Positions 1 through 39,469 of a stretch of 39,469 nt of DNA are shown in pieces. Both the position numbers and the translations under genes were made by a program. The notes under the pieces are model-generated. The model was given only the letters and a program-made list of their open reading frames with translations, searched no databases and was not told the DNA's origin. Positions within the stretch are counted from its first letter, which is position 1. Every line of letters starts with the position of its first letter. The stretch lies in contig NZ_NFLJ01000028.1 of assembly GCF_002160865.1 (NCBI RefSeq), positions 1 to 39,469 of the forward strand. Direction: 5' to 3'. Source of the DNA: Massiliimicrobium timonense. GTDB taxonomy: Bacteria; Bacillota_I; Bacilli_A; Erysipelotrichales; Coprobacillaceae.

Positions 1-468
<468 letters not shown>

Positions 469-485
469 GGAAAGAGGGTAAAAAA

Positions 486-1772
486 ATGAATAATGTGTTT
501 GAAAAAATGAACGAAAAGCTTGTCCCTATTGCTATGAAAATTAGTAGTAATAGATATTTGACAGCTATTAAAGAAGGCTTTTTCGGTGTTATGCCAATTA
601 TTATTGTAGGATCTATATTCCTACTACTTACAAGCATTCCAATAAATGGTTATGAAGAGTTTATGGCAGGTATATTAGGAGAAAATTGGAATGATATCTT
701 TATGTTTCCATATCGTATCAGTTATGGACTCATGTCACTATATGTTGTCGTAGGGATTGCTAAGTCTTTAGCAAATCACTATCAAATAGGAAGTCGTGAA
801 TCTATCATCGTTGCTTTCGTCTCTTATTTTATGTTAACTCCTTTGATTGTAGATGCAGACAATGCTAAAGGTTTACCAATTGATAATTTCGGTGCTTCTG
901 GTTTGTTTTTAGCTATTATTTCATCTTGTTTAGCAGTTGAAATATATCGTTTTATCTTAAAGAGAGGATGGACAATCAAACTTCCTGATGCTGTTCCACA
1001 AAACGTAGCTAAGCCATTTGAAGCTTTAATTCCAGTTGCTTTTATCTTTATTATCTTTAATATTATTCGTTTAATTTTTGTAAATACTGATTTTGGTAGT
1101 GCACAAAACTTTATCTTTACAATGTTACAACAACCTTTACAATCTCTTGGTAGTACTTTACCAGCAACTTGTATTGTTTTATTCATTGAAGCTATTTTAT
1201 GGTGTTTTGGTTTACATGGTTCTTCTATTGTTTCTGCTGTTATGAATCCAATTTGGAGATCACTCTCTGCAGAAAATGCTGCTGCACTTGAACTAGGACA
1301 AGCTGCTACTAATATTGTTAATTATCAATTTATTGCTAACTTTGTCAAAATCGGAGGAACTGCTGCAACTTTAGGTTTAGCTATTGTTATTCTTCTCACA
1401 GCTAAATCATCTCAATATAAAGCATTAGGAAAATTATCTATTGTCCCTGCTTTATTCAATATTAATGAGCCAATTGTCTTTGGATTACCAATTGTTCTCA
1501 ATCCAATTATGGCTATTCCATTTATTGTTGCTAATATTGCTGTTGCTATAGTAACTTATGCTGCCACATTCTTTGGATTAGTTCCAGTAAGTATTGGTGT
1601 CGAAGTTCCATGGACAACTCCACCTATTATTTCAGGATTCTTATTATGTGGTTGGCAAGGTGCTGTTTTACAAATTGTTCTTATTCTTGTGAGTATGGCT
1701 ATCTACTATCCATTCTTTAAAATGCAAGATAAACAAGAATACGATAATGAACAGCTTGCCACAAAACAATAA
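486..1772 (+). CDS. PTS EIIC permease, lactose/cellobiose family
   Basis: A 428-residue polytopic membrane protein of the usual length for the cellobiose/lactose EIIC family. It carries the family hallmarks CFGLHGSSIV (about residues 238-247) and NEPIVFGLPIVLNPI (about 325-339). It would translocate and help phosphorylate a beta-glucoside or related disaccharide, using EIIA and EIIB proteins that are not encoded next to it. A ribosome site (AAAGAGGG) precedes the ATG. The upstream neighbour is a 6-phospho-beta-glucosidase tail, which supports a beta-glucoside substrate. The gene is followed at once by a rho-independent hairpin. The exact sugar cannot be read from sequence. Confidence 0.93.
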   Translation: MNNVFEKMNEKLVPIAMKISSNRYLTAIKEGFFGVMPIIIVGSIFLLLTSIPINGYEEFMAGILGENWNDIFMFPYRISYGLMSLYVVVGIAKSLANHYQIGSRESIIVAFVSYFMLTPLIVDADNAKGLPIDNFGASGLFLAIISSCLAVEIYRFILKRGWTIKLPDAVPQNVAKPFEALIPVAFIFIIFNIIRLIFVNTDFGSAQNFIFTMLQQPLQSLGSTLPATCIVLFIEAILWCFGLHGSSIVSAVMNPIWRSLSAENAAALELGQAATNIVNYQFIANFVKIGGTAATLGLAIVILLTAKSSQYKALGKLSIVPALFNINEPIVFGLPIVLNPIMAIPFIVANIAVAIVTYAATFFGLVPVSIGVEVPWTTPPIISGFLLCGWQGAVLQIVLILVSMAIYYPFFKMQDKQEYDNEQLATKQ

Positions 1773-1775
1773 AAC

Positions 1776-1802
1776 AAAAGGCATGAAAAGCATGCCTTTT
1801 TT
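1776..1802 (+). terminator. Intrinsic terminator after PTS EIIC
   Basis: A 9-bp stem (AAAGGCATG / CATGCCTTT) with a short loop is followed by a run of T. It begins three bases after the EIIC stop. The next gene's ribosome site (AGGAGG) starts only a few bases further on, so little promoter space remains and some read-through is likely. Confidence 0.85.
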
Positions 1803-1820
1803 CACAGGAGGAACAAAAAA

Positions 1821-2312
1821 ATGAATAATATATCACTTATAAAAAGAGCTATTGCCTATATGATTGATTTATATTTAGGTACACTTTTATCTACAATTCC
1901 TATTTCTCTTACTACTTATTATCAATTTCATCAAATATCTCAAGATATCACGTTATTTTCTAAACCTATATCTTCTATTTTACTCTTATTAAGTATATTT
2001 GCATTAATCCTATATTTTCTAGTTATCCCATATTTCTTTCATGGACAAACGATCGGAAAGAAAATTATGAAATATAAAATTTGTTACTCATCTTTTTCAT
2101 CATTATGTATTAGACAATGTATATATATGGTTTGCTTAACTTCTCTTACATCTTTAATCATTCAGTTTATCTCTTTATTTTCTTCCATTTCATTAACACC
2201 TTATATAAACACTTTCGTTTTTATTTTATCTTTCGTTATGATTATTTATATACTTTGTCATAGAAATCACATTGCATTGTATGATCAATTAGCTAAAACA
2301 GAAATTCAATAA
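1821..2312 (+). CDS. RDD family membrane protein
   Basis: A 163-residue protein with the RDD family pattern: KRAIAYMIDLYL at the N-terminus (the Arg and Asp of the motif), a central GQTIGKKIMKYKI segment, and a C-terminal ALYDQLAKTEI. About four to five membrane segments are visible. RDD proteins are small integral membrane proteins; most are uncharacterised and some have been linked to ion transport. A good ribosome site (AGGAGGAAC) precedes the ATG. The M20 peptidase gene starts 10 bases after the stop, so this is the first gene of a five-gene run ending at 6654. Its role in that run is unknown. Confidence 0.82.
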   Translation: MNNISLIKRAIAYMIDLYLGTLLSTIPISLTTYYQFHQISQDITLFSKPISSILLLLSIFALILYFLVIPYFFHGQTIGKKIMKYKICYSSFSSLCIRQCIYMVCLTSLTSLIIQFISLFSSISLTPYINTFVFILSFVMIIYILCHRNHIALYDQLAKTEIQ

Positions 2313-2322
2313 GGAGTCGCTT

Positions 2323-3471
2323 ATGGATTATTTAACACATAATGAAATAAAATATGTTCAACAACATCTTGAAGAGAATATTCAATTATTAAAAACACTG
2401 ACAGAAATTCCTTCACCTACTTTTCATGAAAAAAAACGTGCTACTTTTTGCTTGAATTGGCTGCAATCAATAGGTGCGAATGCTTATATGGATAATGTTA
2501 ATAATGTTATTTGTCCAATTAATGGGGAAAATAATGAAACATTAATCATTATTATGGCTCATAATGATATTGCTTTTCCTGATATTCAGAATATTCAAGT
2601 CAAACAAGTTGATAACAAACTTTTTGCTCCTGGTATTGGAGATGATACGGCTAATATGGTCAATATGTTAATGACCATACAATATATTATCAAGATGAGA
2701 CTTCAACCAAAATATCAAATCTTATTTGTCATCAATTCAGGAGAAGAAGGATTAGGTAATTCTATGGGTTGCCGTCAGATTATAGAAAAATATCATTCAA
2801 AGATTAAGGAATTTATTTCTTTGGATGGCTATCTAAATGAATGTACTTATTGTGCAGTTGGCTCAAAACGTTATCAGATTGATGTAAAAACACATGGAGG
2901 GCATTCTTATGTTAATTTTGGTCAAGAAAACGCAATTGCCTGGATTGCAAAGATTATTACACAATTAAATCAAATTTCTTTACCAACTGAAGCAAAAACA
3001 ACTTTTAATTTTGGAAAAATAGAAGGTGGAAGTGCTATTAATGTTATTGCTAATCATGCCTCTGTAACATATGAATTTCGTTCATCAAGTCAACAATGCC
3101 TAAATATTATGGAACAATCGTTTCAAAAAATCATTAATAATATAAATGATAAACATATTGATATTCAAATCAAAGTATTAGGAGAGCGTCCTGGTAATGG
3201 ACCTTTATCACAAGAAAAAATGAGAAAATTTACAAGTAGAAATCTTAATATAATTCAACATTTTTATAAAAAGAATATTATTTTATGTGAAAATTCTACT
3301 GATTCCAATATCCCACTATCATATGGTATTTGTGCAAATACGATAGGAACAATTATTGGCGGTGATGCTCATACTTATCATGAATGGATTGACATTAACA
3401 GTATTCCTATTGGGTTTCAAGTTGCTATGGCATTGATTCTTCAATATGTTGATTGGGAATTACGTATATGA
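2323..3471 (+). CDS. M20 family metallopeptidase (peptidase T-like)
   Basis: A 382-residue zinc peptidase of the M20 family. The metal site can be followed in order: AHND (His80, Asp82), GIGDDTAN (bridging Asp at 107 or 108), NSGEEGLG (catalytic base Glu141 and ligand Glu142), SLDGY (Asp168), and a C-terminal GGDAHTYHEW that supplies the last His. The insert typical of the M20 dimerisation domain follows the SLDGY segment. It probably cleaves short peptides or N-acyl amino acids in the cytoplasm. It lies between an RDD gene and an AEC transporter whose ATG overlaps its stop (ATGA), which means translational coupling. The substrate is not determined. Confidence 0.87.
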   Translation: MDYLTHNEIKYVQQHLEENIQLLKTLTEIPSPTFHEKKRATFCLNWLQSIGANAYMDNVNNVICPINGENNETLIIIMAHNDIAFPDIQNIQVKQVDNKLFAPGIGDDTANMVNMLMTIQYIIKMRLQPKYQILFVINSGEEGLGNSMGCRQIIEKYHSKIKEFISLDGYLNECTYCAVGSKRYQIDVKTHGGHSYVNFGQENAIAWIAKIITQLNQISLPTEAKTTFNFGKIEGGSAINVIANHASVTYEFRSSSQQCLNIMEQSFQKIINNINDKHIDIQIKVLGERPGNGPLSQEKMRKFTSRNLNIIQHFYKKNIILCENSTDSNIPLSYGICANTIGTIIGGDAHTYHEWIDINSIPIGFQVAMALILQYVDWELRI

Positions 3472-4382
3472 GTATAACTATCATTTGCTTACAATTGCTT
3501 CAATTATTAATGATGATCTGTTTAGGATTTGTCATTGGTAAATGCCACCTTTTTCATCATCATTTTTCTAATGATTTAACAAAATTTGTTTTGAATATCA
3601 CTATGCCTTTTTTGATTTTATCTTCTGTAACAACATCTCATTTTGATCAATTGCCTATTTTAGATATTCTCTATGCTAGTTTTTTATTAGTTATTCTATT
3701 ACCTATTATTGCCTATATTATCATCAAAGTATTCCATATCCAAAAAGATGCATCCTTACATATGTTTATGATAAGTTACCCTAATGTGGGTTTTATGGGT
3801 TTTCCTTTAATTCAATCTATTTATGGACAAGGTGCTTTACTATATACTGCTATTATTAATATCGGTTTTAATATTTCTTTATTTTCTATTGGTATATTTA
3901 TGATGAACTATCAAAATAAGCATGAATTTCATTTTTCTTTTCAAAAAATAATAACTCCAGGTATTATTTCCTCCTTATTAGCTTTATTCATATATGCCTT
4001 CTCAATTACCATTCCTTCGCCTATTGCTAACTTTTGTACAAATATTGGAAATATGACAACTCCATTATCCATGTTCATAATTGGTCTTACTATGTCACAA
4101 TATCATCTTAAACAAATGTTATTTGAAGGCCGTGTTTATCTATTTTGTATCTTTATTAACTTTATATTACCAATTTGTTTTATGCCTTTATTTCAATTCA
4201 TTCAGAATAATATTGTTAAAGGTATTGCATTAATTATATTGGCTATGCCTGTAGCAAACAGTGCAGCATTATATGCTAAAACTTATCATCAAAATGAACA
4301 ATTAGCTGTACAAACAATTTTTATTTCTACATTGCTTTCCGTTATTACTATTCCTTTACTTGTTTATTTCTTTTTAATATAG
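3468..4382 (+). CDS. AEC family transporter (auxin efflux carrier type)
   Basis: A roughly 304-residue membrane protein with about ten hydrophobic segments in the AEC arrangement: an N-terminal five-helix set ending near MISYPNVGFMGFPLIQ, a short hydrophilic linker, and a second five-helix set with LAMPVANSAALYAKTY. Bacterial AEC members include transporters for malate and other organic anions. I chose the ATG at 3468, which overlaps the upstream stop as ATGA; an in-frame TTG at 3453 would extend it by five residues. Two M20 hydrolases flank it, which suggests it exports or imports their substrate or product. The direction and the ligand are inference. Confidence 0.85.
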   Translation: MSITIICLQLLQLLMMICLGFVIGKCHLFHHHFSNDLTKFVLNITMPFLILSSVTTSHFDQLPILDILYASFLLVILLPIIAYIIIKVFHIQKDASLHMFMISYPNVGFMGFPLIQSIYGQGALLYTAIINIGFNISLFSIGIFMMNYQNKHEFHFSFQKIITPGIISSLLALFIYAFSITIPSPIANFCTNIGNMTTPLSMFIIGLTMSQYHLKQMLFEGRVYLFCIFINFILPICFMPLFQFIQNNIVKGIALIILAMPVANSAALYAKTYHQNEQLAVQTIFISTLLSVITIPLLVYFFLI

Positions 4383-4394
4383 GAGGTTGATTCT

Positions 4395-5792
4395 ATGAGT
4401 ATTCACCAATATAAACATTTATTACAGTCTATCAATTCTCAAATTTGGTCTTTTTCTGAAATAGGTTATCAGGAATTTCAGACCGTTAAATTATTGACAA
4501 GAACTTTAGCTTCATATGGTTTTAAAATAGAGAAAAATATTGCTGGTATAGCGACTGCGTTTAAAGCTACTTATGGTCACCAAAAACCAGTTATTGGCTT
4601 ATTGGCTGAATACGATGCATTAAGTGGTCTAAGTCAAAAAGCTGATTATTTAAAATATTGTCCTAGAGAGGAAACACATAATGGTCATGGTTGTGGGCAT
4701 CATTTAATAGGAACAGGTATAGTGGGCTCAGCTCTATTAATAAAAGAATATATTGACCTTCATCCTGATTGTGGATCAATCGTTATTTTTGGTTGTCCAG
4801 CTGAAGAAAATGGAGCTGGTAAAACTTATTTAGCCGGAGCTGGTGTTTTTGATCAAATTGATGTTGCTTTAACATGGCATCCAAGTACTATGAACACTGT
4901 TATGGTGGGAAGCATGCTAGCTAATTGTCAATATTACTTTCGTTTCCATGGATTAAGTAGTCATGCTGGTGCGGCTCCTGAAAAAGGAAGAAGTGCCCTA
5001 GATGCTGTTGAACTTATGGATATTGGAGTTAATTATTTAAGAGAGCATATGGAGATGACAGATCGTATTCATTACGCTATAACAAATACTGGTGGAATAT
5101 CTCCAAATGTTGTTCAATCAGAAGCTGAAGTTCTCTATCTCATTCGTAGTCGAAATAATCAAAGTGTTCAAAAACTTTTTGAAAGAGTCTCAAATATTGC
5201 AAAGGGTGCTGCTCTTATGACTGATACAACTGTTGATATTGTTTTCGATAAAGCCGTCAGCAATGTTATTCCTAATGATACTTTAGCAACTCTTGTTTAT
5301 AATGTTATGCAGACGGTTCCTTTACCTCAATATAACACTGAAGAAAAACAATATATTAATAATTATCGTAAAATCATTGGTGATGATTGGTATCAAGATT
5401 TAGGATTAATCCCCGCTTTTCAATTAGATGACAGACAAAAATTATGTCAAGATCATCCATACGGAGACTTTATTCTTCCCTATTCTCCACAAGATGTTAT
5501 TGAAACTGCTTCTTCAGACATGGGTGATGTGAGTCAAATAGTTCCTCTTATCCAACTTCATTGCGCCTGTTTTTGTTTAGGAACACAACCTCATTCTTGG
5601 ATTCAAGTCGCACAAGGGACATCTAGTTATGCGATTAAGGGGATGTTATATGCCAGTGAAGTACTTTATCAAACATGCATTCGTTTATTTGAAGACACAA
5701 ATATTATTTTGCAAGCAAAACATGAACAAAAAAAACGTACTCAAAATCAAGAATACGTATGTCCAATCCCTAAAAAATATTTAAATCAATAA
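4395..5792 (+). CDS. M20D amidohydrolase, AbgB-like (aminobenzoyl-glutamate/aminoacyl hydrolase)
   Basis: A 465-residue M20 peptidase of the amidohydrolase branch. The metal motif HGCGHHLIGTG (about residues 98-108) has the Cys/His ligand of this branch, followed by PAEENGAGKT (glutamates) and WHPS (His). A middle segment GLSSHAGAAPEKGRSALDA is the usual dimerisation-domain motif, and GTQPHSW supplies the last His. The length and C-terminal extension resemble AbgB, which cleaves p-aminobenzoyl-glutamate, but related proteins cleave other aminoacyl conjugates. It has a strong ribosome site (AGGAGG) and starts 12 bases after the AEC gene. Together with the M20 peptidase upstream it suggests a conjugate-salvage operon. 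Confidence 0.87.
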   Translation: MSIHQYKHLLQSINSQIWSFSEIGYQEFQTVKLLTRTLASYGFKIEKNIAGIATAFKATYGHQKPVIGLLAEYDALSGLSQKADYLKYCPREETHNGHGCGHHLIGTGIVGSALLIKEYIDLHPDCGSIVIFGCPAEENGAGKTYLAGAGVFDQIDVALTWHPSTMNTVMVGSMLANCQYYFRFHGLSSHAGAAPEKGRSALDAVELMDIGVNYLREHMEMTDRIHYAITNTGGISPNVVQSEAEVLYLIRSRNNQSVQKLFERVSNIAKGAALMTDTTVDIVFDKAVSNVIPNDTLATLVYNVMQTVPLPQYNTEEKQYINNYRKIIGDDWYQDLGLIPAFQLDDRQKLCQDHPYGDFILPYSPQDVIETASSDMGDVSQIVPLIQLHCACFCLGTQPHSWIQVAQGTSSYAIKGMLYASEVLYQTCIRLFEDTNIILQAKHEQKKRTQNQEYVCPIPKKYLNQ

Positions 5793-5793
5793 A

Positions 5794-6654
5794 ATGTATA
5801 ACTTTCTAAAAAAACATCTTTTTTGTTTTCTATGTGTTTTGTTTGCATCACTTATAATGTCTTTTAATATTAAAACTTTTGTCAATGCTGTTGGTCTCAT
5901 TCCAAGCGGTTTTAATGGATTATCCTTATTGTTGCAAAGAACCTTTTATCAATTCTTTGAAATTAATATTCCTTACTTTATTATCAATATATCTTTAAAT
6001 GTATTTCCTGCTCTTATTGGCTTTTATTTTATAGGTAAAAAATTCACAGGCTATTCTATTTTAATGATCATTTTTAATTCTTTTCTTGTTGATATAATTC
6101 CAAGTACACCTATAACTTATGATTCATTACTTGTCTCTGTATTTGGAGGTATTATGAATGGTATCGCTATTGTGATTGCTTTATATGGTGGTGCTTCTAG
6201 TGGTGGGACAGACTTTGTAGCCATCTATCTATCATATAAACTTAAAAAGCCATCATGGAATTTCATTTTTATTTTTAATATGCTGATATTGATTATTGCT
6301 GGATTTCTATTTGGCTTTGAAGCTGCAATGTATTCTATTATTTTTCAATTTGTTTCGACTCAGATCATTGAAAAGTTTCACCAAAAGGATCATAAGATTA
6401 CTCTTATTATCATTACACAAAAGCCTAATCTTTTAAGTCAAAAATTAATGGAACAAACACATCATGGCGTTACATTAATTCAAGGAGAAGGATGTTATTC
6501 ACACGAACAAAAAACTATTTTATATACTGTCATAGGTGCTGATGAAGTTAGACATGTCAGTCATCTATGTAAAAAACTTGATTCTTCTGTTTTTATCAAC
6601 ATTATTTGTTCAAAAGATATTAAAGGACAATTTTACCAGAAACCTTTAGAATAA
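5794..6654 (+). CDS. YitT family membrane protein (DUF161 plus DUF2179)
   Basis: A 286-residue protein with about five to six N-terminal membrane helices and a soluble C-terminal DUF2179 domain from about residue 200 (KITLIIITQKP ... GVTLIQGEGCYS ... ILYTVIGADEVRHV). Segments such as LIPSGFNGLSLLLQR and GGASSGGTDFVAIYLS are characteristic of YitT proteins. The function of the family is not established. The ATG starts one base after the AbgB-like stop and has no clear ribosome site of its own, so translation probably depends on ribosomes arriving from the upstream gene. It is the last gene of the 1821-6654 run and faces the minus-strand gene at 6717. Confidence 0.87.
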   Translation: MYNFLKKHLFCFLCVLFASLIMSFNIKTFVNAVGLIPSGFNGLSLLLQRTFYQFFEINIPYFIINISLNVFPALIGFYFIGKKFTGYSILMIIFNSFLVDIIPSTPITYDSLLVSVFGGIMNGIAIVIALYGGASSGGTDFVAIYLSYKLKKPSWNFIFIFNMLILIIAGFLFGFEAAMYSIIFQFVSTQIIEKFHQKDHKITLIIITQKPNLLSQKLMEQTHHGVTLIQGEGCYSHEQKTILYTVIGADEVRHVSHLCKKLDSSVFINIICSKDIKGQFYQKPLE

Positions 6655-6687
6655 ATAATATAATGAATTATTGCTTTTAAGCCAAAA

Positions 6688-6710
6688 GAAAAAAGCTCAT
6701 TTCTGAGCTT
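6688..6710 (-). terminator. Terminator of the DUF2624-like gene
   Basis: A 7-bp inverted repeat AAGCTCA (6693-6699) / TGAGCTT (6704-6710) with a 4-base loop. Read on the minus strand it ends in TTTTTTC. It lies between two converging genes and has a T run only in the minus direction. Confidence 0.8.
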
Positions 6711-6716
6711 AATATC

Positions 6717-6989
6717 CTACTTAATTTCACGCATTATATAGTTTTCTAATATTGGCTTAAATCGGTTGGAAACCTCTAGGTTGGTTTCTTTACTAATCTC
6801 TACCAATAACAAAGGATGATAATCTTCATCAATTACAGCATGTGGATTATCTTTAATAATTTTTAAAATGACTTTGAGATTTTGATCATCAATGTCAGTT
6901 TTATTAGAAGTACACATTTGCTTGATTCTTTTTAAAGTCAATTTCTGTAAATGATGATTAATATCAAAAAGACTAAACATATAAACCAA
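6717..6989 (-). CDS. Small hypothetical protein, DUF2624-like
   Basis: A 90-residue, mostly helical protein with no membrane segment or signal peptide. The order of features (TLKRIKQMC, then DDQNLKVILKIIK, then an acidic DEDYHPLLLVEISKET, then a final helix) resembles the DUF2624/YqfT family of small Bacillota proteins of unknown function. That similarity is from pattern memory only. The ATG is preceded on the minus strand by AAAAGGAGGTTGGTTTAT, a strong ribosome site; a second in-frame Met follows at residue 4. It is monocistronic, closed by its own terminator. Confidence 0.6.
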   Translation of the reverse strand: MVYMFSLFDINHHLQKLTLKRIKQMCTSNKTDIDDQNLKVILKIIKDNPHAVIDEDYHPLLLVEISKETNLEVSNRFKPILENYIMREIK

Positions 6990-7070
6990 CCTCCTTTTCT
7001 ATTACTATCATTATAATACTTTCAAAATCAAATACCAAATATTTATCGTTAAAAACCCTTTCATATTATG

Positions 7071-7096
7071 AAAATAAGCACTACAGAGTGCTTATT
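7071..7096 (-). terminator. Terminator overlapping the stop of the small ORF 7092-7268
   Basis: A perfect 10-bp stem AATAAGCACT (7073-7082) / AGTGCTTATT (7087-7096) with loop ACAG. On the minus strand it runs into TTTTC. The stop codon of the 58-codon ORF lies inside the stem, which supports that ORF being the true last gene of this transcript. Confidence 0.82.
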
Positions 7097-7268
7097 CATC
7101 TATTCTTTCTATTTTAAAAATAACTGGTCTAGTCCCATCATTACAACAGGCAATCATTTCATTTTCATGTCTCATCCAATCTTTCATAATAGAACCACCC
7201 TGAAGTCCAGCATAAATATAACGACTGACACAATCCCATGCTTCACTACAAAATTTGCCATCTAGCAT
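7092..7268 (-). CDS. Small unknown protein, 58 residues, overlapping the HAD gene stop
   Basis: A short ORF from ATG at 7268 to TAA at 7092-7094. The ATG overlaps the TAG stop of the upstream HAD gene as ATGCTAG, so translation would be coupled by re-initiation. The product starts MLDGKFCSEAWDCVSRY and contains YAGLQGGSIMKDWMRHEN and CCNDGTRPVIFKIERI; it has four Cys, no signal peptide and no membrane helix. Codon use looks ordinary for the region, and the terminator hairpin begins exactly at its end. A purine-rich GAGGGAAAG lies about 15 bases upstream, further than ideal. I do not recognise the family. Upstream in-frame codons stay open for only seven more codons, without a start. Confidence 0.6.
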   Translation of the reverse strand: MLDGKFCSEAWDCVSRYIYAGLQGGSIMKDWMRHENEMIACCNDGTRPVIFKIERIDE

Positions 7269-8080
7269 ATGCCAGAAATCATCTTTCCCTCAGTTTCTTT
7301 TAAAATATCATGAATCTTTTTGAGCACAGCTTGCTCATCATTTGATCCAATGACCTCATAAGCAATATTTTTAATAGGTTCTACTGCATTTGACATGGCA
7401 TAAGCATATTTGACTTCCTGCAACATTTCATAATCGTTCATTTGATCTCCAAAGGCTGCACATTCATCTGGATTAATCTGGTATGTATCCTGTAAAAATT
7501 TGATACCTACCCCTTTATGCATGTGCTGATTTTGAATATCCATCCATTCATTTCCTGATGTAACAATCTTAACGCCATCTGGTAGCTGTTGACGAATCTC
7601 ATCTAATAAATCTTGAATATGCTGTTCTTTATCATAGATGGCAATCTTCATAATATCATCATGAATCTCATCATAAGAATCTATAAATGAATAAGCACAA
7701 TAATATTTTTTAACTTCATTTTTATATGCAAAATAATCTTTTAAAATATAAGCACCTTTTCTCCCACATAAAATGATAAAAATACGTTGGTATTGTGATA
7801 AAATATGTACCATTTCTTTCACTTTTTGATATGAAATCACATCACAATGCAATTCTGTTGTTCCTTTCGCAATATAACTTCCATTTTCAGCAATGAAATA
7901 CATCTGATCACTAAGAGGTAAAAATTTTTGATATAAGCGATAATATTGATTCCCACTCGCTATAACAAACTTTATATTTTTCTCTTTCATTTGATAAAAC
8001 AAATCTATAAAAGATTTATCAAACTTTTTTTGTGAATCTAAAAAAGTGCCATCCATATCCGTCGCAATTAATCGAATCAT
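7262..8080 (-). CDS. Cof-type HAD family sugar phosphatase
   Basis: A 272-residue phosphatase of the HAD superfamily, Cof/IIB type. Motif I is ATDMDGTFLDS near the N-terminus (the two Asp residues), motif II is VIASGNQ, and the last motif is AFGDQMNDYEML with the metal-binding Asp pair. The large C2 cap lies between motifs II and III. It would dephosphorylate sugar phosphates or similar small metabolites in the cytoplasm. I chose the ATG at 8080 because AAGGGGAGGAAG lies just upstream; an in-frame ATG 14 codons earlier has no such site. Its stop overlaps the start of the small ORF at 7268. The substrate is unknown. Confidence 0.88.
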   Translation of the reverse strand: MIRLIATDMDGTFLDSQKKFDKSFIDLFYQMKEKNIKFVIASGNQYYRLYQKFLPLSDQMYFIAENGSYIAKGTTELHCDVISYQKVKEMVHILSQYQRIFIILCGRKGAYILKDYFAYKNEVKKYYCAYSFIDSYDEIHDDIMKIAIYDKEQHIQDLLDEIRQQLPDGVKIVTSGNEWMDIQNQHMHKGVGIKFLQDTYQINPDECAAFGDQMNDYEMLQEVKYAYAMSNAVEPIKNIAYEVIGSNDEQAVLKKIHDILKETEGKMISGIC

Positions 8081-8143
8081 TTGTCTTCCTCCCCTTATAT
8101 GCTTTATTATAAAGAAATTCAAGTCTTGTTTCTAGTCTATAAC

Positions 8144-8171
8144 AAAAAAACACATCTATAAAGATGCGTTT
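8144..8171 (-). terminator. Terminator overlapping the bcp stop codon
   Basis: On the minus strand a stem ACGCATCT / AGATGTGT (one G-T pair) with a 4-base loop leads into TTTTTTT. The TAG stop of the peroxiredoxin gene at 8156-8158 sits in the stem and loop. Confidence 0.8.
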
Positions 8172-8620
8172 AAAACTTCTAACATATCATTTGGATTTTG
8201 AGCAGCCTTGACTTTTGTATATGCCTTTTCGATAATCCCTTCTTCATTAATCAAATATGTTGTTCTAACAACTCCCATAACTTTTTTACCATACATATTT
8301 TTTTCTTTCCATACATCATAAGCTTGTATAGCTACTAAGTCTGGATCTGATAACAATGTAAATGGTAACTGATATTTTTCTTCAAACTTTTTATGAGATT
8401 TGACACTGTCTTTACTGACACCTAAAATAACAGCTCCTTTTTTGACAAAATCAGGATATAATTGTGCAAATCCACAAGCCTGTTTTGTACATCCAGGTGT
8501 ATTATCTTTTGGATAAAAATATAAAATAACCTTCTGTCCTCGATATTGACTTAATGATATTTCTTCACCATTTTGATTTAATAAAGTAAAATCTGGGGCC
8601 TTTGTTCCAACTTCTAACAT
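8156..8620 (-). CDS. bcp: Peroxiredoxin, Bcp/PrxQ type thiol peroxidase
   Basis: A 154-residue Prx of the Bcp (PrxQ) class with the motif YPKDNTPGCTKQAC. Cys44 is the peroxidatic Cys and Cys49, five residues on, is the resolving Cys, the arrangement of two-Cys Bcp proteins. A conserved Arg sits in GVVRTTYLI. It reduces hydrogen peroxide and organic hydroperoxides with electrons from thioredoxin in the cytoplasm. The length matches the family. It is a single-gene unit with its own terminator, and it fits with the reverse rubrerythrin at 28589-29134 as part of an anaerobe's peroxide defence. Confidence 0.95.
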   Translation of the reverse strand: MLEVGTKAPDFTLLNQNGEEISLSQYRGQKVILYFYPKDNTPGCTKQACGFAQLYPDFVKKGAVILGVSKDSVKSHKKFEEKYQLPFTLLSDPDLVAIQAYDVWKEKNMYGKKVMGVVRTTYLINEEGIIEKAYTKVKAAQNPNDMLEVLNASL

Positions 8621-8680
8621 CTATCCTTCACTCCTTTGTTTCATCATAATACCTCTACTATGAAAATGCAATCCATTTGC

Positions 8681-9232
8681 TTAAAATAAAGATTGCTGTA
8701 AGATGCCTGATACAATATGAAAAGGTATTTCACACTGAAGATATTTTTGATAGCTTTGTTGATCAAACCAACTATTGATTTGATGAGGTGATAACATAAC
8801 TGGCATACGTGAATGAACAGGTTGCATCACATCATTAGCCTCTTTTGTTATAATAACAAATTCTCCTTGTTTATTATAACAGCCTGCCATCAATAAAATA
8901 TCTTCCATTGGTTCAAAAGATATCTGATGTTTATGAATATCCCACTCATAAAATCCTTTCGCTATAATAAGACAACGACGATTTTGAATATCTTCTCGAA
9001 ATAATGTCTTATCTAAAATCGTTTCACTACGGGCATTAATAATCAGTTTTGAATTGATTGTATAGCCCCATTGCATCATTTTTATCTGACAATGATTTCC
9101 TTCTTGAATGATGACTGGCAACATCTGATGAGGTCTACAATCTCCTATCACTTGTAATGATGAAGCAACATCCATCTCCATATCTTTTAAAACTTCATAT
9201 ATCCTTTTAATTAAATAATATCTTCCACACAT
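8681..9232 (-). CDS. SRAP domain protein (YedK/HMCES family)
   Basis: A 183-residue SOS-response-associated peptidase family protein. It starts MCGRYYL, so Cys2 becomes the N-terminal catalytic Cys after Met removal. The other active-site elements are all visible: NARSET (Asn and Glu region), GFYEW (Glu), and HSRMPVML (His). Family members such as YedK and human HMCES form a covalent bond with abasic sites in single-stranded DNA and protect them. The length is slightly under the usual 200-230 residues. It is divergent from the gene at 9322, with an 89-base gap. Confidence 0.93.
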   Translation of the reverse strand: MCGRYYLIKRIYEVLKDMEMDVASSLQVIGDCRPHQMLPVIIQEGNHCQIKMMQWGYTINSKLIINARSETILDKTLFREDIQNRRCLIIAKGFYEWDIHKHQISFEPMEDILLMAGCYNKQGEFVIITKEANDVMQPVHSRMPVMLSPHQINSWFDQQSYQKYLQCEIPFHIVSGILQQSLF

Positions 9233-9321
9233 ATTTTTATCTCCAATCTTTTTTTATTATAGCATAGATTCTAGAGTTTTCCTGTATTCTATGAGATAAT
9301 AGAAGAAAGGATGGTGTCCAA

Positions 9322-9903
9322 ATGAGTGAAACTTATAGTAAAAATTATTTTGAAAAATATGCTGCATTAACATTAGCTACTTTCTTTGATATTGATGAAA
9401 AAGACATCTTATTATCAGATCGTCCTGATTTGCGTATTCCTCTTTATCATCATGGCATAGAAGTCACTCAGGCTTTAACACCTGAAGAAGCGGTTGCTGA
9501 TATGAAAAAAACTTTATATAAAACATTGGATATGACACCCTTTGATCATGATGATCAAAACATTTCTTTTGTTTTTGAAAAAATAGATGATGCTATTGAG
9601 CGTAAACTTATCAAGTGTAAAAAGTATGAAAGATATTTGCATAATGGACTTTATATTTTTTCTCACTGTCATAATTTATCTCAAGAAAACTTAAAAACAT
9701 TTTTAATCCAAAAAGATGTTCCTCATGATTTCTATCATTATCTTTTTATCAATTGTGTCACAAAACTTTATTGTTTTGATATTCAAAAACAGACAATCCA
9801 TTCATTATCTTTTCGTCGTAATGAACTCATCAAGATGAATATACAATCTTTACTCTATGAAAAAACTTGTCATAAAAAGAGAAGAAAAATTATTATTCCT
9901 TAG
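9322..9903 (+). CDS. Hypothetical protein, possible PD-(D/E)XK-like fold
   Basis: A 193-residue soluble protein I cannot name. The N-terminal part has KYAALTLATFF, then SDRPDLRIPLYHHGIEVTQALTPEEA (given here in words: a D-R-P-D-L turn, then G-I-E-V-T, then a helix with E-E-A). This D ... E-V-T pattern is seen in uncharacterised Bacillota proteins and recalls nuclease-like PD-(D/E)XK folds, but the usual Lys is replaced by Thr. The C-terminal end is very basic (HKKRRKIIIP). It has a ribosome site AAGGATGG before the ATG and lies 8 bases upstream of the kinase gene, so the two are probably one operon. Confidence 0.6.
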   Translation: MSETYSKNYFEKYAALTLATFFDIDEKDILLSDRPDLRIPLYHHGIEVTQALTPEEAVADMKKTLYKTLDMTPFDHDDQNISFVFEKIDDAIERKLIKCKKYERYLHNGLYIFSHCHNLSQENLKTFLIQKDVPHDFYHYLFINCVTKLYCFDIQKQTIHSLSFRRNELIKMNIQSLLYEKTCHKKRRKIIIP

Positions 9904-9911
9904 GAGGACTT

Positions 9912-10646
9912 ATGAAAACTTATGAACTTAATGTCAATGGACATCTTATAAAGGCTCAATTTGATGAACAGAACATTCAAAATATATTTATTCCTTTATT
10001 GAAAAAATGGACACAAATGCAAAAAGAAAAGAATCAAAGATTATTGATTCTTTTAGCTGCTTCGCCTGGAACTGGAAAAACAACACTTTCACTATTTCTT
10101 GAATATTTATCACAAAATATTTCTAATGTGACACCTTTACAGGCTTTAGGCATGGATGGCTTTCATCGTTATCAAGATTATTTGGATACGCATTATATCA
10201 TTAAAGATCAACAAAAAATATGCATGAAAGATGTCAAAGGTTGTCCAGAAACTTTTGATGTGGATAGACTCATTAATAAGATAAAAGATATGCAAACAAA
10301 TGATATTGATTTTCCTATATATGACAGAGTTTTGCATAATCCTGTTGAAGATCAAATTCATATCTGTCAAAAAATAGTTCTTTTAGAAGGTAATTACTTA
10401 TTGCTCAATGAAGAGAAATGGAAAGATATTCACACTTTATTTGACGATTCTCTTTTTATTGAAGCTCCTATTCAAGAGCTAAAGAAACGCTTGATTCAAC
10501 GTAAAATGATGGGTGGTATTCCTTATCATTTAGCTAAACAATTTTATGAAAATTCTGATGGTGTCAATGTCAAAAGAGTCCTTAATCATTCTTTACCGGC
10601 ACATATTCATTTATATGAAAATCATCATATTTATACACAGAAGTAG
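9912..10646 (+). CDS. P-loop nucleoside/sugar kinase family protein (PanK/uridine kinase-like, FrcK/YggC type)
   Basis: A 244-residue P-loop kinase. The Walker A motif is ASPGTGKTTLS (about residues 50-60). MDGFHRYQDYLD is the substrate/lid motif shared by uridine kinase, pantothenate kinase and the YggC/FrcK family. FPIYDRVLHNPVED matches the Y-D-R segment of that group, and LLEGNYLLLNEEKW is the Walker B region. It would phosphorylate a small hydroxyl compound in the cytoplasm; the substrate cannot be told from sequence. The ribosome site TAGGAGG directly precedes the ATG. It follows the hypothetical gene at 9322 by 8 bases and ends in a terminator that overlaps its stop. Confidence 0.82.
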   Translation: MKTYELNVNGHLIKAQFDEQNIQNIFIPLLKKWTQMQKEKNQRLLILLAASPGTGKTTLSLFLEYLSQNISNVTPLQALGMDGFHRYQDYLDTHYIIKDQQKICMKDVKGCPETFDVDRLINKIKDMQTNDIDFPIYDRVLHNPVEDQIHICQKIVLLEGNYLLLNEEKWKDIHTLFDDSLFIEAPIQELKKRLIQRKMMGGIPYHLAKQFYENSDGVNVKRVLNHSLPAHIHLYENHHIYTQK

Positions 10647-10661
10647 TATTTCTGTGTTTTT
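10635..10661 (+). terminator. Terminator overlapping the kinase stop codon
   Basis: A perfect 8-bp stem ACACAGAA (10635-10642) / TTCTGTGT (10650-10657) is followed by TTTTT on the plus strand. The stop TAG 10644-10646 lies in the loop. It also stands between two converging genes. Confidence 0.83.
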
Positions 10662-11067
10662 AATTTCTTTTTTCTAAATAAATATTGATAAACAGTGTCC
10701 CTAAAAATATAAAGACTAATATTCCAATCAATGTTAAAGATATAATCAGCAATGTGCTAATACCAAATAACGCATAACTCATTAAAAAAATAAAAACCAT
10801 TATAAATAAAATATAATTCATTATTCTTAAAAGAAGATGACTTGTTTTCATGATAATGAAATCATCTCTTTCATCATTATATATCTTCAATTCTTCAAAG
10901 ATGCTTGTAGAAAATGCCTGATAATATTGTATCATTGCATAAAATATACCTACTAGCATGGTTATGAAATAACGATATTCATTAGTCTTCATATAAATAA
11001 TGAAGGCAACAAAAGATAATAGCGTCATGATAATAGCTATGAAAAAATTTCTTTTATTTTTGATCAT
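10660..11067 (-). CDS. Membrane protein, DUF2178-like
   Basis: A 135-residue protein with four hydrophobic segments arranged in two pairs (about residues 8-26, 34-50, 82-103 and 106-128). Between the pairs is the hydrophilic motif YNDERDDFIIMKTSHL, the D-E-R-D element typical of DUF2178-type proteins that are often encoded next to small XRE regulators. Its ATG lies inside the last codons of the XRE gene (14-base overlap), so the two are translationally coupled. The function is unknown. A plausible role is a membrane partner or sensor for the regulator, which is inference. Confidence 0.72.
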   Translation of the reverse strand: MIKNKRNFFIAIIMTLLSFVAFIIYMKTNEYRYFITMLVGIFYAMIQYYQAFSTSIFEELKIYNDERDDFIIMKTSHLLLRIMNYILFIMVFIFLMSYALFGISTLLIISLTLIGILVFIFLGTLFINIYLEKRN

Positions 11068-11281
11068 GAGATTCTTCCTCCTTTAAATTATCTTCTAAAC
11101 AACATAATTCTTCAATGGAAACATGAAAGACTTGAGAAAGACGATATGCCAGCATAAGTGATGGGTTATATTGTCCTTTTTCAATGGAAATAATGGTTCT
11201 ATTGGAAACATGAACCATCTTTGCTAACTGCTGTTGTGTCATTCCCTTTTGAAGTCTAAATTCTTTAACTCTTGTTTTCAT
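11054..11281 (-). CDS. XRE-family HTH regulator (compact, 75 residues)
   Basis: A 75-residue single-domain repressor-like protein. The helix-turn-helix reads MTQQQLAKMVHVSNRTIISIEKG, given here as the turn Q-L-A-K-M-V-H-V-S and recognition helix N-R-T-I-I-S-I-E-K-G, followed by YNPSLMLAYRLSQVF and SIEELCCLED. I chose the ATG at 11281 because GGAGGTGCTT lies just upstream; an ATG four codons earlier overlaps an operator-like palindrome. Two identical 20-bp palindromes lie upstream, at 11293-11312 and 11349-11368, with a TATAAT box between them, which strongly suggests autoregulation. It overlaps the membrane protein gene by 14 bases. Confidence 0.92.
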   Translation of the reverse strand: MKTRVKEFRLQKGMTQQQLAKMVHVSNRTIISIEKGQYNPSLMLAYRLSQVFHVSIEELCCLEDNLKEEESHDQK

Positions 11282-11292
11282 AAGCACCTCCA

Positions 11293-11312
11293 ATATGAAG
11301 TTTACTTCATAT
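11293..11312. promoter_or_regulatory. Operator-like palindrome, proximal copy
   Basis: A perfect 20-bp palindrome, ATATGAAGTTTACTTCATAT, just upstream of the XRE ribosome site. It covers the probable mRNA leader. An identical copy lies 56 bases away. This is the expected position for repressor binding that blocks elongation or initiation. Confidence 0.8.
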
Positions 11313-11334
11313 ATATTATATATTCTTATTTATA

Positions 11335-11340
11335 ATTATA
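11335..11340 (-). promoter_or_regulatory. Probable -10 box of the XRE/DUF2178 operon
   Basis: TATAAT on the minus strand, located between the two operator palindromes. At a 16-18 base spacing the -35 region would fall inside the distal palindrome, but no good TTGACA match is visible there. Confidence 0.55.
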
Positions 11341-11348
11341 CAATAGAA

Positions 11349-11368
11349 ATATGAAGTTTACTTCATAT
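11349..11368. promoter_or_regulatory. Operator-like palindrome, distal copy
   Basis: Second exact copy of ATATGAAGTTTACTTCATAT, extended by two A-T pairs on either side. It covers the position of the -35 element of the XRE promoter, so binding here would exclude RNA polymerase. Confidence 0.8.
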
Positions 11369-11392
11369 TTAAAATATATATAAAAAGAAAGT

Positions 11393-11956
11393 CTAACCTT
11401 TATTTTTATACTCATCTTTTAAAATGGAATAATAACATGCATCTACAATCCCTTGATTATTCCAGTCACTATGTCTCAAAGTTCCTTCATATGTCATTCC
11501 ACATTTCAACATTACTTGTCCAGAATGTGGATTTAAAGGATCATGATGAGATTGAATACATTCAAAGCCTACTTCATTGAAAAGAAAATCAATGACTCTA
11601 TCCAGAACCTCACTCATGACTCCCTGATGCCAATATTGGCGTGAAAGACAATATCCAATAACAGCTAAATGAGTTTTCTCATTCACTTCTACAACTGATA
11701 TATTGCCAACAGGTAAATGATCATAATCCTTGATAATAATAGCCCAATTATAATAATTCAAATTCTGATATTGTTTAATCCAATCGTCTAAAATCTGTTG
11801 TGTGACTTGAATATTCTGATGTGGTTTCCAAGTTAAAAAATGTGTCACTTCTTCATCACTTGCCCAACGTTCAAACATTGCTTTGGCATCATCTTTTTGA
11901 AATGGACGTAAAATAAAACGTTGACTCTTTAATCGCTTTGTTCCTTGATGTAACAT
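11393..11956 (-). CDS. GNAT N-acetyltransferase, RimJ/RimL type
   Basis: A 187-residue acetyltransferase of the Acetyltransf_3 (RimJ/RimL-like) group. It opens with TKRLKSQRFILRPFQKDDAKAMF, the usual R-L-x-L-R-P-F-x-x-x-D-A pattern (given in parts). VIGYCLSRQYWHQGVMSEVLDRV is the acetyl-CoA pyrophosphate loop region with Q-x-x-G, and HDPLNPHSGQVMLKCGMTYEGTLR the C-terminal N-x-x-S-x-x-x-x-x-K-x-G-F-like segment. It probably acetylates an N-terminal or small-molecule amine; the acceptor is unknown. AAGGAGGTATCAT precedes the ATG. The neighbouring GNAT gene at 12031 is divergent and belongs to a different subgroup. Confidence 0.85.
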   Translation of the reverse strand: MLHQGTKRLKSQRFILRPFQKDDAKAMFERWASDEEVTHFLTWKPHQNIQVTQQILDDWIKQYQNLNYYNWAIIIKDYDHLPVGNISVVEVNEKTHLAVIGYCLSRQYWHQGVMSEVLDRVIDFLFNEVGFECIQSHHDPLNPHSGQVMLKCGMTYEGTLRHSDWNNQGIVDACYYSILKDEYKNKG

Positions 11957-12030
11957 ATGATACCTCCTTGATTTTTATTAATAATCATAATATCATATTG
12001 ACAAATAGAAATAAAGATTGGAGGATTTTT

Positions 12031-12483
12031 ATGATTAGAGAAGCAACAATACAAGACTTAGCAAGTCTTAATCATTTATTATTTCAAGTTAATAATGTAC
12101 ACGCTGATGAACGACCTGATTTATTCCAACATGGAAGTAAAAAATATACAGATGAACAACTTATCCAAGTCATACAAGATGATACAAGACCGATCTTTGT
12201 TTATGAAGATCATCTTCATCAAATACTTGGATACGTCTTTTGTATAGAACAACATCATTATGAAAATAAAAAAACACTTTATATTGATGATTTATGTGTA
12301 GATGAAAAATATCGTGGTCAGCATATTGGAAAACAGCTTTATGAATATGTTTTAAACTATGCGAAAACGCAACATTATTATCATGTGACGTTAAATGTCT
12401 GGTGTTTAAATGAATCAGCAATGAAATTCTATGAAAAATGTGGTATGACGCCTTTAAAAATCATGATGGAACAAATATTGTAA
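12031..12483 (+). CDS. GNAT family N-acetyltransferase
   Basis: A 150-residue GNAT protein. The start is MIREATIQDL at 12031, directly after TTGGAGGATTTTT; longer in-frame ATG starts upstream would overlap the divergent gene and lack a ribosome site. Motif A is YIDDLCVDEKYRGQHIGKQLYEYV (R-G-x-x-I-G at its core, which binds acetyl-CoA). A C-terminal NESAMKFYEKCGMTPLKIMM is the usual ending of the fold. The acceptor is not known. The Rrf2 regulator gene follows after its own consensus promoter. Confidence 0.9.
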   Translation: MIREATIQDLASLNHLLFQVNNVHADERPDLFQHGSKKYTDEQLIQVIQDDTRPIFVYEDHLHQILGYVFCIEQHHYENKKTLYIDDLCVDEKYRGQHIGKQLYEYVLNYAKTQHYYHVTLNVWCLNESAMKFYEKCGMTPLKIMMEQIL

Positions 12484-12492
12484 TTGTAAACA

Positions 12493-12521
12493 TTGACATT
12501 ACATCAAATGCCCTATATAAT
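12493..12521 (+). promoter_or_regulatory. Consensus sigma-A promoter of the Rrf2 gene
   Basis: TTGACA (12493-12498), a 17-base spacer and TATAAT (12516-12521): both hexamers are perfect consensus. Predicted transcription start is about 12528, giving a roughly 22-base leader with an AAGAGGGAG ribosome site. A promoter this strong suits a gene kept in check by its own product. Confidence 0.9.
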
Positions 12522-12549
12522 CAAAACAGAAAAGAAAGAGGGAGTAGAT

Positions 12550-13017
12550 ATGCAAATTTCAAGTCGTTTTACTATTGCTGTACATATTTTTTCTTGTATC
12601 GACACTTTTGAAAAAGATACCAAAATAACAAGTGATTTTTTAGCTGAAAGTGTCAATGTAAATCCAGTGATTATTAGAAAAATATTATCTCAGTTACGAA
12701 ATGCTGGTCTTGTTCATGTGCAACGTGGTAGTGGAGGTGCCTCAATAGCTAAAGATCCAAAAGATATTACATTTTTAGATATTTATCATGCTGTTGACTG
12801 TATTGAAAATGGTGAATTATTTCATTTTCATGAAAACCCTAATCCACAATGCCCAGTAGGTAGAAATATTCATCATATATTGGATAACAAATTAATACAG
12901 GTTCAAAAAGCTTTAGAAAATGAATTGAAAAGCATCACACTCGCAGATATTATCAAAGATACTCAATATTATATTCAAAATGAAAAAAAGGAAAATGTAT
13001 CAGAATATAATGAATAA
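12550..13017 (+). CDS. Rrf2 family transcriptional regulator, YwnA/HypR-like
   Basis: A 155-residue winged-helix regulator. It begins MQISSRFTIAVHIFSC, with Cys16 near the position of the redox Cys14 of Bacillus HypR (YwnA). The HTH is DFLAESVNVNPVIIRKILSQL and the wing GLVHVQRGSGGASIAKDP. The C-terminal HENPNPQCPVGRNI motif is typical of YwnA-type members and differs from the three-Cys cluster of IscR/NsrR, so an iron-sulfur cluster is unlikely. HypR responds to disulfide stress; that role here is inference. The start at 12550 is set by the AGGGAGTAG site and by the promoter, which rules out the upstream ATG at 12493 region. It ends in a strong terminator shared with the converging GH2 gene. 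Confidence 0.88.
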   Translation: MQISSRFTIAVHIFSCIDTFEKDTKITSDFLAESVNVNPVIIRKILSQLRNAGLVHVQRGSGGASIAKDPKDITFLDIYHAVDCIENGELFHFHENPNPQCPVGRNIHHILDNKLIQVQKALENELKSITLADIIKDTQYYIQNEKKENVSEYNE

Positions 13018-13040
13018 ACATCATTATATTCTTTTCTTTT
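13002..13040. terminator. Bidirectional-looking terminator between converging genes, overlapping both stops
   Basis: A perfect 12-bp stem AGAATATAATGA (13002-13013) / TCATTATATTCT (13021-13032) with a 7-base loop. On the plus strand it continues TTTCTTTT. The stem holds the end of the Rrf2 gene and the last bases of the minus-strand GH2 gene, only 6 bases apart. Confidence 0.78.
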
Positions 13041-14661
13041 CCTCAAATGCTTTTTGAATTTGTTTTTGTAGCTTCAATAAACGCTGTTTATTGACTTTAC
13101 ATACTTGACGATCATATGTATATAAACCATTGATTTCATCTTCTATATCCGATAATTGTGTATAAATACATCCACATAAGCCATGATCAATAGATGGTAA
13201 CACCATTTCTTCATACATTTTTATCATCTGATCCGTTAATTCTTCTTCACTATGGGTTGTTCCATAACCATAATGACGAGAAGAATAGACATGCTGATCG
13301 ACAATTCTTGTATAACCACCACATTCACTTAATAATATAGGTCGATTTTGTTTATTTTTTAATACCTTGTTTCTAAAATAAACATGTTCACTTTGAACAT
13401 CACTTAATTTTTGATGAAACCAGCCAGAAGTGGCATCATAGAAACGAGATGAATCATAGTCTTGACATAATTGATACATGTTATCAGCTTGAATTTGACC
13501 CCATCCTTCATTAAAAATAGTATATCCAATAATACAAGGATGATTATATAAATGTTTCAATGTGTCCAACATATGTTTTTGATATATATATTTTTGAAGT
13601 TGTTTCCCTCTTACATGATCCAAGCGATATTTGAACCCTAAGTTTGGTAAAACTGTATCTCTGATATAATGATATTGTCCATTATTAACATGATCTTGTA
13701 TGACTAACATTCCAAGTTGATCACAAGCAAAGTAAAATGCTTCAGGTTCAACTTTAATATGTTTTCTTAGACAATTAAATCCTAATTCTTTCATTCTTAA
13801 AATATCTTTTTCATACTCATTCATTTGATGAGGCAAATATAATCCATCATGGAAGTACCCCTGATCTAAAACACCATGTATAAATATAGGCTTTCCATTT
13901 AATAGAATATCCTGATTTTTAACCTCTACTGTTCTTAAAGCAAAATAACTTTCTACATGATCATTATCCGTATCTATAAATATTCTATATAGATATGGAT
14001 TTTCTGTAGTCCATAAATGACGATATGAAGATGGTATGTCTATATCAATATCTTTATCATGAAATATTTCTTTTAAAAATAATTCATCTGCGACAATACT
14101 GACTTGATAGTAATCAGCTGTTGTTTCAATATGAAGATGTATCTGATCTAAAGATGGGGTTATTTTTAAATCCTGTATGTAATGTGATTGTACAGCTTCA
14201 AGCCAGACAGATTGCCAAATGCCTGATACTGGTGTGTACCACATACCACCTGATTTTTTCTTTTGTTTGCCATAAGGATAAAGATCAGATAGCTGATCAG
14301 TGACTTGAACTTCTAAAAGGTTTTCTCCATCTTGAATAAACGATGTAATGTCAAACCAGAATGGTAAATAGCCACCTTGATGTTCTCCTACACACTGATG
14401 GTTTATAAAGACTTTTGCGATTTGATCCACAGCACCAAAATGCAAATGAATACTTTTTTCTTTTCCAAACATATGATCATCTAATATAAATGTCTTTTGA
14501 TAATGAAGATGTTCACCAATTTCCCCTTGATAACAAGACAAAGGAGCTTGTGGTGGATAAGGAACTTGGATAGTCTGCTGGTTTAATAACCATTCTCCAT
14601 CTAATGATTGAAAGCTTTCTCGATATAATTGTGGACGAGGATAGTCATATTTATTTTTCAT
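13024..14661 (-). CDS. Glycoside hydrolase family 2 (beta-galactosidase/beta-glucuronidase type)
   Basis: A 545-residue GH2 enzyme with the three expected domains: N-terminal sugar-binding jelly roll (about 1-150), immunoglobulin-like domain (about 155-245) and a TIM barrel from about 250. The acid/base Glu is E385 in IFNEGWGQ and the nucleophile is E446 in LLSECGGY. It lacks the long C-terminal domains of LacZ. There is no signal peptide, so it acts in the cytoplasm on an imported glycoside. I chose the ATG at 14661 after AAAGGAGTTG; the longer frame has no ribosome site. The substrate (galactoside, glucuronide or other) is not decided by the sequence. It is monocistronic. Confidence 0.9.
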   Translation of the reverse strand: MKNKYDYPRPQLYRESFQSLDGEWLLNQQTIQVPYPPQAPLSCYQGEIGEHLHYQKTFILDDHMFGKEKSIHLHFGAVDQIAKVFINHQCVGEHQGGYLPFWFDITSFIQDGENLLEVQVTDQLSDLYPYGKQKKKSGGMWYTPVSGIWQSVWLEAVQSHYIQDLKITPSLDQIHLHIETTADYYQVSIVADELFLKEIFHDKDIDIDIPSSYRHLWTTENPYLYRIFIDTDNDHVESYFALRTVEVKNQDILLNGKPIFIHGVLDQGYFHDGLYLPHQMNEYEKDILRMKELGFNCLRKHIKVEPEAFYFACDQLGMLVIQDHVNNGQYHYIRDTVLPNLGFKYRLDHVRGKQLQKYIYQKHMLDTLKHLYNHPCIIGYTIFNEGWGQIQADNMYQLCQDYDSSRFYDATSGWFHQKLSDVQSEHVYFRNKVLKNKQNRPILLSECGGYTRIVDQHVYSSRHYGYGTTHSEEELTDQMIKMYEEMVLPSIDHGLCGCIYTQLSDIEDEINGLYTYDRQVCKVNKQRLLKLQKQIQKAFEEKKRI

Positions 14662-14790
14662 ATGAAACAACTCCTTTATATTTCTATTATATAATAGATA
14701 TGTTTTGTCTGAAATCATTTTATACGATATTATTCACAAAGGATGATTATCATGACGTGAAAGCTTACTATGAGTGATGTCGTCTATATG

Positions 14791-14817
14791 AAAAAAGCAT
14801 CCAAATGGGATGCTTTT
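14791..14817 (-). terminator. Terminator after the ECF/DUF1893 pair
   Basis: On the minus strand AAAAGCATCC / GGATGCTTTT forms a 10-bp stem with a short loop and then TTTTTT. It starts a few bases after the DUF1893 stop. Confidence 0.88.
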
Positions 14818-14820
14818 ACA

Positions 14821-15243
14821 TTATTGTTTCATTAATTCACTTTGTTTATGTTTTAAAGCTATAAAAGCTTCATCTAAATCATTCATATCATAAACAGTCT
14901 TTTCCATAGGACACATACCATCATGTGTTCTATTGATAATATAAGGAACAACTTTTTCACAATCATAACTGATATGATAATATTCCAATATTTCTTTGGC
15001 TTTTTCACTTAAGACATAGGCATAAATGTATTTCACTTTTGATAAAATCAGTAACATTGCAGTTGCTTTTCCAATGACTTTATCAACTACGATTGCATCT
15101 TCAAAATAATATATATCTTCCTTCATAGGATTTATAATAGGTCCTATGCCATGAAGCTTTGATGTATAGAGTTCTCCCTGTCTATCAGCAATTAATGATA
15201 ATCCTTCTTCATTAAGCTTTTTTTGCAGTTGCTGCAACTTCAT
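14821..15243 (-). CDS. DUF1893 family protein
   Basis: A 140-residue protein of the DUF1893 family, which has a cytidine-deaminase-like fold but no established activity. Key segments are VVDKVIGKATAMLLILSKVKYIYAYVLSEKA (split here: VVDKVIGKATAMLLI and YIYAYVLSEKAKEILE) and INRTHDGMCPMEKTV near the C-terminus with the lone Cys. I chose the ATG at 15243 because the upstream ORF part lies inside the ECF gene and GGAGGAT precedes this ATG. The start lies 32 bases inside the 3' end of the ECF S-component gene in a different frame, so the two are tightly coupled. Confidence 0.85.
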   Translation of the reverse strand: MKLQQLQKKLNEEGLSLIADRQGELYTSKLHGIGPIINPMKEDIYYFEDAIVVDKVIGKATAMLLILSKVKYIYAYVLSEKAKEILEYYHISYDCEKVVPYIINRTHDGMCPMEKTVYDMNDLDEAFIALKHKQSELMKQ

Positions 15244-15766
15244 CAAAATATCCTCCCTTAACAATCGCCATGACAATAGTTGGTACAAAAATCAATTGAA
15301 TAATAATACCTGGAATACCCGTTGTTGTTGCTGCAATGACAGCTGGAATACCACCAAGAGGAATGCCAAAAATGTATGTTGCTATAGAAATCACAATACC
15401 ATAGATAACCCTTCCAGCAATCATGGAAAGAACTAAGGCAGACAAAGAACCAAATTTCTGTTTAGAGAAATGGAACTGATGAAACAACAGACCACTGACT
15501 GTCCCATAAGTTGCCAGTTCACTCATCATAAACAAGACACGATCAGCAGAAGGCATTCCTGTCACAACAAAGCTTGTCAAAGGAGCAAAGATTCCTAAAA
15601 ATAAGCCATAGATAGGTCCAAGTAACATTCCACCAATAAAAACAGGTAAATGCATTGGAAGAAAAACAGAACCAGCCTGTTGCATACCAATGATATGAAA
15701 GACTTGTGGTAATAATAAAGATATAGCTAAACACATAGCTCCAAATGTTAATTTTTTTGTTTTCAT
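15212..15766 (-). CDS. ECF transporter S component (substrate-binding membrane subunit)
   Basis: A 184-residue, six-helix membrane protein with the look of an energy-coupling-factor S component: a short basic N-terminus (MKTKKLTFGAM), helix 1 with LAISLLLPQVFH, then LPMHLPVFIGGMLLGPIYGLFLGIFAP split over helices 2 and 3, and a glycine-rich C-terminal part. It would bind a vitamin or related micronutrient and work with the shared EcfA/A'/T module encoded elsewhere. No riboswitch was recognised in the 5' region, so the ligand is open. GAGGAGG precedes the ATG. It is followed by the overlapping DUF1893 gene. Confidence 0.85.
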   Translation of the reverse strand: MKTKKLTFGAMCLAISLLLPQVFHIIGMQQAGSVFLPMHLPVFIGGMLLGPIYGLFLGIFAPLTSFVVTGMPSADRVLFMMSELATYGTVSGLLFHQFHFSKQKFGSLSALVLSMIAGRVIYGIVISIATYIFGIPLGGIPAVIAATTTGIPGIIIQLIFVPTIVMAIVKGGYFDEVAATAKKA

Positions 15767-15787
15767 TGTAAAACCTCCTCGTACTAT

Positions 15788-15818
15788 ATCATAACGCTAA
15801 AGTAAGGTTTAAAGTCAA
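15788..15818 (-). promoter_or_regulatory. Candidate promoter of the ECF gene with a 19-base spacer
   Basis: On the minus strand TTGACT (15813-15818) and TATGAT (15788-15793) are separated by 19 bases. The spacer holds an imperfect dyad (AACCTTACTTTAGCGTT). Spacers of 19 bases are typical for promoters activated by MerR-family regulators; no MerR gene is nearby. Confidence 0.5.
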
Positions 15819-15895
15819 CCCTTTTTTTATTTCAATAAGACTTTTTCTTTTCTATACGATATATTTATGCTATACTCCATGATTGAGGTGAGGTT

Positions 15896-16516
15896 ATGAA
15901 AAGACTTTATGAATATCTTGATATGATTTCTCAAGAAGATATACATGATTATGTTGAAAAAATGAAATACAACAATGATATGTATACAACTCTATCCAAA
16001 GGAATAGAGGATTTTAAACAGTTAACACCTATCTATAATGATAATGTTATTTTTTCATTATATAAAGACATATTATTTCTTCAGCCAGATCAAGATCAAC
16101 CATTTTTAACACGAAAAGAAGACCACGTTTTTTATAGCCCATTATACTTTGTTGAAAAAATGGACATGACACAACAATTCCCATTAAATTCTATGAATCA
16201 CCAACAAGCATTAGGTGCTTATGTTGTGGTGGATAAGGATTATCCTTTTATACATATGATTTTACTGATTATTGATAATTTACTCAATGATGTTAAAAGT
16301 ACAATTCAAAATCAAATCAATGAAATGATTCGTCATCTCCAAGAACAATTTCCTCAAGCAACAATATCTACAGTGAGCGTCATTGCCAGTGACCATGCTC
16401 CTCAAGAAGATCAAATTCAACAGATGGAATCACAAATCATTGAAAAACAAATGGATATGAATCAATCTTTTGAACAAAAGACAAAAGAATATTATCAAAG
16501 TATTTTATATAATTAA
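15896..16516 (+). CDS. Hypothetical protein, 206 residues
   Basis: I do not recognise this protein. It is soluble, starts MKRLYEYLDMISQEDIHDYV, and has a hydrophobic centre (QALGAYVVVDKDYPFIHMILLIIDNLL, of which HMILLIIDNLL could be a buried helix or a weak membrane contact). The last 50 residues are rich in Gln, Glu and Met (QIQQMESQIIEKQMDMNQ) and look like a coiled coil. GAGGTGAGGTT precedes the ATG and a TGC-TATACT extended -10 lies at 15868-15876. It is divergent from the ECF gene and alone in its unit. Its terminator is shared with the converging GH1 gene. Confidence 0.6.
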   Translation: MKRLYEYLDMISQEDIHDYVEKMKYNNDMYTTLSKGIEDFKQLTPIYNDNVIFSLYKDILFLQPDQDQPFLTRKEDHVFYSPLYFVEKMDMTQQFPLNSMNHQQALGAYVVVDKDYPFIHMILLIIDNLLNDVKSTIQNQINEMIRHLQEQFPQATISTVSVIASDHAPQEDQIQQMESQIIEKQMDMNQSFEQKTKEYYQSILYN

Positions 16517-16542
16517 AAAACATGTACTAGTGACATGTTTTT

Positions 16543-16544
<2 letters not shown>
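16515..16544. terminator. Bidirectional terminator between converging genes
   Basis: An 11-bp stem AAAAAACATGT (16515-16525) / ACATGTTTTTT (16533-16543) with loop ACTAGTG. T runs follow on both strands, so it can end transcription of both the plus-strand orphan and the minus-strand GH1 gene. Confidence 0.85.
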
Positions 16545-18652
<2,108 letters not shown>

Positions 18653-18696
18653 ATAACATCCTCCTGTAATCATCATATAAAAAAAATAAGCACAAT

Positions 18697-18722
18697 CAAA
18701 AAAAGTTTCCAAAAAGGAAACT
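18697..18722 (-). terminator. Terminator of the RpiR gene
   Basis: On the minus strand a 7-bp stem AGTTTCC / GGAAACT with a 5-base loop is followed by TTTTTTT. It separates the RpiR gene from the YczE/GH1 operon. Confidence 0.85.
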
Positions 18723-19462
18723 CACATTTGTAAACCAAGAAGAATAATATCAATAATATATCTCATCATATATACATGATAAGAAAAATGCAAACAGTGT
18801 ATAAAAATTTGATTTTCACAGAAATTGATATCATTCTGACATGTAATCAACCATTTATTAACTTTTGTTTTTCTTAGTCTTTGAATAATTCTTTTATCAT
18901 AGTGAAAAGTATCTCCATTTATGCTTATAACAATAAGTAAATCTTGATTTGTAAAAGAATATTCTTTTTTTAAATCTACGTCACAAATAATTGTATTGAT
19001 ATGATATATATTCAATTCCCTTTGAATATTATAAATAAGTGATCGTGCATCCCCTTGAGCATATAAGTAAATTTTACGGGAAGTTTTTATATTTTTAATA
19101 AGTTCTTCTATTTGAGTATAATCTAAATATTTTTGAGTGTACTGTATATTTTTAAGAAAATTATCAGAAAAAATGCTTATGTTTTCCTTTAAAGATAATT
19201 TTTTATCAATGAAAAGCTGCCTTCTTTCTAAGGAATCTAAATATGAATAACATTCATATATAAATTCCTCATAATTTTGATAATCTAGATTTCGAATACA
19301 CTTTGAAACTTGTCCTTTTGATATATAACATGCTTTTGCTATATCTTCAATAGTCATTCTAGGAATCTCTGCAATATTTTCCTTAATAAAAACACAAAAA
19401 ACATATAATGAATTTTTACTTGTATGTCCATTAATAATATCATTAACCTTATCTATAATCAT
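18722..19462 (-). CDS. MurR/RpiR family transcriptional regulator
   Basis: A roughly 246-residue regulator with an N-terminal RpiR HTH (MTIEDIAKACYISKGQVSKC, then IRNLDYQNYEEFIYEC) and a C-terminal SIS sugar-phosphate-binding domain (IYLYAQGDARSLIYNIQREL, DLLIVISINGDTFHYDKR). The usual G-x-G-x-S of the SIS site reads Q-G-D-A-R-S, and the second loop S-I-N-G-D-T. It probably senses a phospho-sugar and controls the operon downstream. Five Met codons cluster at the start; GGTGAT sits best for the ATG at 19465 or 19462, and the ORF can extend to 19474. It has its own terminator, so it is not on the same mRNA as the GH1 operon. Confidence 0.85.
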   Translation of the reverse strand: MIIDKVNDIINGHTSKNSLYVFCVFIKENIAEIPRMTIEDIAKACYISKGQVSKCIRNLDYQNYEEFIYECYSYLDSLERRQLFIDKKLSLKENISIFSDNFLKNIQYTQKYLDYTQIEELIKNIKTSRKIYLYAQGDARSLIYNIQRELNIYHINTIICDVDLKKEYSFTNQDLLIVISINGDTFHYDKRIIQRLRKTKVNKWLITCQNDINFCENQIFIHCLHFSYHVYMMRYIIDIILLGLQM

Positions 19463-19540
19463 CATTATCACCATTCACTTATATAACGAAAAATAAAATG
19501 CTATAACTGTCATTACAATTATAACATTTATAAATGAAGA

Positions 19541-20410
19541 TTACATATTTTTCATATATTCTAATATTCCTTTTAAAGAAATCACTTGTCCTACTGGCTT
19601 AATTCCTGCAATTTCTTCACTGGTTTGACTAAAATCAACAATTAAATGTTCACCAGAAATATATGAAGCCATCACACTATTTAAAAAGACGATAGGCATA
19701 GCCATTTCTTCACTGGTAGCCAGACGTTTTGCATAACCACAATGAGATAATAAAGCTTCTTCACCACCAGCCATTTGTGTAAATTCATCTTTCATACCTG
19801 TATCTGTTGACCCAGGTAATACAGCATTTACTCTTATACCTTGAGATGCAAATGTAGATTGTAAATAGACTGTTAAATAATTCATAGCTAATTTACTAAA
19901 TGGGTATGCCATTGTTCCAGGCATTCGACTCATACCTGTTTTTTCTATAGCCGCAACTTTTCCATCCCATCCAGATGCCTGAATAACTGGTAAATAAATA
20001 TCTTTATTATCTTCTCTTTCCCATCCATTACCACCTGTAGATGTCATAAATGCAATAGCGTCACCTTTTTGCATTCTATGAATTAAATATTCTTCACAAA
20101 TATATTGATTAGATAATAAATCAATTTTACAAGTTGTTATAAAATCATTTTTTGCTCCTGAAACTCCTGCTATACCAAAGAAAGCATGAATATGGTCAGG
20201 AATCTCTTGAAATGCCTGATCTATAGACTCTTTTTGACTTAAATCAACATGTATATATTTTTCAATTCCATCTACCTCTACTTTCTGCCAATCTAATGCA
20301 TAAACTTTTGCTCCTAAGTCCACTAACATTTCTGTTGTTGCTTTTCCCATCCCAGAAGCTGCACCTGTCACAACTGCGATTTGTCCTTGATATCCAAAAT
20401 AATCTTTCAT
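19541..20410 (-). CDS. Short-chain dehydrogenase/reductase (3-alpha-hydroxysteroid dehydrogenase-like SDR)
   Basis: A 289-residue classical SDR. The nucleotide site is VTGAASGMG (residues 14-22), the catalytic residues are Ser124 (MTSTGG), Tyr169 and Lys173 (AYPFSK), and NAVLPGSTDTGM follows. Between Ser and Tyr there is a long insert of about 45 residues, and the usual N-A-G reads I-A-G-V-S-G. That insert, together with the overall layout, recalls the Comamonas-type 3-alpha-HSDH group, so a steroid or bile-acid substrate is possible in a gut bacterium, but other alcohols or ketones fit as well. It has its own promoter and is divergent from the TetR gene that probably controls it. Confidence 0.85.
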   Translation of the reverse strand: MKDYFGYQGQIAVVTGAASGMGKATTEMLVDLGAKVYALDWQKVEVDGIEKYIHVDLSQKESIDQAFQEIPDHIHAFFGIAGVSGAKNDFITTCKIDLLSNQYICEEYLIHRMQKGDAIAFMTSTGGNGWEREDNKDIYLPVIQASGWDGKVAAIEKTGMSRMPGTMAYPFSKLAMNYLTVYLQSTFASQGIRVNAVLPGSTDTGMKDEFTQMAGGEEALLSHCGYAKRLATSEEMAMPIVFLNSVMASYISGEHLIVDFSQTSEEIAGIKPVGQVISLKGILEYMKNM

Positions 20411-20444
20411 TTTTCTATCCTCCTAAATGCACTATAAATCTTTC

Positions 20445-20473
20445 TTTATATTTTATCAATAAGTATAAGTCAA
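20445..20473 (-). promoter_or_regulatory. Promoter of the SDR gene
   Basis: On the minus strand TTGACT (20468-20473), 17 bases, and TATAAA (20445-20450). It lies just upstream of the AGGAGG site of the SDR gene. Confidence 0.7.
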
Positions 20474-20484
20474 AAAGGACATTC

Positions 20485-20513
20485 TTCGCATTTTTGTTGT
20501 TATTTGATATAAT
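20485..20513 (+). promoter_or_regulatory. Candidate promoter of the TetR gene
   Basis: TATAAT (20508-20513) with a weak TTCGCA (20485-20490) 17 bases upstream. It lies back to back with the SDR promoter, so one operator could serve both. Confidence 0.5.
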
Positions 20514-20529
20514 GAAATGGGTGATTGTC

Positions 20530-21051
20530 ATGAACAAAGCAAATTATTCTAAACAACAGATTACTGAGGCACTTATTGATTTATTACAAAAAACATCTAT
20601 TGAAGATATCACAATTACATCTTTAGTCACAAAAGCTCATGTTTCAAGAAATGCTTTTTATAATAATTACCAATCTGTTGAAGATGTTTTAAAAGAAGCC
20701 TATCGACAAGCTCATCAAAAAGCATTTCAAAATAAATATATTGATATTTCCTATTTTACAAGTGATGAGGCTATCTTAGATTTTATACAATTCTTTGATA
20801 AAAATACTGCCCTTTTACTGGCATTACAAAAGTGGAATTTACTTCCCTATATCGCAAAATATAATACTCATTGTATCTTAAACAGTTTAGAACAATCAAA
20901 TAATCCTTTCATTCATCAATATAAAGAATACTTTATGATTTATCATACAATCCCTTATTTTCAAATCTGTTATTATTGGATATTATCAGATAAAAAAGAA
21001 ACACCTCAAGAATTATTTCAAATGATTAAACAATTACAAAAACAGTCATAA
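20530..21051 (+). CDS. TetR/AcrR family transcriptional regulator
   Basis: A 173-residue TetR regulator. The N-terminal HTH is SKQQITEALIDLLQKTSIEDI and the recognition part VTKAHVSRNAFYNNYQSVEDV, given here in two parts. The C-terminal ligand domain is all helix and has no named subfamily. I chose the ATG at 20530: it follows GGGTGATTGTC, and the much longer frame back to 20296 runs through the SDR gene and its promoters and is not coding. Divergent location next to the SDR suggests that it controls that gene. Confidence 0.88.
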   Translation: MNKANYSKQQITEALIDLLQKTSIEDITITSLVTKAHVSRNAFYNNYQSVEDVLKEAYRQAHQKAFQNKYIDISYFTSDEAILDFIQFFDKNTALLLALQKWNLLPYIAKYNTHCILNSLEQSNNPFIHQYKEYFMIYHTIPYFQICYYWILSDKKETPQELFQMIKQLQKQS

Positions 21052-21065
21052 ACTATTATGATAGA

Positions 21066-21111
21066 AAAAGAGATTTCAAACATGAGCATCATGAATGAAA
21101 TCTCTTTTCTT
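21066..21111. terminator. Two-part terminator between converging TetR and EIIC genes
   Basis: A 13-bp outer stem AAAAGAGATTTCA (21066-21078) / TGAAATCTCTTTT (21096-21108) encloses a 5-bp inner stem CATGA (21081-21085) / TCATG (21089-21093). A T-rich run follows on both strands, so it serves the two converging genes. Confidence 0.85.
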
Positions 21112-21112
21112 A

Positions 21113-22399
21113 TTATTTTTCTTCAATACCTTCTTTTTGAGCTATTGATTTTTCATAGACTTTAAAGAATGGATAATACACAACCATACTTATAACAATC
21201 AATACACACATAAAGATAACATTTCTTAAATCTAATGCTGATAAGAATCCTTGTGCAAAGAATGGTGTAAATGATGGATCAACAATATATCCCATACTGA
21301 CTAAACCTATACTTTGTGCCAAATAACCAAGTCCAATAGAAATACATGGCATGAAAACAAATGGTATCGCTAAAATAGGATTTAAGACGATTGGCGCACC
21401 AAAAATAACGGGTTCATTAATACCACAAATTCCTGGAATAACGCTTAAACGTCCAATCGTTTTTAAATGTTTCACTTGAGAAAAGCACATCAATAAGACA
21501 AGACCTAATGTGTTACCTCCACCACCAAGAACTGCATATCTATACATCTGTAAGTTCATGATATGTTCTGCACTTTGTCCAGCATTAATCAATTCTGCAT
21601 TTAATCCTGAATTTGTAATGCCTAAAGTGAAAACAATTGGGAAAATAATAGAAGAACCATTAATTCCAAATAACCATAAAATATTTGAAAAGGCAAAGAT
21701 TCCCATATATGCCCATACGTTATCAACACCAGAAATAGCAGGTGTTAAAATACTCATAATAAATTGTGGTAGTGATTGTCCACTCACTCCCATTAAAATT
21801 AAATTTAAACCATAAATAATGATAATATTAGCTGCTAATGGCAATAATGAATTGACAAAGTTTGTAACGGCCGTTGGTACACTATCTGGAAAAGTAAAGA
21901 TAACTTTTGTTCCTACCAAGCGACATATTTCAACTGAAATGAGTCCTACAATTAAAGCCACAAATAAGCCATCTGCTCCTAAGTATGTCATTGATAACTG
22001 TCCATCAGTTACAGGTGCTGAAATCATCAAGAATACACACATAGAAATAATACCATTGATTGCTGGTTTCATTTGATAGCTTTCAGCCAAACAATAAGCA
22101 ACGCCAAATGCTGTCACTAAACCAATTAATCCCATAGTCATTGTATATGGAATAGTAATGGTATTATAATTTGTTACTGCCCATTGTTTCCAGGCAATCA
22201 TAGCTTTTAGGAAAATATTTCCTGTATTCATATCCACGATATCTAAATTAATTGGTGGATTGGCGATAATTAAAAATATTGATCCTACAACAATCAATGC
22301 AAGTGACATCATCATCCCATTAGAAATAGCCTGTAAATGTCTTTGATTTCCTAACTTATTTCCAAGCGGTGATAATAACTGTTCTAATCGACTAATCAT
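21113..22399 (-). CDS. PTS EIIC permease, lactose/cellobiose family
   Basis: A 428-residue EIIC of the cellobiose/lactose family with the motifs LFGINGSSIIFPI and GINEPVIFGAPIVLNPILAIP, as in the EIIC at 486-1772. About ten membrane helices are visible. It would import and phosphorylate a sugar with EIIA and EIIB encoded elsewhere. The glycine-rich GGGGNTLGLVLL segment is typical of the family. The gene starts 15 bases after the RarA-C-like gene at 22415-23026, so the two form an operon, divergent from an RpiR regulator. No hydrolase follows. The substrate is open. Confidence 0.93.
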   Translation of the reverse strand: MISRLEQLLSPLGNKLGNQRHLQAISNGMMMSLALIVVGSIFLIIANPPINLDIVDMNTGNIFLKAMIAWKQWAVTNYNTITIPYTMTMGLIGLVTAFGVAYCLAESYQMKPAINGIISMCVFLMISAPVTDGQLSMTYLGADGLFVALIVGLISVEICRLVGTKVIFTFPDSVPTAVTNFVNSLLPLAANIIIIYGLNLILMGVSGQSLPQFIMSILTPAISGVDNVWAYMGIFAFSNILWLFGINGSSIIFPIVFTLGITNSGLNAELINAGQSAEHIMNLQMYRYAVLGGGGNTLGLVLLMCFSQVKHLKTIGRLSVIPGICGINEPVIFGAPIVLNPILAIPFVFMPCISIGLGYLAQSIGLVSMGYIVDPSFTPFFAQGFLSALDLRNVIFMCVLIVISMVVYYPFFKVYEKSIAQKEGIEEK

Positions 22400-22414
22400 T
22401 TTTTACTCTCCCTT

Positions 22415-23026
22415 TTAAAATTGCCATCCATTAAACTGAAATGCTGTATCCACAACATTTTCTGGATCATATTCTTCTAAGATTTTGGCATATCTTTCTT
22501 TATAATCATTATCAATTTCTTTTTGTGGATAAACACGGCTCGCTTCATTTAAGAAATGGAATGAATCTCTTCCCATTGCCTGTCCACGTTGTGTATGTTT
22601 ATCTAATGCATAATCAGGAATTTCTGGTAATTTCCCCATTGCAAAAGATTTGATACAAATATTTTTCAATAAATCACTTGAACGATCTTTTTCAGATTGA
22701 CACATATATCTAATTGCATGAATAAAATAGATTGGTCGATCTCCATCTGCATAATCAAATTCTCTGCTCATTTGATATAAATTATTCACAACAATAGCAG
22801 CCATTGGATTTCCCATACCAATATCTTCTACTGAAATTGTTAATAATCTTCGCCATAATTTTTCTTCTAACTGTGGTGAAGAAATATACAATTCATAAGC
22901 GAACATACATGCCTGTTCTTCTAAACCTCTACGAATAGATTTTTGTAATGCAGAGATCACTTCATCTCCTGCATAACCATTTCTTGTTGTAATTTTTGAC
23001 CATGGATCATACATTTTTTTAGCCAT
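22415..23026 (-). CDS. Stand-alone RarA/MgsA C-terminal-like protein in a PTS operon
   Basis: A 203-residue protein without a P-loop. The segment GYAGDEVISALQKSIRRGLEEQACMFAYEL (split: GDEVISALQKSIRRG and LEEQACMFAYELY) followed by LWRRLLTISVEDIGMGNPMA resembles the C-terminal oligomerisation domain of the RarA/MgsA AAA+ family, where S-A-x-x-K-S-x-R and S-E-D-I-G are conserved. I chose the ATG at 23026 after AAGGAGCAAG; the longer ORF extends through the divergent RpiR gene and is not coding. It precedes the EIIC gene by 15 bases. A similar protein in sugar operons of Lactobacillales comes to mind, but I cannot confirm it. Its function is unknown. Confidence 0.72.
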   Translation of the reverse strand: MAKKMYDPWSKITTRNGYAGDEVISALQKSIRRGLEEQACMFAYELYISSPQLEEKLWRRLLTISVEDIGMGNPMAAIVVNNLYQMSREFDYADGDRPIYFIHAIRYMCQSEKDRSSDLLKNICIKSFAMGKLPEIPDYALDKHTQRGQAMGRDSFHFLNEASRVYPQKEIDNDYKERYAKILEEYDPENVVDTAFQFNGWQF

Positions 23027-23079
23027 GAATTCTTGCTCCTTTCTTTTAAATATGACATAATTGTTTTGGAGGTGTTGAT

Positions 23080-23748
23080 ATGAATCTAGAGCATTTATCC
23101 GAAAAATTTGAATTAAATGATTTAGAAAAACAGATTGTTCGTTATATTCAAGAACATTTAACCGACTTAAAGTCAATTGGTATACGTCAAATGGCAAAAG
23201 ATAATTATACAAGTACATCAACCATTTATAAATTATGTAATAAATTTGGTTTTGATGGTTATAGTGATATGATTTATCATCTGACATCTACCAAGGATAA
23301 TCATACTATCGACTTTCACGAACAATATCGTTCTTTCTATGAACAATTCCAATCATTACTTCAAGATCATTCCAAACGTATTATTGTTTTTGGACTAGGA
23401 TTCTCTGCTCCTATTGCAGAATACATGCAACAACGTTTAACCCTTTTAGGTTATCAAGCTATGTGTGTTGTACATATGGAAATGTTTAGTCCACATTTTT
23501 TTGATAACACTGTTTTTATTGTTGTTTCTTATTCTGGAAAAACACCACGCTTAAACGAAATTATTAAAACGGCTCATCATAATCATGTTCCTATCATCAG
23601 CTTTATAGGTAATGCTCACTCCCCTATTATTCAACTATCTTCATTACCTATTACAATTGGTCAATATGATTCATTCTCCCATGATTTGAATCGTCCCAAC
23701 ACCTTCTTTGGTGAAGCTATTATTGCTTTTGAAACATTATTATTTTAA
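23080..23748 (+). CDS. MurR/RpiR family transcriptional regulator
   Basis: A 222-residue RpiR regulator. The N-terminal HTH is IGIRQMAKDNYTSTSTIYKL and CNKFGFDGYSDMIYHL. The SIS domain begins IIVFGLGFSAPIAEYMQQRL, with the second loop VVSYSGKTPRLNEI, both in good agreement with a sugar-phosphate sensor. It is shorter than most RpiR proteins by about 50 residues. TTTGGAGGTGTTGAT precedes the ATG. It is divergent from the EIIC operon over only 53 bases, so its promoter and that of the operon must overlap or lie partly in the coding ends. It very likely controls the EIIC operon. Confidence 0.9.
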   Translation: MNLEHLSEKFELNDLEKQIVRYIQEHLTDLKSIGIRQMAKDNYTSTSTIYKLCNKFGFDGYSDMIYHLTSTKDNHTIDFHEQYRSFYEQFQSLLQDHSKRIIVFGLGFSAPIAEYMQQRLTLLGYQAMCVVHMEMFSPHFFDNTVFIVVSYSGKTPRLNEIIKTAHHNHVPIISFIGNAHSPIIQLSSLPITIGQYDSFSHDLNRPNTFFGEAIIAFETLLF

Positions 23749-23803
23749 AGCCATCCCTATTATACAAATATCGACAATGAAATTATATTGATTTATCCAT
23801 TAT

Positions 23804-23836
23804 AAAAACATGTTATAAAATTTATAACATGTTTTT
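23804..23836. terminator. Terminator between converging RpiR and deformylase-like genes
   Basis: A 16-base arm 23804-23819 pairs perfectly with 23821-23836 (arms begin AAAAACATGTTATA and end TATAACATGTTTTT). T runs are present on both strands, so it can act in both directions. Confidence 0.83.
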
Positions 23837-23896
23837 ATCTAAACTTCTTAATCTTTTATAAGGTTTTAAATTACAAAATTAAATAAAAATCATTCA

Positions 23897-24310
23897 TCAA
23901 ATTAATACACCATGACAATGATCGATTTCATGTTGAATGATTTGCCCAGTCTGTTGATCAAATGTTTTTATTTTGCGATGAAAATGTTGATCAAAATATT
24001 CTACTTTAATTTTTTCATAACGCTTTGTTTCTTTTAAACCCTCATGACACAAACATCCTTCTTGGCAGTTATATGTTTTGGGACTTACTTTTATAATTTT
24101 TGGATTGATGAGAACCAAATCGTCTTTTTTATCCTTAACCACTATAATATTTTTTAATTCACCAATCATATTTGCAGCTATACCTACACAGGTTTCATAT
24201 GCATTCATTGTATCTAATAAATCTTGAACAATATTCATATCATCTGGTGTTGCATCTTTTGATTTTTGTTGTAAAAAAAATTGATCTTTCATAATATTTC
24301 TAATCATCAT
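23897..24310 (-). CDS. Peptide deformylase family protein, divergent
   Basis: A 137-residue member of the peptide deformylase family. Motif I reads CVGIAANM (family G-x-G-x-A-A-x-Q, here Asn for Gln), motif II reads EGCLC (usual E-G-C-L-S, here Cys88), and motif III QHEIDHCHG is intact. The metal ligands Cys86, His127 and His131 and the catalytic Glu128 are all present, so activity is possible. It removes the formyl group from new proteins, or a related acyl group. The Asn in motif I is seen in the short clostridial-type homologues, so this may be a second deformylase rather than the essential one. GAGGGAT precedes the two start ATGs. It is monocistronic. Confidence 0.83.
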   Translation of the reverse strand: MMIRNIMKDQFFLQQKSKDATPDDMNIVQDLLDTMNAYETCVGIAANMIGELKNIIVVKDKKDDLVLINPKIIKVSPKTYNCQEGCLCHEGLKETKRYEKIKVEYFDQHFHRKIKTFDQQTGQIIQHEIDHCHGVLI

Positions 24311-24337
24311 ATCCCTCTTTTCTTCTTTTATTGTATA

Positions 24338-24366
24338 TAAAAAATCTTCTTATCACAAGAAGATTT
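24338..24366 (-). terminator. Terminator overlapping the MATE stop codon
   Basis: On the minus strand AAATCTTCTT / AAGAAGATTT (10 bp) with a 5-base loop leads to TTTATA. The last bases of the MATE gene (stop 24365-24367) lie in the stem. Confidence 0.8.
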
Positions 24367-25690
24367 AAATAACTTTGAATTTTGTCCATCTTTGCATACG
24401 AAAACGAATATAGAAAATAATACCTCTTATTGTCCAATCTAAACACATTGCTAGTGCTATTCCAATAACCCCCATATTCAATCCTAAAGCAAAAATCAAT
24501 GAGAAAATCAAACGACCCAATACTGTTGAAGCAATGGATACAATCATAGTATATTTCACATCACCAGCTGCTCTTAATCCATTAGACAATGGTCCTGAAA
24601 ATGGGAAAGCAACTGTATTAAAAATATTATGAATTAACACAAGAATAACAACAAGTTGTTTGGTTTGTGTGGAAACATTATAAAACTGCATAAATACAGG
24701 TGTCAGTATAAAGATAAGAACATTCCATATAATCGATAAAATAAGTGTTAATTTCATGAGTTTTCTAAAATAATATTGAGCTTCATCAATTTTATGAGCA
24801 CCCATACATTGTCCAATAACTGTAATAAAAACAGGACTCATTGCAGAACCAATTAATGCCGCTAATGACCAAATACTTTGGGCAATACCATTAGCTGCAA
24901 TCTGATAAGTTCCAAATAATGCAACAACACTACTTAATGCCACTTTAACCAATTGAAAAATACCATTTTCTATTCCATTAGGTACAGCAATATTTAAAAT
25001 TCTTTTTAACATTGGAAAATCACAACATAAGATATCTGTTTGTTCATAATGAGCCATTTGTTTCTTTGAAAAACATAAAACTGTAATCGCAATAGCTGAA
25101 AAAGCTCTGGCTATCAAAGAAGGATAGGCAACCCCAGCAACACCTGCATGGAACACAAAAACACCAATCAGATTACCAACAACATTAATAATATTGGAAA
25201 TCAATGAAATATACATTGTTGTACTTGTTTTGCCAATACTGCGATACAAAGCAGCACCTGCATTATAAATAGCTAATGCTGGATAAGAATAAGCCGATAT
25301 TCTTAAATAAGTGACACAAGCTTCCATGACAGAATTTTCTACTTTTCCAAATAAAAGTGATAATAATGTACGATTAAAAATCAAAACAATAATGGCAATA
25401 ATAATTGAAAAAACTGTTGAAAACATCAATAATTGGCTTGATGAACGAACTGTTCTTTTGTGATCATGACTACCAATATATTGACTCATAACAACAGCTC
25501 CCCCTGATGCCAGTGCTGTAAATAGATAAATAAAAATTGTATTAAACATATTCACTAATGATACGCCTGAAACTGCTTGTTCTCCTACAAAACTGACAAC
25601 AAATGTATCAGCAATCCCAACCAACATCACTAATAGTTGTTCAAAAAATAAAGGAACAATCATATTTTTTAATTCTTGATTTGAAAACAT
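24365..25690 (-). CDS. MATE family efflux transporter
   Basis: A 441-residue MATE protein with twelve membrane segments in two halves. The first half opens MIVPLFFEQLLVMLVGIADTF, and IAANGIAQSIWSLAALIGSAM (split: IAANGIAQSIWSL and AALIGSAMSPVF) is the second-half equivalent. MATE proteins expel cationic drugs or metabolites by proton or sodium antiport. I chose the ATG at 25690, eight bases after GAGGAG; the GTG at 25699 is too close to that site. A 16-bp inverted repeat lies in its promoter (25715-25730), so it is probably repressed by a local regulator. No regulator gene is adjacent. Confidence 0.92.
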   Translation of the reverse strand: MFSNQELKNMIVPLFFEQLLVMLVGIADTFVVSFVGEQAVSGVSLVNMFNTIFIYLFTALASGGAVVMSQYIGSHDHKRTVRSSSQLLMFSTVFSIIIAIIVLIFNRTLLSLLFGKVENSVMEACVTYLRISAYSYPALAIYNAGAALYRSIGKTSTTMYISLISNIINVVGNLIGVFVFHAGVAGVAYPSLIARAFSAIAITVLCFSKKQMAHYEQTDILCCDFPMLKRILNIAVPNGIENGIFQLVKVALSSVVALFGTYQIAANGIAQSIWSLAALIGSAMSPVFITVIGQCMGAHKIDEAQYYFRKLMKLTLILSIIWNVLIFILTPVFMQFYNVSTQTKQLVVILVLIHNIFNTVAFPFSGPLSNGLRAAGDVKYTMIVSIASTVLGRLIFSLIFALGLNMGVIGIALAMCLDWTIRGIIFYIRFRMQRWTKFKVI

Positions 25691-25711
25691 CTTTCTCACT
25701 CCTCATTCCCT

Positions 25712-25741
25712 ATTATATGGGTATCCATATATCATGTCTAA
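25712..25741 (-). promoter_or_regulatory. MATE promoter with an operator-like palindrome in the spacer
   Basis: On the minus strand TTAGAC (25736-25741), 18 bases, and TATAAT (25712-25717). The inverted repeat ATATGG-GTAT-CCATAT (25715-25730) lies in the spacer and touches the -10 box, which is a typical repressor position. Confidence 0.6.
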
Positions 25742-25813
25742 TACCTATAATCTATTATCCATCATGCTTTTAAAGTATGATTTGTCATTACTTAATATTT
25801 CACTTTATATAAA

Positions 25814-25838
25814 AAGTAGCCTCAATATAAGACTACTT
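25814..25838 (-). terminator. Terminator of the C39-like lipoprotein gene
   Basis: On the minus strand AAGTAGTCT / AGGCTACTT (one G-T pair) with a 7-base loop is followed by TTTATA. It lies just after the stop of the gene at 25856. Confidence 0.7.
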
Positions 25839-25855
25839 CCTGTATCAAAAAATTT

Positions 25856-26620
25856 TTATTTTGGTTCTACAGCAATAAACAAATGATCTCTTTCATCAAT
25901 TTGATAATTCTTTTCAAAGAAATCATACATTGTCCAATTATAATAAAAGCGTTCAGCTGGAATAATTCCATAACCATCTTGATTATGATCAGTCGTATCA
26001 TAAGAATCAGCAACAATAATGACATCATCCTGTGTTGTTTCTGTATTCATATCATCATAACCAATAATTGTCTGCCAATGTCCACCCCAATCGTTCCAAG
26101 CAACCATGACAGGCACACCTTTTTCTAAATATTGACGAATCATATCCAGATTGATTTTTTCACTTGCTTCTTCTTGTGTATAATCATATGTAGAATGAAT
26201 GTCCATACCACCAACACCTTCAAAGATTTTAATCATTGATTCTAAGCTCGTTGCTTCTGGTGATAAACCATTTGTTCTCAATTGTGCCAAAGATTCCTCT
26301 GTATGATTACCTAATTTATCATAATAATTTAATACCATTAAGGCACTATCCACTCCACAACTCCATTCAGAAGATTGTTGTAATGTTTGAAAGTGACTTA
26401 AAATTGTCAATGATTCTGTAGATTCCATATTATAAAAATCTGGATGAGCATAATACATAGAATCTTCGTGATCACCTTGTCTTTCGACACTGTCTGCTCC
26501 ATCTTCTTTTGATAAATCAATAGGATTATCAATCTTCATTTCATCACTCATATTCACACTATTTGAGTGACATCCCACCAGCATTCCTACAGATAATAAC
26601 ATTAAAAATAATTTTTTCAT
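25856..26620 (-). CDS. C39-like peptidase domain lipoprotein
   Basis: A 254-residue secreted lipoprotein. The signal peptide MKKLFLMLLSVGMLVGC ends in a lipobox with Cys17. The mature part has the C39-like papain fold: EWSCGVDSALMVLNYY (Cys88), GGHWQTIIGYDD (His181) and VIIVADSYD (Asp205), a plausible catalytic triad. Such proteins act outside the membrane, most likely as cysteine peptidases or amide hydrolases; unlike the C39 domain of bacteriocin exporters there is no ABC transporter. I chose the ATG at 26620 after AAGGAAGGAG; a start further upstream would put a charged extension before the signal peptide. The neighbours give no clue to the substrate. Confidence 0.85.
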   Translation of the reverse strand: MKKLFLMLLSVGMLVGCHSNSVNMSDEMKIDNPIDLSKEDGADSVERQGDHEDSMYYAHPDFYNMESTESLTILSHFQTLQQSSEWSCGVDSALMVLNYYDKLGNHTEESLAQLRTNGLSPEATSLESMIKIFEGVGGMDIHSTYDYTQEEASEKINLDMIRQYLEKGVPVMVAWNDWGGHWQTIIGYDDMNTETTQDDVIIVADSYDTTDHNQDGYGIIPAERFYYNWTMYDFFEKNYQIDERDHLFIAVEPK

Positions 26621-27069
26621 TAAAATACTCCTTCCTTTTGAGAGCACTTGTAACTACTGATTATTTTGATAGTATTCAATTTTTATCAGATTCATTGAGC
26701 TTTATATAGCATATTGCTTTTAATACTCTTATTGATTTTACAAGTGTACGCTCATAAAACTGGGCTTCTAACCCACAATAAGACTTATTCAGTCATAAAA
26801 TCGGCAATGACCTGCTGACCGTCAGCGTATTTCAAAGGGTCGATTTTATCTTCAATACACCATATATAGTCCTACCTCAATAAATCCCTCCAATCATAAA
26901 AAGATGTTCACTATTATACCATAATCACATAATTTCACAATAACTATTGGCATTTTTTTACAAAAAACATCAAATAAATAATTTCTTTCTTTTTTACTTC
27001 AATATAAAAAGCAGTTTCAATCAGCACGTTCACTGAATTCAACTGCTTAACTTCTTGATATATGATTGT
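26621..27069. other. Gene-free region with a decayed-looking 46% GC patch and a minus-strand promoter
   Basis: This 449-base stretch holds no credible full gene. Near 26780-26870, on the minus strand, a patch of clearly higher GC than its surroundings reads as about 28 open codons ending ...DGQQVIADFMTE and TAA; upstream in frame is a TAG and there is no ATG. Farther upstream on the same strand is an extended -10 (TGG-TATAAT near 26920) and a GGAGGG ribosome-like site. An inverted repeat CACTTGTAA (26645-26653) / TTACAAGTG (26738-26746) lies next to the lipoprotein gene. It looks like the remains of a gene or mobile element; I cannot name it. Confidence 0.5.
27005..27048 (-). terminator. Terminator of the MFS gene
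   Basis: On the minus strand AAGCAGTT / AACTGCTT encloses a further partly paired segment, followed by TTTTTATA. It lies about 20 bases after the MFS stop. Confidence 0.75.
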
Positions 27070-28275
27070 TTATTCCATAACATTCGCCTTTTTCTTTTCA
27101 ATAGACCCAAATACAATCAAACCACCGACAACTGATACGACAACACCAATCATCAATAAATGATAAACACCCACAGCATCCAATAAAATTCCTCCTGCAA
27201 AGTTGGCTATAATACCACTTGCTGTAATCCCAACAGTAACCATAGATTGTCCTTTTACAAGATCTTGTTTAGAAATCACTTCATTTACATAATATACACT
27301 GGCAGGTATAAAGATAGCATAAGCACCAATTTGTAAAACCTGTGCAACATAAATCATGAAGATGTTTGTTGCTAAAAAAGTTAATAAATGTTTCAATGCA
27401 AACATCACAACTGATAATTTTAGTAATCTTGCACAATTGATTTTTTTACGCATAATATTAAACATAGCCATAGCTGGTAACTCTACAATGGCAGCAATAA
27501 ATACAGCTATACCCATTTGACTTTCAGTTCCACCAATTGGTGTGATAACTTGAATAAAGAAATTGTTAATAATTGTATGTGTAAAGAAAACCAAAACAAC
27601 TCCCACAACAAAAATCATAAATTTTTTATAAAGAGCACAAAATTGAAAGAATGATAGTTGTTTCTGTTCTGTTTCTTCTTTATTTTGTTGTTCATGTTGA
27701 ACAAGATGTTGCTGATTTTTAGGAACAACGTATGTATAGACAACAATAATTAATAAGATATTTCCTATAATATAAAATAATGGAATGACGCCTGTTCCAA
27801 AATCTTCAACAAGATAACCTAATACAGCTGAAGCTAAAGCATATGCAGCACTTCCAAGTCCTCTTGCTAAACCATAATTAATTTGTATACCATATTTTTC
27901 AAAAAGAAAAGCCATAGAATTAAATAATGGTTGTACAGTCATCATAAATGTGACAATTCCTACAAAAACACATAATAACATCATTGTAGGTAATTCAAAG
28001 AAATACAGACATAATGATAAAATCACTGTTCCAATTAAAATAATATTAACCAATGACTGTAGCTTAATGACTTTTTTATCTACGGCTGAAGCTGCCATTG
28101 GTTGAGTAAATACAGCAATAATACTGACTAATGCTAAAGTTGTTCCTATCAATGAATTAGAAACACCTTGCCCTAATAAATAGACTGAAGCATACCCCAT
28201 TAATGCACTAAAAGATGCAAAATAAAGAATCTGTGTTAAAGCATACTTAACATCTAATATTCTTGTCTTATTCAC
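27070..28275 (-). CDS. MFS transporter (MFS_1-like, sugar/nucleoside symporter type), GTG start
   Basis: A 401-residue transporter with twelve membrane helices and a hydrophilic loop in the middle (NQQHLVQHEQQNKEETEQKQ). The N-terminal LTQILYFASFSALMGYASVYL and the loop MAASAVDKKVIK fit the MFS_1-like branch related to LacY and nucleoside permeases. It probably imports a small sugar or nucleoside with protons. The start is GTG at 28275, with GGGAGGAAGTTAA just upstream; there is no better ATG. It is alone in its unit, so the substrate is undefined. Confidence 0.88.
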   Translation of the reverse strand: MNKTRILDVKYALTQILYFASFSALMGYASVYLLGQGVSNSLIGTTLALVSIIAVFTQPMAASAVDKKVIKLQSLVNIILIGTVILSLCLYFFELPTMMLLCVFVGIVTFMMTVQPLFNSMAFLFEKYGIQINYGLARGLGSAAYALASAVLGYLVEDFGTGVIPLFYIIGNILLIIVVYTYVVPKNQQHLVQHEQQNKEETEQKQLSFFQFCALYKKFMIFVVGVVLVFFTHTIINNFFIQVITPIGGTESQMGIAVFIAAIVELPAMAMFNIMRKKINCARLLKLSVVMFALKHLLTFLATNIFMIYVAQVLQIGAYAIFIPASVYYVNEVISKQDLVKGQSMVTVGITASGIIANFAGGILLDAVGVYHLLMIGVVVSVVGGLIVFGSIEKKKANVME

Positions 28276-28588
28276 TTAACTTCCTCCCTTAATTATTTTT
28301 GACCTATAATATATTATATAAGAGAATGAATATAGAGTACAAGTTAAACAACAAATCTTGAAAAAATAATATATTAGAATAGATCTAAGGTAAGGTATTC
28401 ATTTTCATATGTCATCATATATTGATTGTTTGAATAGTTAGACACTTTGCTTCATCGGATTCAATGAATATCTATATAACTCTTGACTCCTTCGTGCTTT
28501 TATGACATAAATTCAAAGATCAAATGTATCAAAAATGTATCAATTTAAATGACTAAACTAAAAAAGCCCTAGAACGGGCCTTTTTATA
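28276..28588. other. Intergenic region, 313 bases, no gene recognised
   Basis: AT-rich sequence between the MFS gene and the reverse rubrerythrin terminator. It holds promoter-like AT stretches next to the MFS start and a near-direct repeat AAATGTATCAA (about 28524-28545). A slightly less AT-rich patch sits near 28440-28500 (TTCATCGGATTCAATG, CTTGACTCCTTCGTGC) that I could not assign. No RNA gene or ORF was found. Confidence 0.6.
28560..28586 (-). terminator. Terminator of the reverse rubrerythrin gene
   Basis: On the minus strand AAAAAGGCCC-GTTCTA-GGGCTTTTTT forms a GC-rich stem, with one bulge, and ends in a T run. Confidence 0.85.
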
Positions 28589-29134
28589 TTATTCACCAAA
28601 ATATCTTTTTAATAATCCAGCAAATGCTTTACCATGTCTAGCTTCATCTCTAGCCATTTCATGAACTGTATCATGAATTGCATCTAAGTTAGCTTCTTTA
28701 GCACGTTTTGCTAAATCTACTTTTCCTGCAGTTGCTCCATTTTCAGCTTCTACACGCATTTGAAGATTTTTCTTTGTAGAATCAGTCACAACTTCTCCTA
28801 ATAATTCAGCAAATTTAGCTGCATGTTCTGCTTCTTCCCAAGCAGCTTTTTCATAATATAATCCAACTTCTGGATATCCTTCACGATGAGCTACACGAGC
28901 CATTGCTAAATACATACCAACTTCTGAACATTCACCTTCAAAATTAGCACGTAAATCTTTAATAATATCTTCACTTACACCTTGTGCAACACCAACAACA
29001 TGTTCAGCAGCCCATGTCATTTCTCCACTTTGTTCTACGAATTTATCAGCACCAACACCACAAACAGGACATTTTTCTGGAGCTGCATCTCCTTCATAAA
29101 CATAACCACATACTGTACAAACAAATTTTGCCAT
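28589..29134 (-). CDS. Reverse rubrerythrin (NADH-linked peroxidase type)
   Basis: A 181-residue protein with the rubredoxin domain first: Cys6, Cys9, Cys22 and Cys25 hold iron ([16 protein letters not shown]). A ferritin-like diiron domain follows, with [32 protein letters not shown] and [17 protein letters not shown] supplying the Glu and His ligands. In classical rubrerythrin the order of the two domains is reversed. It reduces hydrogen peroxide and oxygen with NADH-derived electrons in strict anaerobes. A good promoter with a Fur/PerR-like box lies upstream. Codon use and composition (fewer A and T) suggest a highly expressed gene. Confidence 0.95.
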
Positions 29135-29171
29135 TCTTTTTTCCTCCTATTCATTTTGGATTTTATATCCA

Positions 29172-29205
29172 TATTAATGATAATCAATTTTCCATTTTTC
29201 GTCAA
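29172..29205 (-). promoter_or_regulatory. Reverse rubrerythrin promoter with a PerR/Fur-like box
   Basis: On the minus strand TTGACG (29200-29205), 17 bases, TATCAT (29177-29182). The sequence TGATTATCATTAATA (29172-29186, minus) overlaps the -10 and matches 12 of 15 positions of the 7-1-7 box TGATAATNATTATCA. Peroxide-regulated control by a PerR-type repressor is plausible. Confidence 0.6.
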
Positions 29206-29224
29206 TCTTCTTGCTCTATTTTAT

Positions 29225-30100
29225 TTATATTTTTAAAATTCCTGCTTTATATAACTGCTCCAATCCTGCAAATACTGCTCCTTCTTCATTAGTTGTAGAA
29301 AGAACATAACGAGCAGCATCTTTAGCACTTTGAGAAGCATTTTTAGGTGCAAAAGAATAAGGAAATAGCTGAAGCATTGGTACATCATTTTGTCCATCTC
29401 CAAAAACAGCAACCTCATCATAAGCATATCCTTTTTCTTTTATCACTTTTTCTAATAATTTTCCTTTATTTGTTATTGAACTTGTAATCTCAATATTATC
29501 TTCAAAAGAAGAAGAAATATCTAAACCATCAATATTTAACTGTTGTTTTACGCCTTGAATAGAATATGCGTCTAAATGTCTGGCATCAATTTTTAATACT
29601 TTAATTCCTTTTTCTATCATTTCTTGAGCATCTTTTGCATAATGAAAATCTCTTAAATAACCACTTCTTGTTGTAAAAGTCTTTTCCGGTAAAAAACCTT
29701 TATAATCTTTAGAAGCTAATAATAATTTATAATGGTAATCCCAAAATGCATCAGCATCTACAAAAGAATACTTACCTTGATTTGTATGTATTGCCAGTAA
29801 ATACCCATATGATGATAAAATTGTTGAAATTTTTGAAAAAGCATCATATGACATAGGATATATATCATTCATTGTCAATTCTTTATTACAATACTGTGTT
29901 CCATTATTTAAAATCAAATCACAATCTAATTGGTATTGATTTAAAAAATCAATAACCATATTGATATCTCTCCCAGTTGCAATAATAAATTCTATACCTT
30001 GAGCTATACATTTCTTTAATAGTTGTTCTGTTCTTTTTTCCATAGTATCATCATACTTTATTAAAGTTCCATCTAGATCACATACAATACATTTTATCAT
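29225..30100 (-). CDS. Cof-type HAD family phosphatase
   Basis: A 291-residue HAD phosphatase of the IIB (Cof) type, distinct from the one at 7262. Motif I is CDLDGTLIKYDD, motif II is IIATGRD, a Lys in NKGKLLEKVIKE is motif III, and AVFGDGQNDVPML is motif IV. The cap lies between motifs II and III. It would dephosphorylate a sugar phosphate or similar compound; the substrate is unknown. GAGGAGGAACTCAAT precedes the ATG. It is monocistronic. Confidence 0.9.
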   Translation of the reverse strand: MIKCIVCDLDGTLIKYDDTMEKRTEQLLKKCIAQGIEFIIATGRDINMVIDFLNQYQLDCDLILNNGTQYCNKELTMNDIYPMSYDAFSKISTILSSYGYLLAIHTNQGKYSFVDADAFWDYHYKLLLASKDYKGFLPEKTFTTRSGYLRDFHYAKDAQEMIEKGIKVLKIDARHLDAYSIQGVKQQLNIDGLDISSSFEDNIEITSSITNKGKLLEKVIKEKGYAYDEVAVFGDGQNDVPMLQLFPYSFAPKNASQSAKDAARYVLSTTNEEGAVFAGLEQLYKAGILKI

Positions 30101-30179
30101 ATTGAGTTCCTCCTCACCGTGCTATTATATCAGTTCTCCTTTTAAAGAAAAACATTTTTCTTGCATAGAAAAGAAAGTT

Positions 30180-30203
30180 AAAAAAAGGAAGACCTTGTCT
30201 TCC
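30180..30203 (-). terminator. Terminator of the lipoprotein gene at 30225
   Basis: A perfect 7-bp stem GGAAGAC (30187-30193) / GTCTTCC (30197-30203) with a 3-base loop, followed by TTTTTTT on the minus strand. Confidence 0.85.
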
Positions 30204-30224
30204 ATAGTTCATTATTTTTATATT

Positions 30225-30857
30225 TTATTCTGATTTTTGTTCAATTTTTGAAATAAGCCAATTATCTTCATTAGGCACAAGTGTAAATCTAAGCTGTGTA
30301 TCTATATCTTTTGCACCTTCCATTTCCTTTGTCATAGCACCAAAAATTTCCGTTGCCATATCTCCAAAGATTTTTTCCATCATAGCCTGTTCCCCTTGTG
30401 AAAGATAAATTTCCTGTAATTCAGATAAATGTTCTGTTTGATATTTTTCTACAATATCATTTGTTTCACTGCTCAAATCAATATTGTCATAATCTTTCAT
30501 TTTGACATCAACAATAACCAGATAGTTATCTCCATCTTCCTCAACACTGTTTATTTCATATGAAGTGACATAGTTTTGAAAAGCACTATCGATAAATTTA
30601 TTGGCTTCATCTACAAATGTTTGTCCATACGTTGCTACATCTTGCAATTCTTCAAATGATGCCATCATTGATACCAAATCATCAACATCACCGTTATCTT
30701 CTGTACAAACAGTGGATAATTTTTCAATATCTCCCGCTTTTAAATAATCAAAAAAACTTTTTACGACAGCTTCCTGTTTTTCAGTAGATGCTCCTCCACA
30801 GGCAGAAAGACCTACTACTGTTAATAAACACATAGCTAATTTCAATATCTTTTTCAT
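30225..30857 (-). CDS. Lipoprotein of unknown function (DUF4878/DUF5105-like)
   Basis: A 210-residue lipoprotein. The signal peptide MKKILKLAMCLLTVVGLSAC ends in a lipobox LSAC with the lipid-bearing Cys20. The mature part begins with EAVVKSFFDYLKAGDIEKLS, a layout seen in NTF2-like lipoproteins of Bacillota (DUF4878/DUF5105), where a helix with an A-x-x-F-x-x-x-L-x-x-G-D motif is followed by several beta strands. It ends with RFTLVPNEDNWLISKIEQK, the usual last strands. The function is not known. I chose the ATG at 30857 because AAGGAGGAAGGATATC precedes it; the longer frame has no site and would hide the signal peptide. Confidence 0.78.
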   Translation of the reverse strand: MKKILKLAMCLLTVVGLSACGGASTEKQEAVVKSFFDYLKAGDIEKLSTVCTEDNGDVDDLVSMMASFEELQDVATYGQTFVDEANKFIDSAFQNYVTSYEINSVEEDGDNYLVIVDVKMKDYDNIDLSSETNDIVEKYQTEHLSELQEIYLSQGEQAMMEKIFGDMATEIFGAMTKEMEGAKDIDTQLRFTLVPNEDNWLISKIEQKSE

Positions 30858-30977
30858 GATATCCTTCCTCCTTATAGTATAAGTATAACAAATATAAGGG
30901 CGAATACCATGATTTTGAGTTATTTTTAACATATTTTTACATATTTTTTATAATTTCATTTTCGTTTGAAGTTTTAC

Positions 30978-31003
30978 AAAAAAAGCAATGAACTCGTCAT
31001 TGC
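30978..31003 (-). terminator. Terminator of the ROK gene
   Basis: A 7-bp stem GCAATGA (30985-30991) / TCATTGC (30997-31003) with a 5-base loop is followed by TTTTTTT on the minus strand. Confidence 0.85.
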
Positions 31004-31011
31004 CTATTTCA

Positions 31012-31905
31012 TTATTGGAATGTTTGTATATGTTGATATAAAGCTCCGATAAGATTAGCATCATTACGATAATAACAAGGAACAATTTCTGGTTTATAGA
31101 CATCAAAACCTAAATGATTAAAAATATCATCAAAATGCTTTTTAATAAGTTCTATTAAAAGAGGTTGTGCACTAATTCCTCCACCTATTGCGACTTTTTC
31201 ACAATCAAAAATAATATGCACATTAAAGATTTGAATAGCAACTTCTTTACAAAATTGACTAATCCCTTCAATTACTTTTTCATTTCCTTGATTAGCCATA
31301 TCAAAGATTTCAACCCCTGTGTATTTTTCATCTGTTTCTAATTGTTCCTGTACACGTTCTAATAATCCTGTAATTCCATTTCTCGTTGACCATGCATAAT
31401 TCCAGCCAATACCATCTAAACAATTTGTTTTCACAAAAGAAAATTCACCAGCACTAAAATGTTTACCAGTATGCACTTGATGATCCTTAATTAAACAACC
31501 ACCAATACCAGTTCCTAAAATAACAACAGCTCCATCTTGTATATCCTGCAAATTCCCATATCCAATTTCTGCATTGGCTGCACATTTTGCATCATTACCA
31601 ATCGTTATATTGATTGGACATCTTTCTTTTAAAATATCTACGATATTCATCTTATCAATATATCGTAATGCTCCACCTGTAAAAGCGTAACCTATTTCAG
31701 GATTGATAATACCTGGCATAGAAATAGCCATACCTTCAATACGATCTTTGTATTGATCATAAATGGTACCTATTGTTTCTACAAAATGATCCATTGTATC
31801 CATTGGTGTTGGGACACTAGATTTTTCTAAAATTGTTGAATCTTCCTGAATTAAAGCATATTTAATTGAACTTCCACCAACATCTAAAGCTAAATATGTT
31901 TTCAT
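31012..31905 (-). CDS. ROK family sugar kinase (beta-glucoside kinase/glucokinase type)
   Basis: A 297-residue ROK protein with an ATP-binding N-terminus LALDVGGSSIKYALI, the catalytic Asp105 in IGNDAKCAANAE, and the second phosphate loop VILGTGIGGCLI. It does not have the CXCGXXGCXE zinc motif of most ROK glucokinases (here NCLDGIGWNYAWS), and it has no HTH, so it is an enzyme and not a repressor. The zinc-less form is typical of beta-glucoside kinase (BglK) and similar kinases, which phosphorylate cellobiose or other beta-glucosides; this fits a window with two 6-phospho-beta-glucosidases. The substrate is inference. A promoter lies 40-60 bases upstream. Confidence 0.88.
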   Translation of the reverse strand: MKTYLALDVGGSSIKYALIQEDSTILEKSSVPTPMDTMDHFVETIGTIYDQYKDRIEGMAISMPGIINPEIGYAFTGGALRYIDKMNIVDILKERCPINITIGNDAKCAANAEIGYGNLQDIQDGAVVILGTGIGGCLIKDHQVHTGKHFSAGEFSFVKTNCLDGIGWNYAWSTRNGITGLLERVQEQLETDEKYTGVEIFDMANQGNEKVIEGISQFCKEVAIQIFNVHIIFDCEKVAIGGGISAQPLLIELIKKHFDDIFNHLGFDVYKPEIVPCYYRNDANLIGALYQHIQTFQ

Positions 31906-31938
31906 GATTAAATTCCTCCATACATTATTCTTATATTT

Positions 31939-31968
31939 ATTATAGGATTTTTATTGTAACAATGTAAA
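31939..31968 (-). promoter_or_regulatory. Promoter of the ROK gene
   Basis: On the minus strand TTTACA (31963-31968), 18 bases, TATAAT (31939-31944). It lies 34 bases before the ROK ATG, which has a TGGAGGAATTT ribosome site. Confidence 0.72.
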
Positions 31969-32040
31969 TACTTTTATACATTTCTTATTATTGAATACAA
32001 CATAGTTCCCATAACACATAATACAATGACAGAGTCATCA

Positions 32041-32820
32041 TCATAATATTTCATGAATATCTTCTAAAAAATTAAAATCATAATCTTTTAAAAGATCCAA
32101 GCATATATCTATACGTTGATGTTCTAATAAAGTTGTAGGATGATGGGCATCATAACCAAAACAAACTTTATTTTCTTTTGTAACATTTTTAAAGAATTCT
32201 GGATGTGGATAAGGATATGCCAAACCGTCTTGATAGTAGAGTTTCCCATATCTTAAACCATTTAAGTTAATTTCTAAAACAGCATGATATTTTTTAGCCG
32301 CTTCAACAATGATTTGTGATGCCTTGTCACATGCTGGTGTCCATTGTCTTCTTCCTAACATAAAGAAGTCTGGATGTGCTATATATCTTGTTAATCCTAG
32401 TTCCAAAGCACTTTGAATTTGATTTGCATACATCAAGACATCTTCATCATTATTAAAATAATCATAATTATATCCATCAAAATAGCGGAAATGTTGTCCA
32501 ATAATCATGTAATCACAACATTCTTTCATTTTAAGTAAATAATCTTTTTGATCATCATAATATTCTATTTCAAAGCCTACTAATACTTCAATTTGATCTT
32601 TATACTTATCTTTTAATTGATACATCGTATGTAAATATTCTTGAACATCTCGATTATACATACGTTCAGCAGCTATTTCTACATGAGGATAGGCCATATG
32701 CTCACTAAATCCTATCGTTTTCATTCCAGCTTCTATTGCTGCCAGAATATATTGTTCATCCCTTCCAACAGCATGATGACAGCGTGTTGTATGCGTATGT
32801 AAATTAAAATTCTGTTCCAT
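32041..32820 (-). CDS. PHP domain phosphoesterase (histidinol-phosphatase-like), second of a pair
   Basis: A 259-residue PHP enzyme. The N-terminal metal motif is FNLHTHTTRCHHAVG, GFSEHMAYPH is the next motif, and later VGFEIEYY, YIAHPDFFM and GYDAHHP give the remaining His, Glu and Asp ligands of the trinuclear metal site. Members include histidinol phosphatase HisK, but no histidine gene is nearby and the family also cleaves other phosphoesters. It starts 15 bases after the first PHP gene and is a distant paralogue. No clear strong terminator follows; the weak hairpin in 32021-32040 has a 5-bp stem. Confidence 0.86.
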   Translation of the reverse strand: MEQNFNLHTHTTRCHHAVGRDEQYILAAIEAGMKTIGFSEHMAYPHVEIAAERMYNRDVQEYLHTMYQLKDKYKDQIEVLVGFEIEYYDDQKDYLLKMKECCDYMIIGQHFRYFDGYNYDYFNNDEDVLMYANQIQSALELGLTRYIAHPDFFMLGRRQWTPACDKASQIIVEAAKKYHAVLEINLNGLRYGKLYYQDGLAYPYPHPEFFKNVTKENKVCFGYDAHHPTTLLEHQRIDICLDLLKDYDFNFLEDIHEIL

Positions 32821-32835
32821 TATTTATCTCCATTT

Positions 32836-33660
32836 TTATAAAAATTCTTGAATATCTTTTTCTATAAATCCTTGATCTGTTAACACCATCATAGATGTAA
32901 AACCACAATCTTGAATCAATTCTAAAGATTCTTTATAATAACAATCTAACATTTCTTTTTGATGACAGTCACTATTAAGACAGATTTTCCCACCATGATC
33001 ATGAATATATTTTAATAGTATATGATGTGGATAAGGTGTTTTTCTTTGTCCTCTGGCAATAGCACCTGTATTGACTTCAAAAATTTTCTTTTGACCAATA
33101 AGCATATCAATACATTCATATGCTAATTTTAAATATTCCTGATCATCAAAATCAATAAATTCTTCATTCTCATTAAACTTTGTAAGTAAATCAATATGCC
33201 CTACTATATCTACATCACTTCTATAAGCTATCTTTTTCACTTCTTCATAATAACTTTGAGCATAGCTTAAAAAATCCCCATAATAATCTACAATCTTATG
33301 CGTCACTTCCTGACTTTGATCAACAGCTAAATATTCTTCACCAGCTTTTACAAAATGAACACTTCCAATAATATAATCATATAGATTATTTTTTTCAAAG
33401 CTTTGTCCTAAAATATCTTCTTCAATACCTAAAAAAATATGTATCTGATCTTTATATTTTTCTTTGACTTCAAGGACATCTTGAATATATTTTTTAGTGT
33501 TATCATCAGTCATAGAGTAATCATCTATTTCTCGACAATTCCCATGTCCTGAAAAACCTAAAATCGTAAAACCTTTTTGAATAGCTTCTAAAGTCATGTC
33601 CTCAATTGTATTTTTGCCATCACAATAAAGTGAATGTGTGTGTAAATTTTGTTTTATCAT
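32836..33660 (-). CDS. PHP domain phosphoesterase (histidinol-phosphatase-like), first of a pair
   Basis: A 274-residue PHP enzyme. The metal ligands can be traced in QNLHTHSLYCDGKNT, GFSGHGN, FLGIEEDIL, IGSVHFVK, IVGHIDLL and CLNSDCHQ, which is the complete HisK-type pattern. It would hydrolyse a phosphomonoester in the cytoplasm. Its gene and the second PHP gene form a two-gene operon that follows the ABC importer operon after a terminator, on the same strand. The proximity suggests a common organophosphorus theme, but histidinol phosphate as substrate is equally possible. Confidence 0.86.
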   Translation of the reverse strand: MIKQNLHTHSLYCDGKNTIEDMTLEAIQKGFTILGFSGHGNCREIDDYSMTDDNTKKYIQDVLEVKEKYKDQIHIFLGIEEDILGQSFEKNNLYDYIIGSVHFVKAGEEYLAVDQSQEVTHKIVDYYGDFLSYAQSYYEEVKKIAYRSDVDIVGHIDLLTKFNENEEFIDFDDQEYLKLAYECIDMLIGQKKIFEVNTGAIARGQRKTPYPHHILLKYIHDHGGKICLNSDCHQKEMLDCYYKESLELIQDCGFTSMMVLTDQGFIEKDIQEFL

Positions 33661-33710
33661 ATTTTATCATCCCTCTCCTATTATAATTCTTTTTCATTTC
33701 CATTGATAGT

Positions 33711-33737
33711 CTAAAAAGACTGTCTTTAAACAGTCTT
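33711..33737 (-). terminator. Terminator of the ABC importer operon
   Basis: On the minus strand AAGACTGT / ACAGTCTT (8 bp) with a 6-base loop is followed by TTTTTAG. It separates the ABC operon from the PHP pair. Confidence 0.8.
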
Positions 33738-33740
33738 CAT

Positions 33741-34760
33741 TTATTCTCTAATGGCTAGAATATTATGTGGCTCAATTCCAACATACACTTTTTGTCCTTC
33801 ATCAAACAGTGTAAAACTTCTAAACAATGTTTCTGATTTTAAAATAACATCATGACAATTTAATGTATATCGTAAAACATTTCCTCTTGAAATATAGTGA
33901 CTAACTTTTGCTTCAAAACTATAGACATTTTGATCTTGAATTGGTTCATTTTGAATAGAAATGGTTTCCGGTCTAATTGCATAATAATGATTATCAAAGT
34001 CTTGTTTTGGTAGCAATGTTTTTAATTGATGATTATCTAATATATTATAATGTCCTATAAATTCAGCCGCAAATTTAGAAACAGGGTGTGTATATAATTC
34101 TACAGGATTTCCACTTTGTTCAATGATTCCACCATTCATTAAATGAATTTTATCAGACATAATCATGGCTTCATCTTGATCATGTGTTACAAATATAGTT
34201 GTAATTTTTAACTCTTTTTGTACACGTTTGATTTTTTCCTGTAACTCACGTCTTAATTTTGCATCAATTGCACTTAATGGTTCATCTAATAATAGAACTT
34301 TTGGTTCCATAACGATTGCCCTTGCGATAGCTACACGTTGTTGTTGTCCACCAGATAATTGACTCGGATAACTTTTTTCTTTTCCTACCAAATCTACCAT
34401 TTCAATGGCACGCTGTACTTTTTGAGCTATCTGATTTTTATCTACTTTTGCGATTTTTAAACCAAAGGCAATATTTTCCTCTACATTCATATTTTGAAAT
34501 AATGAGTATTGTTGAAAAACCATCCCTATACCACGTTTTTGAACTGGTACATCTGTAATATCTTTACCATCTAATATAATTCTCCCTGAATTAATCTGCT
34601 CTAATCCTGCTAAAGATCGTAATAATGTAGATTTTCCACAACCACTTGGTCCAAGTAATGTAACTAATTCACCTTTTTCTACATCTAAATGAATATTTTT
34701 TAAAACTTGATTTTCACCATCGTAGCTTTTGCATATATCTCTAAATTCAATGTATGCCAT
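33741..34760 (-). CDS. ABC importer ATPase (FbpC/PotA/PhnT-like)
   Basis: A 339-residue ATPase. Walker A is GPSGCGKST (37-45), the Q-loop is VFQQYS, the signature is LSGGQQQRVA (135-144), Walker B LLLDEP with the catalytic Glu160, and the H-loop is THDQDEA. The C-terminal 110 residues form a TOBE-type regulatory domain, as in iron, polyamine and 2-aminoethylphosphonate importers. Its ATG overlaps the stop of the second permease by one base (TAATG). It powers the importer encoded by this operon. Confidence 0.94.
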   Translation of the reverse strand: MAYIEFRDICKSYDGENQVLKNIHLDVEKGELVTLLGPSGCGKSTLLRSLAGLEQINSGRIILDGKDITDVPVQKRGIGMVFQQYSLFQNMNVEENIAFGLKIAKVDKNQIAQKVQRAIEMVDLVGKEKSYPSQLSGGQQQRVAIARAIVMEPKVLLLDEPLSAIDAKLRRELQEKIKRVQKELKITTIFVTHDQDEAMIMSDKIHLMNGGIIEQSGNPVELYTHPVSKFAAEFIGHYNILDNHQLKTLLPKQDFDNHYYAIRPETISIQNEPIQDQNVYSFEAKVSHYISRGNVLRYTLNCHDVILKSETLFRSFTLFDEGQKVYVGIEPHNILAIRE

Positions 34761-35560
34761 TAATTTTTCCCCCTCTTTGTGACTGCTTTATTTTGAATCA
34801 TTAATGTTAATGTTGAAATGATAAATGTTGTAATAAAAAGAATAACGATAATTGCACTTGATAATTGTCCTGATTTTGACATTGTTTGATATAAATAAAT
34901 ACCTGCTGTTCTAAACGCACTTCCAGCAATCATATTAACAACGACGAAATCTGCAAATAACATTGTAAAAGCTAACATCATTGTTGAAATAATTCCATTT
35001 TTCATTTGTGGAATAATAATTGAAAAGAAGGCATGTAGTTGAGAACATCCTAACACCTGTGCAGCTTCTACAACACATTTCACATTTAATGCGCCAATTG
35101 TATTTTTTAAACCTCTAAATGTATATGGTAATATAATGATACAGTAAGCTCCTACTAAAAGAAAAAGACGATTTGATAAAAAGCCGGGTTTACCTGAATA
35201 TAGTGAAATTATACCTACTGCTAAAATAACACCTTGAATGGCATATGGAATATTACATAAAATTTCAATATACTTTTCTAATTTTGGCATATATAATGTT
35301 GTCACATAAAGAACTAATAATATAGCCAAACTGCAAATACACACTGGCACAAAAGAAATAACTAAAGATCTTAATAATGAATTAATAAAAGCTCCATCTG
35401 TTAATATTTCTGAATAGAAGCTAAGAGTAAAACCAGTTGGTAAAATATCCATCCATGCTGTAAAAACAGAATATAAGAAAGTTAAAGCTAATGGTATAAT
35501 TAAAAATGCTGCGATAATAAATAAAATACATCCATCCCATAATTGTGTTTTTAATTTCAT
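34760..35560 (-). CDS. ABC importer permease, second subunit
   Basis: A 266-residue membrane protein with six helices. The EAA loop that contacts the ATPase is VVEAAQVLGCSQLHAFFSIIIP (E-A-A-x-x-x-G at its core). The start overlaps the stop of the first permease as ATGA, and its stop overlaps the ATPase start, so all three are tightly coupled. The layout (two permeases of unequal sequence plus one ATPase with TOBE) is that of the FbpB/PotBC/PhnUV group. Confidence 0.92.
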   Translation of the reverse strand: MKLKTQLWDGCILFIIAAFLIIPLALTFLYSVFTAWMDILPTGFTLSFYSEILTDGAFINSLLRSLVISFVPVCICSLAILLVLYVTTLYMPKLEKYIEILCNIPYAIQGVILAVGIISLYSGKPGFLSNRLFLLVGAYCIIILPYTFRGLKNTIGALNVKCVVEAAQVLGCSQLHAFFSIIIPQMKNGIISTMMLAFTMLFADFVVVNMIAGSAFRTAGIYLYQTMSKSGQLSSAIIVILFITTFIISTLTLMIQNKAVTKRGKN

Positions 35561-36405
35561 TGGACACCACCTGATTTCTTTTGTAATTTATTTGTAATTA
35601 AAACTGAAATAACCATTAAAGCCATCATGACCAATGAAAGAGCACAACCAAATTCTTGATTTTGAACAACTTCACCAACAAATTGTTGAGAAATACGAAT
35701 TGGTAATAGAGAAATATTATTACTCAACAATGCATATGCTGTTCCATAAGCCGCTAATGAGTTGGCAAATAAAACTGAAAATGTTCCTAATATACTTGGT
35801 AATAATGATGGTATTGCAACTTTAAACCAATAGTGAAAACTGTTTCCACCTAATAGTCCTACAGCTTCTTTCCATTCTTTTCTTAATCCTGAAAAAATAG
35901 GAAGCATCAATAAAGTTCCTAATGGAATTTGGAAATAAATGTAAGTTAATAACAAACCATTAATTGTATATAAATCATAATTAGCCAAAAATTCTATTCC
36001 ATAATTTTTTCCAATTAATGTTAATATACCAACATTTCCTAATAAAATCATAAAAGCAAAAGCTAATGGAACTCCAGCAAAATTACTTGTAATATTTAAT
36101 ACTGAAGTGAAAGTATTTCTTATTTTAGGACTGGCATTATGTGCTGCTTTTGCACCAATAAATGCAATAAATATACCAACAACAGCTGAAAAAATAGATA
36201 TCCATAAACTGTTATAAATAGACTGTTGATATAGACGTGTACTAAAAATTTTAACAAAATGGTCTAGAGTAAAACCTCCACCACCTGTCTTTGAAAAACT
36301 TTCTATCACAATATTAATTAATGGTAATATTTCAAATAATAAGACAATGATAAAAAAGGGTAATAAAGCGAACAGATAAAATTTATAGTTCTTTTTTGCT
36401 TTCAT
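35557..36405 (-). CDS. ABC importer permease, first subunit
   Basis: A 282-residue membrane protein with six helices. The EAA loop is WKEAVGLLGGNSFHYWFKVAIP (E-A-V-x-x-L-G core). The N-terminus FYLFALLPFFIIVLLFEILPL is the first helix. The start at 36405 lies 23 bases inside the end of the AP-superfamily gene in another frame, so the operon is compact. It forms the heteromeric channel with the subunit at 34760-35560. Confidence 0.92.
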   Translation of the reverse strand: MKAKKNYKFYLFALLPFFIIVLLFEILPLINIVIESFSKTGGGGFTLDHFVKIFSTRLYQQSIYNSLWISIFSAVVGIFIAFIGAKAAHNASPKIRNTFTSVLNITSNFAGVPLAFAFMILLGNVGILTLIGKNYGIEFLANYDLYTINGLLLTYIYFQIPLGTLLMLPIFSGLRKEWKEAVGLLGGNSFHYWFKVAIPSLLPSILGTFSVLFANSLAAYGTAYALLSNNISLLPIRISQQFVGEVVQNQEFGCALSLVMMALMVISVLITNKLQKKSGGVQ

Positions 36406-37222
36406 GAATACGTTTCACCTCCAAAGGTTTCATTTTTTCAGTTGCTTGAATATCCAATAAATAACAAAGCAACGGCGCAAACTCTAATGTTGTGAGAACT
36501 TGTGAATGATACCCATTCACAATGCGTTGATCAATAATATATAATGCTGTGGTGCGTTGCTGATGACTATTACCACCATGATAACCATTTTCACTCATTC
36601 CATGATCTGCACCTACCACAACACTATACCCATCTTTAATCCATTGTGGAATATATGTTGAAAGGAGTTTATCATTTTGAATAACTGCTTGCGCGTATTC
36701 TTGTGAACCTGCACCATATTTATGGCCTGCATCGTCGATACCCATTGGATGTATAAACACAAAATCATATTGATCATGTGACATTAAACTTGATGATAAT
36801 GCATATAAATGATTATCTGGATAAGTGTCTTCATAATAGAAAAAACCTTGGTCTATATAAGACTTTGGATCATGATGATAGACATCTAGAAACTTATTAA
36901 ATGGTGCTGATAAATAGAGCTCACTAATCCAATAATATGCTAATGCTAGACTTTTTTTATGATTCTGTTTAAGTAATTCAAATATATGGATTTGATTAGA
37001 TAATCGACATATATTATTATTTGTAATTCCATGTTCATATACTGGTAATCCAGTAAAAATTGTTTCGTACATAGGGCGTGAAGCGCTAGGTAATTCACCT
37101 AGCACTTCATATTTAGCCGCCTTTTTATGTTCACATAAATGTTCTAAATAACCTAAATGCTCTCTAGCATATTCACTCTGTAATCCATCTAATAAAACAA
37201 ATACAACTTTATTATTGTGCAT
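36383..37222 (-). CDS. Alkaline-phosphatase-superfamily phosphoesterase/phosphonohydrolase-like enzyme
   Basis: A 279-residue enzyme of the AP superfamily, nucleotide pyrophosphatase/phosphonoacetate hydrolase side. The metal and nucleophile elements appear in order: VFVLLDGLQ (Asp12), ELPSASRPMYETIFTG (Ser48 or Ser46 as nucleophile), MGIDDAGHKYG (Asp163, His167), VVGADHGM (Asp206, His207) and GYHGG (His215). It has no signal peptide, so it acts in the cytoplasm on an imported compound. I chose the ATG at 37222, after AGGAGGAAG; it overlaps the binding-protein gene by 11 bases, and the longer frame is inside that gene. Its place between binding protein and permease is strong evidence for a catabolic link. 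The substrate is unknown. Confidence 0.83.
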   Translation of the reverse strand: MHNNKVVFVLLDGLQSEYAREHLGYLEHLCEHKKAAKYEVLGELPSASRPMYETIFTGLPVYEHGITNNNICRLSNQIHIFELLKQNHKKSLALAYYWISELYLSAPFNKFLDVYHHDPKSYIDQGFFYYEDTYPDNHLYALSSSLMSHDQYDFVFIHPMGIDDAGHKYGAGSQEYAQAVIQNDKLLSTYIPQWIKDGYSVVVGADHGMSENGYHGGNSHQQRTTALYIIDQRIVNGYHSQVLTTLEFAPLLCYLLDIQATEKMKPLEVKRIHESKKEL

Positions 37223-38318
37223 AAGCAACAACTTCCTCCTGCCAAGATGTTGATAAATCTGACACAGCTTGATCCCAAGCTTCCTGATCTTCAATAAAGC
37301 GTGCATTTTTATATTGTTCATCTGGTAAAAGCATTGCCTTTACATCTTCTGGTAATTCTACATCATCACGAATTGGACGCGCATAACCTTTAGCTAAATT
37401 AATCTGTCCTTCATCAGATAAAATATATTCCCTTGCTAATGCAGCAGCATAAGGACGTTTTGTATAGGCATTAATAATTGTACAATATCCACTTTGAATT
37501 GCTCCATCTGTTGGTACTGATACTTCAAAATGAGCATTGGCATTATTTTCTAAGATTTGTGAACGATATCCTAATGAATTGTAATCCCATAAAACTGCAA
37601 CTTCTATTTCACCTTTTTCTAAACGTGCAACACTTGTGTCTCCCATATCTAATCGATCTTCTTCAGCTAAAGTCTTGAAAAAGTCTAGACCTGGCTGTAT
37701 ATTGCTTTCACTACCACCAAAAGCGATAGCAGCACTTAATAATGCACTTTGTGCCTGAGTTGCTACTGAAACGTCTCCAATTGTTAATGTATAATCTCCA
37801 TTTAAAACATCTTGCCAACTTTTTGGTGCTTGATCAACAAGATCAGTATTTGTAATAAATGTAATTGTACCATAGTATCCTATAATCCAATCACCATTAT
37901 CATCTTTAGCCCAATCAGGAATTGAATCCCAATATGATGTTTTATAAGGTAAAGTTACACCTTGTTCTTCTGCAACTGGCCCAAATGATTGTCCAACATC
38001 ACCGATGTCTTTTGTTGCATCACTTGCTTCATTTGCAAAAATAGCAAGTTCCTCTGCACTAGACATATCTGTATCCGTATGTTTAATTCCATATTCATCT
38101 TCAAGTTCTGTCCATGTTTCAACCCAGTTAGCCCATGTATCAGGCATTCCAACAGAATTGACTTCTCCATCTTCTTTTGCTTTTTCTGTAATTTCTTCAA
38201 TTGTCATTGAATTTAAATCAACCTTTGCTTGTGTGCTTTCTTCAGCGCATCCTGTTAAAAATGTTGCTGCAACAAGAGCACTCATCCCCAATTTAAAAAA
38301 TTTATTTTTCATTTTCAT
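37212..38318 (-). CDS. ABC importer substrate-binding lipoprotein
   Basis: A 368-residue lipoprotein. The signal peptide MKMKNKFFKLGMSALVAATF continues to a lipobox LTGC with the lipid-bearing Cys24. The mature protein has the periplasmic binding fold of the iron/polyamine/2-aminoethylphosphonate cluster (FITNTDLVDQAPKSWQDVLN, RLEKGEIEVAVLWDYNSLG and REYILSDEGQINLAKGYARP, in three regions). It is the first gene of the five-gene operon and is preceded by AAGGAGGAAGT and a promoter. The ligand cannot be read; there is no obvious iron-binding Tyr pair. Confidence 0.9.
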   Translation of the reverse strand: MKMKNKFFKLGMSALVAATFLTGCAEESTQAKVDLNSMTIEEITEKAKEDGEVNSVGMPDTWANWVETWTELEDEYGIKHTDTDMSSAEELAIFANEASDATKDIGDVGQSFGPVAEEQGVTLPYKTSYWDSIPDWAKDDNGDWIIGYYGTITFITNTDLVDQAPKSWQDVLNGDYTLTIGDVSVATQAQSALLSAAIAFGGSESNIQPGLDFFKTLAEEDRLDMGDTSVARLEKGEIEVAVLWDYNSLGYRSQILENNANAHFEVSVPTDGAIQSGYCTIINAYTKRPYAAALAREYILSDEGQINLAKGYARPIRDDVELPEDVKAMLLPDEQYKNARFIEDQEAWDQAVSDLSTSWQEEVVAYAQ

Positions 38319-38338
38319 ACTTCCTCCTTAGCGAGTAA

Positions 38339-38366
38339 AGTATAGCATTTATAAAATTCAGTTAAA
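38339..38366 (-). promoter_or_regulatory. Candidate promoter of the ABC importer operon
   Basis: On the minus strand TTTAAC (38361-38366), 16 bases, TATACT (38339-38344). The -35 is weak. The leader to the ribosome site would be very short. Confidence 0.5.
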
Positions 38367-38634
38367 TATCTTCATTTTGTAAAGAATTGTAAAAATAAAA
38401 ACACTATAACAAGTGTTTTGTAAATATTTTAAAAAGGAATTTAAATTTTATATTAACATTTATTAAGTTTTTAGATACTTTTGCTTTATATAAAAAGTTA
38501 TAAAAATCACATATTTTTTTATATAAGTATAATTTGAGTATTTCAATTTATCATTTAAACTAATATAAATAAATATTATTTAAGTTGATCATCATTTTAA
38601 TGTTTGATGATTATCATCAAATATATCATAAAAA

Positions 38635-38663
38635 AGAACCACCAGATGAGACAAGGTAGTTCT
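38635..38663 (-). terminator. Hairpin H1 upstream of the IS91-type gene
   Basis: AGAACCACC (38635-38643) pairs with GGTAGTTCT (38655-38663) with one mismatch. On the minus strand it is followed by TTTTT, so it may stop transcription leaving the element. Confidence 0.6.
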
Positions 38664-38680
38664 CTTTCAGTATACAAAAT

Positions 38681-38707
38681 AAAAAAAGGACAAAATAAAT
38701 TTTGTCC
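38681..38707 (-). terminator. Hairpin H2 upstream of the IS91-type gene
   Basis: A perfect 9-bp inverted repeat GGACAAAAT / ATTTTGTCC with a 2-base centre (38688-38707), followed on the minus strand by TTTTTTT. Confidence 0.72.
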
Positions 38708-38710
38708 ATG

Positions 38711-38744
38711 GCGATTAATCATCTTTGATGATTATCGCTTTTTT
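38711..38744 (+). terminator. Hairpin H3 directly before the transposase promoter
   Basis: GCGATTAATCATC (38711-38723) pairs with GATGATTATCGC (38727-38738) with one bulged base, then TTTTTT. It is a plus-strand terminator, which would shield the transposase gene from transcription entering from outside, a habit of insertion sequences. Confidence 0.75.
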
Positions 38745-38776
38745 AATGCTGTATAATTATCTCAGGTGGTGTTCTT

Positions 38777-39436
38777 ATGATTGATCTCTCTACTCCTGGT
38801 ACTCTTTTATACGATTCTGCTGTCTTATCTTCTTATATAAGAAAGAATACTAAAGAATCTTTTGGTTATATTTTTTTTGATAATATCGATTATATTACTA
38901 AGCTTTACAATGACAATAGAATGCGTGATGTGACTTATAAGAATATTCTCGATACTATCCTCTGTGGTTCCGTCTATCTTGGTTTTGATACGTATGAATG
39001 TCCTGACTGCGGTTTTGAAACGACCATCCCTCATACCTGCAAATCCAGATTCTGCTCTAAGTGTGCCGCTAAATCTGCTAAACAACGTTCCATTTCCATC
39101 TCTGCCATGACTTTCTCCTGCAAGCATCGCCATATTGTTTTTACTGTTGCCCAAGAGCTCCGTGATTATTTCATCAGAGATCGTTCTCTCCTCGACCTTT
39201 TATTCATCGCTTCCAGAAATACCATCAGCGCTCTTGCCAACGATGCTAAATTCAGAAAAAACAAAAGACTCGAAAAACACAGAAAGCTCCGAAAATCCTC
39301 TTCCCCCTATCTCTATAAGGATACAAAGGATAATGTTGTTTTTGGTGCCATCTTGTTGAATGCCAAATTAAATAAAAAGAAAAATAAAGAAAATAGTCAA
39401 AATAAAAGAAAAAGTCTTATCAAAGTGAATGAATAA
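38777..39436 (+). pseudogene. IS91-family transposase, truncated (N-terminal zinc-binding part only)
   Basis: A 219-residue frame whose first about 190 residues match the IS91 (rolling-circle, HUH) transposases. The zinc-binding region has Cys75, Cys78, Cys88, Cys93 and Cys96 (YECPDCGFETTIPHTC, FCSKC), followed by KHRHIVFTVAQELRDYF, a segment typical of the family. Full-length members reach about 400 residues and carry an H-x-H motif and catalytic tyrosines, none of which are here. After VVFGAI (near 39350) the sequence turns A- and K-rich (NKKKNKENSQNKRK), has different codon use, and stops. This is best read as a truncation by another sequence or a deletion. AGGTGGTG precedes the ATG and TATAAT lies at 38752-38757. 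Confidence 0.82.
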
Positions 39437-39463
39437 GAAATAATCACTTTAAATGATAAGACT
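39413..39463. repeat. Interrupted inverted repeat at the end of the truncated transposase
   Basis: AGTCTTATC (39413-39421) and AAAGTGA (39422-39428) pair with TCACTTT (39444-39450) and GATAAGACT (39455-39463), with a 4-base bulge. TATTTT follows, so it could act as a terminator or be the end of another element. It overlaps the last codons of the frame. Confidence 0.7.
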
Positions 39464-39469
39464 ATTTTA

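Follow-up and report, generated by a model that had tools for sequence, protein, structure and literature searches.

Why should the C-terminal domain of RarA/MgsA, a replication-linked AAA+ ATPase, be encoded on its own in front of a sugar transporter gene? The question is raised by a gene located at 22415-23026 (minus strand) of the window, i.e., the whole stretch of 39,469 nucleotides of Massiliimicrobium timonense DNA (contig NZ_NFLJ01000028.1) analyzed in this work. An earlier note on this DNA had described the product as a 203-residue protein devoid of a P-loop, encoded 15 bases upstream of an EIIC gene and close to a divergent rpiR, and had proposed that an oligomerisation fold had been recruited for a role in sugar transport or in its control. 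The stand-alone MgsA_C protein is referred to hereinafter as MgsC, which is only a working name coined in this analysis.

The window protein and its neighbours

The open reading frame (start codon ATG at 23026, minus strand) and the pattern search confirmed both the length of 203 residues and the lack of a P-loop, and no Walker B pattern was found in this sequence either. The single family recognized by Pfam was MgsA_C (PF12002; residues 55-170, 37.9 bits against a cut-off of 27, E=2.2e-9), the result containing no AAA family and no EIIA or EIIB domain. Among solved structures, the best relatives of the protein are C-terminal fragments of RarA, with 2r9g retrieved at E=6e-12 in the sequence search of the PDB. 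The AlphaFold (AF2) model (pLDDT 92.3, pTM 0.77) could be superimposed on 2r9g over 122 residues, from 10 to 135 of the model (VIA Z 16.1, rmsd 2.3), and on 8g28, 3ctd, 3pvs, 3bge, and 2qw6 with Z values of 13-16, while residues 136-203, roughly the last 65, aligned more poorly to the RarA fragments. The collar domains of the clamp loaders (RFC, DnaX) possess a related helical fold and ranked below the RarA fragments (Z of about 6-9, about 6-14% identity over the aligned residues), being absent from the matches of the sequence searches; unlike MgsC, they are embedded in ATPase complexes that load sliding clamps. Hence, the structure prediction and the profile search that had been proposed as checks both upheld the likeness to the C-terminal part of RarA/MgsA, and the homology is real, well above chance. 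Concerning the two motifs on which that likeness had first been based, K-S-x-R was found as K-S-I-R, whereas the other one should read S-V-E-D-I-G instead of S-E-D-I-G.

The equivalog models of RarA (NCBIfam) gave at best 22.4 bits for MgsC (cut-off 668), and NF011289 gave 17.1 (cut-off 570); the protein is an MgsA_C protein by domain and not a RarA by the AAA+ criterion. It shares with the C-terminal domain of RarA/MgsA/WRNIP1 (PF12002; 2r9g, 3pvs, 3bge, 3ctd, and 8g28) the fold and a homologous sequence, but it lacks the AAA+ module. A defence function was also considered and dropped, the PADLOC anti-phage models having no match at E 0.01 for the window protein (P0001) or for two of its phage relatives.

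A lone C-terminal domain might also be one half of a split or broken RarA, or the visible part of a longer protein. Two full-length RarA-type ATPases are encoded by other contigs of the same genome (G000 C1 and C21), and at least one full-length RarA match was present in all of the 14 MgsC-carrying genomes examined. The sole open reading frame of at least 100 aa with a P-loop in the window codes for an ABC ATPase (33744-34787), and the in-frame extension of the gene up to 23287, which would give a protein of 290 aa, is without a P-loop, much of the added stretch being antisense to rpiR. Since full-length RarAs are present, MgsC is conserved (see below), and the window holds no ATPase half, a split or broken RarA is ruled out, as is an ATPase half hidden in the extension. 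The earlier note had allowed for an unrelated fold and for an ATPase half encoded elsewhere; the fold turned out to be related, and what is encoded elsewhere is complete RarAs. As a side observation, the second full-length RarA of this genome is a divergent paralogue (G000:C21:58889-59365, 428 aa, 140 bits) accompanying a typical one, and two full-length RarAs also occur in several related genomes.

Downstream of mgsC, at a distance of 15 bp, lies the gene for a PTS EIIC of the lactose/cellobiose family (21113-22399, minus strand, start at 22399; 428 aa; PF02378, E=2.7e-44; TIGR00410, the lacE/celB family, 267.8 bits against a cut-off of 236), to which the cellobiose EIIC 3qnq is the closest protein of solved structure. 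In agreement with what had been noted, the gene on the other side (23080-23748, plus strand) is divergently transcribed and codes for an RpiR-family regulator of 222 aa with HTH_6 (E=1.3e-13) and SIS (E=6e-13) domains.

The 53 bp separating the two divergent genes (23027-23079) harbor an rpiR promoter-like element, consisting of TTGCTC (23033-23038), a 17-nt spacer, and CATAAT (23056-23061), with a TGA just before the latter. Near relatives retain this element as TTGCYC-N17-CATAAT with the TG extension, and the block TGACATAAT is invariant in the intergenic alignment of nine relatives; a generic promoter scan of the region did not list the element, owing to its consensus threshold. In most window-type loci (about 37 were compared) the divergent gap measures 39-75 bp and accommodates both ribosome-binding sites in addition to the promoter-like element, so that little space is left for a separate mgsC-EIIC promoter. 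The near-palindromic block ATTATGTCATA in this gap may serve as an operator for RpiR or as a -10 region shared by the two sides. From the layout we infer that RpiR controls the mgsC-EIIC unit. A few kb away (16543-19474), the window also contains genes for a GH1 glycosidase, a YczE-like membrane protein, and a second RpiR-like protein; yczE-like genes adjoin mgsC operons in two other loci as well (L015 and L018).

Distribution and genetic context in bacteria

The scan of one genome per species disclosed 61 loci coding for MgsC proteins sharing 52-98% identity, distributed among Bacillota, Fusobacteriota, and one member of the Actinomycetota. A copy was detected in 51/294 genomes of the order to which the window belongs, in 7/296 genomes of its class (at more than 50% identity), in 8/65 genomes of the family of the Collinsella carrier, and in just two of the 391 genomes of a Clostridia sample; additional copies reside on plasmids of Enterococcus faecium and Cetobacterium. 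Public records annotate the protein as hypothetical. In spite of this label and of a domain content equivalent to a partial RarA, which might suggest a functionless decayed fragment or passenger born from the fission of a rarA gene, the protein is intact throughout three phyla, with 53 invariant columns in 48 sequences, and is coupled to EIIC throughout while intact rarA genes are present in the same genomes. We consider this origin scarcely credible and, in practice, refuted by conservation. In 66 pairs of window-type loci, used alike for all three genes, the median identity is 73% for MgsC, 58.6% for EIIC, and 36.5% for RpiR.

The survey of neighbourhoods that had been suggested in the note revealed an EIIC gene in 60/61 loci, the remaining contig ending inside mgsC, and a divergent rpiR in about 40. 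The most common layout is that of the window, i.e., rpiR divergent from mgsC followed by the EIIC gene, with no other conserved gene; in some of these loci (L032, L040, and L043) EIIB and EIIA genes follow rpiR, and in most loci of the window type no degradative enzyme is linked. In the second layout mgsC belongs to a full PTS operon including a PRD or LevR-like regulator, EIIA, EIIB, and EIIC, often together with a GH4 glycosidase closest to 6-phospho-alpha-glucosidases, and in other cases with purine nucleoside phosphorylase and phosphopentomutase. EIIA and EIIB are encoded in related operons by genes separate from mgsC. All these EIIC, EIIA, EIIB, and GH4 proteins and regulators are ordinary members of the kinds encoded by PTS operons of the lactose/cellobiose family that carry an RpiR or PRD gene. 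What sets the present operons apart is mgsC, which takes the second place, usually held by a phospho-glycosidase gene.

In two loci (L235 and L238) two stand-alone copies are placed in tandem within one operon, and in a third one (L018) they occupy two adjacent operons; this arrangement suggests heteromers or subfunctionalisation. In the conjugative plasmid 3 of E. faecium DO (L065) an IS110 transposase gene lies between mgsC and the EIIC gene, an insertion that probably disrupts the operon.

In the tree of 116 lactose-type EIICs, those linked to mgsC fell into two supported clades of 47 and 20 rows. The unlabelled rows within these clades are themselves linked to mgsC, since L190 is the EIIC of the L055 operon, L143 that of the L017 operon, and L166 belongs with the first of the two mgsC copies of L018; row L049 is misplaced because its EIIC is split. 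No mgsC was found within about 6 kb of 40 other lactose-type EIIC genes of the same genomes. This association with particular EIIC clades, together with its absence beside the other 40, ties MgsC to particular transporter subfamilies, and hence probably to particular substrates.

The main rival of the reading favored below is a physical one, in which MgsC would help to regulate or assemble EIIC/EIIB: attached to the transporter, possibly in oligomeric form, it would adjust or block uptake, in a manner comparable to that of SgrT, a small protein acting on PtsG. This explanation is in agreement with the direct adjacency of the two genes in nearly all close relatives, with the tracking of two EIIC clades, and with a minimal operon in which mgsC is joined by the EIIC gene alone; moreover, the soluble fold of MgsC is that of a domain known to oligomerise, RarA itself working as a tetramer (PMC8735627). 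A dependence on EIIC is weakened, however, by loci of the same subfamily lacking a PTS. In two of them (L136 and L137, 58% and 54% identical) mgsC comes after an ABC importer of the CUT1 type, recognized by its permease and binding-protein families, and in two others (L248 and L249) it lies between another CUT1-type importer, which comes first, and a gene for a type I phosphodiesterase/nucleotide pyrophosphatase. In the MgsC tree, L136 and L137 are nested inside the sugar-uptake clade, which indicates that one kind of transporter gave way to another while MgsC was retained; such a swap argues that MgsC acts on the imported compound and not on EIIC, the ABC-linked cases being few, namely four loci of which two come from one genus. 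MgsC is also more conserved than EIIC, which is unusual for an accessory partner. On the whole, we regard the binding of the transporter as possible but rather doubtful. The database labels of two of these entries merit checking: MT838878 (L137), recorded as a bacteriophage, looks like bacterial DNA carrying an ABC sugar importer, mgsC, and an AraC-type regulator, and OY725846 (L136) is labelled as a 386-kb plasmid.

A second group of neighbours points to nucleosides. In five loci of the window's order, mgsC is divergent from a Bmp/PnrA-type nucleoside importer, mostly with a nucleoside hydrolase, and two of the five (L242 and L244) also harbor nucleoside deoxyribosyltransferase and phosphorylase genes; an ADP-ribosylglycohydrolase is likewise found among the neighbours of mgsC. 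In Collinsella (L063) the order is PRD-EIIA-EIIB-EIIC-GH4-mgsC, with nucleoside hydrolase and ribokinase genes further downstream. Overall, nucleoside genes lie near 18 of the 84 MgsC loci and near none of 40 control EIIC loci, a comparison to which no p-value was attached because the cases derive from about five lineages, 20 of the 84 loci were picked as divergent copies, and some of the search references were taken from case loci.

Phage relatives and fixed residues

The profile scan of IMG/VR revealed a sister group in 37 phage loci coding for MgsC-like proteins (28-42% identical), while a search of viral_contigs with the P0001 or the L137 protein as single query returned nothing. These loci contain a TAGT glycosyltransferase gene in 34 cases, a parB-like gene in 31, and a UDP-glucose dehydrogenase gene in five, the latter being found beside mgsC also in Microbacterium phage Gina, in a haloarchaeal plasmid, and in a phage-like contig; no transporter is present in the phage cassettes. 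Scans with a single TAGT added few loci, one of which (L298) carries the TAGT, parB-like, and UDP-glucose dehydrogenase genes without mgsC in the stretch examined. The triad formed by the parB-like, TAGT, and mgsC genes recurs in the IMG/VR phages L099-L134, often adjoining terminase genes, and looks like a DNA-glycosylation cassette, sometimes with the addition of the dehydrogenase. TAGT enzymes have been proposed to put sugar on modified cytosine in T6-like phages (PMC13390438), so that in phages, too, MgsC would go with sugars and nucleic-acid bases, and without a transporter. This context adds to the ABC- and nucleoside-linked loci in arguing against a partner of EIIC. As for the proposal of the earlier note, the occurrence of a stand-alone RarA C-terminal fold in sugar-uptake operons holds, and extends to three phyla, while a role in transport itself or in its control is unsupported or too narrow for a subfamily that lies beside ABC and nucleoside importers and nucleoside-degrading enzymes and whose phage sister group is accompanied by glycosyltransferases.

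The phage proteins (phrog_33349, labelled "ATPase", and phrog_16866, labelled unknown; Gina and Kitkat) are stand-alone and bear the same fixed residues as MgsC, from which they differ in belonging to the ParB-TAGT(-UDP-glucose dehydrogenase) cassettes and not to uptake operons. The relatives in phages Gina (L199, Microbacterium phage, 43219-53403; 206 aa) and Kitkat (L198, Arthrobacter phage; 239 aa) are recorded as "AAA-ATPase" and show no AAA+ module; the label appears on about 60 records of Microbacterium and Arthrobacter phages, apparently by copying. Structure matches of the MgsC model in BFVD showed the same fold in proteins of giant viruses (Orpheovirus, Pithovirus, Pandoravirus, and Cedratvirus); weaker matches were two Heterosigma akashiwo virus proteins named "putative glycosyltransferases", and fusions may be involved.

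Six positions, R33, R115, D142, H144, T145, and G148, all present in the window protein, are invariant or almost invariant in 108 stand-alone sequences (67 from a PTS context, two from an ABC context, 33 from phages, and six distant ones), the invariance of the motif being partly built in for the phage set, which was found with a pattern containing DxALDKHT. The six distant members, found by other searches, still retain D142-x-H144-T145-x-x-G148, and R33 is replaced by K in three of the 67 PTS-context rows. In the 17 RarA sequences used for comparison these positions are mostly occupied by G, N, D, H/S/P, Y, and A, so that R33, R115, and D-x-H-T-x-x-G replace the usual G, N, and D-x-x-Y-x-x-A, while S25, K29, R32, R60, E67, D68, and K113 are common to the two. 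The fixation of charged residues in the stand-alone family suggests a putative ligand or active site.

These data bear on two further explanations. It might be supposed that MgsC acts on RarA or on the replication machinery, by forming mixed oligomers or by mimicking the C-terminal domain, and so couples nutrient status to DNA repair. The homology to the RarA tetramerisation domain and the full-length RarA of every carrier genome examined agree with this idea, as does one locus (L247) in which a full-length rarA-like gene lies directly upstream of mgsC. Nevertheless, RarA is near-universal, and its presence says little; the stand-alone proteins group clearly apart from RarA, from which R33, R115, T145, and G148 distinguish them, and mgsC lies among genes for uptake and catabolism instead of repair. 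We deem such a link to DNA repair very improbable. In L247 (G911:C10), the two genes are followed by a tetR-like gene and a lactose-type PTS.

Alternatively, MgsC might be a non-catalytic oligomeric scaffold holding metabolic enzymes together, which in phages would be the glycosyltransferase and the UDP-glucose dehydrogenase. The collar/tetramerisation fold would suit this task, and partners do vary with the context (EIIC, GH4, purine nucleoside phosphorylase, TAGT, and UDP-glucose dehydrogenase) around a constant MgsC. On the other hand, charged residues and a D-x-H-T-x-x-G motif fixed across such unlike partners fit a ligand site better than shifting interfaces, and many operons contain no enzyme to be scaffolded; a scaffold thus seems quite unlikely to us.

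A proposed cytosolic partner of uptake systems

Taking these data together, we tentatively favor a role for MgsC in the cytosol, where it would act, probably as an enzyme, on an imported compound; we grant this idea somewhat less than an even chance. In this view, the protein is soluble and without an ATPase, descends from the RarA C-terminal (clamp-loader collar) domain or is its sister, constitutes a family of its own, and serves particular uptake systems as their dedicated partner in the cytosol. In the window, RpiR, probably sensing a phosphorylated sugar, would control the two-gene mgsC-EIIC unit; EIIC, with EIIA and EIIB provided from elsewhere, would import and phosphorylate the substrate, and MgsC would next act on it, most likely as a hydrolase or transferase or else as an obligatory binding protein. 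The putative site would comprise R33, R115, and the D142-x-H144-T145-x-x-G148 motif, next to K29, R32, R60, E67, D68, and K113 shared with RarA. Judging from the neighbouring genes, the substrate may be a sugar-bearing, often nucleoside-like compound, perhaps a glycosylated nucleoside. It must be said that the RarA/clamp-loader collar fold is not known to have a catalytic role, which counts against an enzyme.

A broader speculation, which we judge unlikely, is that the MgsC-like proteins belong to one family that converts or binds nucleotide sugars or glycosylated nucleosides, which phages build and gut bacteria degrade. According to it, the phage ParB-TAGT(-UDP-glucose dehydrogenase) cassettes would make sugar-modified DNA, and the PTS/ABC operons of gut bacteria endowed with 6-phospho-alpha-glucosidase, nucleoside phosphorylase, or nucleoside hydrolase would import and degrade the corresponding compounds. 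If this were true, the RarA C-terminal domain, too, would bind a ligand through its conserved polar face.

The fold is a known one; the stand-alone family and its setting are apparently undescribed, the open-licence papers searched having yielded no description of a stand-alone RarA C-terminal form, of its PTS-operon setting, or of the phage cassette, which is weak evidence given that scope.

Few genome-maintenance proteins are as conserved as RarA/WRNIP1, whose molecular function is still obscure. That its C-terminal domain also exists alone, in a highly conserved form and in a metabolic setting of uptake and catabolism, as opposed to repair, suggests that this domain has a role beyond the joining of subunits, and MgsC offers a small soluble protein for testing that role. 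The analysis also corrects the "AAA-ATPase" labels of dozens of phage proteins, and the link to sugars and nucleosides common to phages and bacteria provides a concrete set of ligands for screening. For the bacteria harboring it, MgsC is a candidate for the missing catabolic step of widespread gut-bacterial PTS operons that encode no other enzyme.
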